The notes beneath the pieces are model-generated. The model saw only the letters and a list, made by a program, of their open reading frames with translations. It was not told the origin of the DNA and searched no databases. Shown here one piece after another: positions 1-64,000 of a stretch of DNA of 64,000 bases (its first letter is position 1; every line of letters starts with the position of its first letter). A program made the translations under genes and the position numbers. Source of the DNA: Betaproteobacteria bacterium Ga0077527 (GTDB lineage Bacteria; Pseudomonadota; Gammaproteobacteria; Burkholderiales; SG8-41); contig LNDW01000018.1 in the NCBI GenBank assembly GCA_001464815.1, forward strand, positions 1 to 64,000. Direction: 5' to 3'.

Positions 1-60
1 TCGCGCGGTTACGACTGGCTGCTCGATGACAAAAAAGCGGGCAAAAAGGCGGCGGCGTGA
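1..60 (+). CDS. sufC: SufC, Fe-S assembly ATPase (3' end only)
   Basis: Only the last 19 codons are in the window. They read SRGYDWLLDDKKAGKKAAA and then TGA. A GYDW tail is typical of the C-terminus of SufC, the ABC-type ATPase that works with SufB and SufD on cluster assembly. The stop codon overlaps the GTG start of sufD (GTGA), so the two are probably translationally coupled. The call rests on the short tail plus the position directly before sufD; all catalytic motifs lie outside the window. Confidence 0.8.
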   Translation, partial: SRGYDWLLDDKKAGKKAAA

Positions 61-1397
61 CGACTGTGGCTGCTTTGACCGCCCCCCATCCCTACGTCGC
101 CACGCTGCTCGCCGGCAGCAATGCCGTGCCGAAAAGCCCCGCGGCCTGGCTGGATGCGCTGCGTGCCGCGGCGCTGGAACGCGCCAATGCGCTGTCGGTG
201 CCGACCACCCGTGACGAGGAATGGCGTTTCACCGACCTGTCGCCGCTGACCAAACTGCAGGTCAAACCGGCGGTGGCGCCGGCTGCGTTGGCCGTCGCTG
301 ATATTGCCGGCCATGTCCTGCCCGAGGCCGCTGCAAGGCTGGTCTTTGTGGACGGCATTCTTGTGCCGCAGCTGGGTGCTTCCTCCACCAAATTGCCGGC
401 CGGTGTCACCGTGTTGCCGCTGTCCGAGGCGCTGAAGACCCATGCCGCGCTGGTTGAAGCGCAGTTGGGGAAAATGGCCGGTGATGAGCTGTTCACCGCG
501 CTGAATACCGCTTTCCTGAACCACGGCGTGTTCATCCATTTTGCCAAGGGTGCGGTGCTGCAGGCGCCGATACACCTGCTGTTCGTTGCCGCGGGACAGG
601 ATGTCGCGGCGCACCCGCGTGTGCTGGTGGTGGCCGAGTCCGGAGCCGAGGGCTGCCTGATCGAGGATTACATCGCCCACGGCGAGGCCGCTGGACTGAC
701 CAATGCCGTGACCGAGATTGCCGTGGCGGCGAATGCCTCGCTGCGCCACATCAAGCTGCAGCGTGAAAGCCAGAAGGCTTTTCATATCGGCAGCTGCGCG
801 GTGACGCTGGGCAAGGACGCGCGTTTTGTGTCGCAGGCGGTGACGCTGGGCGCGCGGCTGTCGCGCAACAACCTGGCCATCACCCAGCAGGGCGAGGGCA
901 TCGAAGTCGCCATCGACGGCCTTGCGCTGATCGGCGGCCGCCAGCTCGCCGACACCCACACGCTGATCGACCACCTGAAACCCCACGGCCGCTGCGAGCA
1001 GGTGCACAAGACCATCGTCGGCGGCGGCGCGCATGCGGTGTTCAACGGCAAGGTCTTTGTGCGCGAGGGCGCGCAGCTGACCGATTCGTCGCAGCAAAGC
1101 CGCAACCTGCTGCTGTCGGACAAGGCGCGTGTTGACACCAAGCCGCAGCTCGAAATTTTTGCCGATGACGTGAAATGCGCCCACGGCGCCGCGGTCGGCC
1201 AGATCGATCCCGAGCATCTGTTCTATCTGAAAAGCCGCGGCCTGACTGAGCGCGCGGCACGCAACCTGCTGACCTATGCGTTTGGCGCCGAAATCATCGA
1301 CCGCATTCCGGTGCCGTCGCTGGTGGCGCAGTTGGAGAAACTGGTAATGCAACGTACTGGGGAAAAAGCGGACGAAAAAACGGGAGGCGGCGCATGA
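57..1397 (+). CDS. sufD: SufD, SufBCD scaffold subunit
   Basis: 446 residues, close to the usual SufD length. SufD is the partner of SufB and SufC in the cytosolic complex that builds Fe-S clusters. The C-terminal region carries the family's conserved stretch around residues 370-420, including DDVKCAHGAAVGQ and LTERAARNLLTYAFG, where the Cys and His near residues 375-378 are typical of SufD. The GTG start overlaps the sufC stop by 4 nt, and the TGA stop overlaps the ATG of sufS (ATGA). This indicates one tight operon sufC-sufD-sufS. Confidence 0.96.
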   Translation: MTTVAALTAPHPYVATLLAGSNAVPKSPAAWLDALRAAALERANALSVPTTRDEEWRFTDLSPLTKLQVKPAVAPAALAVADIAGHVLPEAAARLVFVDGILVPQLGASSTKLPAGVTVLPLSEALKTHAALVEAQLGKMAGDELFTALNTAFLNHGVFIHFAKGAVLQAPIHLLFVAAGQDVAAHPRVLVVAESGAEGCLIEDYIAHGEAAGLTNAVTEIAVAANASLRHIKLQRESQKAFHIGSCAVTLGKDARFVSQAVTLGARLSRNNLAITQQGEGIEVAIDGLALIGGRQLADTHTLIDHLKPHGRCEQVHKTIVGGGAHAVFNGKVFVREGAQLTDSSQQSRNLLLSDKARVDTKPQLEIFADDVKCAHGAAVGQIDPEHLFYLKSRGLTERAARNLLTYAFGAEIIDRIPVPSLVAQLEKLVMQRTGEKADEKTGGGA

Positions 1398-2650
1398 GTG
1401 GCCGCGACTCTATGCAACAGCCCTTGGTGAAACCGATCGACGTCGCCGCGCTGCGCCGCGACTTTCCCGTCCTCGACCTGAAGGTCAAGGATAAGCCATT
1501 GATTTTTCTGGATAATGCGGCATCGAGCCAGATGCCGAAACAGGTCATCGAACGCTGGGTGAAATACCGCTCGGCACAGCACGCCAACATCCACCGCGCC
1601 GTGCACTACCTGTCGGAAACCGCCACCGCCGAATACGAAGCCGCGCGGCGCAAGGTGCAGGCCTTTCTCAACGCCCGAGAAGAGCGCGAGTGCATTTTCA
1701 CCAGCGGCACCACCGACGGCATCAACCTGGTGGCACATGGTTATGGCCGCAAGTTCTTCGCGGCCGGCGACGAGATCATCCTGACCACGCTGGAGCACCA
1801 CTCCAACATCGTGCCCTGGCAGATGGTGGCCGAAGAGAAGGGCGCGAAAATCCGCGTGGTGCCGGTCAACGACCGCGGCGAGCTGCTGGTCGATGAATAC
1901 CGCAAGCTGTTCAGCAGGAACACCAGGTTTGTCGCGATGACCCATGTCTCGAATGCGCTGGGCACCATCAATCCGGTGAAGGAGATGGTGGCGATTGCGC
2001 ATGAACACGGTGTGCCGGTGCTGGTGGACGGCGCGCAGGCGGCGCCGCACCTGAAAGTGGATGTGCAGGACCTCGATTGTGATTTCTACGCCTTTTCCGG
2101 CCACAAGGTCTGCGGGCCGACCGGCATCGGCGTGCTGTATGGCAAGGCCGCCCTGCTGGAAAAAATGCAGCCTTTCAAGGGGGGCGGCGACATGATCCTG
2201 TCCGTCACCTTCGACAAGACCACCTATGCGCAGATCCCCGCCAAATTCGAAGCCGGCACGCCGCCGATCGGCGAGGCGATCACGCTCGGCGCGGCCCTCG
2301 ATTACCTCTCCGGCATCGGTCTCGACCGTATCGCCGCGCATGAAACCGACCTGCTTGATTACGCCACCGACCGCTTCAACCGCCTGCCGGGTGTGCGCCT
2401 GATCGGCACCGCCGAGAAAAAGGCCGCGGTGCTGTCGTTTGCGGTGGAGGGTGTACATCCGCACGATGTCGGTTCGCTGCTCAATGATGACGGCGTGGCA
2501 ATCCGCACCGGGCACCACTGCGCGCAGCCGGTGATGCAGCGTTTCAAGGTGCCGGCGACCTGCCGCGCGTCCTTTGCCTTCTACAACACCACCGACGAAG
2601 TCGATGCGCTGGTCGCGTCGATCGGCCGGGTGCAGAAGTTGTTCGCATGA
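1394..2650 (+). CDS. sufS: SufS, cysteine desulfurase
   Basis: 418 residues, full length for a group II (SufS/CsdA) PLP-dependent cysteine desulfurase, which removes sulfur from cysteine for cluster assembly. The PLP lysine is K238 in SGHKVCGPTG, and the persulfide-forming cysteine is C376 in RTGHHCAQP. Conserved N-terminal motifs LDNAASSQ and HANIHRAVH are present. It overlaps sufD by 4 nt. The usual sulfur acceptor SufE is not in the window; SufU follows about 115 bp downstream and probably takes that role. Confidence 0.97.
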   Translation: MSGRDSMQQPLVKPIDVAALRRDFPVLDLKVKDKPLIFLDNAASSQMPKQVIERWVKYRSAQHANIHRAVHYLSETATAEYEAARRKVQAFLNAREERECIFTSGTTDGINLVAHGYGRKFFAAGDEIILTTLEHHSNIVPWQMVAEEKGAKIRVVPVNDRGELLVDEYRKLFSRNTRFVAMTHVSNALGTINPVKEMVAIAHEHGVPVLVDGAQAAPHLKVDVQDLDCDFYAFSGHKVCGPTGIGVLYGKAALLEKMQPFKGGGDMILSVTFDKTTYAQIPAKFEAGTPPIGEAITLGAALDYLSGIGLDRIAAHETDLLDYATDRFNRLPGVRLIGTAEKKAAVLSFAVEGVHPHDVGSLLNDDGVAIRTGHHCAQPVMQRFKVPATCRASFAFYNTTDEVDALVASIGRVQKLFA

Positions 2651-2666
2651 AAAACTTAAAACCTTT

Positions 2667-2741
2667 AGCCACAGCGGTCACCGAGAGCACAGAGGACGGC
2701 AAACCCCGATTCTCTCTGTGTTCTCTGTGACCTCTGTGGCT
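2667..2741. repeat. Extragenic inverted repeat between sufS and sufU
   Basis: Two 30-nt arms (2667-2696 and 2712-2741) match as inverted copies at about 27 of 30 positions around a 15-nt loop. The arms are built on AGCCACAG, GGTCAC and GCACAGAG steps. Sequences of this type (CCACAGAGGTCACAGAG-like) are a familiar class of dispersed extragenic repeat in environmental proteobacteria. The hairpin would fold in the sufS-sufU transcript and could alter its stability or reduce sufU expression. There is no T-run, so it is not an obvious terminator. Confidence 0.75.
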
Positions 2742-2764
2742 GGCTTTTGACTTTGGTTTCAATC

Positions 2765-3208
2765 ATGGACAGCAGAGCCCTGTATCAGGAGATGATCCTC
2801 GAGCACAACAAGAAGCCCCGCAACTGGGGGATGCTTGCTGATGCCACACACAAGGCCGAAGGGCTCAATCCGCTGTGCGGCGACCATATCCACCTGTCGC
2901 TGAAGCTGAACGGGGGGCAGGTCGAGGCCGTCGGCTTCGAGGGTGAGGCCTGCGCGATCTGCAAGGCCTCCGCGTCGATGATGACTGTTGCGGTCAAGGG
3001 CAAGAGCCGGACCGATGCCGAGCTGATGGTGCAGGAGTTCCGCGACATGACCACCGGCAAGCTCGATACCCACGCGCCGCACCACCTCGGTCGCCTCACG
3101 GTGTTTGCCGGCGTCAGTGACCTGCCGACCCGGGTCAAGTGCGCGATCCTGCCCTGGCACACACTGCACGCCGCCTTTGCCGGCAGCGATACTGCTTCCA
3201 CCGAATAA
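2765..3208 (+). CDS. sufU: SufU, Fe-S assembly / sulfur-transfer protein
   Basis: 147 residues from the ATG at 2765 (MDSRALYQEMILEH). A TTG 18 nt upstream is also in frame but has no better ribosome site. IscU/SufU-fold protein with C38 and D40 (LCGDH), C63 and C66 (CAICK) and C126 (VKCAILPWHTL), which match the conserved Cys/Asp ligand set of SufU. In Gram-positive bacteria SufU is a zinc-dependent sulfur acceptor for SufS. Its place just after sufS, with no sufE seen, suggests the same role here; this is inference. Confidence 0.92.
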   Translation: MDSRALYQEMILEHNKKPRNWGMLADATHKAEGLNPLCGDHIHLSLKLNGGQVEAVGFEGEACAICKASASMMTVAVKGKSRTDAELMVQEFRDMTTGKLDTHAPHHLGRLTVFAGVSDLPTRVKCAILPWHTLHAAFAGSDTASTE

Positions 3209-3226
3209 GCCTTCACGTTTCACACC

Positions 3227-3790
3227 ATGCCGAAAATCGCCGAAATCGAAGCCACCCCGAATCCCAATGCGATGAAGTTCATCCTGCGGGAGCCGCTGAC
3301 CTGGGGCGTCACCCGCTCGTACGACAAGCCGGAGCAGGCGGTCGGTGATGCGCTGGCGATGTCGCTGTTCGACATCGATCATGTCACCAATGTGTTTTAT
3401 GTCGATCACTGGATCACCGTGACCCAGGACGGCGGCGCCGACTGGGAGGAACTCAAGCGCCAGCTCGCGGTGCCGATCCGAGAGGCGGCCTCGGCCGACG
3501 CGCAGTCGGCGCAGTTCGCCGAGCAGGCCGGAGAGATCGAGCGCGACAAGCTGAGCACTGAAGACCGCGAGCGCCTAGACCGCATCAATGCCGCGCTCGA
3601 CGAAAACGTGCGGCCGTACCTGCAGAATGACGGCGGCGACCTTTATGTGGTCGGTCTCGAGGGCAACAAGCTGTCGGTGCATTACCAGGGCGCCTGCGGC
3701 AGTTGCCCGAGCTCGCTGTCGGGCACACTGGCCGGCATCGAGAACCTGGTGCGCCAGATCGAGCCCGATCTCGAAGTCGTCGCTGTTTAG
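3227..3790 (+). CDS. Nfu-type Fe-S scaffold/carrier protein
   Basis: 187 residues. The N-terminal domain (about 1-90) starts MPKIAEIEATPNPNAMKF, the signature of the Nfu N-terminal domain. The C-terminal NifU-like domain (about 115-187) carries the cluster-binding CxxC at C157/C160 (GACGSCPSS). The two domains are joined by an acidic, probably helical linker. Nfu proteins receive clusters from the SufBCD or Isc scaffold and deliver them to apo-enzymes. It lies 18 nt after sufU and 5 nt before the Rieske gene, so it is probably in the suf operon. Confidence 0.94.
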   Translation: MPKIAEIEATPNPNAMKFILREPLTWGVTRSYDKPEQAVGDALAMSLFDIDHVTNVFYVDHWITVTQDGGADWEELKRQLAVPIREAASADAQSAQFAEQAGEIERDKLSTEDRERLDRINAALDENVRPYLQNDGGDLYVVGLEGNKLSVHYQGACGSCPSSLSGTLAGIENLVRQIEPDLEVVAV

Positions 3791-3795
3791 TCATC

Positions 3796-4116
3796 ATGTC
3801 CGACTGGATCAAGGTCGCCGCCCCTGGCGACATCGCCCCCGGCGGCTGCAAGGTCGTCGATGCCGACGGCACCCGGATTGCCGTCTACAACCTCGATGGC
3901 GAATTTCACGCGATCGAGGATGTCTGCACGCATGACGGCGGCGAACTTGCCAGCGGCGTGGTCGAAGGCGGTGAAGTGATCTGCCCGCGCCACGGTGCAC
4001 GCTTTTGCATCCGCAGCGGTGATGCGCTGTCTGCTCCGGCCTATGAGCCCACCGCGAAGCTGCCGGTGCGCATCGAGGATGGCATGGTTCAGGTCCGCGA
4101 CGACCGCTGGGATTAG
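3796..4116 (+). CDS. Rieske-type [2Fe-2S] ferredoxin
   Basis: 106 residues from ATG 3796. A single Rieske domain with both halves of the cluster site: C44-T-H46 (VCTHDGG) and C63-P-R-H66 (CPRHGARF). The small soluble size without membrane anchor matches ferredoxin components of aromatic-ring dioxygenases and NirD-like proteins. No oxygenase subunit is nearby. The position at the end of the suf operon, a few bases after nfu, suggests an electron-supply role in cluster assembly rather than catabolism. That functional link is inference. Confidence 0.93.
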   Translation: MSDWIKVAAPGDIAPGGCKVVDADGTRIAVYNLDGEFHAIEDVCTHDGGELASGVVEGGEVICPRHGARFCIRSGDALSAPAYEPTAKLPVRIEDGMVQVRDDRWD

Positions 4117-4246
4117 TCCCGCGCAGAGCCGCCGTCCGCGTTGCTTTTCCCGCGGCCGCCCCGCACAATGCCCCGACGGACGGGGTGCTGACAAGCGAAT
4201 AATCCAGCGGCATCCCGACCGGCCATCCACCGGGAGGAGATACGCG

Positions 4247-5236
4247 ATGAAACCCAGCATCATCCATTGCGCAGCGGCCTGCTGCGCCCTTGTTCTTGGT
4301 TTTGCCGCTAGCACTGCCGCGGCGCAAGCCTTCCCCAGTCGTCCGCTGCTGGTGGTTGCTCCGTTCTCGGCCGGCGGTGATTCCGATCTTGCCGCGCGTA
4401 ATCTGACCGCGGTACTGCCCAAGTATCTGAAGCAGAACGCGATCGTGATGAACAAGGTCGGCGCCAGCGGCGCGATCGGTTCCGAGTATGTGAAGAACGC
4501 CACGCCCGACGGCCACACCGTACTGCTCGCGCGCGTCGGCTCGCAGGCGACGCTGCCCGCACTGAAGCCCGATCTTTCCTACAAATGGAACGACTTCAGT
4601 TTCCTCGGCACCTTGGAACTCAACCCCTATGTCTGCGCGGTGCACAGCGAGAGCGCCTATCGCACCTTTGGCGACCTGGTCGAGGCGATTCGCAAGGCGC
4701 CGGGCAAGCTGCGCTACAGCACGGCCGGCGTTGGCACCATCCATGAGATGGGTCCGCAACTGCTGTTCGACGTGCAAAAGCTGGGCAAGGACGCGGCGAT
4801 CCAGATTCCGTACAAGGGTGGCGGCGAGGCGGCCACCGCGGTTCTCGGGCGGCATGTCGAATTTGGCTGCTCCAACATCGGCACCGTGCTGCCCTTCATC
4901 CGCGGCAAGCAGTTGCGCGCGTTGCTGACCACGACGCCGGAGCGTTACAAGGAAATCCCGGACGTACCGACGGCGAAGGAGGCTGGTTATCCCGCGCTCG
5001 AACGCATCATCGGCTGGAGCGCGCTCTACGGACCGCCGAAGATGGACCGCAAGGTGATGTCGATCTGGGCCGAGGCGCTGCAGAAGGTCGCCGCCGATCC
5101 GCAGTGGATCACGGCCACCGAAAAAATCGGCTCGGTGCCGCATATCCGCTCACCGGAGGAAACGGCGAAGTTTGTGCGTGAGCAGTACGAGACGTACTTT
5201 CAGTTGGGCAAGTCGCTGGGGATCGTACTTAAATAG
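4247..5236 (+). CDS. Bug/TctC-family periplasmic solute receptor
   Basis: 329 residues from ATG 4247, preceded by a strong GGGAGGAG site. An N-terminal signal peptide (MKPSIIHCAAACCALVLGFA, cleaved near AAAQA) is followed by the typical Bug start FPSRPLLVVAPFSAGGDSDLAAR. These proteins bind small carboxylates or aromatic acids for tripartite tricarboxylate transporters, but many are orphans. No TctA/TctB gene is adjacent; the only pair in the window is near 62-64 kb. The ligand cannot be predicted. Confidence 0.93.
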   Translation: MKPSIIHCAAACCALVLGFAASTAAAQAFPSRPLLVVAPFSAGGDSDLAARNLTAVLPKYLKQNAIVMNKVGASGAIGSEYVKNATPDGHTVLLARVGSQATLPALKPDLSYKWNDFSFLGTLELNPYVCAVHSESAYRTFGDLVEAIRKAPGKLRYSTAGVGTIHEMGPQLLFDVQKLGKDAAIQIPYKGGGEAATAVLGRHVEFGCSNIGTVLPFIRGKQLRALLTTTPERYKEIPDVPTAKEAGYPALERIIGWSALYGPPKMDRKVMSIWAEALQKVAADPQWITATEKIGSVPHIRSPEETAKFVREQYETYFQLGKSLGIVLK

Positions 5237-5307
5237 GATTGGGGGGGGATTGAGGGGCGTGATCAGGTATATTCCGCCTCACTCCTCAATCCTGAAGCCT
5301 CAATCCT
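5235..5307. repeat. Nested inverted/direct repeats before the DUF457 gene
   Basis: AGGATTG (5235-5241) and ATTGAGG (5249-5255) are answered by CCTCAAT (5284-5290) and CAATCCT (5301-5307), giving a nested dyad over about 73 nt. The sequence CTCAATCCTG also occurs twice, 14 bp apart (5285-5294, 5299-5308). The structure starts right after the Bug stop codon and ends just before the GTG start of the next gene. It could be a hairpin controlling that gene or a decayed extragenic repeat. Confidence 0.5.
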
Positions 5308-5310
5308 GCA

Positions 5311-6360
5311 GTGGATACTCTGACTCACGCGCTGTCCGGCGCGTTGCTGGCCCGTGCCACGGCGGGTCTTGAAAAACCGGCGCTGCCCATCGGACGGCGT
5401 GTCGCCATCGGTGCCGCGGCGGCGGCTTTCCCGGATATCGATGTGGTGGCGGGCTGGATTTCGCCGCTGTCCTACCTTTACCACCACCGCGGGATCACAC
5501 ATTCGCTGCTGATGCTGCCGTTGTGGACGGTGCTGCTGGCGCTGTTGCTTGCTTTCATGTTTCGCCAGGGGCCGGGCTGGAAGACCTATGCGCCGGTGAT
5601 CGCGCTTTCGCTGCTGGTGCACATCACCGGCGACTGGATCACCACCTTCGGCACCATGATCTTTGCGCCGCTCTCGGATTACCGCTTCGAGCTGGGCACC
5701 ACCTTCATCATTGACCTCTGGTTCAGCGGCATCATCATCGCCGGCCTCGCGGCCTCGCTGCTGTGGCGGAGATCGCGGCTGCCCTCGCTCGCCGCGCTGC
5801 TGGTGCTGGCGGGATATGTCGGACTGCAGTATGCCAACATGCGCGAGGCCGTCGATTTCGGCGAGCGCACGGTACGCGAATTCGGCCTAGGGCCGGCGAA
5901 GAAGATCAGCGCGCTGCCGCGGCCGGTGTCGCCGTTCAACTGGATGGTGATCCTCGAATATGAGGACGGTTACCGCTACAGCCACATCAATCTGCGCCGT
6001 CAGGCCGTGCTTGAAGCCGGGCCGGATGCAGGCTTCATCAGAAAGCTGGATTCGGCATACCGGCCGCTGGCCCAGGCGCAGTGGGAAACCGCGCTGCGTT
6101 ACGGCCGCGGCGGCGAGGCAGCGGCGGTGCGCGCCGCTTTCGACAGCCCGCAATTCGAATTTTTCCGCTGGTTCTCGGCTTATCCCGCGCTGCACTCAGT
6201 GGCAGTCGGCGAACGCGACCTGTGCATCTGGTTCTACGATCTGCGTTTTGTCACACCGGGTCGCGGAACATTGCCCTTCATCTATGGACAGTGCGCCGAA
6301 GACGGTGGCGCGATGAAATCCTTCCAACTCGAAGACGGGCAGCGCAAGCCCGTGTACTGA
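5311..6360 (+). CDS. Membrane-bound metal-dependent hydrolase-like protein (DUF457/YdjM type)
   Basis: 349 residues from GTG 5311. The start is chosen because MDTLTHALSGALLA is the conserved N-terminus of this family; no clear ribosome site is seen. Residues 1-190 hold several hydrophobic segments and the family's conserved acids and histidines (DTLTHA; FPDIDVV; HHRGITHS; HITGDW). The C-terminal 150 residues are soluble. The family is annotated as inner-membrane metal-dependent hydrolases, but the substrate is generally unknown. It does not form an obvious operon. Confidence 0.9.
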   Translation: MDTLTHALSGALLARATAGLEKPALPIGRRVAIGAAAAAFPDIDVVAGWISPLSYLYHHRGITHSLLMLPLWTVLLALLLAFMFRQGPGWKTYAPVIALSLLVHITGDWITTFGTMIFAPLSDYRFELGTTFIIDLWFSGIIIAGLAASLLWRRSRLPSLAALLVLAGYVGLQYANMREAVDFGERTVREFGLGPAKKISALPRPVSPFNWMVILEYEDGYRYSHINLRRQAVLEAGPDAGFIRKLDSAYRPLAQAQWETALRYGRGGEAAAVRAAFDSPQFEFFRWFSAYPALHSVAVGERDLCIWFYDLRFVTPGRGTLPFIYGQCAEDGGAMKSFQLEDGQRKPVY

Positions 6361-6820
6361 AGGGAGGCGCGCTGCGGCGGTGCCGGGCCTTGCCGGGCGG
6401 TGCGCTGCCGATGACTGTTGCTTCGCAGCGGGCAGGCCATGTTCCCTGAAATTCAATAACCCATTGATTTTATTTAATAATTTATCTGGCATTGTCCTGG
6501 CCGGATGCCTATGCGCCAAACGGTGCCTTCATGGGATGGGACGAAGGTCTGGACACCAGAACGGGAGTGCAGACCAAGATCCATGCCGGATTCTTGGATT
6601 TCACCTTCACCGGGGCTGCGCTGTTGCCCTCACTGCTGATCTGGAACGGCCATTGAGCTGAAGCCCTGATGCTGTTGGTGCCACTGCCACTGCCACTGCT
6701 GATTGCGCCCTGCCTGTTGGGCCAGTACCAGACGTAATGTTGTGGCGCCGATGGGACGAAGGCGTACCCGCCGCGGCGCCGGGTTTGACCGAGATCAAGA
6801 TGTTGCCGTGCCGTGGTGGC
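6361..6820. other. 460-bp intergenic region with possible decayed coding remnant
   Basis: No convincing gene. An open stretch on the + strand ending at a TGA near 6656 encodes a hydrophobic, protein-like tail (for example FTFTGAALLPSLLIW) but has no supported start. The 13-mer GATGGGACGAAGG occurs twice (6535-6547 and 6750-6762). A CCACTG triplet-like run lies near 6680-6700, and a copy of the AT-rich motif is at 6461-6485. The region looks like a degraded gene or an insertion scar. Confidence 0.4.
6461..6485 (+). repeat. Dispersed AT-rich motif, copy 1
   Basis: Core ATTGATTTTATTT followed by AATAATTTAT, in otherwise GC-rich DNA about 100 nt after the stop of the DUF457-type gene. One of about ten copies of a shared core in the window. 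Confidence 0.55.
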
Positions 6821-7129
6821 ATGATGCCGTTCATGTCCAGTCTGACCCTGCAAAACCGCCTGCTGCGCGCTGTGCTGGCCGCAGCGCTGCTATGTGCCGG
6901 CCCTGCGATCGCCGCTCAAGCCGAGCCGGTGGTGCGCGAGATCATTCCCGGCTCCGAACTGATGACCCCGCAGGAACGTGAGCAATACCGGCTTCGCCTC
7001 CGCGGCGCGGGCACCGCCGAAGAACGTGAGCGGCTGCGTGCCGAACATGTGCGGGTCATGGAGGAGCGCGCCCGGTTGCGCGGGCTCAGGGTCAGCGACC
7101 CCAGCCGCGAACGCAAGGTCCAGCCCTGA
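6821..7129 (+). CDS. Small secreted protein, function unknown
   Basis: 102 residues if started at ATG 6821; ATG 6833 is an alternative and neither has a strong ribosome site. A signal peptide (LLRAVLAAALLCAGPAIAAQA) is followed by a highly charged, probably helical segment with PQEREQYRLRLRGAGTAEER. Short Arg/Glu-rich exported proteins of this type are common in betaproteobacteria and have no assigned role. Its stop overlaps the start of the cytochrome gene by one base (TGATG), so the two are probably co-translated. Confidence 0.7.
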   Translation: MMPFMSSLTLQNRLLRAVLAAALLCAGPAIAAQAEPVVREIIPGSELMTPQEREQYRLRLRGAGTAEERERLRAEHVRVMEERARLRGLRVSDPSRERKVQP

Positions 7130-7416
7130 TGCGCCGGATTCCATTGCGGATGATCGGTGCTGTGCTGTTGCTGGCTGTTGCGGCGCCTGCCATGGCTGCA
7201 GGGGATCCCGCGCGCGGCGAGAAGCTGCACCAGTACTGCCTGGGCTGCCACGGCACAGAGCTGTATGTGCCGCCGCGGGCGAAAGTCAAAACTCTGTCCG
7301 CGCTGAAGAAGGAAACCGAGCGCTGGAACGACCGCATGAACCCCAAGTTCAGCAAACAGGAGATCGAAGACCTCGTCGCCTGGCTGAACCGGGACTACTA
7401 CAAGTTTCCGAACTGA
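7129..7416 (+). CDS. Small monohaem c-type cytochrome
   Basis: 95 residues with a signal peptide (MRRIPLRMIGAVLLLAVAAP) and one haem-attachment motif CLGCH near residues 37-41. A distal Met candidate is NPKFSK-preceding M (DRMNPKF). This is a soluble periplasmic electron carrier of class I type but at the small end of the range. It overlaps the preceding secreted protein gene by 1 nt. No oxidase or dehydrogenase partner is adjacent, so the redox partner is unknown. It converges on the next Bug gene. Confidence 0.9.
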   Translation: MRRIPLRMIGAVLLLAVAAPAMAAGDPARGEKLHQYCLGCHGTELYVPPRAKVKTLSALKKETERWNDRMNPKFSKQEIEDLVAWLNRDYYKFPN

Positions 7417-7457
7417 GTCCCGAACCCGGCTGCGCGGGGCCGGATTGCTGCAGCGCT

Positions 7458-8426
7458 TCATTCCACCCGTGCGTTGGCATCCTTCACCACCTTGGCCCAT
7501 TTGCCGATTTCGCGCTGCAGGTAAGTGCTGAATTCAGCGGGTGTACTGGGCTGGGCTTCCAGGCCCTGGCCGAGCAGGCGTTCGCGGACTTCCGTTCTGG
7601 CGAGCGAGGCATGCAATTCACTATTCAGGCGCTTGATGATGTGTGGCGGCGTTTTTGCCGGTGCCACCATGCCGTACCAGTTGTTGGCTTCGTAGCCGCG
7701 GTAGGGCGTGGCTTCGGCGATGGTCGGCACCTCCGGCAGCACTGCGGCGCGCCGCCCCGAAGTGACCGCCAGCCCGCGCAGCTTGCCCGACTTGATGTGC
7801 GGCACCGCGGTCGACACCGTGGCGAACATGGTGTTGACCTGGCCGCCGAGCAGGTCGCTCATCGCGGGTCCGCCGCCTTTGTACGGCACATGCAGCATAT
7901 TGATGCCGGCCAGCGTTTTCAGCAGCTCGCCGGCGAGGTGGCCGGGGCTGCCGGTGCCGGAGGTGGCGAAGCTGAGCGCGCCGGGTTTGGCCTTGGCCAG
8001 GGCGATCAGCTCGTTCATGGTGTTCACGCCCAGCGAGGGGTGGGCGACCACGATGTTGGAGACCCCGACCAGGATGCTGATCGGCGCGAAGTCGCGCATG
8101 GAATCAAAGGGTATGTTCTTGTACAGCGCCGGATTGATGGCAAGAATGCTGATCGTGCCGAGCAGCAGGGTGTGGCCGTCGGGTGTCGCGCGGGCCACTG
8201 TCTCGGCGGCGATGTTGCCATGCGCGCCGCCGCGGTTGTCTACCACCACCTGCTGTTTCAGCCGTTCGCCCAGCGGCGAAGCCAGCGTGCGCGCGGTGAC
8301 ATCGACTGCACCGCCCGGCGGAAAGCCGACCAGCAGCCGCACCGGTTTGGTTGGGTAGGGCTCGGGCGCGGCGGCCTGCGCCAAGGCGGCGGCGCAAAGC
8401 AGCAACGGCAGCACGGCGTATCGCAT
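7458..8426 (-). CDS. Bug/TctC-family periplasmic solute receptor
   Basis: 322 residues. The start is taken at the ATG whose upstream sequence is GAGGAGCCCCTG; in-frame codons further upstream would place non-signal sequence ahead of the signal peptide. Signal peptide MRYAVLPLLLCAAALAQA, then YPTKPVRLLVGFPPGGAVD, typical of Bug receptors. It lies 17 nt downstream of serB on the same strand, and a shared transcript is likely. The ligand is unknown and no permease is adjacent. Confidence 0.93.
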   Translation of the reverse strand: MRYAVLPLLLCAAALAQAAAPEPYPTKPVRLLVGFPPGGAVDVTARTLASPLGERLKQQVVVDNRGGAHGNIAAETVARATPDGHTLLLGTISILAINPALYKNIPFDSMRDFAPISILVGVSNIVVAHPSLGVNTMNELIALAKAKPGALSFATSGTGSPGHLAGELLKTLAGINMLHVPYKGGGPAMSDLLGGQVNTMFATVSTAVPHIKSGKLRGLAVTSGRRAAVLPEVPTIAEATPYRGYEANNWYGMVAPAKTPPHIIKRLNSELHASLARTEVRERLLGQGLEAQPSTPAEFSTYLQREIGKWAKVVKDANARVE

Positions 8427-8443
8427 CAGGGGCTCCTCGATCA

Positions 8444-9286
8444 TCAATCGGATTCCGCCGACAGCAACCACGGCAGGGCATCGAGCCCGGAGTGGTTGAT
8501 GGCGTAAGTGGTTTGTTCACGCACCACCGGCTTGGCACGGTAGGCGACACTGACGCCGCACTCCGCCATGAATTTGAGGTCATTGGCGCCGTCGCCGACT
8601 CCGGCGATCTGTGCCTTGTTGATGCCCAGTTCCCCCGCAACCCGCTGCAGCTCCGCACGCTTGGCGTCGGCGTTGACGATGCCGCCGCTGACGCGGCCGG
8701 TGAGTTTGCCGTCGATGATCTCGAGCACATTGGAATGGGTGTAATCAAGATACACACGATCCTTCAGGCGGTCAGTCATGAAGGTGAAGCCGCCGGAGAC
8801 GAGCAGGGTCTTGATGCCCGCGGCACGGACTTTCGCCAGCATCGATTCGGCACCGGGCGAAAATTTCAGCCGCTCGTCGTACACACGCTGCAGTGCCGAT
8901 ACATCGAGGCCGGCGAGCAGCGCCAGGCGCTCGCGCAGGCTCTGGTCGTATTCAATCTCGCCGCGCATCGCGCGTTCGGTGATCGCCGCCACCTGCGGCT
9001 TGATGTTGACCATGTCGGCCAGCTCGTCGATGGTTTCCATGGTGATCAGCGTCGAGTCCATGTCCATCACCAGCAGGCGGAAGTCACCGAGCCTGCGCCC
9101 CTCGGGCACAAAGCCGTGGTCGAGTTTTGCATCGGCGCAGCGTGCGGTGAGTTCCGCTGCCGGACTGGCGTTGCGCAGGCGAAAGGCCTGATCTGAGAGG
9201 CGTTCGATCGCGCTGGCGCCGCTGAGCTTGGCAATATCCTTGAGATCGGGTGTTTCGATCTCATTGCCCTGGATGACGAGATGCAT
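8444..9286 (-). CDS. serB: Phosphoserine phosphatase SerB
   Basis: 280 residues from the ATG giving MHLVIQGNEIETPD. HAD-superfamily phosphatase: motif I DMDSTLI (first Asp is the nucleophile), motif II LVSGGFTF and motif III/IV GVGDGANDL are all present. It performs the last step of serine biosynthesis, hydrolysing phosphoserine in the cytosol. A short N-terminal regulatory region (about 70 residues) precedes the HAD domain, as in other proteobacterial SerB. Upstream in-frame codons lack the conserved start. Confidence 0.96.
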   Translation of the reverse strand: MHLVIQGNEIETPDLKDIAKLSGASAIERLSDQAFRLRNASPAAELTARCADAKLDHGFVPEGRRLGDFRLLVMDMDSTLITMETIDELADMVNIKPQVAAITERAMRGEIEYDQSLRERLALLAGLDVSALQRVYDERLKFSPGAESMLAKVRAAGIKTLLVSGGFTFMTDRLKDRVYLDYTHSNVLEIIDGKLTGRVSGGIVNADAKRAELQRVAGELGINKAQIAGVGDGANDLKFMAECGVSVAYRAKPVVREQTTYAINHSGLDALPWLLSAESD

Positions 9287-9342
9287 GGAAACCGGTGACG
9301 GTGGCTGCAAAAAGAGCCGCGATTATAAGCGGTGAATACGGA

Positions 9343-10140
9343 TCAAGGCGCGGTGATCCAGCGTGCGATCTGTGTGACCACGTCCTTTTCGATGCCGTTA
9401 AAACCGTGCCAGGCTCGCGCCTCGCAGGGGTCGCCGACATTGATGCCGCCCTCGAACACCAGCAACTCCCTGCGGGGTGCCGCGCCGAGTTTGTCCATCA
9501 GCAGCGGCATGTCGGCAAACAGGCAGACGCGGCATTCGTCATTGCGGTGGTGGGCGACCAGCACCGGAATGCGCAGGCGGTCGAGCGCCATTTCCGGCAC
9601 CGCGCGGCTGCGCGGATCGCGCAGGATGGTGGCGGTGAGCACGATGCCGTCGGGCCCGCCCTCTGCCAGCGGCAGTTGTGTCGCGACGTAAGCGGCGGAT
9701 TGTGTGCCGCGGCTGGTACCGACCAGCCACACCGGCACTTTGGCTTCGGCGCGCAGCCAGGCGATCACCGCCTTTATGTCGGTGACATGGTCGGGGCGCT
9801 GGCGTTCGCCGGAGAGGTGGGGGTAGCGTTGCTTGTCGGAAGGTGCATCGACAACCACGGTGGCGAGGCCCTGTTCGGCGAAGAGCTGGCGCGAGCGCAC
9901 CAGGAAATTGCCGCCGCGCTGCAGTCCGCCACCGGCATCAATGCCGAGAAAACCGTCGCCGCCGGTGAGCAGGATCACCGCGGCGCGCGGTTTTTCCGGT
10001 GTGATCGCGATGAGGCGCTGGGTGATGCCGGGGCGGGTCGGCAGGTCGACCACGCGCGGTGTCTGCGCCGTGGCGGGGGCTGCGGCCAGCATGATGCTCA
10101 GCATGGCGGTGATCAGCAGGATCAGCCGGCGCGTTTGCAT
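9343..10140 (-). CDS. Secreted alpha/beta hydrolase
   Basis: 265 residues with an N-terminal signal peptide (MQTRRLILLITAMLSIMLAA). The nucleophile elbow is GTSRG with Ser143; an oxyanion strand LLTGGDGFLG precedes it, and a late His lies in RAWHGFNG. The fold resembles small dienelactone-hydrolase-like enzymes, but the substrate is unknown. The start overlaps the end of the upstream small gene by 19 nt, so the two are likely one operon. Confidence 0.85.
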   Translation of the reverse strand: MQTRRLILLITAMLSIMLAAAPATAQTPRVVDLPTRPGITQRLIAITPEKPRAAVILLTGGDGFLGIDAGGGLQRGGNFLVRSRQLFAEQGLATVVVDAPSDKQRYPHLSGERQRPDHVTDIKAVIAWLRAEAKVPVWLVGTSRGTQSAAYVATQLPLAEGGPDGIVLTATILRDPRSRAVPEMALDRLRIPVLVAHHRNDECRVCLFADMPLLMDKLGAAPRRELLVFEGGINVGDPCEARAWHGFNGIEKDVVTQIARWITAP

Positions 10141-10391
10141 TGGTAGATGGCCTCATAAGCACGTTCGGCAATGGCATCGTCCATCAGGCAGGCGACGGCC
10201 TGGGTGAAAGGTTTGGGCGCGCCCTCGATCAGCAGGTCGGTGAGCCAGGCATGCACCACGCCCTGGCGCCTGCCGTCGGGCATTTCGAGCAGGCGGCGCA
10301 GCGTGCTGTTGATGCGCTCGTCATTGCAGGCGGCGCGCAGCAGGTCGACAAAGCCGTCAACCTCGGCGACCGAGCGGCTGGCTTCACTCAT
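10122..10391 (-). CDS. Conserved-looking small cytosolic protein, function unknown
   Basis: 89 residues (MSEASRSVAEVDGFVDLLRA). No signal peptide or membrane segment; helical, with Cys at the centre and near the C-terminus. It overlaps the start of the hydrolase gene by 19 nt on the same strand, which supports a real coupled gene, and it starts 69 nt from the divergent LysR gene. I do not recognise a family. Divergence from a LysR-type regulator raises the possibility that it is under that regulator's control. Confidence 0.6.
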   Translation of the reverse strand: MSEASRSVAEVDGFVDLLRAACNDERINSTLRRLLEMPDGRRQGVVHAWLTDLLIEGAPKPFTQAVACLMDDAIAERAYEAIYQCKRAG

Positions 10392-10460
10392 GGCCGGGTG
10401 GCTTCGGCGGCTGTTGCTAGAATGGGTGCCGCCCCTGCCTGAACGCCACGGTCATTCGCA

Positions 10461-11393
10461 ATGAACATCCAGCACCACCTCCTGCGCACGTTTATCGCCG
10501 TTGCCGCCGCGCGTACGGTGACCAAGGCCGCGGCGGTATTGCATCTTACACAGCCGGCGGTGAGCGGGCATCTGCGCGTGCTCGAGGACGAATTGCAGCT
10601 GAAACTGTTCGAGCGTGGCGCCGCCGGCATGCGCCTGACCCGGGCTGGCGAACTGCTGCTGCCGCATGCGCAGAGCGTGCTCGCCGCGGCCGACCAGTTC
10701 AAGCTGCTGTCGACCCAGTTGCTGAACCGCCGTGCCGAAAAAGTCCGGCTTGGCACCATCCTCGATCCTGAATTCCTGCGTGTCGGCGCGCTGCTCGCCT
10801 CGGTGGTGGAGAAACATCCACTGCTCGATGTCGAACTGCAGCACGGCATCACCATGCAGTGGGTGGACCAGTTGCTCAAGGGTGAGCTGGATGCCGGATT
10901 CGGTCTGGGTGCCATCGACGATGCCCGCATCGAGTGCCGCTGGCTGACCGAGGTCAATCACGTGGTGGTGTATCCGGCAGGCTGGGCCGCGCGGCTGAAA
11001 AAAATCGACTGGCCTGAACTTGCGCGCATGCCGTGGATACATCCGCCCGAGCATTCGCCGCAGCGCCGCCTGCTGGTCGGCATTTTCGAACGTTATCACC
11101 TGACGCCGACACAATCGGTGCAGGCCGACCAGGAATCGACAATGTCCTCGCTGGTCGCTGCCGGCGTGGGACTGAGCATCATGCGTGAGGATCTCGCGCG
11201 CGCGGCGCAGCAGCGGGGTCAGGTGAAGATCTGGCCGCCGGGTCGTGCCTCGACGCCCCTGCATTTCATTTATGCGGCATCGCGATCAGGTGATCCGATT
11301 GTGGTTTCGATTCGCGATGCCGCTCTGGCGATCTGGGATCCGCTGCGCGAAGCCCGTTCTGCACCAAAAAAGAAAGTCAATAAAAACAAATAG
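10461..11393 (+). CDS. LysR-family transcriptional regulator
   Basis: 310 residues. The N-terminal winged helix-turn-helix covers residues 1-60 (TKAAAVLHLTQPAVSGHLRVLE, written here as its recognisable core TQPAVSGHL). The effector domain follows at about 90-295. It is divergent from the small gene/hydrolase pair and sits 168 bp before a Bug receptor gene, a very common arrangement in which the regulator controls the receptor. The C-terminal tail is Lys/Asn-rich (KKKVNKNK) because it overlaps a reverse copy of the AT-rich motif. Confidence 0.93.
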   Translation: MNIQHHLLRTFIAVAAARTVTKAAAVLHLTQPAVSGHLRVLEDELQLKLFERGAAGMRLTRAGELLLPHAQSVLAAADQFKLLSTQLLNRRAEKVRLGTILDPEFLRVGALLASVVEKHPLLDVELQHGITMQWVDQLLKGELDAGFGLGAIDDARIECRWLTEVNHVVVYPAGWAARLKKIDWPELARMPWIHPPEHSPQRRLLVGIFERYHLTPTQSVQADQESTMSSLVAAGVGLSIMREDLARAAQQRGQVKIWPPGRASTPLHFIYAASRSGDPIVVSIRDAALAIWDPLREARSAPKKKVNKNK

Positions 11394-11398
11394 TTGAA
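11374..11398 (-). repeat. Dispersed AT-rich motif, copy 2 (reverse)
   Basis: Read on the minus strand, the core is TTTGTTTTTATTG followed by ACTTTC. It covers the last codons and stop of the LysR gene, so the repeat supplies the protein's C-terminal VNKNK residues. Confidence 0.55.
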
Positions 11399-11561
11399 CT
11401 AATACTGCCCTCTGATGGTGCCTGCCGGCAGTGATCATTTGCACTGCTTTGGGCAGGCATTGCTGCCTCTTATCCCGTGTATCACGATTCTCGATTGGTG
11501 CGCTGCAACCTGCGCCGATTAGCCTGCTTCACGACATCATTTTTTCGTGAAAGGGGTGGTC

Positions 11562-12518
11562 GTGAAGAGTTTTCGGATGGCGCTTGCCTTGTTGTTCCCG
11601 GTGCTGGTTTCCTGGTCGGCGTCTGCCGGTGCACAGACCTATCCCGATCGTCCGGTGCGGATGATCATTCCCTACGCCACCGGTGGCGGCACCGACATCC
11701 TGATGCGTTACCTGATGCTCAAGGTCGAGGCCAATGAAGGCTGGCGTGTGCTGATCGAGAATCGCGCCGGTGCCACCGGTGTCATCGGGGCGCGCGAGGT
11801 GGCAAAGGCCAAACCCGATGGTTTCACCATGCTCGCCGGACACATCGCGCCGAATGCGATCAATCCGGGTGATTTTGTGCAGCCCAAATTCGCGCCGGAC
11901 TGGCCGCTCGCCGAAGTGGCGCTCGCCGCCGAGGCGCCGTCGCTGCTGCTGGTGCAGAACGATCTGCCCATAACCAACGTCGCCGGCCTGAAAAAATGGC
12001 TGCGTGCCGAGAAGGCGCAGATTTATGGTTCCGACGGTGCCGGTTCGCTGGCGCATCTGCAGATGGAACTGCTGATGAACATGCCGGGCATGACGCATAT
12101 CGCCTACAAGGGCGGCGGTCCGGCGATCCAGGGTTTCATGTCGCGTGAGGTGCCGGTGCTGTTCTCGCCGGCGCCGGTGGCGATCCCGCATATCGCCGGT
12201 GGCAAGTTCCGCGTCATCGCGCAGACCGGTTCATCGCGGCTGGCGACGCTGCCCAACATCCCGACCATGGTCGAATCCGGCGAGAAGGATTTCTCGGCGC
12301 CGCTGTGGTGGGGCGTATTCGCGCCGGTGGGTACATCCGAGGACATCGCGCGCCGCTGGAACACCGCCGTCAACAAGACGCTGGCCGATGTCGCGGTCAA
12401 TAAATGGCTGGGTGAGCAGGGCTATTCGGCGCGGCCGATGGGCATCAAGGAATTCAGCACCTATGTCACGCGTGAGGTCGAGCGCTGGACCAAGGTCTCG
12501 GCCAATATCAAGCAGTAA
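11562..12518 (+). CDS. Bug/TctC-family periplasmic solute receptor
   Basis: 318 residues from GTG 11562, chosen because AAGGGG lies about 7 nt upstream; another GTG at 11547 is in frame but has no such site. Signal peptide MKSFRMALALLFPVLVSWSA, then YPDRPVRMIIPYATGGGTD. It lies downstream of a LysR gene and is followed by a strong terminator, so it is monocistronic or co-transcribed with LysR only. The ligand is unknown. Confidence 0.92.
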   Translation: MKSFRMALALLFPVLVSWSASAGAQTYPDRPVRMIIPYATGGGTDILMRYLMLKVEANEGWRVLIENRAGATGVIGAREVAKAKPDGFTMLAGHIAPNAINPGDFVQPKFAPDWPLAEVALAAEAPSLLLVQNDLPITNVAGLKKWLRAEKAQIYGSDGAGSLAHLQMELLMNMPGMTHIAYKGGGPAIQGFMSREVPVLFSPAPVAIPHIAGGKFRVIAQTGSSRLATLPNIPTMVESGEKDFSAPLWWGVFAPVGTSEDIARRWNTAVNKTLADVAVNKWLGEQGYSARPMGIKEFSTYVTREVERWTKVSANIKQ

Positions 12519-12537
12519 TCACAGCGCATAACAGCAC

Positions 12538-12566
12538 AAGGCCGCGGCGCATACCGCGGCCTTATT
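12538..12566 (+). terminator. Rho-independent-type terminator after the Bug gene
   Basis: Perfect 10-bp stem AAGGCCGCGG / CCGCGGCCTT with a 6-nt loop, followed by a short ATT tract. It sits 20 nt after the Bug stop codon. The U-tract is short, so termination may be partial. Confidence 0.7.
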
Positions 12567-12652
12567 GCCGGTATCGCAAAACACGATTGGTCTGCGCTCC
12601 GGGCGCGCCCTATGCTTGAGGCTGTGCTCAAGCTCCGACGCAAAGGATGGTT

Positions 12653-13645
12653 ATGACCGCCACACAGACCCTCGACCGCAAGATCACCGGGCGCCTCGCC
12701 TGGACCCGCGCCGACCTGCGCCCCGACGAATGGTTTCTCAAGTTTCCCGAAGAATGCGTGAACGAGTTGCGCGCGGCGATTGCGCTGGCGCGCCCGCACC
12801 GCCTGCCGGTGATGTTGTGGACCCCGGAGCAATTCCGGCTCGATGCCTGCCGCCGTTTCATGGCGCAGGTCAAAAGCATTCTGGATGACGGTGTGCGCTT
12901 CGCGCTGGTCGACCGCCTGCCGGTCGAGGAGATGACGGTGGACGAGGCGAAGTTTGCCTACTGGCTGCTGTCTTCGATGATCGCGCGGCCGGTGGCGCAG
13001 AAACACGACGGCTTTGATGCCAATGCCTTCCTGTCCGATGTGCTGGATACCGGGCTGAAACCCACCCCCGGCTCCGGTGTGCGCCCGGACCGCACCAATG
13101 TCGACCTGATCTATCACAACGACAATGCCTTCAACCACACCATGCCGGTGTATGTCGGGCTGCTTTGCCTGCAGCCGGCGAAATCCGGTGGTGTCAGCCG
13201 GGTGATGAGTTTCTACACCGCGCACAACGAGCTGCTCGACAGTCATCCCGAAGCGCTGCCGCGGCTCTACCAGCCGTTCTGGATCGACCGCCAGCGCGAG
13301 CATGACCCTGAAGACGAACGCCTGATCACGGCGCCGATGTTCGGCTACGACGGTTCCAAGCTCAAGGCGCGGCTGTGCCTGCACCAGGTCAAGAACGGCT
13401 ATGCGATGAAGGGTGAATCGATGGATGACCGCACGCAGGAGGCGGTGATGGCGCTCGAGGACATTTTCGAACGCGAGCAACTGACGCTGCACTTCACCAT
13501 GAAGCGCGGCCAACTGCAGTTTTGCAACAACCTCGAAACCGGCCACAGCCGCACCGAGTTCGAAGATTTCGAGGATCCCGCGCAGCGCCGCCACCTGGTG
13601 CGCATCTGGCTGCGTGATCACGGCCTGCGCGCCTATCGGGGCTAG
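12653..13645 (+). CDS. TauD/TfdA-like Fe(II)/2-oxoglutarate dioxygenase
   Basis: 330 residues from ATG 12653 (AAAGGA ribosome site 5 nt upstream; ATG 12647 also in frame). The iron facial triad is visible: H155 and D157 in YHNDN and H298 in GHSRT, with R300 two residues on. This matches the clavaminate synthase/TauD fold. The enzyme uses 2-oxoglutarate and O2 to hydroxylate an unknown small substrate. A second member lies at 40169. Neighbours (Bug receptor before, metal efflux after) do not reveal the substrate. Confidence 0.88.
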   Translation: MTATQTLDRKITGRLAWTRADLRPDEWFLKFPEECVNELRAAIALARPHRLPVMLWTPEQFRLDACRRFMAQVKSILDDGVRFALVDRLPVEEMTVDEAKFAYWLLSSMIARPVAQKHDGFDANAFLSDVLDTGLKPTPGSGVRPDRTNVDLIYHNDNAFNHTMPVYVGLLCLQPAKSGGVSRVMSFYTAHNELLDSHPEALPRLYQPFWIDRQREHDPEDERLITAPMFGYDGSKLKARLCLHQVKNGYAMKGESMDDRTQEAVMALEDIFEREQLTLHFTMKRGQLQFCNNLETGHSRTEFEDFEDPAQRRHLVRIWLRDHGLRAYRG

Positions 13646-13778
13646 CAGCCACGGACGATCACGGGCCGGGTTTTCTGTCGGGATTCTGTCCCGGTTGTGT
13701 TTCGTTTTTTGTTAATGCGCAGTCGGGATGCCGCAGAAAATCCCGATAGGCGGGAACTTTCTGCCGTTAACGGGATAC

Positions 13779-13806
13779 TTGTATCTTGGTTTTTATTTCG
13801 TATAAT
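13779..13806 (+). promoter_or_regulatory. Candidate promoter of the metal-efflux operon
   Basis: TTGTAT at 13779-13784 and a perfect TATAAT at 13801-13806, spacer 16 bp. The -10 ends only 7 nt before the GTG at 13814, so if this promoter is used the transcript would be nearly leaderless or start at a later codon. Confidence 0.5.
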
Positions 13807-13813
13807 CCGCCGC

Positions 13814-14173
13814 GTGCGACAAATCCTCATAATCCTGCTGCTTGCAATCATGCCCACCCAGGCAAGCTGGGCGGCAGTTGCTTCTTATTGTCAGCACGAG
13901 CAGGGTGCAGCCGTTTCTCATCTTGGTCATCATGACCATGGCTGCCGTGACGCGAAAGCTGCCACTGCGGGTGACGAAGGTCAGTCCGCCGGTACACCGT
14001 TCGCCGATGGTGACTGCGAGGTTTGCCATGGCGGCATCGTTGCTGTTGCCCCGGTTTCCCCTGAATTGCTTGCCGTGACTCCTTCAAGCGAAGTGCTGAA
14101 GGGTGCTCCGGCTTTGCCATTGCCGGACTTCGCGTCCCATCCCGACCGCCCCAACTGGCCCGCGCTCGCCTGA
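13814..14173 (+). CDS. CzcI-like small periplasmic protein of the metal-efflux operon
   Basis: 119 residues from GTG 13814; this start gives a proper signal peptide (RQILIILLLAIMPTQASWA), whereas the next ATG (13850) would cut into it. After cleavage the sequence is AAVASYCQHE and then a His-rich patch (HLGHHDHGC) and a CEVCHGG motif. This order matches CzcI-type proteins that precede czcCBA in metal-resistant Burkholderiales. CzcI is a small periplasmic regulator or metal-binding protein of the pump operon; its exact action is poorly known. First gene of the operon. Confidence 0.82.
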   Translation: MRQILIILLLAIMPTQASWAAVASYCQHEQGAAVSHLGHHDHGCRDAKAATAGDEGQSAGTPFADGDCEVCHGGIVAVAPVSPELLAVTPSSEVLKGAPALPLPDFASHPDRPNWPALA

Positions 14174-14211
14174 TCGGCGGGCGGGGACTGTACTTCCCTG
14201 CGCTTGAAATC

Positions 14212-14229
14212 GGGGCATGACCATGCCCC
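14212..14229 (+). repeat. Hairpin between czcI-like and channel genes
   Basis: Perfect 7-bp inverted repeat GGGGCAT / ATGCCCC around GACC in the 119-nt gap between the first two genes of the efflux operon. There is no T-run. It may be a processing or partial-attenuation structure that separates expression of the regulator-like gene from the pump genes. Confidence 0.5.
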
Positions 14230-14292
14230 AGCCGCGCGCGTTTTTCGCGTGTGTCCGCCGATTCCCCTCCTTATCTTGTTGTGGAGAATCGG

Positions 14293-15549
14293 ATGTCATT
14301 CCAAGGGGTTGTATTCAAAAGTTTTTTATCTGGCGTGCTGGCCCTGCTGGCTGGGCTGCCGGCTGCGGCGCAGCCGACGGGTGCGCCAGCGAATCTGGGT
14401 GAGGCCTATGCCGCGGCCTGGGCTCGGTTGCCTGAGGCGCGCTCGCTGGAACTGCGGCGTGATGCGGCTGCGGCGCGGCGGCAAATCGCAAATGCCTGGA
14501 CGGCAGAGGCACCGGCGCTGGAACTGTCTGGCAAGACCGACCAGTTCAGCCGCAATCAGGGCGGCCGTGAATATGTTGCCGGCGTATCGCTGCCGCTGTG
14601 GTTGCCGGGCGAGCGTGACCGCTTTGGCGCGCTTGCTGATGCCGAGGCGCAAGCCATCGACAGCCGCCTGCTGGCTGCGCAACTGCGCATCGCCGCCGCG
14701 ATCCGCGAATCCTGGTGGTCGTGGCAGCGCGCGCGCGGGCTGAACGCGGTAGCAGGGGAGCGGCTGGGCAATGCCCGGCGCATCGCCGTTGATGTCGCGC
14801 GCCGGGTAAAGGCGGGTGATCTTGCCCGTGCCGACCAGCATCAAGCTGAAGGCGCGGTGGCTGCTGCCGAGGCTGCTGTGGCCGAAGCCGAAGGTGCGGT
14901 CGCCGTGGCGGCTGAGCAGTTGCGCGGTCTGATCGGCGTTGCACCTGCAATGCTGGCGGCGGAACGCGCCGAGCGCTTGCCGGCGCTGCCTGTTGACTTC
15001 AATTCGCTCGATCGCACTCATCCTGCTGTTGCCGAGCTGCTTGATCGCGCCGAGGTCGCGCGGCGGTCGGCTGAACTGGCTGCGGCGCAAAAACGTGCGA
15101 ATCCCGAGCTGGTGCTGGCCACCACACGCGACCGCGGCACCTTTGCCGATCCGTATTCCCAGACCATCACCGCCGGTGTGCGCATCCCCCTGTCATCCGA
15201 GGTGCGCCACCGTGCCAAGGTGAGTGCCGCGCGTGCCGAGGCTGCCGAACTCGATGCGCAGTTGCTGATTGAGCGCGAGCGGGTGCTGGCGGGGCTTTCG
15301 GCGGCACGTTTCCGCGTGGTTGCTGCGCAAAAGCAGCTCGACGCCGCCACGACTCGCGCCCGACTGGCCCGGGAAACCCGCGGGTTTTTTGAAAAATCCT
15401 TTCGTCTCGGCGAAAGCGATCTGCCGACCCGCCTGCGTATCGAACTCGAGGCGGTGGAAGCTGAGCGCCAGACGGCGCTGACCCGTATCGATCTGGCTGC
15501 TGCGATTTCCGAACTGCGGCAGGCGCTGGGCCTGCTGCCGGAGCAATGA
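14293..15549 (+). CDS. CzcC-like outer-membrane efflux channel (TolC/OMF family)
   Basis: 418 residues from ATG 14293, which follows GTGGAGAA. A signal peptide (KSFLSGVLALLAGLPAAAQ) is followed by long Ala/Glu/Arg-rich helices in two internally similar halves (around LGEAYAAAWARLPEA and LDRAEVARRSAELAAAQKRA), the usual OMF layout. It would form the trimeric exit duct for the RND pump encoded two genes downstream. Its TGA overlaps the ATG of the next gene (ATGA), so translation is coupled. Confidence 0.92.
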   Translation: MSFQGVVFKSFLSGVLALLAGLPAAAQPTGAPANLGEAYAAAWARLPEARSLELRRDAAAARRQIANAWTAEAPALELSGKTDQFSRNQGGREYVAGVSLPLWLPGERDRFGALADAEAQAIDSRLLAAQLRIAAAIRESWWSWQRARGLNAVAGERLGNARRIAVDVARRVKAGDLARADQHQAEGAVAAAEAAVAEAEGAVAVAAEQLRGLIGVAPAMLAAERAERLPALPVDFNSLDRTHPAVAELLDRAEVARRSAELAAAQKRANPELVLATTRDRGTFADPYSQTITAGVRIPLSSEVRHRAKVSAARAEAAELDAQLLIERERVLAGLSAARFRVVAAQKQLDAATTRARLARETRGFFEKSFRLGESDLPTRLRIELEAVEAERQTALTRIDLAAAISELRQALGLLPEQ

Positions 15550-16139
15550 TCATGGATATGACGATGAAAACGATCAATAAATCAATCAGCAACACAATCA
15601 GCAAAACAGCGGCAGCAACACTGCTGATGCTGTGTTCCGCGTTGTTCAGTGTGGGTGCCATTGCCGGACCTGGGCACGATCACGGTGATGCACCCGCGGA
15701 AGCGACTGGTACTGCAACACCACGCTTCTACGCAGTGTCGGATTTATTTGAACTGGTCGGGCTGGTCGATGGCAAACGGATCACGGTCTACCTTGACCGC
15801 TTTGCCGACAACATCCCCGTGACTGATGCCAGGGTTGATCTCGAGATTGGTGGCATCAAGGTCGCGCTGCAGGCCGGCCCCGCCGGTGTGTTGGAGGGGG
15901 TACTCGAACGCGCCTTTGGCGAAGGTGTTTTTCCAGTTGTTGCGAGCGTAAGTGCGGGCCGGGATACCGATTTGCTTGCGGGTGAACTCGATTTGCACGG
16001 CAAGGCGCCTGACAGCGAAGTCCATGCGCATGGCTGGCAGGAATACGCGCCTGTTGCCGCGGGGACTGCGCTGTTGCTGGTCGTATTGGTGTTGCTGGTG
16101 CGGCGGATGCGGGCACGTTCAAAACAAGCAGTACGCTGA
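15546..16139 (+). CDS. Free-standing accessory domain protein of the metal-efflux operon
   Basis: 197 residues; several ATGs near the start (15546, 15552, 15558, 15564) leave the exact start open. Signal-like segment, then a mature N-terminus with AGPGHDHGDAP, a globular middle (DLFELVGLVDGKRITVYLDR to about residue 150), and one C-terminal membrane helix followed by RRMRARSK. The same GPGHDHGD motif opens the adaptor encoded next. In some HME-RND adaptors a comparable domain is fused at the N-terminus; here it is separate and membrane-anchored. The likely role is periplasmic metal binding for the pump, which is inference. Confidence 0.7.
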   Translation: MIMDMTMKTINKSISNTISKTAAATLLMLCSALFSVGAIAGPGHDHGDAPAEATGTATPRFYAVSDLFELVGLVDGKRITVYLDRFADNIPVTDARVDLEIGGIKVALQAGPAGVLEGVLERAFGEGVFPVVASVSAGRDTDLLAGELDLHGKAPDSEVHAHGWQEYAPVAAGTALLLVVLVLLVRRMRARSKQAVR

Positions 16140-16152
16140 ACAGGTGAATCTG

Positions 16153-17175
16153 ATGAATATTCGTAAACAATTGATTTTATTGACAATTTTTTTATCGACC
16201 ACCACGCTGCCCGTGGCAGCCGGTCCCGGCCATGATCATGGCGACGCGGCGCCAGTGGCCACCGGCAACAGTCCCAAGCGGCAAGCCGACGGCAGTGTGT
16301 TTCTGCCGAAACCGGCGCAGCGCCAGCTTGGTGTACGCACGGTGATGCTGAAAGATGGCGAGTTGCCGAAAGCGCTCGAGCTGAGTGGTCGCGTGGTGAT
16401 GGATCCGAATGCCGGAGGCAAGGTGCAAGCCATTGTTGCCGGCCGAGTCACACCGGGTCCGCGCGGCCTGCCCTTGCCGGGACAAAAAGTGAGCAAGGGC
16501 GAGGTGCTGGCTTATGTGACGCCGGAGGTGGGCGGGCGTACGCGTTCACTTGCGGAAAGCCGTCTGCAGCGGCTGCGCGAGTTGTCCGATACCGTGCCGC
16601 GCAAGATGATCGAGGAGGCGGAGGCCGCGGTGGCCAACGAGCAACTGCGTGCTCCGGTGAGCGGGGTGATCGCGTCAGCCTCTGTCGTGTCGGGGCAGGT
16701 CGTGGATGCGCGGGAGACACTGTTCGAAATCGTCAATCCCGAGCGTATGGTTATTGAAGCCCTGGCTTTCGACATGGCAGTCGCGTCGAACATTGCCTCT
16801 GCGACCCTGGCCGTGGGGGACAAGCGCGTTATGCTGAAACTGGTTGGCGTGGCGCGCAGCCTGCGCGAGCAGGCCCTGCCGCTGACTTTCCGCGGCGAAG
16901 GCGTGGCCATGGCGCAGTTGGCCCTGGGCCAGCCGGTGAAAATTGTCGTGCAGACGCGGGACAAGGTGCGCGGCATCGCGGTGCCGACCGCGGCGCTGAT
17001 GAAAAACCCCGCCAACCAGACCATTGTCTGGGTGAAAACCGGACCGGAGCGTTTTGAGCCCCGGCCGGTGACGCTCGAGCCGCTGGATGGCTCGACGGTG
17101 GCGCTGCTGTCCGGAGTGGATTCCGGGCAGCGTGTCGCTGTCGAAGCGGCGAACCTGATCAACCAGATTCGCTGA
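16153..17175 (+). CDS. CzcB-like periplasmic adaptor (membrane fusion protein)
   Basis: 340 residues from ATG 16153. Signal peptide, then AGPGHDHGDAAP, a barrel-sandwich/lipoyl region with VQAIVAGRVTPGPRG and LRAPVSGVIAS, a very short helical hairpin (about 30 residues, LAESRLQRLRELSD) and beta-barrel domains. The adaptor bridges the RND pump and the outer-membrane channel, and the His-rich start may hand over metal. It begins 13 nt after the accessory gene and ends 10 nt before the pump. The signal-peptide codons contain a copy of the AT-rich motif. Confidence 0.92.
   Translation: MNIRKQLILLTIFLSTTTLPVAAGPGHDHGDAAPVATGNSPKRQADGSVFLPKPAQRQLGVRTVMLKDGELPKALELSGRVVMDPNAGGKVQAIVAGRVTPGPRGLPLPGQKVSKGEVLAYVTPEVGGRTRSLAESRLQRLRELSDTVPRKMIEEAEAAVANEQLRAPVSGVIASASVVSGQVVDARETLFEIVNPERMVIEALAFDMAVASNIASATLAVGDKRVMLKLVGVARSLREQALPLTFRGEGVAMAQLALGQPVKIVVQTRDKVRGIAVPTAALMKNPANQTIVWVKTGPERFEPRPVTLEPLDGSTVALLSGVDSGQRVAVEAANLINQIR
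16163..16197 (+). repeat. Dispersed AT-rich motif, copy 3 (inside adaptor signal peptide)
   Basis: Core ATTGATTTTATTG followed by ACAATTTTTTTAT. It is read as coding sequence for the hydrophobic part of the adaptor's signal peptide (KQLILLTIFLS), so it may be chance codon choice or a repeat recruited as coding sequence. Confidence 0.4.
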
Positions 17176-17185
17176 CGGGGGCCGC

Positions 17186-20100
17186 ATGTTCAAATGGCTG
17201 CTGGATAACAGTCTGGCAAACAGGCTGCTGGTGATCATCGCCAGCCTGGTGCTGATGGCTTATGGCGCATACACCCTGTCGACCACGCCGGTCGATGTGT
17301 TTCCCGATCTGAACAAGCCCACGGTCACGGTGATGACCGAGGCGGGAGGCATGGCTGCAGAGGAGGTCGAGCAACTGCTCACCTTCCCGCTTGAAACCGC
17401 GATGAACGGACTGCCGGGTGTGGAGTCGGTGCGTTCGGTGTCAAGCGCGGGGCTGTCGTTCATTTACGTGACTTTCAATTGGAACACTGAAATTTTCCGC
17501 GCCCGGCAGATGGTGTCGGAACGGCTGTCTGCGATGGAGGGCGGGATTCCGCCGGGCATCGTGCCCCGCATGGGGCCGATCAGCTCGATCATGGGCGAGA
17601 TCATGCAGGTGGCGCTGCCGATCAATCAGGAGAAGGTCACGCCGATGCAGGTCAGGGAGTACGCCGACTGGGTATTGCGGCCGCGCCTGATGTCGATACC
17701 CGGCGTGGCGCAGGTGATACCGATAGGCGGGGAAGTGCGCCAGTTCCAGGTCGAGCCTGATACCGTGATGATGGCGAATCTGGGCATTACCCATGATCAG
17801 CTTGAGTCCGCGCTGCGCGGCTACTCCAGCAACACCTCGGGTGGTTTTCTCGAACTGAACGGCCGCGAATATCTGATCCGCAATCTCGGACGTACGTCGA
17901 GCCTTGATGATCTCAAGAACATCGCGCTGACCAGCCGTAATGGCCAGCCCATTGTGTTGCGGCAGATCGCCGGGGTGGCTTTTGCGCCGGCGGTGCGGCG
18001 TGGCGACGCGGGTTTCGAGGGTAAATCGGCGGTGATCCTGGGTATTCAGAAGCAGCCCACCGCGGACACCATCAGCCTGACCCGTGCCATCGAAGCGGCG
18101 GTTGCCGATCTGGCGAAAGCCATGCCTGCGGGCATGGAGGCGCCGCGGGTCACCTTCCGCCAGGCCACGTTCATCGAGTCGTCGATTTCGACGTTGCAGG
18201 GCAAGTTGATCGGCGCTTCGTTGTTCGTGGCGGTGATCCTGTTCTTTTTCCTGGGCACACTGCGTCCGACGGTCATCGCCCTGACCGCGATTCCGGTGTC
18301 CATATTCATCACTGCACTGGTTTTTCGATACTTTAACCTGTCCATCAACACCATGACCCTGGGCGGACTGGCCATTGCCATCGGCGGGCTGGTGGATGAC
18401 GCGGTCGTCGGTGTCGAAAACGTGATGCGCCGCCTGCGCGAGAACCGCACCGCGCATCCGCAACATCACCTGCATCCGCTGGAACTGGTGGGCAAGGCGA
18501 CGATGGAGGTGCGCTCGGCGATTCTCTACGCGACGATCATCATCGTGCTGGTGTTTCTGCCGCTGTTCGCGCTGCCCGGCATGGAAGGGCGTCTTTTTGT
18601 GCCGCTCGGTGTGGCCTTTATCGTGTCAACGCTGGCTTCACTGGTGGTTTCAGTGACTGTCACGCCGGTGTTGTCGGTTTATCTGCTGCCGCGGATGAAA
18701 TCACTGGACCACGGTGATACAAAACTGCTGGCCTGGCTCAAGGCGCGCTACCGTGTCGCGTTGAATGGCGTGCTGGATCGCCCGAGGGCGGCGATTGCCT
18801 CGGGTTTGGTCGCGGTTGTTGCCGCCGCTGTCGCAGTGCCTTTTTTCCCGACCACTTTTTTGCCACCTTTCAATGAAGGCACTTTATTGATCGGTCTGCG
18901 CCTGAATCCGGGCGTGACGCTGTCGGAATCGGCAGCGCTGGCCCGGCAGGCCGAGGTGCTGATCAAGCAGGTGCCGGAGGTGACGCATGTCGGCCGGCGC
19001 AGCGGCCGTGCGGAACTGGATGAACACGCCGAAGGTGTGCATGTCAGCGAGCTCGATGTGGGGCTCAAGCCGGCGACTGAACTCAAGCGGAGCATGAGCG
19101 AAATTTCGGCGGACATACGTGGCCGCCTGGTCAATCTGCCTGCGGCGATCGCTGTCGGCCAGCCGATTTCACACCGCATTGATCACATGCTTTCGGGTGT
19201 GCGTTCGCAAATCGCGGTCAAGATTTTTGGCGATGATCTTGACACCCTGCGCGGAGAATCCGATGCCTTGCGGGCGCGTCTGGCGCCCATCACCGGGCTT
19301 GCCGACCTGGAAATCGAGAAGCAGGTTCTTGCACCGCAAATCAAGGTGCGCGTGGACTATGCAGCCGCCGCGCGATATGGTGTGCCGGCCTCGCAGGTGC
19401 TGACGGTTCTGCAAAGCCTGGTCGAGGGTGAGCGTGTGACCCAGATCGTCGAAGGCTCGCGCCGGTTTTCGCTGGTGGTGCGGTTGCCGGAACAGGCGCG
19501 TTCAATCGAGGGGCTTAACCAGATACTGATCGAAACCCCGTCGGGACGTATACCGCTGTCACGTATTGCCTCCATCGAGGATGGCGACGGCCCCAACCAG
19601 ATCAGCCGCGATGACGGCAAGCGCCGCATCGTGATCTCGGCCAATGTACAGGGGCGGGCGCTGTCCGAGGTGGTGGCGGATATCCGCAAGGTCGTTGCCG
19701 ACAGCAAATTGCCCGAGGGTTATTTCATCACGCTAGGCGGACAGTTCCAGGCGCAGGAAGAAGCTTCGCGCCTGGTCGGGCTGTTATCCATCGTGTCGCT
19801 GACCCTGATGTTTGTGGTGCTCTACAGCCGTTATCAGTCGATTGCACTGTCGGCGCTGATCATGGCCAATATCCCGCTTGCACTGGTTGGCGCGGTTCTG
19901 GGCCTGTGGCTTTCCGGGCAGCCGCTGTCGGTGGCTGCCTTGATCGGCTTCATCACGCTCGCCGGCATTTCGGTGCGCAACGGCATCCTCAAGGTCAGTC
20001 ACTACATCAATCTGATGCGTTTCGAAGGGGAGGATTTCGACCGCAAGATGATTCTGCGTGGTTCGCTGGAGCGGTTGTCACCGGTGCTGATGACGGCGCT

Positions 20101-20305
20101 GGTGACGGCCTTCGCGCTGGCACCCCTGCTGTTCGAGGCGGAACGGCCGGGCACCGAAATCCTGCACCCTGTGGCAGTGGTGATTTTCTCGGGGCTGATC
20201 AGTTCGACCCTGCTCGACACCTTCCTCACCCCGGCGATGTTCTGGCTTTTCGGTCGCAAAGAGGCTGAGCGCCTGATGGAAACCGGCAGTTCCGAAGCAC
20301 TTTGA
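17186..20305 (+). CDS. CzcA/CusA-family heavy-metal RND efflux pump
   Basis: 1039 residues, full length for an HME-RND inner-membrane pump: 12 membrane helices and two large periplasmic loops (about 35-335 and 560-860). N-terminus FKWLLDNSLANRLLVIIASL is typical. The TM4 signature is AIGGLVDDAVVGVENVMRR near residues 395-415; the two Asp carry protons. It differs from the DFGxxVDGAVV of classical CzcA and the VDAA type of CusA, so the metal cannot be assigned from family rules alone. It is driven by proton motive force with the adaptor and channel upstream. Confidence 0.95.
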   Translation: MFKWLLDNSLANRLLVIIASLVLMAYGAYTLSTTPVDVFPDLNKPTVTVMTEAGGMAAEEVEQLLTFPLETAMNGLPGVESVRSVSSAGLSFIYVTFNWNTEIFRARQMVSERLSAMEGGIPPGIVPRMGPISSIMGEIMQVALPINQEKVTPMQVREYADWVLRPRLMSIPGVAQVIPIGGEVRQFQVEPDTVMMANLGITHDQLESALRGYSSNTSGGFLELNGREYLIRNLGRTSSLDDLKNIALTSRNGQPIVLRQIAGVAFAPAVRRGDAGFEGKSAVILGIQKQPTADTISLTRAIEAAVADLAKAMPAGMEAPRVTFRQATFIESSISTLQGKLIGASLFVAVILFFFLGTLRPTVIALTAIPVSIFITALVFRYFNLSINTMTLGGLAIAIGGLVDDAVVGVENVMRRLRENRTAHPQHHLHPLELVGKATMEVRSAILYATIIIVLVFLPLFALPGMEGRLFVPLGVAFIVSTLASLVVSVTVTPVLSVYLLPRMKSLDHGDTKLLAWLKARYRVALNGVLDRPRAAIASGLVAVVAAAVAVPFFPTTFLPPFNEGTLLIGLRLNPGVTLSESAALARQAEVLIKQVPEVTHVGRRSGRAELDEHAEGVHVSELDVGLKPATELKRSMSEISADIRGRLVNLPAAIAVGQPISHRIDHMLSGVRSQIAVKIFGDDLDTLRGESDALRARLAPITGLADLEIEKQVLAPQIKVRVDYAAAARYGVPASQVLTVLQSLVEGERVTQIVEGSRRFSLVVRLPEQARSIEGLNQILIETPSGRIPLSRIASIEDGDGPNQISRDDGKRRIVISANVQGRALSEVVADIRKVVADSKLPEGYFITLGGQFQAQEEASRLVGLLSIVSLTLMFVVLYSRYQSIALSALIMANIPLALVGAVLGLWLSGQPLSVAALIGFITLAGISVRNGILKVSHYINLMRFEGEDFDRKMILRGSLERLSPVLMTALVTAFALAPLLFEAERPGTEILHPVAVVIFSGLISSTLLDTFLTPAMFWLFGRKEAERLMETGSSEAL

Positions 20306-20339
20306 TCGTTGTCATTTCATCGTTAACAAGGAGCAGGAC

Positions 20340-20741
20340 ATGAAATCATCCAGGAATTTTTTCGGTATCGTGCTGTTGATGGCAGGATTGACATTGACCG
20401 CCGGTGCTTTTGCCAGTGGCGACCACAAGAAAGGGCATGACCATAAGCCCTTGCATGGCGGTGTTGTCACCGAAGCGAAGGATGTGGATTACGAACTGGT
20501 GATCAAGGCGGATGCCATCGACATCCATGTCCGTGATCATGGCAAGCCGATTGACCTGGCTGGCGGCACGGCTGTGCTGACGCTACTGACAGGTGCTGAC
20601 AAGCAGGATATCAAGCTCTTGCCAGCCGGCAGCAAATTTACGGCGAGCGGAAAGTTTTCTGCGCCAGCCGGCACCAAGGCGGTGGCGTTGATCACGCTGC
20701 GTGGCAAGCCGGCAAAGTCGGTGCGCTTCGCGTTGAAATAG
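20340..20741 (+). CDS. His-rich periplasmic protein at the end of the efflux operon
   Basis: 133 residues: signal peptide (GIVLLMAGLTLTAGAFA), then a metal-binding His cluster GDHKKGHDHKPLHGGVV and a small beta-rich domain (DVDYELVIKADAIDIHVRDHG). It starts 34 nt after the pump gene behind AAGGAGCAGG. Similar short proteins close HME-RND operons in related bacteria and probably bind or sense metal in the periplasm. That role is inferred from the His cluster and location. Confidence 0.85.
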   Translation: MKSSRNFFGIVLLMAGLTLTAGAFASGDHKKGHDHKPLHGGVVTEAKDVDYELVIKADAIDIHVRDHGKPIDLAGGTAVLTLLTGADKQDIKLLPAGSKFTASGKFSAPAGTKAVALITLRGKPAKSVRFALK

Positions 20742-20795
20742 CGGGTGCGGGCTTTGTGGGCTGGATGGTGTGTGTGGTAGCGCGATAATATTATG

Positions 20796-20836
20796 TTAAG
20801 TAATTGATTTTATTGACTTAATTTATCGCTTATAAT
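20796..20836 (+). promoter_or_regulatory. AT-rich motif copy 4 and -10-like box upstream of prfC
   Basis: The AT-rich motif (20796-20825, TTAAGT then ATTGATTTTATTG then ACTTAATTTA) is followed by a perfect TATAAT at 20831-20836. The best -35-like hexamers inside the motif (TTGATT 20804, TTGACT 20813) give spacers of 21 and 12 bp, so no standard promoter is clear. The motif may work as an AT-rich UP-like element. Confidence 0.45.
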
Positions 20837-20889
20837 GCGCGCCGCACCGCACCTGTCGCTCTCCGGCAGGTGCCCGAACAGGCCCGCAC

Positions 20890-22500
20890 ATGAGCATAGC
20901 CAAAGAAGTCACCCGCCGGCGAACCTTCGCCATCATCTCGCACCCCGACGCGGGCAAGACCACGCTCACTGAAAAGCTGCTGCTGTTTGCCGGCGCCATT
21001 CACATCGCCGGCAGCGTGAAATCGCGCAAGGCCTCGCGCTATGCGACTTCGGACTGGATGGAAATCGAAAAGCAGCGTGGCATCTCGGTCGCCAGCTCGG
21101 TGATGCAGATGGAATTCCGCGACTGCGTGATCAACCTGCTCGACACGCCGGGCCACCGTGACTTTTCCGAAGACACCTATCGCGTGCTGACCGCGGTGGA
21201 TGCGGCGCTGATGGTGATCGACGCCGCCAACGGCATCGAGCCGCAGACGCTGCGCCTGCTGCAGGTCTGCCGCGCGCAGAACACGCCGGTGATCACCTTC
21301 ATCAACAAGATGGACCGCGAGGTGCGTGAGCCGACCGACTTGGTCGACGAGATCGAGCGTACGCTGGGCATGCCGGTCGTTCCGTGTACCTGGCCAGTGG
21401 GCATGGGCAAGCAGTTCAAGGGTGTGTTCGACCTGCGCGCCGACCGCATGCGCGTGTTCACCGCCGGTGAAGACCGTGTTGGTGGTGACGACGAAATCAT
21501 CGAGGGCATCAACAATCCGGAAATCGCCGGCCGCTACGGCGACACCTTCAACAATGCCCGCGCCGAGATGGAACTGGTGCAGGGTGTGTCGCCGCAGTTC
21601 GACCGCGACGAATTCCTCGCCGGCCGGCAGACCCCGCTGTTCTTCGGCTCCGCGATCAACAACTTCGGCGTGCGCGAAATTCTGGATGCGGTGATTGATT
21701 TTGCCTCGCCGCCGCGTCCGCACCAGGCGCTGCAGCGCGAAGTGTCACCGGCCGAGGAAAAATTCTCCGGCGTGGTGTTCAAGATCCAGGCCAATATGGA
21801 CCCCGGCCACCGCGACCGTGTTGCCTTCATTCGCATCTGCTCCGGCCGCTTCGAGCGCAGCATGCGCTTGAAGAACTGCCGCACCGACAAGTTTTTCCGG
21901 CCGAGTTCAGTGGTGGCCTTCATGTCGCAACGCCGCGAGCAGGTTGAGGATGCCTACGCCGGCGATATCATCGGCATTCCCAACCACGGCGTGCTGCAAC
22001 TGGGCGATACGCTGACCGAGGGCGAGGAGCTGCAGTTCACCGGCCTGCCGTTTTTTGCGCCGGAGCTGTTCCAGACCGTCGAGGTGGCGGATCCGCTGCG
22101 CAGCAAGCAGTTGAAGACCGGCCTCGGACAGCTCGGTGAGGAGGGCGCGATACAGGTGTTCAAGCCGGTGGCGGGCAGCCTGCTGTTGCTTGGCGCCGTC
22201 GGCCAGTTGCAGTTCGAGGTGGTTGCGCACCGCCTGAAGCATGAATACGGCTGCGAAGCGCGGCTTGCGCCGGCGCGTTATGTCGCCGCGCGCTGGGTGA
22301 CCTGCGAGGATGACCGCGAACTGCAGCGTTTCATCGATGCCAACGCCCATCGTGTCGCGCATGACGCCGTCGGTGCGCCGGCTTTTCTGGCGGGCAACGC
22401 GATAGAAATCAATGTCGCACAGGAACAGTGGCCGAAGATCAAATTCCATGCCCTGCGCGAACACGCCGGGTTGATCTTCCACTCCAACGCGGTGGGTTGA
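20890..22500 (+). CDS. prfC: Peptide chain release factor 3 (RF3)
   Basis: 536 residues, the usual RF3 size. Translational GTPase: G1 HPDAGKTTLTEK, G3 DTPGHRDFSEDTYR, G4 NKMDR. RF3 removes RF1 and RF2 from the ribosome after peptide release. The C-terminal domain with FFAPELFQTV and LQFEVVAHRL supports RF3 rather than EF-G. It is preceded by a TATAAT-containing region and converges on the XRE regulator gene. Confidence 0.97.
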   Translation: MSIAKEVTRRRTFAIISHPDAGKTTLTEKLLLFAGAIHIAGSVKSRKASRYATSDWMEIEKQRGISVASSVMQMEFRDCVINLLDTPGHRDFSEDTYRVLTAVDAALMVIDAANGIEPQTLRLLQVCRAQNTPVITFINKMDREVREPTDLVDEIERTLGMPVVPCTWPVGMGKQFKGVFDLRADRMRVFTAGEDRVGGDDEIIEGINNPEIAGRYGDTFNNARAEMELVQGVSPQFDRDEFLAGRQTPLFFGSAINNFGVREILDAVIDFASPPRPHQALQREVSPAEEKFSGVVFKIQANMDPGHRDRVAFIRICSGRFERSMRLKNCRTDKFFRPSSVVAFMSQRREQVEDAYAGDIIGIPNHGVLQLGDTLTEGEELQFTGLPFFAPELFQTVEVADPLRSKQLKTGLGQLGEEGAIQVFKPVAGSLLLLGAVGQLQFEVVAHRLKHEYGCEARLAPARYVAARWVTCEDDRELQRFIDANAHRVAHDAVGAPAFLAGNAIEINVAQEQWPKIKFHALREHAGLIFHSNAVG

Positions 22501-22526
22501 CGCTTCAGCTTGACCGGTTCCGGCCG

Positions 22527-23132
22527 TTACTGCGGCGTATAGATCACGATCAGCGCCTTGGCCTCACCACCCAGGCCGCGACCGCGGTGCGGAATCCGCG
22601 ATTCAAAGTAGAGGCTGTCTCCGGTTTCGAGCGTCCATTTGCGCGAGGCGCCGTCGATTTCCATTTCCCATTCGACACGGCCGCTTAGGATCAGCAGGAA
22701 TTCCTCGCCTTCGTGCTCGAAACGCGCCTCGCTGCTGATGTCGGTGGGGAAGGTGAACAGGAAGGGCTCCATGTGCTTGTGCCGCTTCTTGTGCGCGAGG
22801 CTGACGTAGTCATAGCCGAAAGCACTGGCGCCGCGCACTTCCGGCCGCCGCTCATTGACGCGCACGATGCTCATTGCATCGTCGTAACCGTCTCCCGAGG
22901 CTTTGAGGAATTCGGTGATCTCAACCTGCAGCGCCTGGGCGATTTTCACCAGCGTGCCGATCGGCGGCACGATATGCCCGTTCTCGATTTTCGAGACATA
23001 ACCCTTGGTCACGCCGATGGCGTCGGCGAGCTGTTCCTGGGTCAGGTTGCGGCCGGTGCGCAGCGCCCCGACGCGGGTGCCGATGGTGCGCTCGATGTCG
23101 CTGGAGGTGCTGGCGGGGTGGGAGGAGCTCAT
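22527..23132 (-). CDS. XRE-family regulator with C-terminal cupin domain
   Basis: 201 residues from the ATG at 23132. The helix-turn-helix is near residues 15-70 (LTQEQLADAIGVTKGYVSKI), and a cupin ligand-sensing domain lies at about 120-198 (FEHEGEEFLLILSGRVEWEM). Members of this group (PuuR/SutR-like) sense small metabolites and regulate adjacent catabolic or transport genes. Its start codon overlaps the stop of the DJ-1/PfpI gene by 4 nt. Two matching palindromes in the upstream divergent region are candidate operators. Confidence 0.93.
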   Translation of the reverse strand: MSSSHPASTSSDIERTIGTRVGALRTGRNLTQEQLADAIGVTKGYVSKIENGHIVPPIGTLVKIAQALQVEITEFLKASGDGYDDAMSIVRVNERRPEVRGASAFGYDYVSLAHKKRHKHMEPFLFTFPTDISSEARFEHEGEEFLLILSGRVEWEMEIDGASRKWTLETGDSLYFESRIPHRGRGLGGEAKALIVIYTPQ

Positions 23133-23758
23133 GCGGATTTCAGTGTTGGCAGGCGAGTGTGATTGGCGGCGCGGGCGGCGCCGTATTCCATGATACGTGC
23201 AGTTTCGGAGGCCACTTCGGCGCCGAGCAGGCGTTCGAGCAGATACAGCGTGACGTCGATACACAGCGTGACGCCGCCGCCGGTGACCACCAGCCCGCTG
23301 TCGGCGAGCAGCGCGGGGCGGGCATCGACCCGCGGATATTCATCGTGCAGGCGTGCGAGCGGCGGCACTTCGCGGCCGGCAATCACTTCCTGCTTGGTGG
23401 TGGCGATGCGGCCGTCGAGCACGCCGCTGGCGGCGAGGATCATGCCGCCGGTGCATACCGCGGCAACCAGCATCTGCTGATTAACACAGCGCCGCAGGTA
23501 ATCCAGCGTTGGCGTGTGTGTGCATTGCGCTTCCCAGCCGGGGCCGCCGGTGACGATCAGCGCATCAAAGGCCGGCGCGTCAGCCATGCCGTGGCGTGCG
23601 ATGACATCGAGCTCATTGGCGAAACGCACCGTGCCGGCTTTCGCGGCCACGGTGGAGATACGGATCTGTGGTGCGACGCGACGCGCCATCGACAGCACGC
23701 CATAGGTGCCGAGGTCGATCGGCTCCACGCCGTCATAGATAAAGATGCCGAAATGCAT
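23129..23758 (-). CDS. DJ-1/PfpI-family protein (GATase1-like)
   Basis: 209 residues from the ATG giving MHFGIFIYDGVEPIDLGTYG. The nucleophile elbow is AVCTGG with Cys102, and an upstream Glu/Asp pocket (YDGVEPIDL) is typical of the DJ-1/PfpI superfamily, which includes isonitrile hydratases, glyoxalase III types and the N-terminal half of some AraC regulators. No DNA-binding domain is fused here. It is coupled to the XRE-cupin regulator (ATGA overlap), so both are expressed together. The reaction is unknown. Confidence 0.88.
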   Translation of the reverse strand: MHFGIFIYDGVEPIDLGTYGVLSMARRVAPQIRISTVAAKAGTVRFANELDVIARHGMADAPAFDALIVTGGPGWEAQCTHTPTLDYLRRCVNQQMLVAAVCTGGMILAASGVLDGRIATTKQEVIAGREVPPLARLHDEYPRVDARPALLADSGLVVTGGGVTLCIDVTLYLLERLLGAEVASETARIMEYGAARAANHTRLPTLKSA

Positions 23759-23798
23759 ACACGAACTCCGTAATTGCTGGCCGCACCGATTCAGTGCA

Positions 23799-23821
23799 AT
23801 AGTTTCCTGAAAAGAAACTTT
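23799..23821. promoter_or_regulatory. Candidate operator 1 (XRE-cupin regulator)
   Basis: Palindrome with arms ATAGTTTCCT and AAGAAACTTT around a 3-bp spacer (GAA). The arms fit the same consensus (AAAGTTTCCT and its complement) as the site at 23928. It lies 41 nt upstream of the DJ-1/PfpI start, suited to autoregulation of the DJ-1/XRE operon. Confidence 0.6.
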
Positions 23822-23919
23822 TTGGTGCATACTGTTTCTGCGTTTGCACCGTGATGAGTCAGTTTCATAGGGAAAATCTGAGAAAGCAGGGCATGTCCGA
23901 AAGATACACCAAAGAAGTG

Positions 23920-23948
23920 TTGACTATAAAGTTTCCTGTGAGGATACT
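23920..23948 (+). promoter_or_regulatory. Promoter of the TRAP receptor gene
   Basis: TTGACT (23920-23925) and GATACT (23943-23948) with a 17-bp spacer, a good sigma-70 match. It is overlapped by the second palindrome. Confidence 0.65.
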
Positions 23949-23950
23949 TT
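23928..23950. promoter_or_regulatory. Candidate operator 2 (XRE-cupin regulator)
   Basis: Palindrome AAAGTTTCCT, spacer GTG, AGGATACTTT; 9 of 10 paired positions match. It occupies the -35/-10 spacer and the -10 box of the promoter facing the TRAP receptor gene, a classic repressor position. Confidence 0.65.
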
Positions 23951-24062
23951 GCCCAGCAGGTTTGGTTTATTCAAAGCGACCGGGACAGGTTGTTCCCCAC
24001 CTCAACAATACAACCGCAGCTGTGCAACGGAGGAGTCGCCAACCCCTATGGAGAGCAGACTC

Positions 24063-25214
24063 ATGAAACAGCAAGACCCGAAGCAGAAGTCCCCGGCGGT
24101 TGCAGAGGCGCGTCCCGCGCGCCGCCGTTTCCTCGGCGTTGCCACAGCCGCCGGCACGGCAGCGATTGGTTTTCCTTTTATTGCCCGCGCGCAAGCCCCG
24201 GTCATTAACTGGCGCTTTCAGAGCACCTGGCCGGCGAAGTTCCTGTATCAGGAATTTGCAGTGGACTGGACCAGGAAGGTGATGGAGCTCTCCGGTGGCC
24301 GCCTGAAGATCGACATGCTCCCGGCGGGTGCGGTGGTGCCGGCGCTGCAGATTGTTGACGCCACCAGCAAGGGTGTCATAGACGGCGGCCACGGCCTGCC
24401 CGGTTTCTGGTTCGGCAAGAACACCGCCTTTGGCCTGTTCGGCGCCGGTCCCGACTTCGGCATGGATGGCAATCAACTGCTCGGCTGGATTGAATACGGC
24501 GGCGGCAAGGAGCTTTATGCGGAAGTCCAGGCCGCGGCACAGCTTGATTCGGTCAGCTTCCTGTTCGCGCCGGTGCCCTGCGAGCCGATGGGCTGGTTCA
24601 AGAAGGAGATCAAGACCACGGCTGACTTGAAGGGTCTCAAGTTCCGCACCGCCGGTCTCGCCGTGGACATGTTCAAGGAGCTGGGACTGTCATCGGTGCA
24701 GATGGCGCCGCCCGACATCGTACCGGCGCTCGACCGCGGCCTGCTCGACGGCGCCGAATTTGCCAGCGCCTCCGATGACCGCATCATGGGTTTCCCCGAT
24801 GTCGCCCGGTTCTACCTGCAGCAGAGTTACCACATGGCCAACAACTTCTGCGAGGTGATGATCAATCGCAAGCGTTATGAAGCGCTGCCCGATGACCTGA
24901 AAACCGTGCTCAAGCTCGCCTCGCAGGCGGCCAGTGCCGACATGGAATGGAAGGCGATGCACCGCATGTCGCAGGATTACCTCGAGCTGAAAAAGAACCC
25001 CAAGCTGCGCATCTACAAGACACCGAAGCCGATCCTCGATGCGCAGCTCAAGGCCTGGAATGCGGTGATCAAACGCCGCTCTGCGGAAAACCCGCTGTTC
25101 GCCAAGGTGGTGGCTTCGCAGATGGCCTGGGCGAAGCGGGTGATGTTCTGGCACAACGAAGTGCAGGTCGGCCAGGCCGCCGCCTATGCCCATTATTTCG
25201 GGAAGGGCGCCTGA
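24063..25214 (+). CDS. TRAP transporter substrate-binding protein (DctP family), Tat-exported
   Basis: 383 residues from ATG 24063 (GGAGAG 8 nt upstream). The N-terminus has a twin-arginine signal (PARRRFLGVATAAGTAAIGF), then the DctP fold beginning INWRFQSTWPAKFLYQEFA. Such receptors bind organic acids for Na+-driven TRAP transport. The DctQ and DctM membrane genes are missing on both sides, so this is an orphan receptor. It is divergent from the XRE-cupin/DJ-1 operon and probably regulated by it. Confidence 0.92.
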   Translation: MKQQDPKQKSPAVAEARPARRRFLGVATAAGTAAIGFPFIARAQAPVINWRFQSTWPAKFLYQEFAVDWTRKVMELSGGRLKIDMLPAGAVVPALQIVDATSKGVIDGGHGLPGFWFGKNTAFGLFGAGPDFGMDGNQLLGWIEYGGGKELYAEVQAAAQLDSVSFLFAPVPCEPMGWFKKEIKTTADLKGLKFRTAGLAVDMFKELGLSSVQMAPPDIVPALDRGLLDGAEFASASDDRIMGFPDVARFYLQQSYHMANNFCEVMINRKRYEALPDDLKTVLKLASQAASADMEWKAMHRMSQDYLELKKNPKLRIYKTPKPILDAQLKAWNAVIKRRSAENPLFAKVVASQMAWAKRVMFWHNEVQVGQAAAYAHYFGKGA

Positions 25215-25319
25215 ACCCGGGTTTTGGCCTGAAGGCGGCCGTTGCGTGAGTGGCGGCCGCCGGTATCATCGAAAAACGAACAACCGATTTACGCGACAAC
25301 CAAGGAAGAGGAATGAAGC

Positions 25320-25787
25320 ATGGCTGATTACGACAAGCGCTTGCAGGAACTGGGCATCACCCTGCCGCCGGCCGCCGCGCCTGTGGCGAACTACGTCGGT
25401 TACACCGTGTCGGGCAACCTGGTCTTTGTATCCGGGCAGTTGCCGTTCGAGGACGGCAAGGTCGCGGTGCAGGGCCGTGTTGGCGCCGGACCCACGGTGG
25501 ATGACGGCTATCGCGCCGGGCGGCTGTGCGCGCTGAACCTGCTGGCACACCTGCGGGCCGCCTGCGGCGGCAGCCTGAACAAGGTCAGCCGCGTGCTGCG
25601 CCTCGGTGGTTTTGTCTGCGTCGCGCCGGATTTTTACGACGCGCCGAAGTGCGTCAATGGCGCCTCCGACCTGATGGTCGAGATTTTTGGCGACGCCGGG
25701 CGCCATGCACGTTTTGCAGTGGGTGTGGCAACACTGCCGGCGAATGCCGCGGTCGAAGTCGATGCCACTTTTGAAATCCAGGCCTGA
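25320..25787 (+). CDS. RidA/YjgF-family protein (long form)
   Basis: 155 residues, about 30 longer than canonical RidA, matching the longer YjgF-like subgroup. Conserved features include LVFVSGQLPFEDG and the late stretch FAVGVATLPANAAVEVDATFEI. The Arg that binds substrate carboxylate in true RidA (usually in an R-x-x-V-x-V strand) is not obvious: the corresponding region reads HARFAVGVATLP. It may therefore not be a classical enamine deaminase. Preceded by GGAAGAGGAATGAAGC. A second, shorter RidA is at 59235. Confidence 0.88.
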   Translation: MADYDKRLQELGITLPPAAAPVANYVGYTVSGNLVFVSGQLPFEDGKVAVQGRVGAGPTVDDGYRAGRLCALNLLAHLRAACGGSLNKVSRVLRLGGFVCVAPDFYDAPKCVNGASDLMVEIFGDAGRHARFAVGVATLPANAAVEVDATFEIQA

Positions 25788-25810
25788 GGCCTGATGGAAG
25801 TGCCAGGCTT

Positions 25811-25852
25811 TATGCCCTCACCCCCGACCCCTCTCCCGAAGGTAGAGGGGGG
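25811..25852. repeat. GC-rich extragenic repeat (CCCTC/GAGGG type)
   Basis: Tract with CCCTCACCCCCGACCCCTCT followed by CCGAAGGTAGAGGGGGGG. It forms an imperfect CCCTCT/AGAGGG hairpin. The same family appears in frame within mfd at 30003-30045. This class of dispersed repeat is common between genes in proteobacteria. Confidence 0.6.
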
Positions 25853-25858
25853 GATTTG

Positions 25859-25886
25859 CTGTAAATGGTTTGATAACCATTTACAG
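25859..25886. promoter_or_regulatory. Perfect 12-bp palindrome before the MBL-fold gene
   Basis: CTGTAAATGGTT and AACCATTTACAG are exact inverted copies around a TGAT loop, 23 nt before the ATG at 25909. No T-run follows, so a terminator is unlikely. It could be an operator for an unknown dimeric regulator or an RNA hairpin controlling translation of the next gene. Confidence 0.6.
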
Positions 25887-25908
25887 GATGACTTGTAAGG
25901 ACGACACC

Positions 25909-26757
25909 ATGAATGATCCGATCATCCGCTACTTTGGCTGGTCCAGCCTGTCGATCGAGACGGCGGACGGCGCGCTGTTCTTTGATCCCTTTTTCCGTCA
26001 TTACTGCGGCGCGCAGTGGTTCGACATCGACGATTACCTGCACGCCAAGTACATCTGTGTCACCCACGGCCACGAGGAGCATTTCCTTGATGTGCCGGTG
26101 GTCGCCAAACGCACCGGCGCCACGGTGATCGGGCCGAAGTCGGTGACCGACTTCCTCGCCTGGCGCAGCAGCCTGCCGCGCGACAAGCTGGTGACCGTCG
26201 ATACCGAATCGGTGAGCACGCTGCCCGGCTTCAAGGTCAGTTCCTTCCGCTGGAAACACCGCGACATCAATCTGGTCAAGGCGCTGTCGAAGGCGGTGTT
26301 TCACGGCAATGCCACCCAGCTCGCCTGGGCCTGGAGCAGCGCGACCAACGCGCCGTTTTACTCGCCGTACACCGGCTACCACGTCGAGCTGCCCGGCGGC
26401 CTGACCGTGCTCAACTACAACGAAGGTTTCAACACCAAGATGACCGACGCCGAGATCACGGCGCTGGGCAAACGTTTCCGCACTGATGTGCTGCTCGCCG
26501 GCATGCAGCTTGATTTCACCGCCGACATCACGCGTGGTGTGAAGGCGCTCAACCCGAAAATCGTCGTGCTCTATCCGCCGCACGACAAATTTCACGAAAT
26601 GATGGGTGTCAGTTCCAAGCCCTGGGCCGATTTTGCGGCCGCGGCCAGCGCGGCGCTGCCCAGTGCGAAGGTGCTGATCGCCGATCCGGGCTTTGTGATG
26701 AATGCGGCGACGGGTGAGGTGCTGCCGTCGCGACCCAGCGTGAAGATCGCGGCCTGA
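25909..26757 (+). CDS. Metallo-beta-lactamase-fold hydrolase (UlaG-like)
   Basis: 282 residues from ATG 25909 (TAAGGA upstream). The metal motif reads H53-G-H55-E-E-H58, so the usual Asp before the last His is Glu. Asp26 in FFDPFF and later Asp/His residues (PPHDKFHEM) also fit the fold. The UlaG-like branch acts on lactones, phosphodiesters or related esters, so the substrate cannot be named. It is transcribed alone behind a perfect palindrome and converges on a hydrolase gene. Confidence 0.85.
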   Translation: MNDPIIRYFGWSSLSIETADGALFFDPFFRHYCGAQWFDIDDYLHAKYICVTHGHEEHFLDVPVVAKRTGATVIGPKSVTDFLAWRSSLPRDKLVTVDTESVSTLPGFKVSSFRWKHRDINLVKALSKAVFHGNATQLAWAWSSATNAPFYSPYTGYHVELPGGLTVLNYNEGFNTKMTDAEITALGKRFRTDVLLAGMQLDFTADITRGVKALNPKIVVLYPPHDKFHEMMGVSSKPWADFAAAASAALPSAKVLIADPGFVMNAATGEVLPSRPSVKIAA

Positions 26758-26812
26758 CCGCCGCGCACTGAATCACCGGCGCGGTCAGGCCGGCCGCGCC
26801 ATCACGGGTCTG

Positions 26813-27595
26813 TCAGGGTTTTCCGGTTTCCTGTGCCCAGCGCAGGATTTCATCGACCGAGGCGCGCGGCGCTCCGGTATGGTCGGCATCGGGTTCGTAC
26901 AATCGCGAGCGTGGGTTGGCGGGCAGCGCGCGGAAATTGCTGTCCTTGATCTTGCGCAGTGCCGGAATGTCATGGGTCGGCACGATCATCAGCACCGGCG
27001 TTGCCGGACGCACCGCGCGCAGGGAGCGCGTCAGGTTCATCGCACCATCGGGGTCGAACCATGACAGGTAGATCGCCGCCGTGGTGCGCACGGTCCAGCT
27101 GCCCTTGGCGCCCTCGTATTCGAGGAATTCACCGCGTTCATTGCCAAGGCCATCGCTGACCATGCGTCGAGCGCTGCGCACCGCGCCGCCCAACTGCTGC
27201 AGAAACACGAAATGCGCGACATCACCCCCCGGTGCGATGGCGATCAGGCCGTCGACAGGTTGCAGGGTGGCGTAATGCACCGCGAATACGCCGCCCTGGC
27301 TGTGGCCCGCGACAAACACCCGCTTTGCACCCTTGTCACGCAGGGCGCTGATTGCGGCATCAACCTCCTTCACCGCGGTGGCGACATCGACGTCGTATTG
27401 CCGGTCGCGCGACCACGGCATCTGCAGATTGGCGACCTGCCAGCCCTGTGCCTGAAGGCCTTCGGCCAGCGGCCGCACCAGACCCTGCGGCATGCCGCCC
27501 TTGCCGTGCATGATGACAATGCCGTCCTGTGCTGATGCGGACAGTGCCCAGGCCGCCAGCAGCAGCGGGAACAGCAGGTTGCGGAGCGGGTTCAT
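26813..27595 (-). CDS. Secreted alpha/beta hydrolase
   Basis: 260 residues. Signal peptide (RNLLFPLLLAAWALSASA), nucleophile elbow GHSQGG with Ser99, Asp candidate in VPTHDIPAL and late His in DADHTG. The gene lies 18 nt downstream of mfd on the same strand, so it may share its transcript. The substrate is unknown. It resembles the secreted hydrolase at 9343 only in general fold. Confidence 0.85.
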   Translation of the reverse strand: MNPLRNLLFPLLLAAWALSASAQDGIVIMHGKGGMPQGLVRPLAEGLQAQGWQVANLQMPWSRDRQYDVDVATAVKEVDAAISALRDKGAKRVFVAGHSQGGVFAVHYATLQPVDGLIAIAPGGDVAHFVFLQQLGGAVRSARRMVSDGLGNERGEFLEYEGAKGSWTVRTTAAIYLSWFDPDGAMNLTRSLRAVRPATPVLMIVPTHDIPALRKIKDSNFRALPANPRSRLYEPDADHTGAPRASVDEILRWAQETGKP

Positions 27596-27613
27596 GCCGC
27601 GATTGTGTGCCGA

Positions 27614-30600
27614 TCAGCCGAGTTCGGCAAACACGCGGCGGATTTCGGCGACGCGGGTTTTCAGGTCCGGTGTCGCGACTTCGATGCGCAGGCGGTCCTG
27701 GCCGGCGAGTTTGTAGTTACGCTTTTTCTGGATCAGATTGATGATCCTGATCGGTTCGATCGGCGGATTGGGCACGAACTGCAGCTGGATGCTGGCATCG
27801 CTGGCGTCGATGCGCGCGATGCCCAGCGGCTTGCCGAGGATGCGCAGGCGGTGGCAGTCGACCAGGGTGCGTGTCGCATCCGGCAGTTCACCGAAGCGGT
27901 CGATCAGTTCCTCCTGCAGCAGTTGCAGCTGCTCGTCATCGCTGCAATTGGCGAGGCGCTTGTAGAGCACCAGCCGCTCGTGCACATCGTGGCAGTAGTC
28001 GCTGGGCAGCAGGGCAGGGGCGTGCAGGTTGATCTCGGTGGTGACACCAAGCGGCGCGTCGAGGTTGGGTTCCTTGCCTTCCTTCAGCGACTTCACCGCG
28101 GTGTCGAGCATCGCGCAGTAAAGATTGAAGCCGATTTCCTGCATTTCGCCCGACTGCGAATCGCCGAGCACCTCGCCGGCGCCGCGGATTTCGAGGTCGT
28201 GCATGGCGAGGTAAAAGCCCGAGCCCAGTTCCTCCATCGCCTGGATCGCCTCGAGGCGTTTTTTGGCGCTGGTGGTTATGTTGCCTTCGTCCGGCAGCAG
28301 CAGGTAGGCATAGGCCTGGTGGTGTGAGCGGCCGACCCGGCCGCGCAACTGGTGCAGCTGGGCGAGGCCGAAGCGGTCGGCGCGGTTGATGATGATGGTG
28401 TTTGCGGTCGGCACGTCGATGCCGGTCTCGATGATGGTGGTGCACAGCAGCACGTTGAAGCGGCCCTGGTAGAAATCGCGCATCGCCAGTTCCAGCTCGC
28501 GCTCGCGCATCTGTCCATGGGCGATGCGCACACGGGCTTCGGGCAGCAGTGCGGTCAGCTGCTCCTGGATGTTTATGATGGTGTCGATGTCGTTGTGCAG
28601 GAAATATACCTGGCCGCCGCGCTTCAATTCGCGCAGGACCGCCTCGCGGATCAGCGATTTCGCGTAACGCGCGACAAAGGTCTTGATCGCCAGCCGCCGC
28701 TGCGGCGCGGTGGCAATCACCGAAAAATCGCGCAGCCCTTCGAGTGACATCGCCAGCGTGCGCGGAATCGGTGTTGCGGTCAGTGTCAGGATGTCGACCT
28801 CTGCGCGCAGTGCCTTCAACTGCTCCTTTTGCCGCACGCCGAAGCGGTGTTCTTCGTCGATGATCACCAGGCCGAGGTTTTTAAACTTGACATCCTTGCT
28901 GACCAGCTTGTGCGTGCCGATGGCGATATCGACGCAGCCCTCGGTCAGCCCCTTCAGCGCATCTGTGGTTTCTTTGGCGGTGCGGAAGCGTGACAGTTCG
29001 ACGATCTTCACCGGCCAGTCGGCGAAGCGGTCGCTGAACGTGTTGTAGTGCTGCTCGGCGAGCAGCGTGGTCGGCACCAGCACGGCAACCTGCTTGCCGT
29101 CGGCCACCGCGACAAAGGCGGCGCGCAGCGCGACCTCGGTCTTGCCGAAGCCGACATCGCCGCAGACCAGGCGGTCCATCGGCCTGGCGCTCTTGAGGTC
29201 TTCGATCGTGGCATTGATCGCCGCCGCCTGGTCGGGGGTTTCCTCGAACGGAAAACCCTCGGCGAAAGCCTCGTAGTCGTGCGGCTTGAGCTTGAAGGCA
29301 TAACCTTCGCGTGCCGCGCGCTGTGCATACAGCGCCAGCAGCTCGGCCGCGGTGTCGCGCACCTGCTGCGCGGCTTTTTTCTTCGCCTTGTCCCACTGGC
29401 CGCTGCCCAGCTGGTGCAGCGGCGCCTGGTCGGCGGCCGCACCACTGTAGCGGCTGATCAGGTGCAGGCTCGACACCGGCACGTAGAGCTTGTCGTTGTT
29501 GGCGTATTCGAGGGTCAGGAATTCAGTGGGGCCTTCGCCGAGATCCATGCTCTGCAGCCCGAGGTAGCGGCCGATGCCGTGCTGCTCATGCACCACCGGA
29601 TCACCAACCTTGACCTCGGACAGGTCGCGCAGCATGCCTTCGGGTGCATGGCGCTTGGTGTCGCGCGCACTGCGGTTGCGTGCCTGCGCGGCATACAGCT
29701 CGTTTTCAGTGACTAAGGCGACCCCGGCGGCGCGGTCTATCCAGCCGCTGCCGAGCGGCGCGCTGGTCAGCGCGAATTTCTGGTCACTGGCGCTGAATGC
29801 GGCCCAGTCCGCGACTGGCGCCGGTTTCAGCCCGTACTCGGCGAAATACTCGAGCATCGTTTCGCGCCGGCCCAGACCCTCCGCGGCCACCAGCACGCGT
29901 CCGTCAAAACCTTCGATGAAGCTGCGCAGCCGGTGCAGTGGATCGTCGGCGCGGCGCTCGACGTTCAGTTGCGGCAGTGGTGTGGTGCCTTCTGCACTTG
30001 CTCCCTCCCCTGCCTTCAGGCGGGGGAGGGTTGGGGTGGTGGTGGAAAAATACTGCAAGTTATTGTTTTTATTACTGTTTTTATCAATCTCCGGGGCGAC
30101 GGTCTGCAAATCCACCCGCGGCAAACCCTTGATCGCCCCGAAGAATGCATCCTCGGCGAGAAACAATTCCTGGGGTGGCAGCACCGGATTGGCGAGGTCG
30201 CCGCGCACCATCGCGTGACGGCCGCGGGTATCGGCCCAGAACTCGTCGATCGCTTCGCGGATGCCGGGGCGCAGGCACACCGTGGTGTCCGCCGGCAGGT
30301 AATCGCTGAGCAGCGCCGTGTTTTCAAAAAACAGCGGCAGAAAATATTCGATGCCCGCGGTGGGAATACCCTTCGACACATCCTTGTAGACCTGGCTGCG
30401 CGAGGGATCACCTTCGAAGCGTTCGCGGAAACGCTGGCGGAAGGCGGTGCGTGCCGCTTCATCCATCGGAAACTCGCGCGCCGGCAGCAGCCGCACCTCG
30501 GGCACCTTCATGATCGAGCGCTGGCTGTCGACATCAAAGCTGCGGATCGAATCGATCACGTCATCAAAGAGGTCGATGCGGTAGGGCAGCGGGCTGCCCA

Positions 30601-31108
30601 TCGGATAGAGGTCGATCAGTCCGCCGCGGAAACTGTATTCACCGGGCGCCACCACCTGCGTGACATGGTTGTAGCCGGCCAGCGTGAGCTGCAGCCGCAG
30701 CGCATCCGGACCGAGTTTCGCGCCCTGGCGGAAATAGAAGGTGTTGCCGGTGATGTAATCGACCGGCGCAAAGCGGTAGAGCGCGGTGGTCACCGGCACC
30801 AGCGCGATGTCGAAATCGCTGCGCGCGATCTGGCACAGCGTGGCCAGCCGCTCCGAGACCAGATCCTGGTGCGGCGAGAAATGGTCCCAGGGCAGGGTTT
30901 CCCAGTCGGGAAGGAAGTGCACGCGCAGCTGCGGCGCGAAAAACGGAATCTCCTGCAGCAGGCGCTGCGCCTGCCACGCCGACTCGGTGATCACCAGCAA
31001 CGGGCGAGCGCGGGCCGCCAGCGCCGCGAGCAGGGGGGCGTCGCTGGAACCGTGGAGGGGAACTGTGGTGATCCGCTGCCCGGGGGCGGGCAGCTCTTGC
31101 GGCAACAT
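27614..31108 (-). CDS. mfd: Transcription-repair coupling factor Mfd
   Basis: 1164 residues from the ATG giving MLPQELPAPGQRITT. It has the UvrB-like N-terminal modules, the RNA-polymerase-interacting domain (LRDLSEVKVGDPVVHEQHGI), and the RecG-like translocase with GFGKTEVALRAA and DEEHRFG, then the TRCF domain. Mfd removes stalled RNA polymerase and recruits UvrA. Residues about 338-372 form an odd low-complexity insert (Asn/Lys/Thr/Pro-rich) that coincides with two extragenic-type DNA repeats at 30001-30090, yet the frame stays open. Confidence 0.97.
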   Translation of the reverse strand: MLPQELPAPGQRITTVPLHGSSDAPLLAALAARARPLLVITESAWQAQRLLQEIPFFAPQLRVHFLPDWETLPWDHFSPHQDLVSERLATLCQIARSDFDIALVPVTTALYRFAPVDYITGNTFYFRQGAKLGPDALRLQLTLAGYNHVTQVVAPGEYSFRGGLIDLYPMGSPLPYRIDLFDDVIDSIRSFDVDSQRSIMKVPEVRLLPAREFPMDEAARTAFRQRFRERFEGDPSRSQVYKDVSKGIPTAGIEYFLPLFFENTALLSDYLPADTTVCLRPGIREAIDEFWADTRGRHAMVRGDLANPVLPPQELFLAEDAFFGAIKGLPRVDLQTVAPEIDKNSNKNNNLQYFSTTTPTLPRLKAGEGASAEGTTPLPQLNVERRADDPLHRLRSFIEGFDGRVLVAAEGLGRRETMLEYFAEYGLKPAPVADWAAFSASDQKFALTSAPLGSGWIDRAAGVALVTENELYAAQARNRSARDTKRHAPEGMLRDLSEVKVGDPVVHEQHGIGRYLGLQSMDLGEGPTEFLTLEYANNDKLYVPVSSLHLISRYSGAAADQAPLHQLGSGQWDKAKKKAAQQVRDTAAELLALYAQRAAREGYAFKLKPHDYEAFAEGFPFEETPDQAAAINATIEDLKSARPMDRLVCGDVGFGKTEVALRAAFVAVADGKQVAVLVPTTLLAEQHYNTFSDRFADWPVKIVELSRFRTAKETTDALKGLTEGCVDIAIGTHKLVSKDVKFKNLGLVIIDEEHRFGVRQKEQLKALRAEVDILTLTATPIPRTLAMSLEGLRDFSVIATAPQRRLAIKTFVARYAKSLIREAVLRELKRGGQVYFLHNDIDTIINIQEQLTALLPEARVRIAHGQMRERELELAMRDFYQGRFNVLLCTTIIETGIDVPTANTIIINRADRFGLAQLHQLRGRVGRSHHQAYAYLLLPDEGNITTSAKKRLEAIQAMEELGSGFYLAMHDLEIRGAGEVLGDSQSGEMQEIGFNLYCAMLDTAVKSLKEGKEPNLDAPLGVTTEINLHAPALLPSDYCHDVHERLVLYKRLANCSDDEQLQLLQEELIDRFGELPDATRTLVDCHRLRILGKPLGIARIDASDASIQLQFVPNPPIEPIRIINLIQKKRNYKLAGQDRLRIEVATPDLKTRVAEIRRVFAELG
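30003..30045. repeat. GC-rich extragenic-type repeat inside mfd
   Basis: Arms CCCTCCCCTGCC (30003-30014) and GGCGGGGGAGGG (30019-30030) pair with one mismatch around TTCA, followed by TTGGGGTGGTGGTGG. It is the same family as 25811-25852. Here it is translated (on the minus strand) as part of Mfd, giving TTTPTLPRLKAGEGAS-type residues. Confidence 0.7.
30055..30088 (+). repeat. Dispersed AT-rich motif, copy 5 (inside mfd)
   Basis: CAAGTT then ATTGTTTTTATTA then CTGTTTTTATCAAT. It directly adjoins the GC-rich repeat, and together they form the roughly 35-codon insert in mfd (DKNSNKNNNLQYF in the protein). Confidence 0.6.
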
Positions 31109-31133
31109 CAGGGGCGTTTCAACAAAGGGCGCT

Positions 31134-31139
31134 ATTATA
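31134..31139 (-). promoter_or_regulatory. -10-like box upstream of mfd
   Basis: Perfect TATAAT on the minus strand, 26 nt before the mfd start. No good -35 hexamer is seen at 16-18 bp, so support is limited. Confidence 0.4.
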
Positions 31140-31180
31140 AACGCGGCCCTTTTCTTCATTCTGCTCCGCCGGGAAATGTC

Positions 31181-32302
31181 ATGCGCAAACTGCTGCTGCT
31201 GTCTTGCATGGTTCTTTTTGTCCAGGGCGCACCAGCTTTGGCGCAGACCATCAAATCCGAAAAACACGAATTCCGCGTCGTCACCCTGGTGCGCGGTCTG
31301 CAGAATCCCTGGTCACTCGCCTTCCTGCCCGATGGCCGCATGCTGGTGACCGAGCGCGAAGGTCGCTTGCGCATCATCGGCAAGGACTGGCGCCTCGATC
31401 CGAAGCCGGTCGAAGGCCTGCCTGAAATCGTCGCCAGCGGTCAGGGCGGCCTGTTCGATGTGGTGCTGCATCCGCAGTACGAGAAAAACGGCTGGATCTA
31501 CTGGTCGTACAACGCACCGGGCCCCGCAGGCTGGGGCACCGCGATGGCGCGCGGCAAACTGCAAGGACAGCGCATGACCGAGGTGCAGGTGCTGTTCAGC
31601 ATGGAACCCAAGACCCGCGCCGGCCACCACTTTGGCGGGCGCATCGTGTTCGACAACAAGGGCTTCGTCTACCTGACCCTCGGCGACCGCGGCGACATGC
31701 CGCGCGCGCAGCGCATGGATGACCACGCCGGCTCGGTGATCCGCCTGCACGACGACGGCCGCGTGCCTGCCGACAATCCCTTTGTGATGCAGGCCGGCGC
31801 CAAACCCGAAAAGTTCACCCTCGGCAACCGCAACATGCAGGGCGCGGCGCTGCATCCGCGCACCGGCGAGCTGTGGACCCACGAACACGGTCCGCAGGGT
31901 GGCGATGAAATCAACGTGATGCGCGCCGGCCGCAACTACGGCTGGCCGGTGATCAGCTACGGCGTCAACTACGGCATCGGTACCCGCATCGGTGAAGGCA
32001 CCTCAAAACCCGGCATGGAGCAGCCGCTGCTGGTGTGGACGCCGTCCATCGCGCCTTCGGGCATGGCCTTCTACAACGGCGATGCCTTCCCCAACTGGAA
32101 GGGCAACTTGTTTGTCGGCGCGCTGCGCGACGAAATGCTGGTGCGGCTGGAACTGGAGGGTGAAAAGATCGTCCGGCTGGAGCGCCTGATCAAGGGCGTC
32201 ATCGGGCGCATCCGCGATGTGCGCGTGGGGCCTGATGGGCTGATCTATGTGCTGACGGATGAGCGGGAGGGGGTGGTGGTGAGGTTGGAGTATGTAAAAT
32301 AA
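31181..32302 (+). CDS. PQQ-dependent aldose sugar dehydrogenase-like protein (Asd/YliI type)
   Basis: 373 residues from ATG 31181, giving signal peptide MRKLLLLSCMVLFVQGAPAL. Six-bladed propeller of the soluble glucose/aldose dehydrogenase family: GLQNPWSLAFLPDGRMLVTE, GHHFGGRIVFD, LGNRNMQGAALHP and THEHGPQGGDEIN. The conserved His/Arg residues in these motifs form the PQQ/Ca2+ site. It would oxidise aldoses in the periplasm. The reading frame continues upstream into antisense mfd, but that part is not coding. Divergent from mfd. Confidence 0.92.
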   Translation: MRKLLLLSCMVLFVQGAPALAQTIKSEKHEFRVVTLVRGLQNPWSLAFLPDGRMLVTEREGRLRIIGKDWRLDPKPVEGLPEIVASGQGGLFDVVLHPQYEKNGWIYWSYNAPGPAGWGTAMARGKLQGQRMTEVQVLFSMEPKTRAGHHFGGRIVFDNKGFVYLTLGDRGDMPRAQRMDDHAGSVIRLHDDGRVPADNPFVMQAGAKPEKFTLGNRNMQGAALHPRTGELWTHEHGPQGGDEINVMRAGRNYGWPVISYGVNYGIGTRIGEGTSKPGMEQPLLVWTPSIAPSGMAFYNGDAFPNWKGNLFVGALRDEMLVRLELEGEKIVRLERLIKGVIGRIRDVRVGPDGLIYVLTDEREGVVVRLEYVK

Positions 32303-32330
32303 TTCAATTAAATCAATTACTTAATTGAAT
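32300..32330 (-). repeat. Dispersed AT-rich motif, copy 6 (reverse)
   Basis: On the minus strand: TTAAGTA, core ATTGATTTAATTG, then AATTATT. It begins at the stop codon of the sugar dehydrogenase gene. Confidence 0.6.
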
Positions 32331-32382
32331 TGCTCTTGGGTATCATCAAGTCGATTTTGAAGGTTCTCCAGAAGATTTTTTG

Positions 32383-32403
32383 GGATATACTCAATGTATA
32401 TCC
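32383..32403. promoter_or_regulatory. Candidate VapBC operator
   Basis: Perfect 8-bp palindrome GGATATAC / GTATATCC around TCAAT, 27 nt before the vapB start, with a -10-like TATACT inside it. VapBC complexes repress their own promoters through such sites. Confidence 0.65.
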
Positions 32404-32429
32404 ATGAGCTGAGATCAAGGAGTAAACCA

Positions 32430-32666
32430 ATGAGCACCGCCCAAACAGTACTGTTCAAAAGTAACAAAAGTCAGGCCGTTCGACTGCCCAAGGGCGTTGC
32501 CATGCCCGAGTCGGTGACCAAAGTGGAAATCATTGCCGTCGGCAACGCACGTGTCATCGTGCCCGCCGGCGAATCCTGGGACCTCTGGTTCGCTGCCAAA
32601 GGCGTATCGCCGGATTTCATGGAAACGCGCGACCAGCCTCAGGATCAGGAACGAGCGGCGCTCTAG
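32430..32666 (+). CDS. vapB: VapB antitoxin (AbrB/SpoVT swapped-hairpin fold)
   Basis: 78 residues from ATG 32430, which follows AAGGAG. The N-terminal half reads VLFKSNKSQAVRLPKGVAMP, the classic VapB/VagC-type DNA-binding motif. The C-terminal tail (DLWFAAKGVSPDFMETRDQP) would wrap and block the toxin. Its stop lies 1 nt before the vapC ATG, so the two form one toxin-antitoxin operon under a palindromic operator. Confidence 0.92.
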   Translation: MSTAQTVLFKSNKSQAVRLPKGVAMPESVTKVEIIAVGNARVIVPAGESWDLWFAAKGVSPDFMETRDQPQDQERAAL

Positions 32667-32667
32667 C

Positions 32668-33066
32668 ATGCTCAAGTACATGCTTGATACCAACATCGTG
32701 ATCTACGCGATGAAAAACCGCCCCGAACGCATACGCGATACGTTCAAGAAACACGATGGCCAGATGTGCATCTCGTCAATCACCTTGGGCGAACTGATTT
32801 ATGGCGCGGAGAAATCGGCTGCGCCGGAGCAAAACCTGGCTGACATCGAAAGCATGATCGCCCGCCTCGAGGTCAAACCGTTTGATGCGGCCGCTTCGAT
32901 TCATTTCGGACGGGTGCGTGCTGCGCTGGCGAAGGTCGGCAAACCCATCGGGCCTTACGACGCCATGATTGCGGGGCACGCCCGAGCACTTGCGCTGGTG
33001 CTGGTGACCAACAACGAAGGTGAGTTTCAGCGCGTGCCGGGTCTGATGCTGGAGAACTGGGTATAG
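32668..33066 (+). CDS. vapC: VapC toxin, PIN-domain ribonuclease
   Basis: 132 residues. PIN-domain acids are visible: D7 in YMLDTNIVIY, Glu in TLGELIYGAEKS, and Asp residues in GPYDAMIAGHAR. The protein is a Mg2+-dependent endoribonuclease that usually cuts initiator tRNA or rRNA when freed from VapB. Motif content is intact, so the toxin is probably active. It follows vapB directly and lacks its own strong ribosome site. Confidence 0.94.
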   Translation: MLKYMLDTNIVIYAMKNRPERIRDTFKKHDGQMCISSITLGELIYGAEKSAAPEQNLADIESMIARLEVKPFDAAASIHFGRVRAALAKVGKPIGPYDAMIAGHARALALVLVTNNEGEFQRVPGLMLENWV

Positions 33067-33081
33067 GCGGGGGGGGGCGCC

Positions 33082-33294
33082 ATGCGTTATGCCATCGTGA
33101 TTGAGAAGGCAGGAGAGAACTTTTCTGTCCATGTGCCGGATTTGCCAGGTTGTGTAGCCACTGGCCCGACTGCGGAGGAGGCGAAAACGCAAATCCGCGA
33201 AGCCATTGAATTTCATCTTGAGGGGCTGCTTGAGGACGGACTGGTCATTCCGCAGCCGGCAAGCCGGGTTGGTTATGTCGAGGTGGCTGCGTAG
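33082..33294 (+). CDS. HicB-like antitoxin domain protein (orphan)
   Basis: 70 residues, the small UPF0150/HicB-like fold: MRYAIVIEKAGENFSVHVPD then LPGCVATGPTAEEAKTQIREA. No DNA-binding tail is attached. The HicA toxin that normally lies immediately upstream is absent; VapC is there instead, ending 15 nt earlier. It is either an orphan antitoxin left from a HicAB system or one that has joined the VapBC operon. Confidence 0.85.
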   Translation: MRYAIVIEKAGENFSVHVPDLPGCVATGPTAEEAKTQIREAIEFHLEGLLEDGLVIPQPASRVGYVEVAA

Positions 33295-33392
33295 TTTGTG
33301 AATTTTGCGTAGGTAGCGAATGCCTGGCTAGCATTTTTATTTTTAACATTCACGGAAAACTGACTCTAGCACCTTTGGATAAGGAGACTAAA

Positions 33393-33776
33393 TTGACTCC
33401 AGAGCAATTCGTACAAGAATTTAATTGGTCGCTCGAAACATTCGAAATTGCACTGGAAGCGAGATTTCAATGTGTCTATTGTGGGCACAAGTTTTTCGAA
33501 TCTGTGGATAGCTGGACTCAATTCAATGTGGATCATTTGCGTCCAGGATCTCGAGGTGACCGCGATGAAAGGCCGGAAAATAAGGTTGTGGCTTGCTGGA
33601 CGTGCAACAAAATTAAAGCTTCTTTTGATCCAGGTGCGGACAATCCCAATGCAACTAAAACGGAACTGATCCGAATTGCTGGTTCTTTTATTAAGCAAGC
33701 ACGCTTAAAGCGTAAGCAGAAAGTTGAAAAAATGCAGATGGCTGCTGCAAAATTTTTGCAAGATACTGATTCATAA
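33393..33776 (+). CDS. HNH endonuclease domain protein
   Basis: 127 residues from TTG 33393, chosen because AAGGAG lies 7 nt upstream; TTG 33375 is also in frame and no ATG is available. Zinc-knuckle pairs CVYC and CWTC flank an HNH core FNVDHLRPGSRGD and NKVVACWTCNKIK. The basic C-terminal tail (KQARLKRKQKVEK) suggests nucleic-acid binding. The gene is visibly more AT-rich than the chromosome around it, a sign of transfer. Could be a standalone defence or mobile-element nuclease. Confidence 0.85.
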   Translation: MTPEQFVQEFNWSLETFEIALEARFQCVYCGHKFFESVDSWTQFNVDHLRPGSRGDRDERPENKVVACWTCNKIKASFDPGADNPNATKTELIRIAGSFIKQARLKRKQKVEKMQMAAAKFLQDTDS

Positions 33777-33831
33777 AATTCAGCAAAACTGATTTCTGAT
33801 GCGTTAAATATGTGAGCATCGAAAAATAATC

Positions 33832-35133
33832 TTGTTAGATTTTATAAGTGAAATAAGTCGCGTTTCTGCGTTTAATTTTATTCATAAAATTATGCTTCCA
33901 ACACTGCCGACTATTTTTTTCATGATCGTGTTTTGTCAGGTCGCTTCGGCCGCGCCTGACGAGGAGGTTTTAGGTAGGTCAAAAGGCTATCCTGTTTATC
34001 ACGATCGCAGAACTTTCAATTATGCCGATCAATATCTTGTCGGTACTTTGTCAAATATGTCGAAGTTGTATCCGACAGTCATTTCTCGGTCGGGAGATCA
34101 AAAACTTCGATTTGAGATATCTTCCGATCCGCTTCCTTCGATCAGCTACAACTACCGTCAGGCATACACACTGGAAGATTATTTAGGCAGAAACCGTGTC
34201 ACTGGCATCATGATTATCAAAGATGGCAAGGTTTTGCTTGAGAGGTACCGTTATGATCGAAAGCCAGAGCATCAATTTAGCTCTATGTCTATGGCGAAAT
34301 CGATTACGGCAATTCTTGTTGGAATCGCTCACGAAGAAAAGCTTATCGAATCCTTAGATGATCTTGCTGTCAAATACGTTCCGCGTTTGAAATCCACTGC
34401 ATATGCGAAGGTGACAATTCGAAACCTGTTACGCATGCTTTCCGGCGTAAAGTTTGTTCAAGGAGTGGATTCAATCAAGCTATCTGCGCGCACTTGGTGG
34501 GATAGGGAGGGGAGGCCGGGGGAACGTGCGGTCGACTTTATTGAAGAGACCGCAGCGGAGCAGGGAAAGGTTTTTAACTACATTAATGCCGATACTTTTG
34601 TTCTTGGACTCGTTCTTCGGGCTGCAACCAAGAGATCAATTGCAGATTACATGAGTGAGAAAATGTGGGTGCCGATGGGCGCTGAATTTGATGCAACATG
34701 GATTGTTGATTCCGATAAGGTTGAGGTCACATCAATGGGGTTGAATGCCACTTTAAGGGATTATGCGAAAGTTGGAATGCTTCTTGCTAACGACGGATTT
34801 ATCAATGGTAAGCAGATTGTTAGCAAAGAGTTTTTGCTTGATGCAACTGATCCTGAGCGGCAGCCCGAAGTAAACAAGCCAATCACAAACGGGAAAAATA
34901 TCGGCTACGGATATCAGATTTGGATACATCCTTTTGAGACTCGAACCTTTGCACTTTACGGACATCATGGGCAATCCATCTTCGTTCAACCAGAAACAAA
35001 GACTGTCATTGTTATGACTCAAGCTTGGGCTGAAAGTGAGCATCGTCGTCTTGAGGCAGAGAGGTTTAGTTTTCACATCGGGATGCTTCGCTCGCTGGGT
35101 GCCAAGGCAAAATTAAATCGTGTCACGCATTAA
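33832..35133 (+). CDS. Serine hydrolase of the class C beta-lactamase/esterase family
   Basis: 433 residues from TTG 33832, or 413 from ATG 33892; neither start has a ribosome site. The TTG start supplies positive charges before the hydrophobic segment LPTLPTIFFMIVFCQVASA. Catalytic S153-M-A-K156 (SMSMAKS, numbering from TTG), Y-x-N (NYIN) and a late HHG (YGHHGQS) are all present. The group includes esterases, 6-aminohexanoate-dimer hydrolases and beta-lactamases. Codon use is AT-rich, like the HNH gene before it. Probably horizontally acquired. Confidence 0.85.
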   Translation: MLDFISEISRVSAFNFIHKIMLPTLPTIFFMIVFCQVASAAPDEEVLGRSKGYPVYHDRRTFNYADQYLVGTLSNMSKLYPTVISRSGDQKLRFEISSDPLPSISYNYRQAYTLEDYLGRNRVTGIMIIKDGKVLLERYRYDRKPEHQFSSMSMAKSITAILVGIAHEEKLIESLDDLAVKYVPRLKSTAYAKVTIRNLLRMLSGVKFVQGVDSIKLSARTWWDREGRPGERAVDFIEETAAEQGKVFNYINADTFVLGLVLRAATKRSIADYMSEKMWVPMGAEFDATWIVDSDKVEVTSMGLNATLRDYAKVGMLLANDGFINGKQIVSKEFLLDATDPERQPEVNKPITNGKNIGYGYQIWIHPFETRTFALYGHHGQSIFVQPETKTVIVMTQAWAESEHRRLEAERFSFHIGMLRSLGAKAKLNRVTH

Positions 35134-35185
35134 TGGCGTTGTAAAAGACAGACTCAAAACATAATTAGGGTCGATGTAATATTTT

Positions 35186-36043
35186 GTGATCGCAAATAAC
35201 ACCACTGATCCCCGCTACCTGATCACCGTCCCCGATCTGGCCTCCCGACTCACCGATATCACACTGATCGACCTCCGCCCCGCCGAAGACTTCGCCGTTG
35301 GCCACATCCCCGGCAGCACCCACGTCGACATCTACGGCGTGAGCCTCAACGATTCATCCGAGGCGCCACTCAATTCCTTTCTTGCGATCTTCCGTGTGCT
35401 GTTCGGTTCGCGCGGTGTACGTGCCGACCGGCCGGTGGTGATTTATGACCACGAATCCGGCGAGCGGGCGGCGCGGGCGGTATGGCTGCTGGCAGTGCTG
35501 GGGCATCCGGATGTGCGCATTCTTGATGGCGGCACGCACGCATGGCTGGCGGCAGGGCAGAAGCTCACGCGCCTGAGCGAGGCGCCGCCGCCGATTGATC
35601 CGACTGAGGCGCCGCCAACCCCGCCGCCGTTTCGTGGCACGTTGAATATGGATTTGCTGGCGACGCGCTTTGACCTGCTCAAGGCCATCGACAACCCGGC
35701 CTACGCCATCTTCGATGTGCGCCGCGAGTCCGAATACCGCGGTATTGAAAAGCGTGCGCGCCGTGTCGGTACGGTACCGGGTGCGGTGCATATCTTCTGG
35801 CGCGAGCACCTTGATGAGCATGGTGCTTTCCGCAAGCCCGACGAGATTCGCCGCGTTTACGAATCGAAAGGTGTCACCCCGGACAAGATCGTGATTCCGG
35901 TGTGCCACGGCGGCTACCGTTCGGCGAGCACCTTCATCGCGCTGAAGTCGCTGGGTTATCCGCAGGTGCGCAACTATGTCTCGGCCTGGGGCGAGTGGGG
36001 CAACCGCGAGGACACGCCGGTTGTGATTCCGGCGCACTCCTGA
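35186..36043 (+). CDS. Tandem-rhodanese sulfurtransferase (SseA-like)
   Basis: 285 residues from GTG 35186. Two rhodanese domains (about 10-125 and 155-280). The active-site loop of the second domain is C240-H-G-G-Y-R. The equivalent loop of the first domain is YDHESGERA with no cysteine, the normal inactive half of thiosulfate or 3-mercaptopyruvate sulfurtransferases. The loop CHGGYR differs from the CGSGVTA of mercaptopyruvate enzymes, so the donor is uncertain. A Pro-rich linker joins the domains. Confidence 0.92.
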   Translation: MIANNTTDPRYLITVPDLASRLTDITLIDLRPAEDFAVGHIPGSTHVDIYGVSLNDSSEAPLNSFLAIFRVLFGSRGVRADRPVVIYDHESGERAARAVWLLAVLGHPDVRILDGGTHAWLAAGQKLTRLSEAPPPIDPTEAPPTPPPFRGTLNMDLLATRFDLLKAIDNPAYAIFDVRRESEYRGIEKRARRVGTVPGAVHIFWREHLDEHGAFRKPDEIRRVYESKGVTPDKIVIPVCHGGYRSASTFIALKSLGYPQVRNYVSAWGEWGNREDTPVVIPAHS

Positions 36044-36083
36044 GATATTCGCGGCTTCAAAACAATCATCGTGGATTGAACCC

Positions 36084-37160
36084 ATGAATGCATTGATGTT
36101 TGTCGGCGGCCTTGCGGTGCTGGTGCTCGGCGCCAACCTGCTGGTGCGTGGCGCCTCGAAGTTTGCGCTGTCCTTCGGCATTTCACCGCTGGTGGTGGGG
36201 CTGACGGTGGTGGCCATGGGCACCAGCGCGCCCGAGGTCGCGGTGTCGGTGGGGGCCGCGCTGGACGGCAGGACGGACATCGCCGTGGGCAACGTGGTCG
36301 GCAGCAATGTGTTCAATGTGCTGTTCATACTCGGCCTGAGCGCGCTGATCGCGCCCCTGGTGGTGAATGTGCAGGTGATCCGCCAGGAAGTGCCGATCAT
36401 GATCGGGGCCAGCGTGCTGCTGCTGGTGCTGGGCATCGATGGCGCGCTGTCGTTCAGGGACGGTCTGCTGCTGCTGGGGCTGCTGGTCGCATACACCGTG
36501 TTCGTGGTGCGGCAATCGCTGCGGGAGACGCAACACGCGGAAGACTATGAAAAGGAACTCAGCCCCGCGCAACCCGGCGCATGGGATGCCGCCTGGCCGG
36601 CGCAGTTGGGCCTGATCGCCGCCGGGCTGGTCTGCCTGGTGTTCGGTGCCGACTGGCTGGTGACTGCGGCGGTGGCCTTCGCCCGCGCGCTGGGTGTCAG
36701 CGACGTGGTGATCGGGCTCACCATCGTGGCCGCCGGCACCTCGATGCCGGAGGTCGCCACCTCGGTCACCGCGGCGATCAAGGGCGAACGCGACATCGCG
36801 GTGGGCAATGTGGTGGGCAGCAATATTTTCAACATCCTCGGCTGCCTCGGCCTGTCTGCGCTGGTTGCGGGTGATTCAGGACTGATCGTGGCGCCGTCGC
36901 TGCTGGCCTTTGACCTGTGGGTGATGATCGCGGTGGCCTTGGCCTGCCTGCCGATTTTCGTGACCGGACGCGAGATCGCGCGCTGGGAGGGCGGCGTGTT
37001 CGTCGCCTACTACGCGGCCTATGCCGCGTACCTGATCCTCGCTGCGCAGGCGCATGATGCGCTGGAGGATTTTTCGGGGGTGATGATGGGTTTTGTGGTG
37101 CCGATCACAGTGGTCACGCTGGTGGTGGTGCTGCTGCGTCCGCATAAACCGGCGGTCTGA
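36084..37160 (+). CDS. Calcium/sodium:proton-type antiporter (CaCA family, YrbG-like)
   Basis: 358 residues, about 10 membrane helices in two homologous halves. The ion-binding alpha repeats are GTSAPEVAVSVGAALDG with GNVVGSNVFNV, and GTSMPEVATSVTAAIKG with GNVVGSNIFNI; the conserved Glu in each half coordinates the cation. The protein exchanges Ca2+ or another cation for Na+ or H+ across the inner membrane. It follows the rhodanese gene by 40 nt. Confidence 0.95.
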   Translation: MNALMFVGGLAVLVLGANLLVRGASKFALSFGISPLVVGLTVVAMGTSAPEVAVSVGAALDGRTDIAVGNVVGSNVFNVLFILGLSALIAPLVVNVQVIRQEVPIMIGASVLLLVLGIDGALSFRDGLLLLGLLVAYTVFVVRQSLRETQHAEDYEKELSPAQPGAWDAAWPAQLGLIAAGLVCLVFGADWLVTAAVAFARALGVSDVVIGLTIVAAGTSMPEVATSVTAAIKGERDIAVGNVVGSNIFNILGCLGLSALVAGDSGLIVAPSLLAFDLWVMIAVALACLPIFVTGREIARWEGGVFVAYYAAYAAYLILAAQAHDALEDFSGVMMGFVVPITVVTLVVVLLRPHKPAV

Positions 37161-37192
37161 GTGGCGGTGATCGCGCAGTTGGCCTGGTTGGG

Positions 37193-37600
37193 ATGAACGA
37201 CCTCCTGATCCAGCTCACCGCGCTGTGCGTGCTTCTCGCCGCCGCCGAAACACTGCACGGGATTTTTCGCGCGGCGGTGCTGGTGCCGCGCATCGGCAAA
37301 AAGGCGGCGCTGAAGGTTGCCATCGTCACCGGTTCGCTGCTGGCCTTTGTTCTGTGCTGGTGGCGGTTGCCGGCGATGGGTGTTGCGGCCGCGCTGCCGC
37401 TGCTCGGCATCGGCGCTGCGCTTGCACTGTTCATGGCTGCCTTTGACATTGCATTGGCGCGCTGGCTGCTGAAGCGGCCGTGGTCGCGCGTGCTGGAGGA
37501 CTTCAATCCCGCCACGGGCAATTACCTGCTGTTCGGGTTATTGTTGCTGGCCTCGTTCCCGTGGCTGGTGATGCACTTGCAGCCGGCACGGGCGTTTTGA
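37193..37600 (+). CDS. Small integral membrane protein, function unknown
   Basis: 135 residues with about four membrane helices and a short basic loop (PRIGKKAALK). I do not recognise a specific family. An HGIFRAAVLVPRIG segment in the first loop may be conserved. Located between an antiporter and two more small genes on the same strand (21 nt to the next), so it is probably co-transcribed with them. Confidence 0.75.
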   Translation: MNDLLIQLTALCVLLAAAETLHGIFRAAVLVPRIGKKAALKVAIVTGSLLAFVLCWWRLPAMGVAAALPLLGIGAALALFMAAFDIALARWLLKRPWSRVLEDFNPATGNYLLFGLLLLASFPWLVMHLQPARAF

Positions 37601-37621
37601 AGGGAAGCTGCCGATCACACC

Positions 37622-37942
37622 ATGAGCCTGCCGAAATACCCGCAAACACCCGTGGCCCAGGCCCTTTGCATCATCGGCGCGATCCTGTTGCTGCTCGCGC
37701 TGGCGATGCAGAGCCGGATGTGGCTGGCGGTGTTCGGCTTGCAGCCGGTGGCGCCGGGCGGCGGTGAATACATGGTGGCGCTGTTTATCGGCCTGCCCCT
37801 GCTGCTGCTGTCGACGCTGATGCTGGTCGTAGCCACGGCAAGCCGGACCTGGCGTTGCAAGATCTCCGCGATGCTGCTGGTGCCGGCGCTGACCGTGCTC
37901 GCGGGCTGGTTCGGCCTGTTTCTGCGCAGCTTTTATGTCTGA
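37622..37942 (+). CDS. Small integral membrane protein, function unknown
   Basis: 106 residues with three hydrophobic segments (IIGAILLLLALAMQ; VALFIGLPLLLLSTLMLVV; MLLVPALTVLAGWFGLFL). No recognised family. The stop overlaps the next gene by 8 nt, supporting a real, coupled gene. Confidence 0.72.
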   Translation: MSLPKYPQTPVAQALCIIGAILLLLALAMQSRMWLAVFGLQPVAPGGGEYMVALFIGLPLLLLSTLMLVVATASRTWRCKISAMLLVPALTVLAGWFGLFLRSFYV

Positions 37943-38462
37943 GCGTACGGCGCCGCGGAGCATGATCCTTGAGCAGCCCCTGCCGGCGACAGCACTGCTG
38001 TCGCGCCACGTTGCGCCCGGCGCCTACACCGATTGTTTCTGCACCGAAATCGAGGGGCGCCGCACCCACGCCGAATTCGTCGAAGCCTTCTACACCACGC
38101 CGCTGTTCAAGCTGGAGCGCCTGATCCTGCGGCTGGCGTTGGCGCGGCCGTCCACGGATGCCGAAGCGCGGCAGCTCGCGCGTGGCGAGCGGGATCAATT
38201 CGCCGCATGGACGGTCGAGGCGCGTTCGGAACACCAGCTCCTGCTCGCGGATATGGCCGGACGCACGCGCTCCTGGCTGATGACCGAGGCGGTGGCGGCG
38301 GGTGGGCGCACCCGGCTGTATTTCGGCTCGGCGGTGCTGCCGCGCCGCGACGCGCAGACCGGACGCGACTCGCTGGGGTGGGCCTTCACTGCGTTGCTCG
38401 GGTTTCACCGCCTGTATTTGCGGGCCTTGCTGGCCGCGGCACGGACAGGCTTGGGTGGTTAA
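37935..38462 (+). CDS. DUF2867-like protein, function unknown
   Basis: 175 residues, no signal peptide or clear membrane helix. The features DCFCTEIEG, FVEAFYTTPLFKLERLILRL and the late GWAFTALLGFHRLYLRALL resemble DUF2867-type proteins, but assignment is tentative. It overlaps the preceding membrane-protein gene by 8 nt and is followed directly by an AT-rich motif copy. Confidence 0.72.
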   Translation: MSERTAPRSMILEQPLPATALLSRHVAPGAYTDCFCTEIEGRRTHAEFVEAFYTTPLFKLERLILRLALARPSTDAEARQLARGERDQFAAWTVEARSEHQLLLADMAGRTRSWLMTEAVAAGGRTRLYFGSAVLPRRDAQTGRDSLGWAFTALLGFHRLYLRALLAAARTGLGG

Positions 38463-38463
38463 T

Positions 38464-38494
38464 TTAAGTCATTGTTTTAATTGATAATTTTATT
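38464..38494 (+). repeat. Dispersed AT-rich motif, copy 7
   Basis: TTAAGTC, core ATTGTTTTAATTG, then ATAATTTTATT. It begins 2 nt after the stop of the DUF2867-like gene and stands out sharply from GC-rich flanks. Confidence 0.65.
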
Positions 38495-38618
38495 GCGCGG
38501 GAACTGCTCTGGTGCACCACGGGACGCGATGCCCGAAGGGATGCGTGCAGCAGAACTTTAAATTCGCTGGCAGGCCCCCATCTGCTTTGAATCCAAGGAC
38601 GATTCGCGAGGAAAAACC

Positions 38619-39044
38619 ATGCTCCGCTTTGATGTTCCCCAGGTCTGGTCCAACGTCGCCCGCTGGGAGGCCTTCCTGACCTTCCTGTTCTGTGCGATTG
38701 CGCTGGCCGGGCTGCCATGGATCATGGCGCTGCTGGCGGTGCAGGGTTTTGTCCGCGGCTTTTTCGGGCATTACCGCGAGCCGGCGCACCAGCTCTGGCA
38801 CCGCATTGCCGGCGCGCGCGGCTGGGGCGGCAAAAAGGAGAACGCCGGCGCCAAGATGTTCGCCAACAAGATTTTGTTCCTCGCCAGCACGGTGTCGGTG
38901 CTGCTGTATGTGGCAGGCAGTCCGATGTGGGTGGTGCCCTGTTACGTGTTGATTGTGTTTTCAAGTCTGGAGTGGGCTTTTTCCTTCTGTGCCGCCTGCT
39001 GGGCCTACGGTTTCTGGTATCAGCGCTTCCCGCCATCGTCCTGA
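38619..39044 (+). CDS. DUF4395-like membrane protein
   Basis: 141 residues with about four membrane helices. Motifs QGFVRGFFGHYREP and AGAKMFANKILF resemble DUF4395 proteins, a family of unknown function sometimes linked to thioredoxin-like or sulfur genes. C-terminal Cys pair in FSFCAACWAYGFWY. Preceded by GAGGAAAAACC. It lies 98 nt before the cupin-rubredoxin fusion gene. Confidence 0.78.
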   Translation: MLRFDVPQVWSNVARWEAFLTFLFCAIALAGLPWIMALLAVQGFVRGFFGHYREPAHQLWHRIAGARGWGGKKENAGAKMFANKILFLASTVSVLLYVAGSPMWVVPCYVLIVFSSLEWAFSFCAACWAYGFWYQRFPPSS

Positions 39045-39142
39045 AGGCAATCGCCTCGTCCATATATTGACAGTCTCGGGGACGATCACACGGGGCGCGC
39101 CTATAATCATGCTTTAGCAACAGATTTTGCTTGGAGCACACC

Positions 39143-40075
39143 ATGCCGCAAATCACCGCCTACGAAGACGCCAAGGTCAACCGCAAGGAGCGCCAGGTGC
39201 CCACCGGGACCGCATGGCGGACCCCGCTGATTGATCCCGATCCCGACAATCTCGCAACCCCGCAGGCCTTCCTGGTGGAAGGCACGCCGGGCCGGGTGAT
39301 CAAGCCGCATTTCCATGACTATGACCAGTATCAGGTGGTGGTCAGCGGCGACGGGCTGATGGGCAAACATCCGCTGACCGTCAACGCCGTGCATTACTCG
39401 CGCGCCCACACGCCTTACGGCCCGATCGTGTTCGGCCAGGGCATGGGTTTCCTGACGCTGCGTGCGCACAAGGATGGCGGCGCGCAATACCTCGATCAGC
39501 CGGAAACCCGCGTCAAGCTTGAGCAGATCAACAACCGCAATCCCTTCCAGGTCACTGAAGCGCCGAAGTTCGACGCTTCCACCACGGGTGCGGCGGTGCA
39601 TACCTTTGACGAGATCAAGGACGAGCAGGGTCTCGGCAGTTTCTCGATCACCGTCGCGCCGGACAGCAAGGCACTGGCGCCGGACCCGAGCAACAGCAAC
39701 GGCCAGTATCTGATCATCGTGCGCGGCAGCCTGATTTATCAGGGCAAGGAATACAAGGCGCTGTCGGTGGCTTTCGTCAAACCCGAGGAAGGCAGCCTCG
39801 AACTGGTGGCCGGCAGTGAAGGCCTGGACGCGCTGGTGCTGCATTTCCCGCGCAGCGTGGCGCCGCAGGCCAAGGCAGAGCCGCAGACCGCACGCAGTGA
39901 GCCCGGCACCCGTGTCTGGCAATGCCTGCTGTGCTCATTTGTGTACGACGAAGCCAAGGGCATCCCGGAAGAAGGCATCGCCCCCGGCACGCGGTGGGAA
40001 GACGTGCCCGAAGACTGGTACTGCCCGGATTGCTCGGCCGGCAAGAGCGACTTCCAGATGTCGCTGGTGGGCTGA
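39143..40075 (+). CDS. Cupin-domain protein fused to C-terminal rubredoxin
   Basis: 310 residues from ATG 39143 (GGAG 7 nt upstream). Residues about 45-110 and 190-245 look like cupin beta-barrels (first: [16 protein letters not shown] with metal-type His). Residues 258-305 form a complete rubredoxin: C261-x2-C264 ([15 protein letters not shown]) and C294-x2-C297 ([14 protein letters not shown]), with the usual '[13 protein letters not shown]' middle. This single polypeptide pairs a possible metal-dependent oxygenase-like cupin with its own electron carrier. A strong terminator follows, so it is likely monocistronic. Confidence 0.88.
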
Positions 40076-40094
40076 ACCCGCCGGCAGCCGATCA

Positions 40095-40132
40095 CAGGCG
40101 CCACGCGGAATCGCGTCGCGCCTGTTTTTTTT
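40095..40132 (+). terminator. Strong Rho-independent terminator
   Basis: 13-bp stem (40095-40107 with 40112-40124, one mismatch, starting CAGGCGC) around GAAT, followed by eight T. It ends the cupin-rubredoxin transcript. Confidence 0.9.
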
Positions 40133-40168
40133 GCGCGGATTTTCCGTATCACCTGAAACACAATCGCG

Positions 40169-41254
40169 ATGTTTCCGCAGATCGATCCCACACCCGCCGC
40201 ATGGACCGCGGATCGGCTCGAAGCCGACCGCAGCCGCTGGACTTTCACCCTTGATGATCGCGCGCGCTGCGACCTGGTCGCCGCGCTGACCCGCGCCATC
40301 GACCGCGACAAGACGCTGTTCGATTACCGCCGCGACGATTTTGATCTCGGCTCGGCGCAGCCGGTGCTGCGGGCCGCGTTTGCGGAGATGCAGCGTGGCC
40401 GCGGTGTTGTGTTGGTCAGGGGTCTGCCGCGCGAGGGCCTTGATGAACAGGATTTCGAGCTGCTGACCTGGGGCATCGGCCTGCATTTTGGCGTGGGCCG
40501 GCCGCAGGGCATGCAGAGTCATTATGTTTCTGCGGTGCGGGATGCCGGCAACACCTACCGCAGTGGCCGCGGCCGTGGTTACAACACCAATGCCGAGCTG
40601 GATTTCCATACCGACTCGGCCGATATTGTCGCGCTGTCCTGCTTCAACCGTGCGGTGAGCGGCGGCATGAGCATCACCACCAGCTCGGTGGCGGCCTTCG
40701 ATGCGATGCGCCGTGAGCATCCCGGACTGGCTGAACTGCTGCTCGAACCCATCCATTTCAGCCGTCAGGGCGAACAGGCGGATGATGAGGCGGCCTCGTA
40801 TCCGCATCCGGTGTTCGACAGCGTCGACGGCAAACTCTTCAGCAAATGGAACCGCAACCGCGTCACTTCGGCGCAGAAGATCGAGGGTGTGCCGCAGCTC
40901 ACCGCGAAACAATGGGAAGCACTGGAAACCTTCGACGCGCTGGTGCGTCGCGCCGATCTCGCGCACAACATGTGGCTGGAACCGGGCGACCTGCAGATCA
41001 TCAACAGCCATGTCACGCTGCATTCACGCACCGACTTCACCGATCATGACGATCCGGCGCAGAAGCGTCTGCTGTTCCGGCTGTGGCTGGCGCCCCCCGA
41101 TGGCGACCGCCTGCCGCAGAGCTGGAAGGTGCTCTACAAGGCAGTTGCGCCGGGCACCGTGCGGGGTGGCATCATCGGGCAGAATCACGATGCGGCGAGG
41201 CGCGATTTCGAGGCGCGCCAGGCTGCGGCGCTGGGGATGAAGCTCACGGACTGA
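40169..41254 (+). CDS. TauD/TfdA-family Fe(II)/2-oxoglutarate dioxygenase
   Basis: 361 residues. The iron ligands are H147 and D149 (FHTDSADI) and H285 (VTLHSRTDF), with the 2-oxoglutarate Arg likely in the later LLFRLWLAPP segment. The architecture resembles TauD/TfdA and the gamma-butyrobetaine hydroxylase group. The substrate is unknown. It lies after the cupin-rubredoxin gene (separated by a terminator) and 15 nt before a hydrolase, so dioxygenase and hydrolase may act in one pathway. Confidence 0.9.
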   Translation: MFPQIDPTPAAWTADRLEADRSRWTFTLDDRARCDLVAALTRAIDRDKTLFDYRRDDFDLGSAQPVLRAAFAEMQRGRGVVLVRGLPREGLDEQDFELLTWGIGLHFGVGRPQGMQSHYVSAVRDAGNTYRSGRGRGYNTNAELDFHTDSADIVALSCFNRAVSGGMSITTSSVAAFDAMRREHPGLAELLLEPIHFSRQGEQADDEAASYPHPVFDSVDGKLFSKWNRNRVTSAQKIEGVPQLTAKQWEALETFDALVRRADLAHNMWLEPGDLQIINSHVTLHSRTDFTDHDDPAQKRLLFRLWLAPPDGDRLPQSWKVLYKAVAPGTVRGGIIGQNHDAARRDFEARQAAALGMKLTD

Positions 41255-41269
41255 TCCGCGGAGGCAGTG

Positions 41270-42151
41270 ATGTATTTGCGCAGGCAATGGTGGTGGCTGC
41301 AGGGTTTGATGCTGGCGGTCGGCATTGCCGTCCCTGCGTCCGCCCAGGATGTGCTGCCGCCGGTGGAGGAGGTGGTGGCGATACCGCTGCCGCCTTCCGC
41401 GCGCTGGCCCAATCTGGTGGCGACGATTCTGCGCCCCGAAGGCCCGGGGCCGTTTCCGGTGATCGTGATCAACCACGGCAGTCCGGGCAGCGGCGCCGAG
41501 CGCGCGCGCATGGGACGCTATCGCGCGACACGCGGCAGCCAGGAATTCCTGAAACGCGGCTTCATGGTGGTTCTGCCGATGCGACGCGGTTACGGCGATA
41601 CCGGCGGCCCCTGGGCGGAGAACTATGCCAGTTGCAACGCGCCCGATTACGGCAGCGCGGGTCAGGAAGCCGCGATTGATCTGCTCGCCACCATCGAGTA
41701 CCTGCGAGCGCTGCCTTACGCCAACACCGGGCAGATTCTGCTGGTGGGCCAGTCAGCCGGCGGTTTTGCCGCGCTGGCGGCGGCCAGCCACAACCCATCG
41801 GGCCTGCTCGGCGTGGTCAATTTTGCCGGAGGCCGCGGCGGCGATCCGCGGACGCGGCCCGGTGAACCCTGCGGGGTCGAGCAGATGGCATCCACGATCA
41901 GCCGTTTTGCACAGACCATCCGCGTGCCGGTGTTGTGGCACTACGCCGAGAACGACCAGTTTTTCGGTCCGGCGGTGGTACGGCGCTGGTTCGAGGCCTT
42001 TGAAGCGGCTGGCGCGCCGGGACGGCTGGTGATGCAGCCGCCTTTCGGCCGCGACGGCCATGCGATGTTCGGCGCGGCTTCAGGGGTGACGATATGGGCA
42101 CCGCTGGTCGCACAGTTCATGCACGAGACCGGCTTCACCCCGCGTCCTTGA
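41270..42151 (+). CDS. Secreted alpha/beta hydrolase (dienelactone-hydrolase-like)
   Basis: 293 residues from ATG 41270 (GGAGG upstream). Signal peptide (WWLQGLMLAVGIAVPASAQ), oxyanion region INHGSPGSG, nucleophile GQSAGG with Ser162, Asp region YAENDQFFG and late GRDGHAMFG with the catalytic His. It follows the TauD-like gene by 15 nt. The substrate is unknown. Confidence 0.88.
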   Translation: MYLRRQWWWLQGLMLAVGIAVPASAQDVLPPVEEVVAIPLPPSARWPNLVATILRPEGPGPFPVIVINHGSPGSGAERARMGRYRATRGSQEFLKRGFMVVLPMRRGYGDTGGPWAENYASCNAPDYGSAGQEAAIDLLATIEYLRALPYANTGQILLVGQSAGGFAALAAASHNPSGLLGVVNFAGGRGGDPRTRPGEPCGVEQMASTISRFAQTIRVPVLWHYAENDQFFGPAVVRRWFEAFEAAGAPGRLVMQPPFGRDGHAMFGAASGVTIWAPLVAQFMHETGFTPRP

Positions 42152-42166
42152 CGCGGCCCCCGAACC

Positions 42167-42598
42167 TCAGGGCGCGACCGGTATCTTGCCCAGCACCTGG
42201 CTTGCGCGTTGCAGTTCCGCGGCAGCGGCCTTGAACTGCTGCTGATCCACCAGCTGTGTTGCGGCGAACAGGTGTTCCTCGGTCTTGATCAGGCCGGCGG
42301 CAAAGGCAGGGTCTTTGGGCCGGCTGTCGATGTTGCGCTGGCGGAAGATGCGCCACAGGCGAAAGGTGTTTTCCATGGCGACGCGGGCTTCCTCCGCGCT
42401 GTTTTGCGCCGCGGCGGCCTGGGTGCGTGATATTTCGGCGTTGATGATGCGCACGTCGGCGGCGTAGTTGGCGGTGATTTCCTGCGCCGGTGCCCGCAGC
42501 GGATAAAGTGCTGCGCCACCGAGCAGCAGTGCCATCAGTGCGATGAGCATCCGGCGCTGCGTGACAAAAGTCATGGCTTTGGTCGTCACTCTGCTCAT
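42167..42598 (-). CDS. Exported or membrane-anchored protein, function unknown
   Basis: 143 residues. N-terminal basic residues and a hydrophobic segment (LIALMALLLGGAALYPL) act as signal or anchor, followed by a helical periplasmic domain (IINAEISRTQAAAAQNSAEEA). No recognised family. It is the last gene of a reverse-strand group with a DMT permease and a CDF exporter. GGAG lies 7 nt before the start. Confidence 0.7.
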   Translation of the reverse strand: MSRVTTKAMTFVTQRRMLIALMALLLGGAALYPLRAPAQEITANYAADVRIINAEISRTQAAAAQNSAEEARVAMENTFRLWRIFRQRNIDSRPKDPAFAAGLIKTEEHLFAATQLVDQQQFKAAAAELQRASQVLGKIPVAP

Positions 42599-42662
42599 CT
42601 TGATGCTCCGTTACGGGTTGACTGTGATTCAGACAAAGCGGGTGTGTTCCGGTTCCCGGCAT

Positions 42663-43520
42663 TCATGCAAGCTTGATCGCCACGGCACCGGCGAGCACCA
42701 GCAGGATCGCCAGTGCGCGCATCGTACTGACTTTTTCGCCCAGCCACAGTGCCGCAATCAGCACGCCGAACACCACCGAGGTTTCGCGCAGCGCCGCGAC
42801 CAGGGCAATTGGCGCCTGAGTCATTGCCCACAGCGTCAGGCCGTAGGCGCCCAGTGTGCAGAATCCGCCGAACAGGCCGCGCCGCCAGTGCCGGCGCAGG
42901 TGTGTGGTGGTGGCGGCGCCATCACGCCACAGAAACCATGCGAGCAAAGGTAATGCGGTGAGCACAAACAGCCAGCCATTGTAGGCCGCGGCATGGCCTG
43001 AGAGCCGTGCCCCGGTTCCGTCGATCACGGTGTAGATCACGATGGTGGCGGCGGTGAATACAGGAAACTTAAGTGCGGGAAACAGCAGCGCGCGTCCGCG
43101 CAGCACGCCGCTGCGCCAGGAGTCACCCGCCATCAGCACCACGCCGCCGCAGATCAGCGCGATACCCAGCCAGCCGGCGAGTGGCGGTGATTCACCGAGC
43201 AGGACCACTGCCACCAGCGCCGAGCCGGCCGGTGCCAGCCCGCGCATCACCGGATAGGCAAAACTCAGTTCGGCGTGGCGGTAGGTGTGGGCCACCATCA
43301 GGAAGTAGGCGACATGGATCACGGCTGATGCGCCGAGCCAGGGCCAACTCGCCGCCGCCGGCATTGGCAGGAAGGGCAGGGCCACCGCCGCGAGCAGTGC
43401 TGCGGCCGCGACCACCAGCACCACGTCGCGGGTGCGGTCCGGGCTGTTGCGGATCAGTGCATTCCAGGCTGCGTGCAACAGCGCGCCGGCAAGCACCACG
43501 GCCATGACTTCAACCGGCAT
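42663..43520 (-). CDS. EamA/DMT-family permease
   Basis: 285 residues, ten membrane helices in two EamA repeats (for example LGESPPLAGWLGIALICGGV and LGEKVSTMRALAILLVLAGA). Proteins of this family usually export metabolites. It starts 6 nt after the CDF gene on the same strand, so one transcript is likely. The substrate is unknown. Confidence 0.92.
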   Translation of the reverse strand: MPVEVMAVVLAGALLHAAWNALIRNSPDRTRDVVLVVAAAALLAAVALPFLPMPAAASWPWLGASAVIHVAYFLMVAHTYRHAELSFAYPVMRGLAPAGSALVAVVLLGESPPLAGWLGIALICGGVVLMAGDSWRSGVLRGRALLFPALKFPVFTAATIVIYTVIDGTGARLSGHAAAYNGWLFVLTALPLLAWFLWRDGAATTTHLRRHWRRGLFGGFCTLGAYGLTLWAMTQAPIALVAALRETSVVFGVLIAALWLGEKVSTMRALAILLVLAGAVAIKLA

Positions 43521-43526
43521 CGGTGT

Positions 43527-44459
43527 TCAGCGCTGGCCGTGCGGGAGGGTGGCGTCGCAATGATCCGCGCACAGATCGTGCTCGATCTGAAGGGTGACGT
43601 GGTCAATGGCGAAATCCCGGTGCAGCCGCAGCCTCGCCTCTCGCAATACAGTGCCGATCACGACGTCCTCGCGGCAGACCAGGTGCGCGGTCAGGGCCGA
43701 CTCCGCGGTGCTCATCGCCCAGACATGCAGGTCATGCACCGCGACCACGCCGGGAAGGGTGGTGAGGTCTGCGCGCACCGCCTGCAGGTCGATGTGCTCC
43801 GGTACGCCGTCAAACAGCAGGTGCAGCGACTGGCGGAACAGTGACCAGGTGCCGGCGATCACCACCAGCGCGATGACGATGCCTGCCAGCGGATCGATCC
43901 AGGTCCAGCCCTGCCACAGGTACAGCGCGCCGGCGATGATCACGCCCAGAGAGACCAGCGCGTCGGCGGCCATGTGCAGGAAGGCGCCGCGCAGGTTGAG
44001 GTCACGCTGGCTGCCGCGCATGAACAGCAGCGCGGTCGCGGTGTTGATGACCACGCCGACCGCGGCCACCGCCATCACCGTGCCGGCAGCCACCGGCGAG
44101 GGATCCTGCAGCCGGCCGATGGCCTCCCATCCCAGCGAGCCCATCGCCACCAGCAGCACCACGGCGTTGACGATGCTGGCGAGTATCGAGCCGCGCTGCC
44201 AACCATAGGTCTTGTGTTCACTGGCCGGCAGCCTTGCCGCAGCCCAGGCCGCCCAGGCCAGCACCAGGCCGCCGACATCACCGAGGTTGTGCGCGGCATC
44301 AGCGAGCAGTGCGAGGGATCCGGTCTTCAGGCCGAACCAGATCTCGACAATGACAAAGCCGAGATTGAGCGCGATGCCGGCTGCGAACAGGCGGCCGTAG
44401 CCGCCGCGGTCGGCACCGTGCCTTCCGTCGTGATGGTGATGGGGGTAGTCGTGCGCCAC
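43527..44459 (-). CDS. CDF-family zinc/divalent cation exporter (ZitB/CzcD-like)
   Basis: 310 residues from GTG 44459. A His-rich N-terminus (DYPHHHHDGRHG) precedes six membrane helices. The transport site uses H57/D61 (AAHNLGD) and H162/D166 (LHMAADAL), the HxxxD/HxxxD pattern of zinc-transporting CDFs. The cytosolic C-terminal domain has AVHDLHVWAM and CADHCDA. Starts 9 nt after the upstream oxidoreductase gene. It may complement the RND pump at 13.8-20.7 kb by moving Zn from cytosol to periplasm. Confidence 0.94.
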   Translation of the reverse strand: MAHDYPHHHHDGRHGADRGGYGRLFAAGIALNLGFVIVEIWFGLKTGSLALLADAAHNLGDVGGLVLAWAAWAAARLPASEHKTYGWQRGSILASIVNAVVLLVAMGSLGWEAIGRLQDPSPVAAGTVMAVAAVGVVINTATALLFMRGSQRDLNLRGAFLHMAADALVSLGVIIAGALYLWQGWTWIDPLAGIVIALVVIAGTWSLFRQSLHLLFDGVPEHIDLQAVRADLTTLPGVVAVHDLHVWAMSTAESALTAHLVCREDVVIGTVLREARLRLHRDFAIDHVTLQIEHDLCADHCDATLPHGQR

Positions 44460-44468
44460 CGGCCGCGA

Positions 44469-45368
44469 TCAGCGCGCGGCGTCGCGCGCCGCGATCAGCG
44501 CGTCGATCACCGGGTGGATGGAGTCGGGCTCGCTGGTGAATTTCTGCGGCATGCCCATTTTCACCATCTCGCGCAGCATCGAAATGGTGGCCTTGGTCGA
44601 GCGGTCGGTCGAGCCCATGTCGTGCAGCAGCTCCAGGCATTCCTTCATTTCATGCACGCGCCGCTCGCAATGCACTGCGGTGCCACCGACATACCGCTTG
44701 ATGATTTTCTGGAAGGGGATGTCGTTGAAAGTCACCGAGGAATCCTCGATCACCGCATCCAGTATGTTGCGGCGCTGCGCGGCTTCCATGGTGTCGAGCA
44801 GCAGCATGGCGAGGCCCTTCATCAGCACGCTGCGGATCAGCTTCATCGCGCTGGCGTCGCCGGGACCCTTGCCGACGACGTTGATGACCATGCCCAGCGG
44901 CGTCATGCGGTCGCGGAATTCAGCGGCATGCGGGCCGCTGGCGACGAAGGGCACCTTGATGCCCTGAATGTCCACCGGACCCATCACCGAGGCATCGACA
45001 AAACGCACCGCATCGCCGGCGAGTGCCGCGGCCTGTTCCATCGCTTTCGCCGAGTTGCTGCTGGCATCGATGTAGAGATGATCCTTGCGCAGGTGCTTGA
45101 GGATCCTGCGCAGCGCGGGCACCGCGGCCTTGCCCGGTGTCAGTGCGATGATGATGTCGGTTTTTTTGGCCAGCGCAGCGGAGGTTTTGACCAGGGTCAC
45201 GCCGGTGGATTGCGCTTTCTCGTACAGCGCGTCACCGGGTTTCGCCTTGGCGCCGCTGCGGCTGTAGGCGACGATGCCGGTGATGCCGGCCTTGTGAAAA
45301 TCGACGGCAAGGCGGGCGGCTGCCTCGCCAAAACCGAGGAAGCCTAAGCGGATGCTGGGGGAGTTCAT
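44469..45368 (-). CDS. NAD(P)-dependent beta-hydroxyacid dehydrogenase-like protein (DUF1932 C-terminus)
   Basis: 299 residues from the ATG at 45368. N-terminal Rossmann domain with GFLGFGEAAARLA, substrate motif VDASVMGPVDIQG and a C-terminal DUF1932-type helical domain (MEAAQRRNILDAVIEDSSVTF). It resembles 3-hydroxyisobutyrate/6-phosphogluconate dehydrogenase relatives of unknown substrate. The conserved catalytic Lys region reads GPGDASAMKLIRSVLMKG. First gene of the reverse operon. Confidence 0.88.
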   Translation of the reverse strand: MNSPSIRLGFLGFGEAAARLAVDFHKAGITGIVAYSRSGAKAKPGDALYEKAQSTGVTLVKTSAALAKKTDIIIALTPGKAAVPALRRILKHLRKDHLYIDASSNSAKAMEQAAALAGDAVRFVDASVMGPVDIQGIKVPFVASGPHAAEFRDRMTPLGMVINVVGKGPGDASAMKLIRSVLMKGLAMLLLDTMEAAQRRNILDAVIEDSSVTFNDIPFQKIIKRYVGGTAVHCERRVHEMKECLELLHDMGSTDRSTKATISMLREMVKMGMPQKFTSEPDSIHPVIDALIAARDAAR

Positions 45369-45435
45369 TGCGTGGAAATTCCTGTGAGGTGAAATAAAAA
45401 CACGGGTGCAAGTATAGCCGCGCCCGAGTCCCGGT

Positions 45436-47334
45436 TCAGGCTTCGCCGATGGCCTCGAGTGCTTCCTGGATTTCGAGCCAGCGCAGTTCGGCCGTTTCGA
45501 TGGCTTCAGCCAGCGCCTGCTGCTGCGCGCCGAGTTCGCGTGCCGCGCTGCCATCACCGCCGGCGTAGAGAGCAGGGTCGGCGAGGCGGCTGTCGAGCGC
45601 CTGTTTTTCCTGCTGCCATCGTGCGAGGTCTTTTTCCAGTGCGGCGCATTCCTTTGCCAGCGGACGCCGTGCTGCAAAACGTGCCTGGCGTTCGGCGGCG
45701 GCGGATTCACGTGACTCGCGGCGTCTGGCTTTGTCATCGTTTCCGGCACCGCTGACCGCCGCGTTGCGCCGCGCCGCCAGCCACTCGATGTAGTCATCAA
45801 CGCTGCCGTCGAAGGGTTCGACACGGCCATCGGCGACCAGCAGGAAGTCGTTGCACACCGCGCGCAGCAGGGCGCGGTCATGCGAGACCAGCACCAGGCT
45901 GCCTTCGTATTCGGCGAGTGCCGTGGTCAGTGCCTGGCGCATTTCCAGGTCGAGGTGGTTGGTCGGTTCGTCGAGCAGCAGCAGGTTGGGGCGGCGGCGG
46001 ATCAGCAGCGCCAGCGCCAGCCGCGATTTTTCACCACCGGAAAAATTGTCCACCCGGGCCTCGGCCATGCCGCCGCGGAAATCGAAACCGCCGAGATAGT
46101 CGCGCAGGTCCTGTTCACGCGTCGCCGGTTCTTCGCGCAGCAGGTGCTGCAGCGGTGATTCGTCGCCGCGCAATTGTTCAAGCTGGTGCTGCGCAAAGTA
46201 GCCGATGGCGAGCCCGCGGCCTTCGCTGCGACGTCCTGCCGCGGGTGTTGTTTCGCCGGCGAGTATTTTCATCAGCGTTGATTTGCCGGCACCGTTGGCG
46301 CCGAGCAGGCCGATGCGTGCGCCGGGCAGCAACTGCATGCCGATATTCGTCAGAACTTTGCGCTCATCATAAGCGCAGGAAATATTTTCCAATAAAATCA
46401 ATGTATTGGGTGATTTTTCCGGGGGCGGAAAGGTGAACGTGAATGGTGTATCGACATGCGCGGCGGCGATGCGTTCGAGCCGCGCCAGCGCCTTGATCCG
46501 GCTTTGCGCCTGGCGCGCCTTGGTGGCCTGGGCACGGAAACGTTCGACATAGGCTTCCATGTGCGCGATCACGCGCTGCTGTTTTTCGAACAGTGCCTGC
46601 TGTGATGCCAGCCGTGCCGCGCGTGCTTCTTCGAAGGCGGAGTAGTGGCCGGTGTGGAGTTTGAGTTCACTGTTCTCGATGTGCGTGATGTGGGTGACAC
46701 AACCGTCGAGGAATTCGCGGTCATGTGAAACCACCAGCAGCGTGCCGCGATAAGCCGAGAGCCAGCGTTCGAGCCAGACCACGGCATCCAGGTCGAGGTG
46801 ATTGGTCGGTTCGTCGAGCAGCAGCAGGTCGGCGCGTGACACCAGCGCCTGCGCGAGGTTGAGCCGCATGCGCCAGCCGCCGGAGAAGGTTTTCACCGCA
46901 TGGCTGTGCTCGGGCTCGGCGAAGCCCAGGCCGGAGAGCAGTGCCGCCGCGCGAGCCTGCGCGCTGTAGCCGCCGATGTCATCAAGGCGTGCGTGTAATT
47001 CAGCAAGCCGCGTGCCGTCGGCTTCGAGTTCGGCCGCGGCAAGTGCGGCCTGCAGGGCGCGCAGTTCCCGGTCGCCGTCGAGTACGTAGTCGATGGCCGC
47101 GGTGTCCAGCGCCGGCGTTTCCTGGGCGACACTGGCGATGCGCCAGGACTGCGGCAGCGAGCAGTCGCCGAGTTCCGGCTGCAGTTCGCCGCGCAGCAGC
47201 GAGAACAGCGTGGATTTGCCGCTGCCATTGGCGCCGGTGAGGCCGACCCGCCAGCCGGCATGGATCTGCAGGTCGGCGTCGGCAATCAGGCGGCGTGTGC
47301 CGCGGGCGAGGGAAAGTTTGCGGAACTGAATCAT
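45436..47334 (-). CDS. ABC-F family ATPase (YheS/Uup-like)
   Basis: 632 residues, soluble, with two ABC domains. Walker A motifs GANGSGKST and GANGAGKST; signatures FSGGWRMRLNLAQAL and FSGGEKSRLALAL; Walker B LLLLDEPTNHLDL in each half; and a charged interdomain linker (about 230-300). The C-terminal extension is coiled coil-like (AALEKDLARWQQEKQALDSR). ABC-F proteins act on ribosomes, resolving stalls or giving antibiotic tolerance. Which subgroup this is cannot be fixed from sequence alone. Confidence 0.94.
   Translation of the reverse strand: MIQFRKLSLARGTRRLIADADLQIHAGWRVGLTGANGSGKSTLFSLLRGELQPELGDCSLPQSWRIASVAQETPALDTAAIDYVLDGDRELRALQAALAAAELEADGTRLAELHARLDDIGGYSAQARAAALLSGLGFAEPEHSHAVKTFSGGWRMRLNLAQALVSRADLLLLDEPTNHLDLDAVVWLERWLSAYRGTLLVVSHDREFLDGCVTHITHIENSELKLHTGHYSAFEEARAARLASQQALFEKQQRVIAHMEAYVERFRAQATKARQAQSRIKALARLERIAAAHVDTPFTFTFPPPEKSPNTLILLENISCAYDERKVLTNIGMQLLPGARIGLLGANGAGKSTLMKILAGETTPAAGRRSEGRGLAIGYFAQHQLEQLRGDESPLQHLLREEPATREQDLRDYLGGFDFRGGMAEARVDNFSGGEKSRLALALLIRRRPNLLLLDEPTNHLDLEMRQALTTALAEYEGSLVLVSHDRALLRAVCNDFLLVADGRVEPFDGSVDDYIEWLAARRNAAVSGAGNDDKARRRESRESAAAERQARFAARRPLAKECAALEKDLARWQQEKQALDSRLADPALYAGGDGSAARELGAQQQALAEAIETAELRWLEIQEALEAIGEA
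46388..46404 (-). repeat. AT-rich core sequence inside the ABC-F gene (copy 8)
   Basis: Minus strand CATTGATTTTATTGGA, translated as TLILLENI at the start of the second ABC domain. The sequence fits normal domain coding, so this may be coincidence rather than a true repeat. Confidence 0.3.
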
Positions 47335-47489
47335 GGGCAGGCAGTCACATTCCTGCCAGCTCCGAGATATCCGAGCGGGCTGGGCCGCGATTGTAACGCT
47401 GTCACCCGCAATATCGCCCTCCAGCAGGGCGCGGGCTGGGTTATCCTTCGCCGCTGCTTCACCACAACAATGTTGAGGAGACTCCGTCG

Positions 47490-48473
47490 ATGAAACGCAT
47501 GAACCGCATCGTGCTGGCCCTGCTGCCGGCGATCACCACCCTTGGCATGGCTGCGCCTGCAGCGGCCCAGGGCAGCGATAATTTCCCGAACCGGCCGGTG
47601 CGCATCATCACCCCGGCGGCTCCCGGCGGCACCACCGACTTCCTGGCGCGGCTGCTTGCCGGACAGTTGTCGAAAGTCTGGAATCAGCAGGTCATTGTCG
47701 ACAACCGGGGCAGTGCCTCGGGCATCAATGGCGCGGAGATCACCAAGGACTCGGCGCCCGACGGTTACACCCTTTTCATTCCCTATCACCAGCACACCAT
47801 CAATGCCGCGATTTTCGCGAAGCTGCCATACCACCCGGTCAATGACTTCACGCCGATTTCGCAGATGACCGCGGGTGGCCTGCTGCTGGTGGTGAATCCC
47901 TCGCATCCGGCGAAAACGGTGAAGGACTTCGTGCAGTGGACCAAGTCGACCCGCGATCCGATGAACTTCGGTTCGGCCGGCATCGGCAGCGGCGGGCACC
48001 TCGCCGGCGAGTTGTACAACCTGATGATGGGCACCAAGGGCCAGCATATTCCGTACCGCGGCACCGGTCCGGCGGCAATCGCGCTGATCCAGGGCGAGTA
48101 TCACTACAATTTCATGGGCCTGACCGGCGCCTTCGCCCAGGTGCGCGCCGGCAAGCTGCGCGGCATTGCCGTGAGCAGCAGCAAGCGCATCAGTGCCGCC
48201 CCCGACATCCCGGCGATGGCTGAAGTGCTGCCCGGCTTCGAAGTGGTCGGCTGGTACGGTGTCGCCGGCCCGGCGAAAATGCCCAAACCCCTGCTGGCGA
48301 AAATCCACGCCGAGGTATCGGCCTATGTGAAATCGCCGGAGTTCGCGAAGGTCGCCGAGAACAACGGCTCCGAGGCGGTGACCAACTCGCCCGAGGAATT
48401 CCGCAAGTTCATGCTCGCCGACATGAACAAGTGGGCCGACGTGGTCAAGCGCAGCGGCGCCAAGTTCCAGTAA
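47490..48473 (+). CDS. Bug/TctC-family periplasmic solute receptor
   Basis: 327 residues: signal peptide (RIVLALLPAITTLGMAAPAAA), then FPNRPVRIITPAAPGGTTDF. Fourth receptor of this family in the window. It is preceded by GAGGAGAC and converges, across a shared bidirectional terminator, on an enolase-superfamily enzyme. The ligand may be a sugar acid or aromatic acid handled by that enzyme, but this link is inference. Confidence 0.93.
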   Translation: MKRMNRIVLALLPAITTLGMAAPAAAQGSDNFPNRPVRIITPAAPGGTTDFLARLLAGQLSKVWNQQVIVDNRGSASGINGAEITKDSAPDGYTLFIPYHQHTINAAIFAKLPYHPVNDFTPISQMTAGGLLLVVNPSHPAKTVKDFVQWTKSTRDPMNFGSAGIGSGGHLAGELYNLMMGTKGQHIPYRGTGPAAIALIQGEYHYNFMGLTGAFAQVRAGKLRGIAVSSSKRISAAPDIPAMAEVLPGFEVVGWYGVAGPAKMPKPLLAKIHAEVSAYVKSPEFAKVAENNGSEAVTNSPEEFRKFMLADMNKWADVVKRSGAKFQ

Positions 48474-48487
48474 GCGCGTTGGCGTGA

Positions 48488-48515
48488 AAAAAGGCGGCCC
48501 GCGGGCCGCCTTTTT
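48488..48515. terminator. Bidirectional Rho-independent terminator
   Basis: Perfect 13-bp stem (AAAAAGGCGGCCC with its complement) around GC, with A- and T-tracts on both sides. It serves the convergent Bug and enolase-superfamily genes. Confidence 0.92.
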
Positions 48516-48531
48516 GTTTGCCTGATGTGCC

Positions 48532-49611
48532 TTACTTGAACTGCACCACCTTCGGATCGAATTCGAGGCCCAGCCCCGGTTTCTGCGGCACCGTGAGCTT
48601 GCCGTCCTTCGGCTGCACCACTTCGCGGAACAGCCGTGATGACCAGGGCATGTATTCGACGGTGAGGCCGTTGGGCACCGCGGACACCAGATGCACGTGG
48701 ATTTCCGGTGCGAGGTGGCTGACCACCGGCAGGTTGAAGGCTTCGGCCATGCCGGCGATTTTCAGCCACTGCGTGATGCCGCCGGCGCGCAGTACGTCGA
48801 TCATCACGATGTCCACCGAACGTGCCTCCAACATTTGGCGGAACGGTGCGATGCCGTAAAGGTATTCACCACAGGCCACCGGCGTGTCGAGCGCCTGCGT
48901 GATCGCGGCGAGTCCGGCGTAGTCGTCGCAGGTGGTGACGTCTTCAAGCCAGAACAGGCGATAGGGATCAACCTGTTTGCCGATGGCAATGGCCTGGCGT
49001 ACGTCCCAGCGCTGGTTGATGTCGCACATCAGGTCGGTTTCATAACCGATGGCTTCGCGGATCAGGCGGATGCGTTCGATTTCCTTCACCTGATGGGTGT
49101 CGCCGGGCAGGGCGAGCTGGGTTTTCATCTGGCGGAAGCCGCGTGACTTGAGCAGCGCAGCGGCCTTGACCACGTGATCCAGCGGGAAGTGGCGCATCAG
49201 CGCGCCGCTGGCATAGGTATCGACCGTGTTGCGGTGGCCGCCGGCGAGGGTCGCCACCGGCTGGTTGTAGACCTTGCCCTTGATATCCCACAGCGCGATG
49301 TCGATCGCTGACATTGCCAGCGTCAGGATGCCGCCGGGGCCGCCGGGCGAGGAGGCGCGCAGCTTGGCGGTGATGTGTTCGATACGCAGCGGGTCTTCAC
49401 CTTTGCAAAGTTCGGCGAGGTCGGTCACCGCGGTGAGCAGTGCGCGGTCGAGTGATCCGCCGAAAAAGGTGAAACCGATGCCTTCGACGCCGGCGTCGGT
49501 GCCGAATTTCAGCGCGATGAAGTTTTTCGAACCCGGCGTGGTCGGACCGTCGGCCAGCGGTTCGTCGTGGGGCAGCGAGGCCAGCGCGGTGCTGGCGTGG
49601 GTGATCTTCAT
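48532..49611 (-). CDS. Mandelate racemase/muconate-lactonizing-type enolase-superfamily enzyme
   Basis: 359 residues from the ATG giving MKITHASTALASL; a GTG 12 nt upstream is in frame. Metal ligands D197 (MCDINQRW), E223 (WLEDVT) and E249 (ACGEYLY) are present. The general bases appear as K163 (QMKTQLA) and the H299/D272 dyad (VVSHLAPE; VMIDVLRAGG), as in mandelate racemase. The second Lys of KxK is replaced by Gln165, a variation found among sugar-acid dehydratases. The substrate is unknown. Confidence 0.92.
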   Translation of the reverse strand: MKITHASTALASLPHDEPLADGPTTPGSKNFIALKFGTDAGVEGIGFTFFGGSLDRALLTAVTDLAELCKGEDPLRIEHITAKLRASSPGGPGGILTLAMSAIDIALWDIKGKVYNQPVATLAGGHRNTVDTYASGALMRHFPLDHVVKAAALLKSRGFRQMKTQLALPGDTHQVKEIERIRLIREAIGYETDLMCDINQRWDVRQAIAIGKQVDPYRLFWLEDVTTCDDYAGLAAITQALDTPVACGEYLYGIAPFRQMLEARSVDIVMIDVLRAGGITQWLKIAGMAEAFNLPVVSHLAPEIHVHLVSAVPNGLTVEYMPWSSRLFREVVQPKDGKLTVPQKPGLGLEFDPKVVQFK

Positions 49612-49697
49612 TGGGGATTCCACGGCGGTTAAGGTTGAATCAGGACTATCGCACAGCCGTTGATTTTAGTGAACCGGTGAACGGGTGAATGGGTGAA

Positions 49698-50255
49698 TCA
49701 CGGCTTCAGCGCATAGACCTCGTCAAAGCGCCGCTCGAGTTCGGCATGGGTGCCGCGCAAGCGGTCGACCACTTCCTTGGCCCATTCAAAGTATTGACGT
49801 TTACGTTCAACGGACCAGTTGGCCGGCGCGCGGGTGCCGAGGTCGCGCACATTGCAGATCTTGTCGGCAAGTTTGACCAGGCGTGCGCGTTCGCTGGAGT
49901 GCCGCGCCTTGGCCACCTGCAGGCGTTTGCGCAGCTCCTTCTTGATCCACTGGGTGTCGGTGACCTCGAGCACGATGTCGGCGATTTCCTCGCCGAACTC
50001 GCCGCGTAATTCCTGCCAACTGGTTTCGGTGTCTTCGAGTGTGTCGTGCAGCAGCGCCGCGGCGATCACCAGCGGATCGCGCACGCCGCCCTCATCCCAC
50101 AACACATGGGCGAGTTCAATCGGGTGGTTGATGTAGGGCGAGGCTTCCTTGTCCTTGCGCCGCTGGTCGCGGTGCTTGTGCGCGGCGAAGGCCACGGCGC
50201 GCAGGACCAGATCCGTGGTGCCGGGCTCGGTGCGGGGAAGCTGGTCAAGGTCCAT
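49698..50255 (-). CDS. Small HD-domain (p)ppGpp-hydrolase-like protein
   Basis: 185 residues. HD metal site: H44 (YINHPIELA), H70-D71 with E74-D75 (LLHDTLEDTE) and a late Asp (KLADKICNVRD), the pattern of RelA/SpoT hydrolase domains and small alarmone hydrolases such as MESH1. There are no synthetase or TGS/ACT domains. It would degrade (p)ppGpp or a related nucleotide (for example NADPH or pyrophosphorylated nucleotides) in the cytosol. It is 23 nt downstream of the transporter gene on the same strand. Confidence 0.88.
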   Translation of the reverse strand: MDLDQLPRTEPGTTDLVLRAVAFAAHKHRDQRRKDKEASPYINHPIELAHVLWDEGGVRDPLVIAAALLHDTLEDTETSWQELRGEFGEEIADIVLEVTDTQWIKKELRKRLQVAKARHSSERARLVKLADKICNVRDLGTRAPANWSVERKRQYFEWAKEVVDRLRGTHAELERRFDEVYALKP

Positions 50256-50278
50256 GCTGCTGTTCCGCGCTTTTATGC

Positions 50279-51901
50279 TCAGGCGCTGCGCAGTCCGCGC
50301 CAGCGGGTAATCAGGATCGCGGCAAAAGGCAGCGCCACCGCGACGGCCAGTTGCACGATCAGCAGTTCCGGCAACTGGCTGTAGTCGGCCGGGGTGGTGA
50401 CCACTCCGGATTTGTCCTTGACTTCGCGCGACACCACATAAACCTGGTTGAAGTATTTGGTGCCCAGCGCCGAGGCCGACAGCGCGAGGTTGGTGAAGGA
50501 GGCCATCACCGCGAAATAGGTGGCCTTCAGATGCGCCGGGGCCGAATTGGCGATCCAGGCCAGCATCGGGATCATCGCGATCTGGCCCAGCGGCGATTCA
50601 AGCGCGGTGTTGACCAGCGCGATGAAGCGCGCATCAACCACGCCGCCGGTGGCGGCCGCGGTCCAGTGGTGCAGCCCGAAGATCATGCCGAGATAGGGCA
50701 GCGACAGCACGGCGCCGACCACGGTGAGGAAGCCGACAACGTAGGCGATGGAGTGTTCGGCGATGAAGCGGCGGAAGATGAACATGCCGGCCAGGGTCAG
50801 CACCGAGCCGATCAAAGACAGCAGCGCGATGAACTGCTGGTCGAATTTGAGTTCGTCGATGAACCACCAGGTGATGCCCTCACCGGGCCCCGGTATCGCG
50901 CGGAATACAAAAATCACGATCACCGTGCCGAGCAGCGTGGCGCGGGCCTCAGGCTCAAGCTCGCGGGTCAGCCGCAGCAGCAGGAAGCTGATGATGGCGA
51001 AGGAGCCGATGAAAATGATCTCCTGGTTCCATTTCAGGCCGCTGAAGCCCATGCCCAGCGTGAACGCGACAAATACCGCGCTGCCGCCGAGGATCCACCA
51101 GTTCGGCGCGGTTTTTTCGGTGCGCGGATCGAGCAGTGCATGGGCCTCGGCACGGCTGCGGCCCTGCGCCAGCAGATGCCGGAAGTCGCGCCGGCGCAGC
51201 ACCATCGCCACCACCACGCCGAGCACCGAGATCGCCGGGATGCACAGCGCGGCGGTGTAAACCTGGCGGTAGATGTCGACTTTTTCAGCTTCACTGAGCG
51301 CACTGACGCCGCTGAACACGTAGAGGTTGATCACCGACACCAGCACGCCGCCGCCGATGATGGCGACACGGCCGAGCACCTGCATGGTGGTGTTCATCAG
51401 CTTGCGCTGCGCGTGGTCGATGGGCCGGCCTTCGGCATCGACATGCGGCACGGCTTCGACGGTCATCGCATCGGCCACCACGTCCTGCACCACATAACCG
51501 ACGGCTCCGAGCAGCACACTGGCGACAAACCAGTGGCCGGGTTTCATCACCGCCGCCATCGCGTCGCGGTCGCCGAGCAGGCCGACCATGATCAGCAGGC
51601 TTGCCGCGATCATGCCGGCGCCGATGAACACCATGATGCTTTTCCAGCGCCAGATCAGGTCAACGAGATGTCCCAGCGGCATTTTCAGCGCCCAGGGCAC
51701 GCCGGCCCAGAAACCGAGCGCGGCGAGGAAGGCTGCCGAGAGGTCGAGGTAATCCTTGACGAAAAAGGTGCCGACGATGCCGGTCAATCCGGAAATGCCG
51801 GCGGCCATATAGACCATCAGCGGCGGCAGGTACGAGAGTCGCATCTCGCGGCCCAGCGAGAGGATGTTGCGGTCCAGCCACTGCCATAAGGCGTTGATCA
51901 T
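50279..51901 (-). CDS. MFS/FBT-like transporter (folate-biopterin transporter type)
   Basis: 540 residues with about 12 membrane helices. Distinctive motifs include WALKMPLGHLVDL and GYVVQDVVADAMTVEAVPHVDAEG, typical of the folate-biopterin transporter (FBT/BT1) branch of the MFS. A long central cytosolic loop (RRRDFRHLLAQGRSRAEAH) separates the halves. The substrate may be a pterin or folate; this is uncertain. It is flanked by an HD hydrolase downstream and an AMMECR1 gene upstream. Confidence 0.85.
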   Translation of the reverse strand: MINALWQWLDRNILSLGREMRLSYLPPLMVYMAAGISGLTGIVGTFFVKDYLDLSAAFLAALGFWAGVPWALKMPLGHLVDLIWRWKSIMVFIGAGMIAASLLIMVGLLGDRDAMAAVMKPGHWFVASVLLGAVGYVVQDVVADAMTVEAVPHVDAEGRPIDHAQRKLMNTTMQVLGRVAIIGGGVLVSVINLYVFSGVSALSEAEKVDIYRQVYTAALCIPAISVLGVVVAMVLRRRDFRHLLAQGRSRAEAHALLDPRTEKTAPNWWILGGSAVFVAFTLGMGFSGLKWNQEIIFIGSFAIISFLLLRLTRELEPEARATLLGTVIVIFVFRAIPGPGEGITWWFIDELKFDQQFIALLSLIGSVLTLAGMFIFRRFIAEHSIAYVVGFLTVVGAVLSLPYLGMIFGLHHWTAAATGGVVDARFIALVNTALESPLGQIAMIPMLAWIANSAPAHLKATYFAVMASFTNLALSASALGTKYFNQVYVVSREVKDKSGVVTTPADYSQLPELLIVQLAVAVALPFAAILITRWRGLRSA

Positions 51902-51914
51902 GATCGGTTAATCA

Positions 51915-51944
51915 TAAGTAATTGTTTTTATTGATAAATTTATT
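51915..51944 (+). repeat. Dispersed AT-rich motif, copy 9
   Basis: TAAGTA, core ATTGTTTTTATTG, then ATAAATTTATT. It fills the 38-nt gap between the AMMECR1 and transporter genes and overlaps the AMMECR1 stop codon. Confidence 0.65.
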
Positions 51945-52494
51945 CGTGCCAGACTTGCACGGGGCTGCGCGCGAGTTCGATGCCGGCATCCCAGAAGTCC
52001 GGCGGCAGGCCGGCGCGGTATTTGAGGTGGGCGATGAACTCAGCGGCCTGCGGATGCTGAGCCCATTGTTCAGGCAGGAACATGCTGCGGTGGCGCCCGT
52101 AGCGGAAAAACACCGCGTCCTCACCGGGACGCAGTTGCGCGAGCATTGCAGACTCACTGTCTTCGTTGATGCGTGTCCAATGCGCGAACAGCGCGACTTC
52201 CAGTGTCACCGACGACAGTTCGGCAATCGACAGCGGTGCATGGCATGGATCGCGCAGTGCCGCGGCCACCGCGTTGCCGGCGACATCTTCACCAAGCGGG
52301 CGTGAGGGCGCATGTGACAGTGCGCTGCCGCGGTTGTCGCCGGAGAGCGTCAGGCTGACACTGCAGGCACCGGGCATGCGCAGCCAGGGTTGCCCGTCGG
52401 TGGTGGTGGCGCCGAGGCCGCGCAACGCGCGATCTATCGACTGCCGGGCCAGTGGCAGCAGTATTCGTCCTGCATCCTGTGGTGCGGTGTCCAT
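51940..52494 (-). CDS. AMMECR1-domain protein (AmmeMemoRadiSam protein A type)
   Basis: 184 residues. Conserved parts are RPLGEDVAGNAVAAALRDP, PLSIAELSSVTLEV and a late PEQWAQHPQAAEFIAHLKYRAG. The hallmark LRGCIG motif is degenerate: the matching region reads LSGDNRGSALS, lacking the Cys. AMMECR1 proteins usually sit with MEMO and a radical SAM enzyme; neither is in the window. An orphan, perhaps diverged, family member. Confidence 0.85.
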   Translation of the reverse strand: MDTAPQDAGRILLPLARQSIDRALRGLGATTTDGQPWLRMPGACSVSLTLSGDNRGSALSHAPSRPLGEDVAGNAVAAALRDPCHAPLSIAELSSVTLEVALFAHWTRINEDSESAMLAQLRPGEDAVFFRYGRHRSMFLPEQWAQHPQAAEFIAHLKYRAGLPPDFWDAGIELARSPVQVWHE

Positions 52495-52577
52495 CGGTGT
52501 CCCGGGGCAATGAACTGCGCTGATACAATCGCGCGCAGTTCATTGATTCTACGCCAGCCCGCCAAGTCCATCGCGTC

Positions 52578-53285
52578 ATGTCGCATCCGATGCCACGTTT
52601 CATCGCACTGATTCCTGCCGCTGGCAGCGGTTCGCGCATGGGTGTCGAGCTGCCCAAGCAATACGCCACCCTTGCCGGCCGGCCGCTGATAGCGCACGCG
52701 GTCGCCACGCTGTGCGCGCATCCGCGCATCAGTCAGGTGCTGGTGGTGTTGGCTCCAGGCGACCGCCATTTCGCGGCCTGTGACTGGGGCGGCTGCGGCG
52801 ACAAGCTGGTTCCGCTGTATTGCGGCGGCGAAACCCGTGCGGCGAGCGTGTTCAACGGCCTGCTGGCCGCCAACGACGCCATCGACGGCAACGACTGGGT
52901 GCTGGTGCACGATGCGGCGCGGCCGGGACTGGCGGCTGCCGAGATCGACCGCCTGATTGATGCAGTCAGGGGCAGTGATTGCGGCGGGCTGCTTGCGCTG
53001 CCGGCGGCCGATACGCTGAAGCGTGCCAACGCCGCCGGCGAAGTATTGCAGACCGAGGTGCGCGAAGGCCTGTGGCATGCGCAGACACCGCAGATGTTCC
53101 GCTACCGCATGTTGCTTGAAGCGCTGCGCCGTGCCGACATCGCCGCGGTCACCGATGAGGCGAGCGCGGTGGAGCAGACCGGTGTGCGTCCGCTGCTGGT
53201 GCGCGGCAGCACCGCCAATTTCAAGGTGACGTATCCCGAGGATCTGGCGCTCGCCGAGCGCCTGCTCGGTACGGACAAAAAATGA
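52578..53285 (+). CDS. ispD: IspD, 4-diphosphocytidyl-2-C-methyl-D-erythritol synthase
   Basis: 235 residues from ATG 52578 (ATG 52590 also in frame). Nucleotidyltransferase motif LIPAAGSGSRMGVELPKQY, then VHDAARPGL and TDEASAVEQTG are all typical of IspD, the third step of the MEP isoprenoid pathway. It is 13 nt before ispF, the usual gene pair. Confidence 0.97.
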   Translation: MSHPMPRFIALIPAAGSGSRMGVELPKQYATLAGRPLIAHAVATLCAHPRISQVLVVLAPGDRHFAACDWGGCGDKLVPLYCGGETRAASVFNGLLAANDAIDGNDWVLVHDAARPGLAAAEIDRLIDAVRGSDCGGLLALPAADTLKRANAAGEVLQTEVREGLWHAQTPQMFRYRMLLEALRRADIAAVTDEASAVEQTGVRPLLVRGSTANFKVTYPEDLALAERLLGTDKK

Positions 53286-53298
53286 CAAGGGCTGACTG

Positions 53299-53802
53299 AT
53301 GCGTATCGGGCAGGGTTTTGATGTGCATGCAATGGTGGAGGGGCGGCCGCTGATCATCGGCGGCGTGACCATTCCCTTTGAACGCGGCCTTGCCGGCCAT
53401 TCCGATGCCGATGTGCTGCTGCATGCGCTGTGTGATGCGCTGATCGGCGCCGCGGCGCTGGGCGACATCGGCCGCCATTTTCCCGATACCGATCCGCGCT
53501 ACAAGGGCATCGACAGCCGCAGGCTGCTGCGCGCGGTGGTCGAACTGCTGCACCAGCAGGGTCATGGCGTGGTCAATGTCGATGCCACGATCATCGCCCA
53601 GGCGCCGAAGATGGCCCCGCACATTCCGGCGATGTGCGCCAACATCGCCACCGACCTCGGGGTTGAGACGGGTGCTGTCAACGTCAAGGCGAAGACCGCG
53701 GAAAAACTCGGTTTTCTTGGCCGCGGCGAAGGCATCGTCGCCGAAGTGGTGGTGCTGATCGGATCGCGGATCGATACGCCGCAGGGCATCAGCTACGATT
53801 AA
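53299..53802 (+). CDS. ispF: IspF, 2-C-methyl-D-erythritol 2,4-cyclodiphosphate synthase
   Basis: 167 residues. Zinc ligands D8 and H10 (GFDVHAM) and H42 region ([11 protein letters not shown]), plus [10 protein letters not shown] and [18 protein letters not shown]. It makes the cyclic diphosphate in the MEP pathway and follows ispD directly. Confidence 0.98.
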
Positions 53803-53856
53803 CTGCGGCGCTTCCGGCACCCGGCCTATAATCCCTCTTTGAGTGCTGGAGGCGGC

Positions 53857-54336
53857 ATGGGCGATACTGACTGGATCCGCTTGTTCATTGCCGCCGTGGC
53901 CAGCCGGCAGGCGCCCGATGCGCTGGAGTTGCCGGGCTGGCGCGACGAGCAGTGGCAAAGCCTGCTGGCTCAGACCTCGCTACGCACCTTCCGCGCCAGC
54001 GAAGTGGTGATCCAGCGTGACGGCGCCGACCGTACCGTATATCTGGTCGCCGGCGGAGCGCTTGAAGTCGGCGTGGTCCATGTTGACGGTGTGAGCATGA
54101 CTTCATTGGCGCGCATCACCGCCGGCAGCATTATCGGTGAACAATCCTTTTTTGACGGTCAGCCCCGTTCGGCCAGTGTCTGGGCGGTCAGCAGTGGTGC
54201 CGTGTTGCAACTGCCCTTTGACGCCTTCCGCCATTTCGGCGAAGAGCATCCGGCGCTGGCCCGGGATTTTGTGTTCGCGATGGCGCGTGTGCTGTCGATC
54301 CGGCTGCGGAACACATCCTTCCGTCTGCGCCGTTAG
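53857..54336 (+). CDS. Cyclic-nucleotide-binding (Crp-like) domain protein without DNA-binding domain
   Basis: 159 residues from ATG 53857 (GGAGG upstream; TATAAT at 53827-53832). The core is a Crp-type cNMP-binding beta-roll (VIQRDGADRTVYLVAGGALE, IIGEQSFFDGQPRSASV). The C-terminus stops after the dimerisation helix (LSIRLRNTSFRLRR) with no helix-turn-helix. It could be a stand-alone signal receptor. It converges on envZ. Confidence 0.88.
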   Translation: MGDTDWIRLFIAAVASRQAPDALELPGWRDEQWQSLLAQTSLRTFRASEVVIQRDGADRTVYLVAGGALEVGVVHVDGVSMTSLARITAGSIIGEQSFFDGQPRSASVWAVSSGAVLQLPFDAFRHFGEEHPALARDFVFAMARVLSIRLRNTSFRLRR

Positions 54337-54353
54337 GCGATTACGGGACGGTT

Positions 54354-54381
54354 TTTTCCCGCATCATTTTTCCCGCATCAT
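54354..54381. repeat. 14-bp tandem duplication at the envZ 3' end
   Basis: TTTTCCCGCATCAT is present twice in tandem (CCCGCATC at 54358 and 54372) between the convergent genes; the second copy includes the envZ stop codon. A likely replication-slippage product. Confidence 0.6.
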
Positions 54382-55685
54382 TTCGGCAGTTCGACGCGCA
54401 CACGCAGCCCGCCGCCTGCGCGAGTGAGCAATTGCACGCGACCGCCATGCATGCGCGCGATGCGTTCAACAATGGCCAGCCCCAGCCCGGTGCCGCTGGT
54501 CGAGCGTGCGCTGTTCATCCGCGTGAAGGGCTGCAGCATGCGTTCGGTATCCACTGCCGGGATGCCCGGTCCGCGATCCATCACTTCGATCACGTTGATG
54601 CCCTGTTCGTGGCCGGTGCTGACTTCAACCGGCGGCTGGCCGTGGCGCAGCGCGTTCTCGACCAGGTTCGCCACCAGTCTTTGCACCGCCAGCGCGCGCA
54701 GCCGGGCCGGCACCGTCTTTCCGGCGGTGAAGCGCACCGGCCTGCCGTCGCGGATATGGCGTTCGAGCGCGGCGCCCACCACTGCGTTGAGGTCGGCTGC
54801 ACCGGCCATCTGTTCGGCATCGACCGGTCGAGCGAAGTCGAGGAACTGGCCGATTGCGGTGTCGATATCGGCGATGTCCTCGGCGATGCCGGATTTGAGG
54901 TCGCCATCACCGCTGCCACCGAGCATCTCGGTGGCGATGCGGATGCGCGACAGCGGGGTGCGCAGGTCGTGTGAAACACCCGCAAGCAGCAGTGCGCGTT
55001 CTTCGTCCTGGCGCTGGATGTCGGCGGCCATCTGGTTGAAGGCGCGCGCCAGTGTGCGGATTTCCTCGGGTCCGTCCTCGGCGACGCGGGTCTGCACTGC
55101 GCCACGGCCGAGCAGTGCCGATGCCTGTGTCAGTTCGCGCAGCGGCCGGTTGATTCGGGCGACGATGGCCACCGCGCCGATCACCGCCAGCGCCAGCACC
55201 AGCGCGCCCCAGCCAATCCAGCGCAGCGGCGCATTGCGTTCGATGCGCGCGCGCGGCAGCGTCACCCAGTATTCATCACCGTCGATGCGAAAACTGACCC
55301 AGACCCCGGTGACACCTTCGCGTTCCAGTGTGAGACGGGTTTGCGGCCCGAGCCGGTCGCGCAGCTCGCGTTCGATGATGCGCAGGAAAGGGCGCTGCGG
55401 CAGCGCCGGCACGACTTCGGCGGGGTCGCTGATGTAGATCTGGATGCCTTCGCGCTGTGCGAGTTCGTCGAGCAGGTCGTAGCGCCGCACCGGGTCGGCG
55501 GTGACCAGCGCGGCGCGGGTCAGGTTGACCACGCTGGACAGCTGCTGCGCGGCCTGGATCGCGCGCGGCTCGACCTCGGAGGCACGGAAGATCTGCAGCC
55601 ACGCGAGGTGCGCCACCACCAGCAGCGCGGCGATCAGCAGCACGCTGCGCCACAGCAGCGTGCGCGGCCACAGGGTTAATTTCAT
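54378..55685 (-). CDS. envZ: EnvZ-like sensor histidine kinase
   Basis: 435 residues: first membrane helix (about 12-32), periplasmic domain (35-155), second helix (157-178), HAMP domain, HisKA box with H239 in GVSHDLRTPLSRIRIA, and HATPase_c with ENALRHG, DRGPGIP and GTGLGLAIV. It phosphorylates OmpR, encoded upstream on the same strand, in response to an unknown envelope signal (osmolarity in enterobacteria). The gap to ompR is 160 bp, unusually long for this pair. Confidence 0.93.
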   Translation of the reverse strand: MKLTLWPRTLLWRSVLLIAALLVVAHLAWLQIFRASEVEPRAIQAAQQLSSVVNLTRAALVTADPVRRYDLLDELAQREGIQIYISDPAEVVPALPQRPFLRIIERELRDRLGPQTRLTLEREGVTGVWVSFRIDGDEYWVTLPRARIERNAPLRWIGWGALVLALAVIGAVAIVARINRPLRELTQASALLGRGAVQTRVAEDGPEEIRTLARAFNQMAADIQRQDEERALLLAGVSHDLRTPLSRIRIATEMLGGSGDGDLKSGIAEDIADIDTAIGQFLDFARPVDAEQMAGAADLNAVVGAALERHIRDGRPVRFTAGKTVPARLRALAVQRLVANLVENALRHGQPPVEVSTGHEQGINVIEVMDRGPGIPAVDTERMLQPFTRMNSARSTSGTGLGLAIVERIARMHGGRVQLLTRAGGGLRVRVELPK

Positions 55686-55845
55686 GGGAGCGAAACCGGT
55701 CTCAAAAGCGGATCGCGCCGACAGCTCATTGCAGCAAGATGCGGGAGCGCGCGTGGCTCCGACGGCACATTACTTTTTGGCAAGGCGGGGAGGAACGCAG
55801 CGTGCGACGCAGTCATGTCAGGTGCGGCCGGTTTTGAGGCGGGTT
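55686..55845. other. 160-bp ompR-envZ spacer
   Basis: No gene. It contains a GGAGC / GCTCC palindromic element (GGGAGCGCGCGTGGCTCC near 55742-55760) reminiscent of REP-type repeats, and no clear promoter. ompR and envZ may still share a transcript. Confidence 0.45.
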
Positions 55846-56580
55846 TTATTGTGCTTTACCGTCGGGGATAAACACATAGCCGAAACCCCACACGGTCTGG
55901 ATGAAGGCGGGTTTCGCCGGGTCGGGCTCGATCAGCTTGCGCAGGCGGGAGACCTGCACGTCAATCGAGCGGTCGAAGGCGCCGAATTCGCGGCCTCGGG
56001 CCAGTTCCATCAGCTTGTCGCGCGACATCGGCGTACGCGGATGTTCAACCAGCACCCTGAGCAGCGCGAATTCGCCAGTGGTCAGCGGCACTTCGCTGCC
56101 GTTGCGGGTCAGTGTGCGGCTGCCGAGGTTGAGGCGGAATTCGCCGAACTCGACAGCCTGTCCGGCGGCGGCAGGCGCGCCCGGCGGCGGCAGCGGCGGC
56201 CGGCGGCGCAGCACGGCCTGGATGCGCGCCACCAGTTCGCGCGGGTTGAAGGGCTTGGGCAGGTAGTCGTCGGCACCGAGCTCGAGGCCGACGATGCGGT
56301 CGACGTCGTCGCCCTTGGCGGTAAGCATGATGATCGGCAGTGTTTCGCCGCCGCCGCGCAGCCGGCGGCAGATCGACAGGCCATCCTCGCCGGGCAGCAT
56401 CAGGTCGAGGATCATCAGGTCGTAGCGTTCGCGGCTGAGCAGGCGGTTCATTTCGACGGCATCGGCGACCACGCGCACGGCGTAACCCTGCTCGCCGAGA
56501 TAGCGGTTGAGCAGTTCGCGCAGGCGGGCGTCGTCGTCAACAACGAGGATGCGGGTTTTGCTGCCGGTCGTGGTGTTCAT
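55846..56580 (-). CDS. ompR: OmpR response regulator
   Basis: 244 residues from the ATG giving MNTTTGSKTRILVVDDD (a start 9 nt upstream, MDP, is possible). Receiver domain with acidic pocket DDD, phospho-acceptor D59 (LMILDLMLPGEDG) and conserved K in LPKPFNP; then a Pro/Ala-rich linker and a winged helix with RSIDVQVSRLRKLIE and IQTVWGFGYVF, closely like enterobacterial OmpR. It is divergent from an EF-hand gene pair across a 335-bp region with CTTACAAA repeats. Confidence 0.95.
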   Translation of the reverse strand: MNTTTGSKTRILVVDDDARLRELLNRYLGEQGYAVRVVADAVEMNRLLSRERYDLMILDLMLPGEDGLSICRRLRGGGETLPIIMLTAKGDDVDRIVGLELGADDYLPKPFNPRELVARIQAVLRRRPPLPPPGAPAAAGQAVEFGEFRLNLGSRTLTRNGSEVPLTTGEFALLRVLVEHPRTPMSRDKLMELARGREFGAFDRSIDVQVSRLRKLIEPDPAKPAFIQTVWGFGYVFIPDGKAQ

Positions 56581-56915
56581 GGGGTCCATGCTAGCCAGTT
56601 CAATGGCCGCCGGCCATCGTCCTGAAACAACTGCTTACAAAGTTGACTTACAAAACGTTGGGCGTCGTGCAACAAACCGTTACACAATCAACGCGACAGG
56701 ACACAGTTCGCTTACATCCTGGCGCGATGCTGGGCGCGTCGTTCCACCGGAGCGGCGCTTCGGCCGGCAAGGCCGGGGCCTGACTTGAACCCAGAGGCAC
56801 TGATGCCTGTTCCGTAAGCCGTCGCAGTTACAATCGAATCCGCCATCCCGGCGTTTGCCGGCGGCGGATCAGGTTGGTGGACGAGCTGAAGGAGAGGCGG
56901 AAGGTGAGATGCGGC
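56581..56915. promoter_or_regulatory. 335-bp divergent region ompR / EF-hand pair with CTTACAAA repeats
   Basis: No gene. CTTACAAA occurs twice 13 bp apart (56634-56641 and 56647-56654), with weaker relatives GTTACACAA (56679) and CTTACATCC (56711). Direct repeats at about one helical turn or slightly more are typical of OmpR-family binding. A TACAAT -10-like box at 56829-56834 faces the EF-hand pair. Candidate OmpR or other response-regulator sites. Confidence 0.5.
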
Positions 56916-57185
56916 ATGAAGTTCCGGCTGGCGCTGGTTTTATTGATTTCGGGATTCGCGGTGGTTCAGGGCGCGGCACATGCCGGGCCCTGGCGCGAGG
57001 GATGGTCTGTCCAGGATCGTCCCGGACGTGGTGACCGCGGCCCGCACCGCCAGCATGAAGGTGGCAGACCCGACCGTCCTGAGCGGCCGGAACGGCCGCA
57101 ACGGCTGTCCGATGAGGAGCGCCGTGAACTGCATCGAGACCTCGACAAGGCGCGCCGGGAGATTTACCGGCCGCGCGAACGTTGA
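56916..57185 (+). CDS. Small secreted basic protein, function unknown
   Basis: 89 residues from ATG 56916 (AAGGTGAG upstream). Signal peptide (KFRLALVLLISGFAVVQGAAHA) followed by a Gly/Arg/Pro-rich low-complexity stretch (RPDRPERPERPQR) and a helix LSDEERRELHRDLDKARREI. Short exported proteins ending with this 'EERRxLRRD' type helix are frequent in betaproteobacteria; their role is not known. It lies 22 nt before the EF-hand gene, forming a pair. Confidence 0.75.
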   Translation: MKFRLALVLLISGFAVVQGAAHAGPWREGWSVQDRPGRGDRGPHRQHEGGRPDRPERPERPQRLSDEERRELHRDLDKARREIYRPRER

Positions 57186-57207
57186 CCCCAACCGCAAAGG
57201 AAATCAC

Positions 57208-57774
57208 ATGAAAACCGCATGGATACTGTTGTTCAGCACCCTTGGCATCACGCCAGCCTGGGCCGCCGATTCACCGGCCGCGCCGCACCACGGCGAGCGC
57301 CGGGCCATGATGGAAAAACACTGCGCCGAGAACCCTGATCGCTGCAAGGAGATGAGGGCGCAGATGGAGCAGCGCCGCGCGCAATGCCAGGCCGATCCGG
57401 CGAAATGCCGCGAGGAGCGCCGCGCGATGATGGAAAAAAGTTGCGCCGAAAATCCGCAGCGCTGCAAGGAAATGAAGGCGGACATGGCGCAGCGTAAGGC
57501 GCAGTGCAAGGCTGATCCGGAGAAATGCCGGCAGGAACACCAGGCGCGCGCCGCCGAACATTTCAAGAAGGCGGATGTCGATGGCAACGGCACGCTGTCG
57601 AAAGCAGAGGCGGAGAAGGGCATGCCGCGCATGGCGCGCAATTTCGAGGCCATCGACGGCAACAAGGATGGTCAGCTCTCGCGTGACGAGCTTGAGGTCG
57701 CACGCAAGGCGCGCCACGCCGGCAAGGCCGGTCACGGCGGTCATGGTGCTGCGGAGCGTCGCTCAGGCGCCTGA
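57208..57774 (+). CDS. Secreted EF-hand protein with tandem Cys repeats
   Basis: 188 residues from ATG 57208 (AAAGGA upstream). After the signal peptide (KTAWILLFSTLGITPAWA) come two 40-residue tandem repeats (31-70 and 71-110, about 31/40 identical). Each has two C-x2-[N/D]-P-x2-C units (CAENPDRC, CQADPAKC), giving eight Cys. Two EF-hands follow (DVDGNGTLSKAE near 122-133; DGNKDGQLSRDE near 148-159), then a His/Gly tail. Probably a periplasmic Ca2+-binding, disulfide- or metal-binding protein. Divergent from ompR. Confidence 0.88.
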   Translation: MKTAWILLFSTLGITPAWAADSPAAPHHGERRAMMEKHCAENPDRCKEMRAQMEQRRAQCQADPAKCREERRAMMEKSCAENPQRCKEMKADMAQRKAQCKADPEKCRQEHQARAAEHFKKADVDGNGTLSKAEAEKGMPRMARNFEAIDGNKDGQLSRDELEVARKARHAGKAGHGGHGAAERRSGA

Positions 57775-57805
57775 TTGCTGCGCTGTCCTGCGGATATCCC
57801 GTCCA

Positions 57806-57841
57806 CCCCGGCCCATGCGCGCTGCGCCCGCCGGGGCTTTT
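57806..57841 (+). terminator. Terminator after the EF-hand gene
   Basis: Stem CCCCGGC (57806-57812) / GCCGGGG (57830-57836) with a GC-rich loop, followed by CTTTT. Moderate strength. Confidence 0.6.
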
Positions 57842-57899
57842 GTTGGTGGCTTCGCAGGCCGAATAAGGCGGGCCATCAGCATGCAATCCCTGCGCCATA

Positions 57900-57934
57900 T
57901 TAAGTCATTGTTTTTAATGAATTTTTTTTATTTT
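57900..57934 (+). repeat. Dispersed AT-rich motif, copy 10
   Basis: TTAAGTC, core ATTGTTTTTAATG, then a T-rich run. About 125 nt after the EF-hand stop. Confidence 0.6.
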
Positions 57935-58079
57935 CCCCATAAAAACAACATCGTACGGCTCGCTTTTCAGGTGAATCCGACGCTAGAATGACGACAGCAC
58001 CCCAACCGGTCTGGCGGCACTGCTGAAAACCTGCGGTGCGCCAAGCACTTATAACAACAGGTGAGAGGGAACAGGCATC

Positions 58080-59213
58080 ATGCTGGCAACCCGAATCAGG
58101 CAAAAAGACGGTCTGTTTTACTTTGCAAGCTATCCGGCCAAGGAGGTGTTGGACCGGGTGCGCTTCATCAGCCGTTTTTATGGCGAGAACGAGGAAATTT
58201 CGCCGCAGAATCTGCCGCAGCAGGACGAGATCGCGCAATTCATCTCGCGAATCGAGCGTACTGATGAAGCTTTCCAGCGCCAGATGTCGAAGGCCAAGGT
58301 GCGTCAGTTGCGCAATTTCTACGAGATGGCGGTCAGCCAGCCGCCGATACCCGGCACGGTGCTGCTGTTCACCTCGGACAACCTGCGCTTCCAGGCGCTG
58401 CCGGGCCAGGACAGCGTCGGCCATCTCTCCGAGCCGGCATCAAAATACCTGATCATCGACGGCCAGCACCGTCTGGCGGCGCTGAAGTTTTACCTGATGG
58501 AGCATCCCGCAGAAGCGGCATCAATCAACGTGCCTTGCGTGATATTCGACGGCCGCAGCGAGGACTTCGCCGCGGAAATGTTCGTGATCATCAATTCGAC
58601 GCCGACGCGCATCAACAAAAGCCACCTTGTTGATCTCTACGAGCGTGTGTCGTGGGCCGATCCCGACAAGCGCTTTGCCGCGCGCATGGTCGAAGACCTG
58701 TATTCGGAGGATGACAGCCCGCTGCAGTACCGTATCAACCGCCTCGGTGGCCGCAGCCAGAAGGACAAATGGATATTGCAGGCGGAACTGTTCAATGAAC
58801 TGCACCGCTGGGTGAGCAGCGACTGGCGGCGCATCACCCGCAACAGCAATCTCTATCGCGAGAGCGAGCGATACTACGAAATCATCCGCGATTTTCTGAA
58901 AGCGGCAGCGAAGGTCTGGGGGGAAGCCTGGGTTGGTGAGGGCTATCAGGTGACGCGGCCGGTGACGTTGAAAGCGATGATCCGTGTCTGCGCCGATCTG
59001 GCGCGCAGCGACGCAGAACCGGCGCAGGGCCGCATCAAACGCTGGGAGGAACGCCTCGCGCCGTGGGCGGCGCAGCGCTCACAGTTCAAGGGCGAAGGGT
59101 TCTACGAGCGTTTCCCGGCCAAGGGGCAGACCGAACGTGTCGGCCGCATCCACCGTGACCTCGCACGCTGGGCCGGCATCGAGGTCAAGTCGAAGTCGCG
59201 CGCCCAGACCTGA
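58080..59213 (+). CDS. DGQHR-domain protein (DndB-related family)
   Basis: 377 residues. The diagnostic motif is LIIDGQHRLAAL with D127-G-Q-H-R131. The preceding and following segments (PPIPGTVLLFTSDNLRF; MFVIINSTPTRINKSHLVDL) match DGQHR/DndB-type proteins, a ParB-like-fold group found in DNA phosphorothioation systems and assorted phage-defence loci. No dndCDE, dptFGH or methylase gene is near, so this is an orphan. The role is unknown; DNA-related is the best guess. Confidence 0.88.
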   Translation: MLATRIRQKDGLFYFASYPAKEVLDRVRFISRFYGENEEISPQNLPQQDEIAQFISRIERTDEAFQRQMSKAKVRQLRNFYEMAVSQPPIPGTVLLFTSDNLRFQALPGQDSVGHLSEPASKYLIIDGQHRLAALKFYLMEHPAEAASINVPCVIFDGRSEDFAAEMFVIINSTPTRINKSHLVDLYERVSWADPDKRFAARMVEDLYSEDDSPLQYRINRLGGRSQKDKWILQAELFNELHRWVSSDWRRITRNSNLYRESERYYEIIRDFLKAAAKVWGEAWVGEGYQVTRPVTLKAMIRVCADLARSDAEPAQGRIKRWEERLAPWAAQRSQFKGEGFYERFPAKGQTERVGRIHRDLARWAGIEVKSKSRAQT

Positions 59214-59234
59214 GCGCGCGAGTTGCCGCGGGCC

Positions 59235-59585
59235 TTACTTGACGGCCTGCACCATGATTTCAACCAGCGTGTCCGGCGAGCCGAGGCGGGCTTCGACACA
59301 GGCGCGTGCCGGCACGTTCTTCGCATCCACCCAGGAAATCCAGGCTTCGTCCATCTTCGCCTTGTCGCGCATGTCGGTGACCCAGATGGTGGCGGTCAGC
59401 ATCCGCGACTTGCTGGTGCCTGCTTCGGCCAGCAGCTTGTCGATCTTGCCGAGAATCTCGGTGGTCTGGCCCTTCATGTCCTTGCTGCGATCGTCGGCCG
59501 TGAGGCCGGCGAGGTAGACCATGTTGCCGGTGATGACCAGACGGGAAAGGCGCTGGTCGCTGTGGTGGCGCTGGATGTCGCTCAT
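59235..59585 (-). CDS. RidA-family protein (short form)
   Basis: 116 residues, canonical YjgF/RidA-like length: MVYLAGLTADDRSKDMKGQT and the C-terminal ARACVEARLGSPDTLVEIMVQA. The substrate-carboxylate Arg is expected in this region (RACVEARLG), which has the R-x-x-V-x-x pattern, so enamine/imine deaminase activity is plausible. It converges on the DGQHR gene and lies 43 nt from the small membrane protein gene upstream on the same strand. Confidence 0.92.
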   Translation of the reverse strand: MSDIQRHHSDQRLSRLVITGNMVYLAGLTADDRSKDMKGQTTEILGKIDKLLAEAGTSKSRMLTATIWVTDMRDKAKMDEAWISWVDAKNVPARACVEARLGSPDTLVEIMVQAVK

Positions 59586-59628
59586 GAGTCGTCCTTGGGG
59601 GCAGTTGAAAAAGCCGCCGGGGCGGCGG

Positions 59629-59946
59629 TCAGATTTGGCCGGTGGTCAGCCAGCGGCCGAGAAAATAGATGCCAACGGCGATGAAGGCGAACAGCACAAA
59701 ATCCGGGAGTTTGCTTTCGCGTTTGCCGCCAACCTGCGCCGAGTGCAGAGTCTTGATCACGAACAGCGCGGCAATGATCAGCACGATGGTCATAATCGGC
59801 GCTTGGTAGTGAGCCTCCCACAACGCCCCCAGGCCCTGTGAAAGCCAGCCGTCTTCCCGGAACAGGTGATAGGTGATGCCACCGATGCCGAGCAGCACCA
59901 GGCCACCGACGAGAATCGAACCGAGGAGTGTGAACAGGGGGCTCAT
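59629..59946 (-). CDS. Small membrane protein, function unknown
   Basis: 105 residues from the ATG giving MSPLFTLLGSILVGG. Three hydrophobic segments (LLGSILVGGLVLLGIGGI; APIMTIVLIIAALFVI; FVLFAFIAVGIYFLG). No family recognised. Located upstream of the RidA gene on the same strand, divergent from tsaB. Confidence 0.72.
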   Translation of the reverse strand: MSPLFTLLGSILVGGLVLLGIGGITYHLFREDGWLSQGLGALWEAHYQAPIMTIVLIIAALFVIKTLHSAQVGGKRESKLPDFVLFAFIAVGIYFLGRWLTTGQI

Positions 59947-60095
59947 GACAGGTGACTCATGACGGATCTTGACGTCCTTGGGGAAAGAGGCTGAAGCGGC
60001 TGAAAGTATAACCCAGCCCGGCTTCGTCACGCAGGTGCTGGGCTACAATGCGCCGCGTTGTGGAACTGAAATTTTCCCGGGTTGATCCGCCTTTC

Positions 60096-60767
60096 ATGAA
60101 CATCCTTGCGCTCGACACCTCGACTGAATTCTGCAGCGCGGCACTCAGCTGCGATGACCGGGTCATCGAGCGCGGGACCATCGCCGGCCAGTCCCATTCG
60201 ACGCTGCTGCTGGGCATGATCGACAGTTTGTTTGCCGAAAGCGGCCTGCATTATTCCGCGCTCGACGGCATTGCCTATGGCGAGGGGCCCGGCGCTTTCA
60301 CCGGTCTGCGTATTGCCTGCGCGGTGGTGCAGGGTATTGCCTTTGCCCATGACCTGCCGGTATCAGGTGTCGGCACCCTGCGCGCGCTGGCCGCACGCAG
60401 TGGCGTGGAGCGGGTGATTGCCTGCCTCGATGCACGGATGGCTGAGGTCTACCATGCGGCCTATCTGCGGGAGGGCGGTGCGTGGCGCGAGGTATCGGCG
60501 CCGCGGGTTTGCCCGCCAGCCGCGGTACCGCTGCCGGAGGCCGCAGGCTGGACAGGTTGCGGCAGCGGTTTTGCCGCTTACGGCGAAATCCTGCGCGGCC
60601 GTCTGGGTGCCGCACTGCAATCCAGCCAAGCGAGCTTGATGCCTCATGCGCGGGAGATTGCAGCACTGGCCGCGCCGGAGTTTGCCGCGGGCCGCGGCCG
60701 TGCCGCCGAATTCGCGGTTCCGGTCTATGTGCGCGACAAGGTCGCGCTGAAAACCGGCGAACGATGA
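60096..60767 (+). CDS. tsaB: TsaB, tRNA t6A37 threonylcarbamoyltransferase subunit
   Basis: 223 residues from ATG 60096 (MNILALDTSTEFCSAAL). Actin-like ASKHA fold with GEGPGAFTGLRIA, typical TsaB. It pairs with TsaD to form threonylcarbamoyladenosine at tRNA position 37. The stop overlaps the rimI ATG (ATGA). Upstream in-frame codons (from 60048) lack the conserved start. Confidence 0.96.
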   Translation: MNILALDTSTEFCSAALSCDDRVIERGTIAGQSHSTLLLGMIDSLFAESGLHYSALDGIAYGEGPGAFTGLRIACAVVQGIAFAHDLPVSGVGTLRALAARSGVERVIACLDARMAEVYHAAYLREGGAWREVSAPRVCPPAAVPLPEAAGWTGCGSGFAAYGEILRGRLGAALQSSQASLMPHAREIAALAAPEFAAGRGRAAEFAVPVYVRDKVALKTGER

Positions 60768-61240
60768 GCGCCAGGCCGGACACGCTGACCCAAATGCGGC
60801 AGATGGGCGCCGGCGACCTCGACAGGGTGAGCGCGATCGAGCGCGTCATCTACAGCCATCCCTGGACACGCGGCAACTTCGCCGATTCTCTGGCCGCGGG
60901 TTATCACTGCTGGGTGCTCGAACGGGATGGCCTGCTTGCCGGATATGTGGTGACGATGATCGCCGCGGGTGAAGCGCACCTGCTCAATCTCAGTGTCGCG
61001 GCGCCATTGCAGCGCCAGGGCCTGGGCAGCGAGCTGCTGCGTTTTGTGCTGCAACTGGCGCGGGATTGTGCGGCGGTCACCATTTATCTGGAGGTGCGTG
61101 AATCCAATGCCGCGGCGCGGGCCTTGTATGCGCGCCACGGTTTCTCCGAAGTCGGTACGCGCAAGGGTTATTATCCGGCGAGTTATCCGGCAAATGAGGG
61201 GCGGGAGGATGCAGTGACCATGACCAGAGTGCTGATTTGA
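60764..61240 (+). CDS. rimI: RimI, ribosomal protein S18 N-alpha-acetyltransferase
   Basis: 158 residues. GNAT fold with acetyl-CoA loop LQRQGLGSELL, then VRESNAAARALYARHGF. It overlaps tsaB by 4 nt, the common tsaB-rimI arrangement. Acetylates S18 and possibly other N-termini. Confidence 0.95.
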   Translation: MSARPDTLTQMRQMGAGDLDRVSAIERVIYSHPWTRGNFADSLAAGYHCWVLERDGLLAGYVVTMIAAGEAHLLNLSVAAPLQRQGLGSELLRFVLQLARDCAAVTIYLEVRESNAAARALYARHGFSEVGTRKGYYPASYPANEGREDAVTMTRVLI

Positions 61241-61255
61241 GTAAGATGGGTTGAA

Positions 61256-62068
61256 ATGAGCGGCGAACGTACGGGCAGGCAGGTCGAGATGCTGCGCGAG
61301 ATGGGCATCACGCCGTTGTGGCGGCTGCGTACGGCCGCTGCTGAAGCGGTCAATGAGGAAGTGACACCCGTACCGGCAGCTGTTGTCGCTGCGCCGCAAC
61401 CCGCTTTGGCGGCCGCGCCGGCGAGCGCGCGGGTGTCCGAACCCGAACTTGCGCCCACGGTGGCGATGACTGCAGGCGACGTCGCGGAGATGGATTGGCC
61501 GGCACTGAAGAGCTGTGTTGCCGGCTGCACCGCCTGCGGCCTGCACAAGACGCGCAACAAGACGGTGTTCGGTGTCGGTGACGAGCGGGCGGACTGGCTG
61601 TTTGTGGGTGAGGGGCCGGGTGCCGATGAAGACATGCAGGGCAAACCTTTTGTCGGCCAGGCCGGCAAGCTGCTCGACAACATGCTCGCTGCCATCGAAC
61701 TCAAGCGCGGCAGCAATGTGTATATCGCCAACATCGTCAAATGCCGGCCGCCGGGCAACCGCAATCCCCAACCCCAAGAAGCCGTTTCCTGCAGCGGCTA
61801 CCTGAAGCGCCAGATCAGCCTGATCAGACCGCGGCTGATAGTCGCACTGGGCAAGGTCGCCGCGGTCAACCTGCTCGGACGCGATGCCAGCATCTCCAGC
61901 CTGCGCGGCGCGGTGCATGAATATCAGGGCATCCCGCTGATCGTCACCTACCATCCGGCCTATCTGTTGCGCACGCTGTCTGACAAGGCCAAAGCCTGGG
62001 AAGACCTGTGCTTTGCGGTCGAAACCATGCGTGCCCTTGCGGCCACTGCGCGACCCGCGCCCCCCTAA
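61256..62068 (+). CDS. Family 4 uracil-DNA glycosylase (Fe-S type)
   Basis: 270 residues. Active-site motifs GEGPGADEDMQGKPFVG (residues about 118-134) and a late TYHPAYLLR. Fe-S cysteines C91 and C94 (GCTACGLH) and two later ones (IVKCRPPGNRNP; AVSCSGYL). It removes uracil from DNA. An Ala/Pro/Val-rich linker (about 35-75) precedes the catalytic domain. It is 16 nt after rimI, giving the tsaB-rimI-udg set. Confidence 0.95.
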   Translation: MSGERTGRQVEMLREMGITPLWRLRTAAAEAVNEEVTPVPAAVVAAPQPALAAAPASARVSEPELAPTVAMTAGDVAEMDWPALKSCVAGCTACGLHKTRNKTVFGVGDERADWLFVGEGPGADEDMQGKPFVGQAGKLLDNMLAAIELKRGSNVYIANIVKCRPPGNRNPQPQEAVSCSGYLKRQISLIRPRLIVALGKVAAVNLLGRDASISSLRGAVHEYQGIPLIVTYHPAYLLRTLSDKAKAWEDLCFAVETMRALAATARPAPP

Positions 62069-62271
62069 CCTGGTTGCGGGCGGTTCCAATTTGGTTGGCG
62101 TCCGATATGTGCACTGACGGCACTCCCAATTGATCCAGTTGCGGTAAAGTTCCTCCACTCCGGTCAGCCGACGCGCAGGCACATGCACGCAGCCACCGGC
62201 AAACTTGCGGGAGGAGCCACCTTGCAGCCAGTTTCGACCGGCATCACCGGGCGCAGCAGCAGGAGCGAAGC

Positions 62272-63768
62272 ATGATTGACGCCATTACGGCGGGTCTGTT
62301 TGCCCTGCTGACACCACAGGCTCTGCTGTTCCTGCTGATCGGCGTGGTCTATGGCCTGGTGATCGGCATCCTGCCGGGGCTGGGCGGCGTGGTGGCCATG
62401 GCGCTGCTGTTGCCCTTCACCTACGGCTTCGATCCGGTGGCGACGCTGGCGCTGCTGCTCGGCGCCCACATCGCCACCATCTGGGGCGATTCGGTGACCA
62501 GCATACTGTTCAGCGTGCCCGGCTCGGCCAAGGGCCTCGCGCTGTGCTTCGACGGCTACCCGATGACCAAGCAGGGCCAGGCCAAACGCGCGCTGTCGGC
62601 CTCCGCCACCGGCGCGTTGATGGGCGGCATCATCGGCGCGATCTTCCTCGCGCTGTGCATCCCGCTGATCCGGCCGGTGATCCTCGCACTGGGGCCCAGT
62701 GAATACCTGATGATGGCGCTGTGGGGCCTCACCGTGATCGCCACCTTCAGCGACGGTTCGCTGATGAAGGGCCTCACCGCCAGCGTGCTGGGTGTGCTCA
62801 CCGCCTTCATCGGCATGGACGTGGTGACCGCAACGCCGCGCTTCACCTTCGGCAGCGAATTCCTGATGGACGGCATTTCCTTCCCGGTGGCGATGATCGG
62901 GCTGTTTGCGGTGTCGGAAATGATGAAGATGTCGATCCGCGGCACGCCGATCATCGACCGTTCGCTGGTGCGCGAGGACAGCACCGTGTGGCAGGGAATC
63001 CGTGATGCCTTCAGCCACTGGTGGCTGGTGATCCGCTCCAGCCTGCTCGGGCTGTGGATCGGCGTGCTGCCGGGCGTCGGCGCCAGCGTGGCCGGGCTTG
63101 CCGCCTACGCCCAGGCGGCGCAGACCTCGAAGACGCCGGAGCGCTTCGGCAAGGGCGCGGTGGAGGGCGTGATCGCGCCCGACGCGACCATGGGCGCCAA
63201 CGAGGGCGGGGGGCTGATGCCCACGCTCGCCTTCGGCATACCCGGCGGCGAGAGCATGGCCATCCTGCTGGTCGCCTTCATCGGTCTCGGCATCGTGCCG
63301 GGGCCGGAGATGCTGACCAAGAACCTCGACATCGTGTTCAGCATGGTGTGGATCATCGTGCTCGCCAACATCGTGGTCACCGTGATCGGGCTGGGAATCA
63401 CACCCTGGCTGGCGCGGCTGCCCTCGCTGCAGGCCAACCTGATGGTGCCGATCGTGCTCTCGGTGTGTTTCGTCGGCGCCTATGCCACCCGCGGCCGCAT
63501 CGAGGACGTGCTGGTGGCGGCGGTGTTCGGCGTGGTCGGCTATGTGATGGACAAGTACCGCTATTCGCGCGCCAACTTCGTCATCGGCATGGTGCTGGCG
63601 GTGATGATCGAGCGCAACCTGCACATCTCGCTGAACCTCTACGGCAAGGATTTCCTGCTTGACCGGCCGATCGCGCTGGCGATGCTGTTGTTCGTGCTGT
63701 TCACCGCCGTGTTGCCGTTCTGGCGCGCAAGAAGGAAAAAGCGCGGCGTGAGGGGGGGTGCGGCATGA
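62272..63768 (+). CDS. TctA-family tripartite tricarboxylate transporter large permease
   Basis: 498 residues with about 12 membrane helices. Internal repeats GILPGLGGVVAMALLLP and GVLPGVGASVAGLAAY carry the family's LPG-G core; also GDSVTSILFSVPGS and TMGANEGGGLMPT. This permease works with a TctB subunit and a TctC/Bug receptor. Its stop overlaps the start of the next gene. No receptor gene is adjacent within the window, so one of the four Bug proteins or one beyond the edge may supply it. Confidence 0.95.
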   Translation: MIDAITAGLFALLTPQALLFLLIGVVYGLVIGILPGLGGVVAMALLLPFTYGFDPVATLALLLGAHIATIWGDSVTSILFSVPGSAKGLALCFDGYPMTKQGQAKRALSASATGALMGGIIGAIFLALCIPLIRPVILALGPSEYLMMALWGLTVIATFSDGSLMKGLTASVLGVLTAFIGMDVVTATPRFTFGSEFLMDGISFPVAMIGLFAVSEMMKMSIRGTPIIDRSLVREDSTVWQGIRDAFSHWWLVIRSSLLGLWIGVLPGVGASVAGLAAYAQAAQTSKTPERFGKGAVEGVIAPDATMGANEGGGLMPTLAFGIPGGESMAILLVAFIGLGIVPGPEMLTKNLDIVFSMVWIIVLANIVVTVIGLGITPWLARLPSLQANLMVPIVLSVCFVGAYATRGRIEDVLVAAVFGVVGYVMDKYRYSRANFVIGMVLAVMIERNLHISLNLYGKDFLLDRPIALAMLLFVLFTAVLPFWRARRKKRGVRGGAA

Positions 63769-64000
63769 CGCGACGAATGCAGGAGAACCTGATGTCGGTG
63801 GCGATGCTGGCGCTGTTCGGCGGGGTGTTGTGGCTGTGCCAGGATTTCGGGCCGCGGGCGCGCATGATCCCGCAGCCGCTGGCAGTGTTCGGCATCGTGC
63901 TCACGCTGATCCAGATGGTCTGGCACAACCTCGGGCATGAAGAGCCGCCGACGATGGAAATGATCAGCGTCGATGCCAATGCCATACCCGCCGGGGGCGA
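63765..64000 (+). CDS. TctB-like small permease (partial, runs off the end)
   Basis: First 78 codons only. ATG 63765 overlaps the tctA stop by 4 nt (ATGA). The sequence starts MTRRMQENLMSVAMLALFGG and has two hydrophobic segments (ALFGGVLWLC; PLAVFGIVLTLIQMVW) with DFGPRARMIPQ between them, a pattern seen near the start of TctB proteins. The position right after TctA supports the call. The rest lies outside the window. Confidence 0.8.
   Translation, partial: MTRRMQENLMSVAMLALFGGVLWLCQDFGPRARMIPQPLAVFGIVLTLIQMVWHNLGHEEPPTMEMISVDANAIPAGG

Follow-up and report, generated by a model that had tools for sequence, protein, structure and literature searches.

Organization of the locus

The window, by which we mean the whole 64,000-nt stretch of DNA analysed here, contains a DJ-1/PfpI gene on the minus strand and a TRAP receptor gene on the plus strand, separated by the intergenic region 23759-24062. 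The genes and elements of the locus are listed by position.

22527..23132, minus strand: XRE-cupin regulator, 201 aa (Pfam HTH_3, 2.6e-17; Cupin_2, 1.3e-11)
23129..23758, minus strand: DJ-1/PfpI-family protein, 209 aa (Pfam DJ-1_PfpI, 7.7e-13)
23802..23818, no strand: palindromic site 1, operator-like, GTTTCCTGAAAAGAAAC, present in 8/11 regulator-bearing loci
23824..23850, no strand: inverted repeat GGTGCA...TGCACC between sites 1 and 2, largely kept in the congener alignment
23920..23948, plus strand: receptor promoter with -35 TTGACT, 17-bp spacer and -10 GATACT
23931..23947, no strand: palindromic site 2, operator-like, GTTTCCTGTGAGGATAC, inside the receptor promoter
23982..24015, plus strand: conserved receptor-leader element GGGACAGGTTGTTCCC...AACAATACAACC, locus-specific
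24063..25214, plus strand: TRAP (DctP) solute receptor, 383 aa (Pfam DctP, 1e-31)
25320..25787, plus strand: Rid/YjgF-family protein, 155 aa (Pfam YjgF_endoribonc, 3.5e-32)
25909..26757, plus strand: metallo-beta-lactamase-fold (MBL) protein, 282 aa (Pfam Lactamase_B_3, 2.2e-5)

The regulator combines an N-terminal HTH_3/XRE domain (63 bits; cut-off 23) with a C-terminal cupin (Cupin_2, 44.4 bits; cut-off 27.2), the architecture that defines the XRE-cupin family, and stays far below the cut-off of the PuuR equivalog NF007408 (53.6 bits vs 211). Its nearest PDB sequence is hydroxypropylphosphonate epoxidase (HppE, 1zz6; 1e-10), whose residues 138, 142 and 180, which we take to be metal ligands, align with H140, E144 and H182 of the regulator; these three residues are invariant in 11 aligned orthologues. 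HppE is an enzyme, whereas a sensor role for the regulator is suggested by its family context. The predicted structure of the regulator is of low quality (pLDDT 66.8; rmsd near 17 to whole chains), and we use the fold search, whose matches include 1y9q, as no more than supporting evidence.

The DJ-1 stop and the regulator start overlap as ATGA, in line with the coupling of the two genes proposed in an earlier note on this DNA. The DJ-1 protein reaches no NCBIfam cut-off, and its best PDB sequence hit is isocyanide hydratase at low similarity (7.3e-14). At that level of similarity the catalytic residues of the hydratase, presumably a nucleophile Cys and a partner Asp, align in the DJ-1 protein and are kept in 12/12 cases. 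With 110.8 bits against a DctP (PF03480) cut-off of 23.4, the receptor belongs to the TRAP DctP receptors, and its signal, read by eye, is twin-arginine-like (ARRRFLG).

A pair of like palindromes

Two 21-nt copies that are 81% identical lie at 23801 and 23930, with a start-to-start distance of 129 bp, and sites 1 and 2 alike match GTTTCCT-N3-AGGAAAC at 13 of 14 positions. The pattern GTTTCCTNNNARGAWAC has no match besides these two sites when both strands of the 64 kb are scanned. Of 3000 first-order Markov shuffles of this intergenic sequence, 7 contained one or more hits at 12/14 or better and 0 contained two, so that coordinates and shuffles together confirm the twin like palindromes with a 3-bp spacer, about 129 bp apart, that had been described before. 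Palindromy by itself is common in the window, where 77 positions in 64 kb reach 7/8 pairs with a 3-bp spacer; what is rare is the pair of like sites.

The near matches between the shared arms are likewise real, but the firm part shrinks when the 16 sites of eight loci are compared: the core is GTTTC-N7-GAAAC, with the inner CT/AG weaker and the right arm of site 2 often GATAC. With one mismatch allowed, GTTTCCTNNNAGGAAAC has three matches in the 3.4-Mb genome, two of which are sites 1 and 2. The distance of 41 nt given earlier between site 1 and the DJ-1 start holds if longer arms are counted (41-42 nt) but becomes 43 nt when measured from the 17-mer.

A scan of 23700-24100 finds TTGACT-17-GATACT as the sole sigma-70-like promoter under the scan rule (shuffle mean 0.2), and site 2 overlaps most of its 17-bp spacer together with five of the six -10 bases. 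A palindrome in the intergenic region adjoining the regulator's own operon and at a core promoter, as found here, fits the sequence pattern of XRE-cupin sites.

Conservation of the sites with the regulator

The genus set comprised 21 genomes, the window's own included, and regulator calls at E below 1e-20 gave six genomes. In all six loci the DJ-1 and regulator genes face the receptor across a like region that contains both sites. When compared without gaps, each site is invariant at 15/17 columns, and variation is confined to the middle of the sites and to position 7 of site 1 in one genome (G016). The stretch between the sites is invariant at 19/95 columns in a MAFFT alignment; that same alignment put site 1 at 8/17 rather than 15/17, because an extra T next to the site in one locus (L003) shifts the alignment. 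The promoter is kept as TTGAC(T/G)-17-GATACT in 6/6 genus loci, each with site 2 over the spacer and -10, which bears out the placement of site 2 on the receptor promoter claimed in the earlier note.

Two further elements of the intergenic region are conserved. The GGTGCA...TGCACC repeat is possibly part of the DJ-1 promoter region or another operator. The leader element is a candidate RNA hairpin or second protein site: 25/35 of its columns (23979-24013) are invariant in the six loci, and GACAGGTTGTTYYC, its left half, occurs as one copy per genome in only 6/21 genus genomes, those with the locus. Rfam gives no match for 23982-24015, and single-sequence folds of the element differ among congeners while its letters hardly vary.

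Exact matches to GTTTCCTNNNARGAWAC follow the regulator closely. The 21 genus genomes contain 12, all of them in the six regulator-bearing genomes and 11 at the locus, with none in the 15 genomes that lack the regulator; the G016 locus has one exact and one single-mismatch site. The third exact match of the window's own genome (L033:1501-1517) stands 9 nt ahead of the start codon (ATG) of a gene for an aminotransferase (Pfam Aminotran_1_2) and has no exact counterpart outside the locus in any other of the 21 genomes. We treat this match as chance or species-specific and not as a sign of a regulon beyond the locus.

Outside the genus the same pairing persists among close relatives. Both sites are present in 8 of the 11 loci whose regulator orthologue is at least about 50% identical (0/1000 shuffles each), among them an Azoarcus-labelled MAG (regulator 65% identical; sites 118 bp apart) and G449 (about 50%; 111 bp apart). 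The three loci of family f23 (G427, G317 and G402; regulator 51-54%) retain the left arm only, inside the receptor promoter, and have no clear site 1, their two best hits being equalled in 33-68 of 1000 shuffles. At the G280 locus the receptor, DJ-1 and hydrolase genes are present and the sites are absent; there is no regulator beside DJ-1 on that contig, and none at E 1e-30 across the genome, which is 84% complete.

More distant regulator homologues (25-43% identity) were left out of these counts. They amount to 43 loci, 7 of them without a tblastn hit, and the remaining 36 were scanned over 400 nt upstream. The perfect GTTTC-N7-GAAAC core was found upstream of 1/36, and L015 reached 9/10; the motif therefore goes with this orthologue group. 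A random control (106/3000 perfect) had been drawn from loci holding the sites and was set aside as biased. The perfect core, at L008:2131-2147, is a short way upstream of an XRE-cupin homologue with 32% identity (G037) in a different gene context, and reflects either chance or a remote use of this motif. A gene-context check of L007-L011 (short flanks), L114-L120, L122, L123, L125, L126 and L141-L143 gave no match to DJ-1 or the TRAP receptor at any of them.

The search of orthologous divergent regions for the palindrome had been set beforehand as a test, and it found the sites kept in 8/11 loci, an outcome that does not refute the earlier interpretation. Because they are conserved beside close relatives of the regulator, the two palindromes are very probably binding sites of the adjacent XRE-cupin regulator, and the earlier proposal that they are its operators gains backing from both conservation and co-occurrence.

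A TRAP receptor without a local permease

A complete TRAP system encodes DctQ and DctM with the receptor, and this locus lacks both: contig C18 has no DctM match, every DctM match of the genome is on other contigs, and the window gives no tblastn match to the DctQ/M of a congener, G006. Across the orthologues, DctQ and DctM are missing beside the receptor in 10 of the 11 testable loci, this one included, the twelfth receptor locus being that of the Azoarcus MAG, whose contig ends too early. Profile search and comparison thus bear out the earlier description of the receptor as an orphan. The exception is G006 (L102:4085-6411), in which DctQ and DctM stand directly behind the receptor and before Rid. 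Since outgroups are without DctQM, gain in G006 is the simpler history, with repeated loss possible. The receptor is 86-94% identical within the genus, and the permease-less type spans at least four families of the order.

The Rid and MBL genes, which the earlier note leaves out, are possibly on the receptor transcript. A Rid orthologue follows the receptor in 8/12 loci, namely the window's own, four congeners, G006 (after DctQM), G427 and G402. It was not seen in the G317 or G280 receptor loci, and in G449 a different Rid-like gene, located past the MBL gene, takes its place, as read by eye. An MBL orthologue lies near the receptor in 11/12 loci, which is all that can be judged, as the Azoarcus MAG contig ends before the Rid and MBL positions.

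Two side observations concern this flank. An alpha/beta-hydrolase gene (26813-27595) has shifted position within the locus: here and in G016 it is found past the metallo-hydrolase gene, but in G005, G007, G018 and G006 it comes immediately after the regulator. A repeat-like stretch between the Rid and hydrolase genes, CTCACCCCCGACCCCTCTCCCG...GAGGGG (25817-25852), occurs once in the window and could be an interspersed repeat.

A likely source of permease, also absent from the earlier note, is encoded elsewhere in the same genome, where contig C20 carries a complete TRAP operon in which DctQ and DctM come after a receptor with 47% identity to the one at this locus. The DctQM of G006 belong to the same subfamily as those of this paralogous operon, being 60-72% identical to the C20 subunits. 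With E no higher than 1e-65 as the threshold, this DctM subfamily is represented in at least 123 of 399 order genomes and in 9/9 with an orphan-type receptor, counts that are lower bounds with at most three candidates scored per genome and the 399 genomes drawn from a larger order. The co-occurrence has a hypergeometric p of 2e-5 by genome and about 0.005 by genus (5/5 vs 56/158), uncorrected for kinship and for genomes that are phylogenetically non-independent.

Orphan-type and paralogous receptors fall on opposite sides of one branch (98/100) and differ in their predicted pockets. TakP (PDB 2hzk), of the same DctP family as the receptor (E = 7.4e-43), binds cation and pyruvate through Y100, Q156, R177, E214, W215 and E240, with W215 contributing by its main chain, as described in PMC1839085. 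At these six positions the orphan type reads F, E, R, E, F, M in 12/12 orthologues, and the paralogue reads Y, Q, R, E, F, Q in 8/8 rows, five from the genus and three from outside it that were found through their DctM. In the receptor the carboxylate-binding Arg177 and Glu214 of TakP are kept, whereas Tyr100, Gln156, Trp215 and Glu240 are replaced by F, E, F and M in 12/12 orthologues. With only R177 and E214 of the pocket kept (12/12), a TakP-like alpha-keto-acid ligand is rejected. As the carboxylate-binding Arg is retained, the ligand is still likely an organic acid, and judging by the pocket residues it probably differs from the substrate of the paralogue.

Proposed mechanism and alternatives

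Given how site 2 sits within the receptor promoter, over its spacer and -10, repression by occlusion of that promoter is the best reading of the regulator's action. The XRE-cupin relatives studied in P. aeruginosa repress mostly at core promoters, and by analogy the regulator should block the receptor promoter at site 2. We propose that a regulator homodimer would bind GTTTC-N7-GAAAC, and that at site 2 it would cover the spacer and -10 and thereby keep RNA polymerase from the receptor promoter. Bound at site 1, whose position would suit control of the DJ-1/regulator transcript, it would repress its own expression; this autoregulation we can only infer, because the six genus loci share no sigma-70-like pair at a common position that would mark a promoter for that transcript. 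A metabolite, probably held in the cupin with a metal on H140, E144 and H182, would release the regulator from DNA and so turn on DJ-1, the TRAP receptor and, behind the receptor, the Rid and metallo-hydrolase genes. The receptor would then deliver an organic acid, other than the ligand of the paralogue, to the DctQM encoded in the paralogous operon. We consider this model as a whole, from the operators through to the borrowed permease, to be likely.

Several other explanations were weighed against it. The regulator's binding is a prediction from sequence, and another transcription factor could own the palindromes with the XRE-cupin gene a mere neighbour; however, exact sites in the genus are found only in regulator-bearing genomes and are gone at the G280 locus, whose DJ-1, receptor and hydrolase genes have no regulator beside them; we give another owner a very slim chance. 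It is also rather improbable that the regulator activates, or both activates and represses from its two sites. Site 1 lies at about -137 to -153 from a receptor start guessed at 23955, a range open to activators, and the site spacing is 118-120 bp in 6/8 loci, but site 2 occupies a blocking position over the spacer and -10 in 6/6 genus loci, and in P. aeruginosa, according to PMC7901475, the family members whose regulons have been determined act as repressors. Cooperative binding of both sites through a DNA loop between the divergent promoters draws on the same spacing. Like sites lie 129 bp apart in this genome and 118, 120, 119, 118, 119, 118 and 111 bp apart in the other seven loci; 129 differs from 118-120 by about one helical turn, and at 10.5 bp per turn the spacing is in phase within 2 bp in 7/8 loci. 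G449 (111 bp), however, is about 3 bp out of phase, the loci are few and related, and each site could act alone on its own promoter. The spacing thus speaks neither for nor against looping, which we think unlikely.

For the receptor, the absence of DctQ/M beside it in 10/11 testable loci would also suit a periplasmic sensor or a decaying remnant instead of a transport subunit. Against this stand its 86-94% identity within the genus, the identical residues at the six TakP ligand positions in 12/12 orthologues, and the DctQM directly behind the receptor in G006; we give this explanation a minor though appreciable chance. The preferred role is that of a transport subunit that uses the paralogous permease. 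A wider reading, which we hold tentatively and short of an even chance, is that the locus is a receptor-only uptake module in which a twin-operator XRE-cupin switch controls a receptor that redirects shared DctQM, with F/E/M vs Y/Q/Q marking the change of substrate and with DctQM re-coupled to the receptor in G006.

Relation to known systems

As described in PMC7901475, those XRE-cupin factors of P. aeruginosa whose regulons have been determined are repressors; most of their targets neighbour the factor's own gene, and core promoters are where they mostly bind. The motifs known for three of them are all palindromic and quite different from one another, and the hypothesis is that the factors dissociate from DNA when they sense a metabolite. 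Within this family we regard PsdR of the P. aeruginosa PsdR-DppA3-MdpA system as a close precedent and functionally the nearest. According to the same source, PsdR is, like the regulator proposed here, an XRE-cupin repressor that binds directly at two sites around its own gene, and it controls the substrate-binding protein DppA3, which feeds the permease DppBCDF, together with a processing dipeptidase. The receptor there is an ABC-type peptide receptor, whereas here it is of the TRAP type, and the words DJ-1, TRAP and Rid are absent from the main text of PMC7901475.

DbuR of the Pseudomonas putida dbu operon, as presented in PMC12724383, is also an XRE-cupin repressor with divergent gene order; it protects a 20-bp palindrome and the predicted -10, and its targets include a Rid protein and a transporter. 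It differs in having one palindrome (AATTCTCATATATTAGAATT) and an amino-acid oxidase in place of DJ-1, and that account names a transporter and not a TRAP receptor. Orphan TRAP receptors are acknowledged as exceptions in PMC12344293, and an open-licence literature search found no paper in which three of XRE, cupin, TRAP transporter and DJ-1 occur together.

Collectively, the operator pair and the regulator look like a familiar kind of local metabolic switch, with the motif now defined as GTTTC-N7-GAAAC. The more general and most interesting point is the conserved permease-less TRAP receptor, for which we now have a candidate regulator, gene neighbours that are conserved in part, a candidate partner permease in the same genome and one relative in which a permease is in place. 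With candidate partners at hand, the sharing of one membrane unit by TRAP receptors therefore becomes testable.
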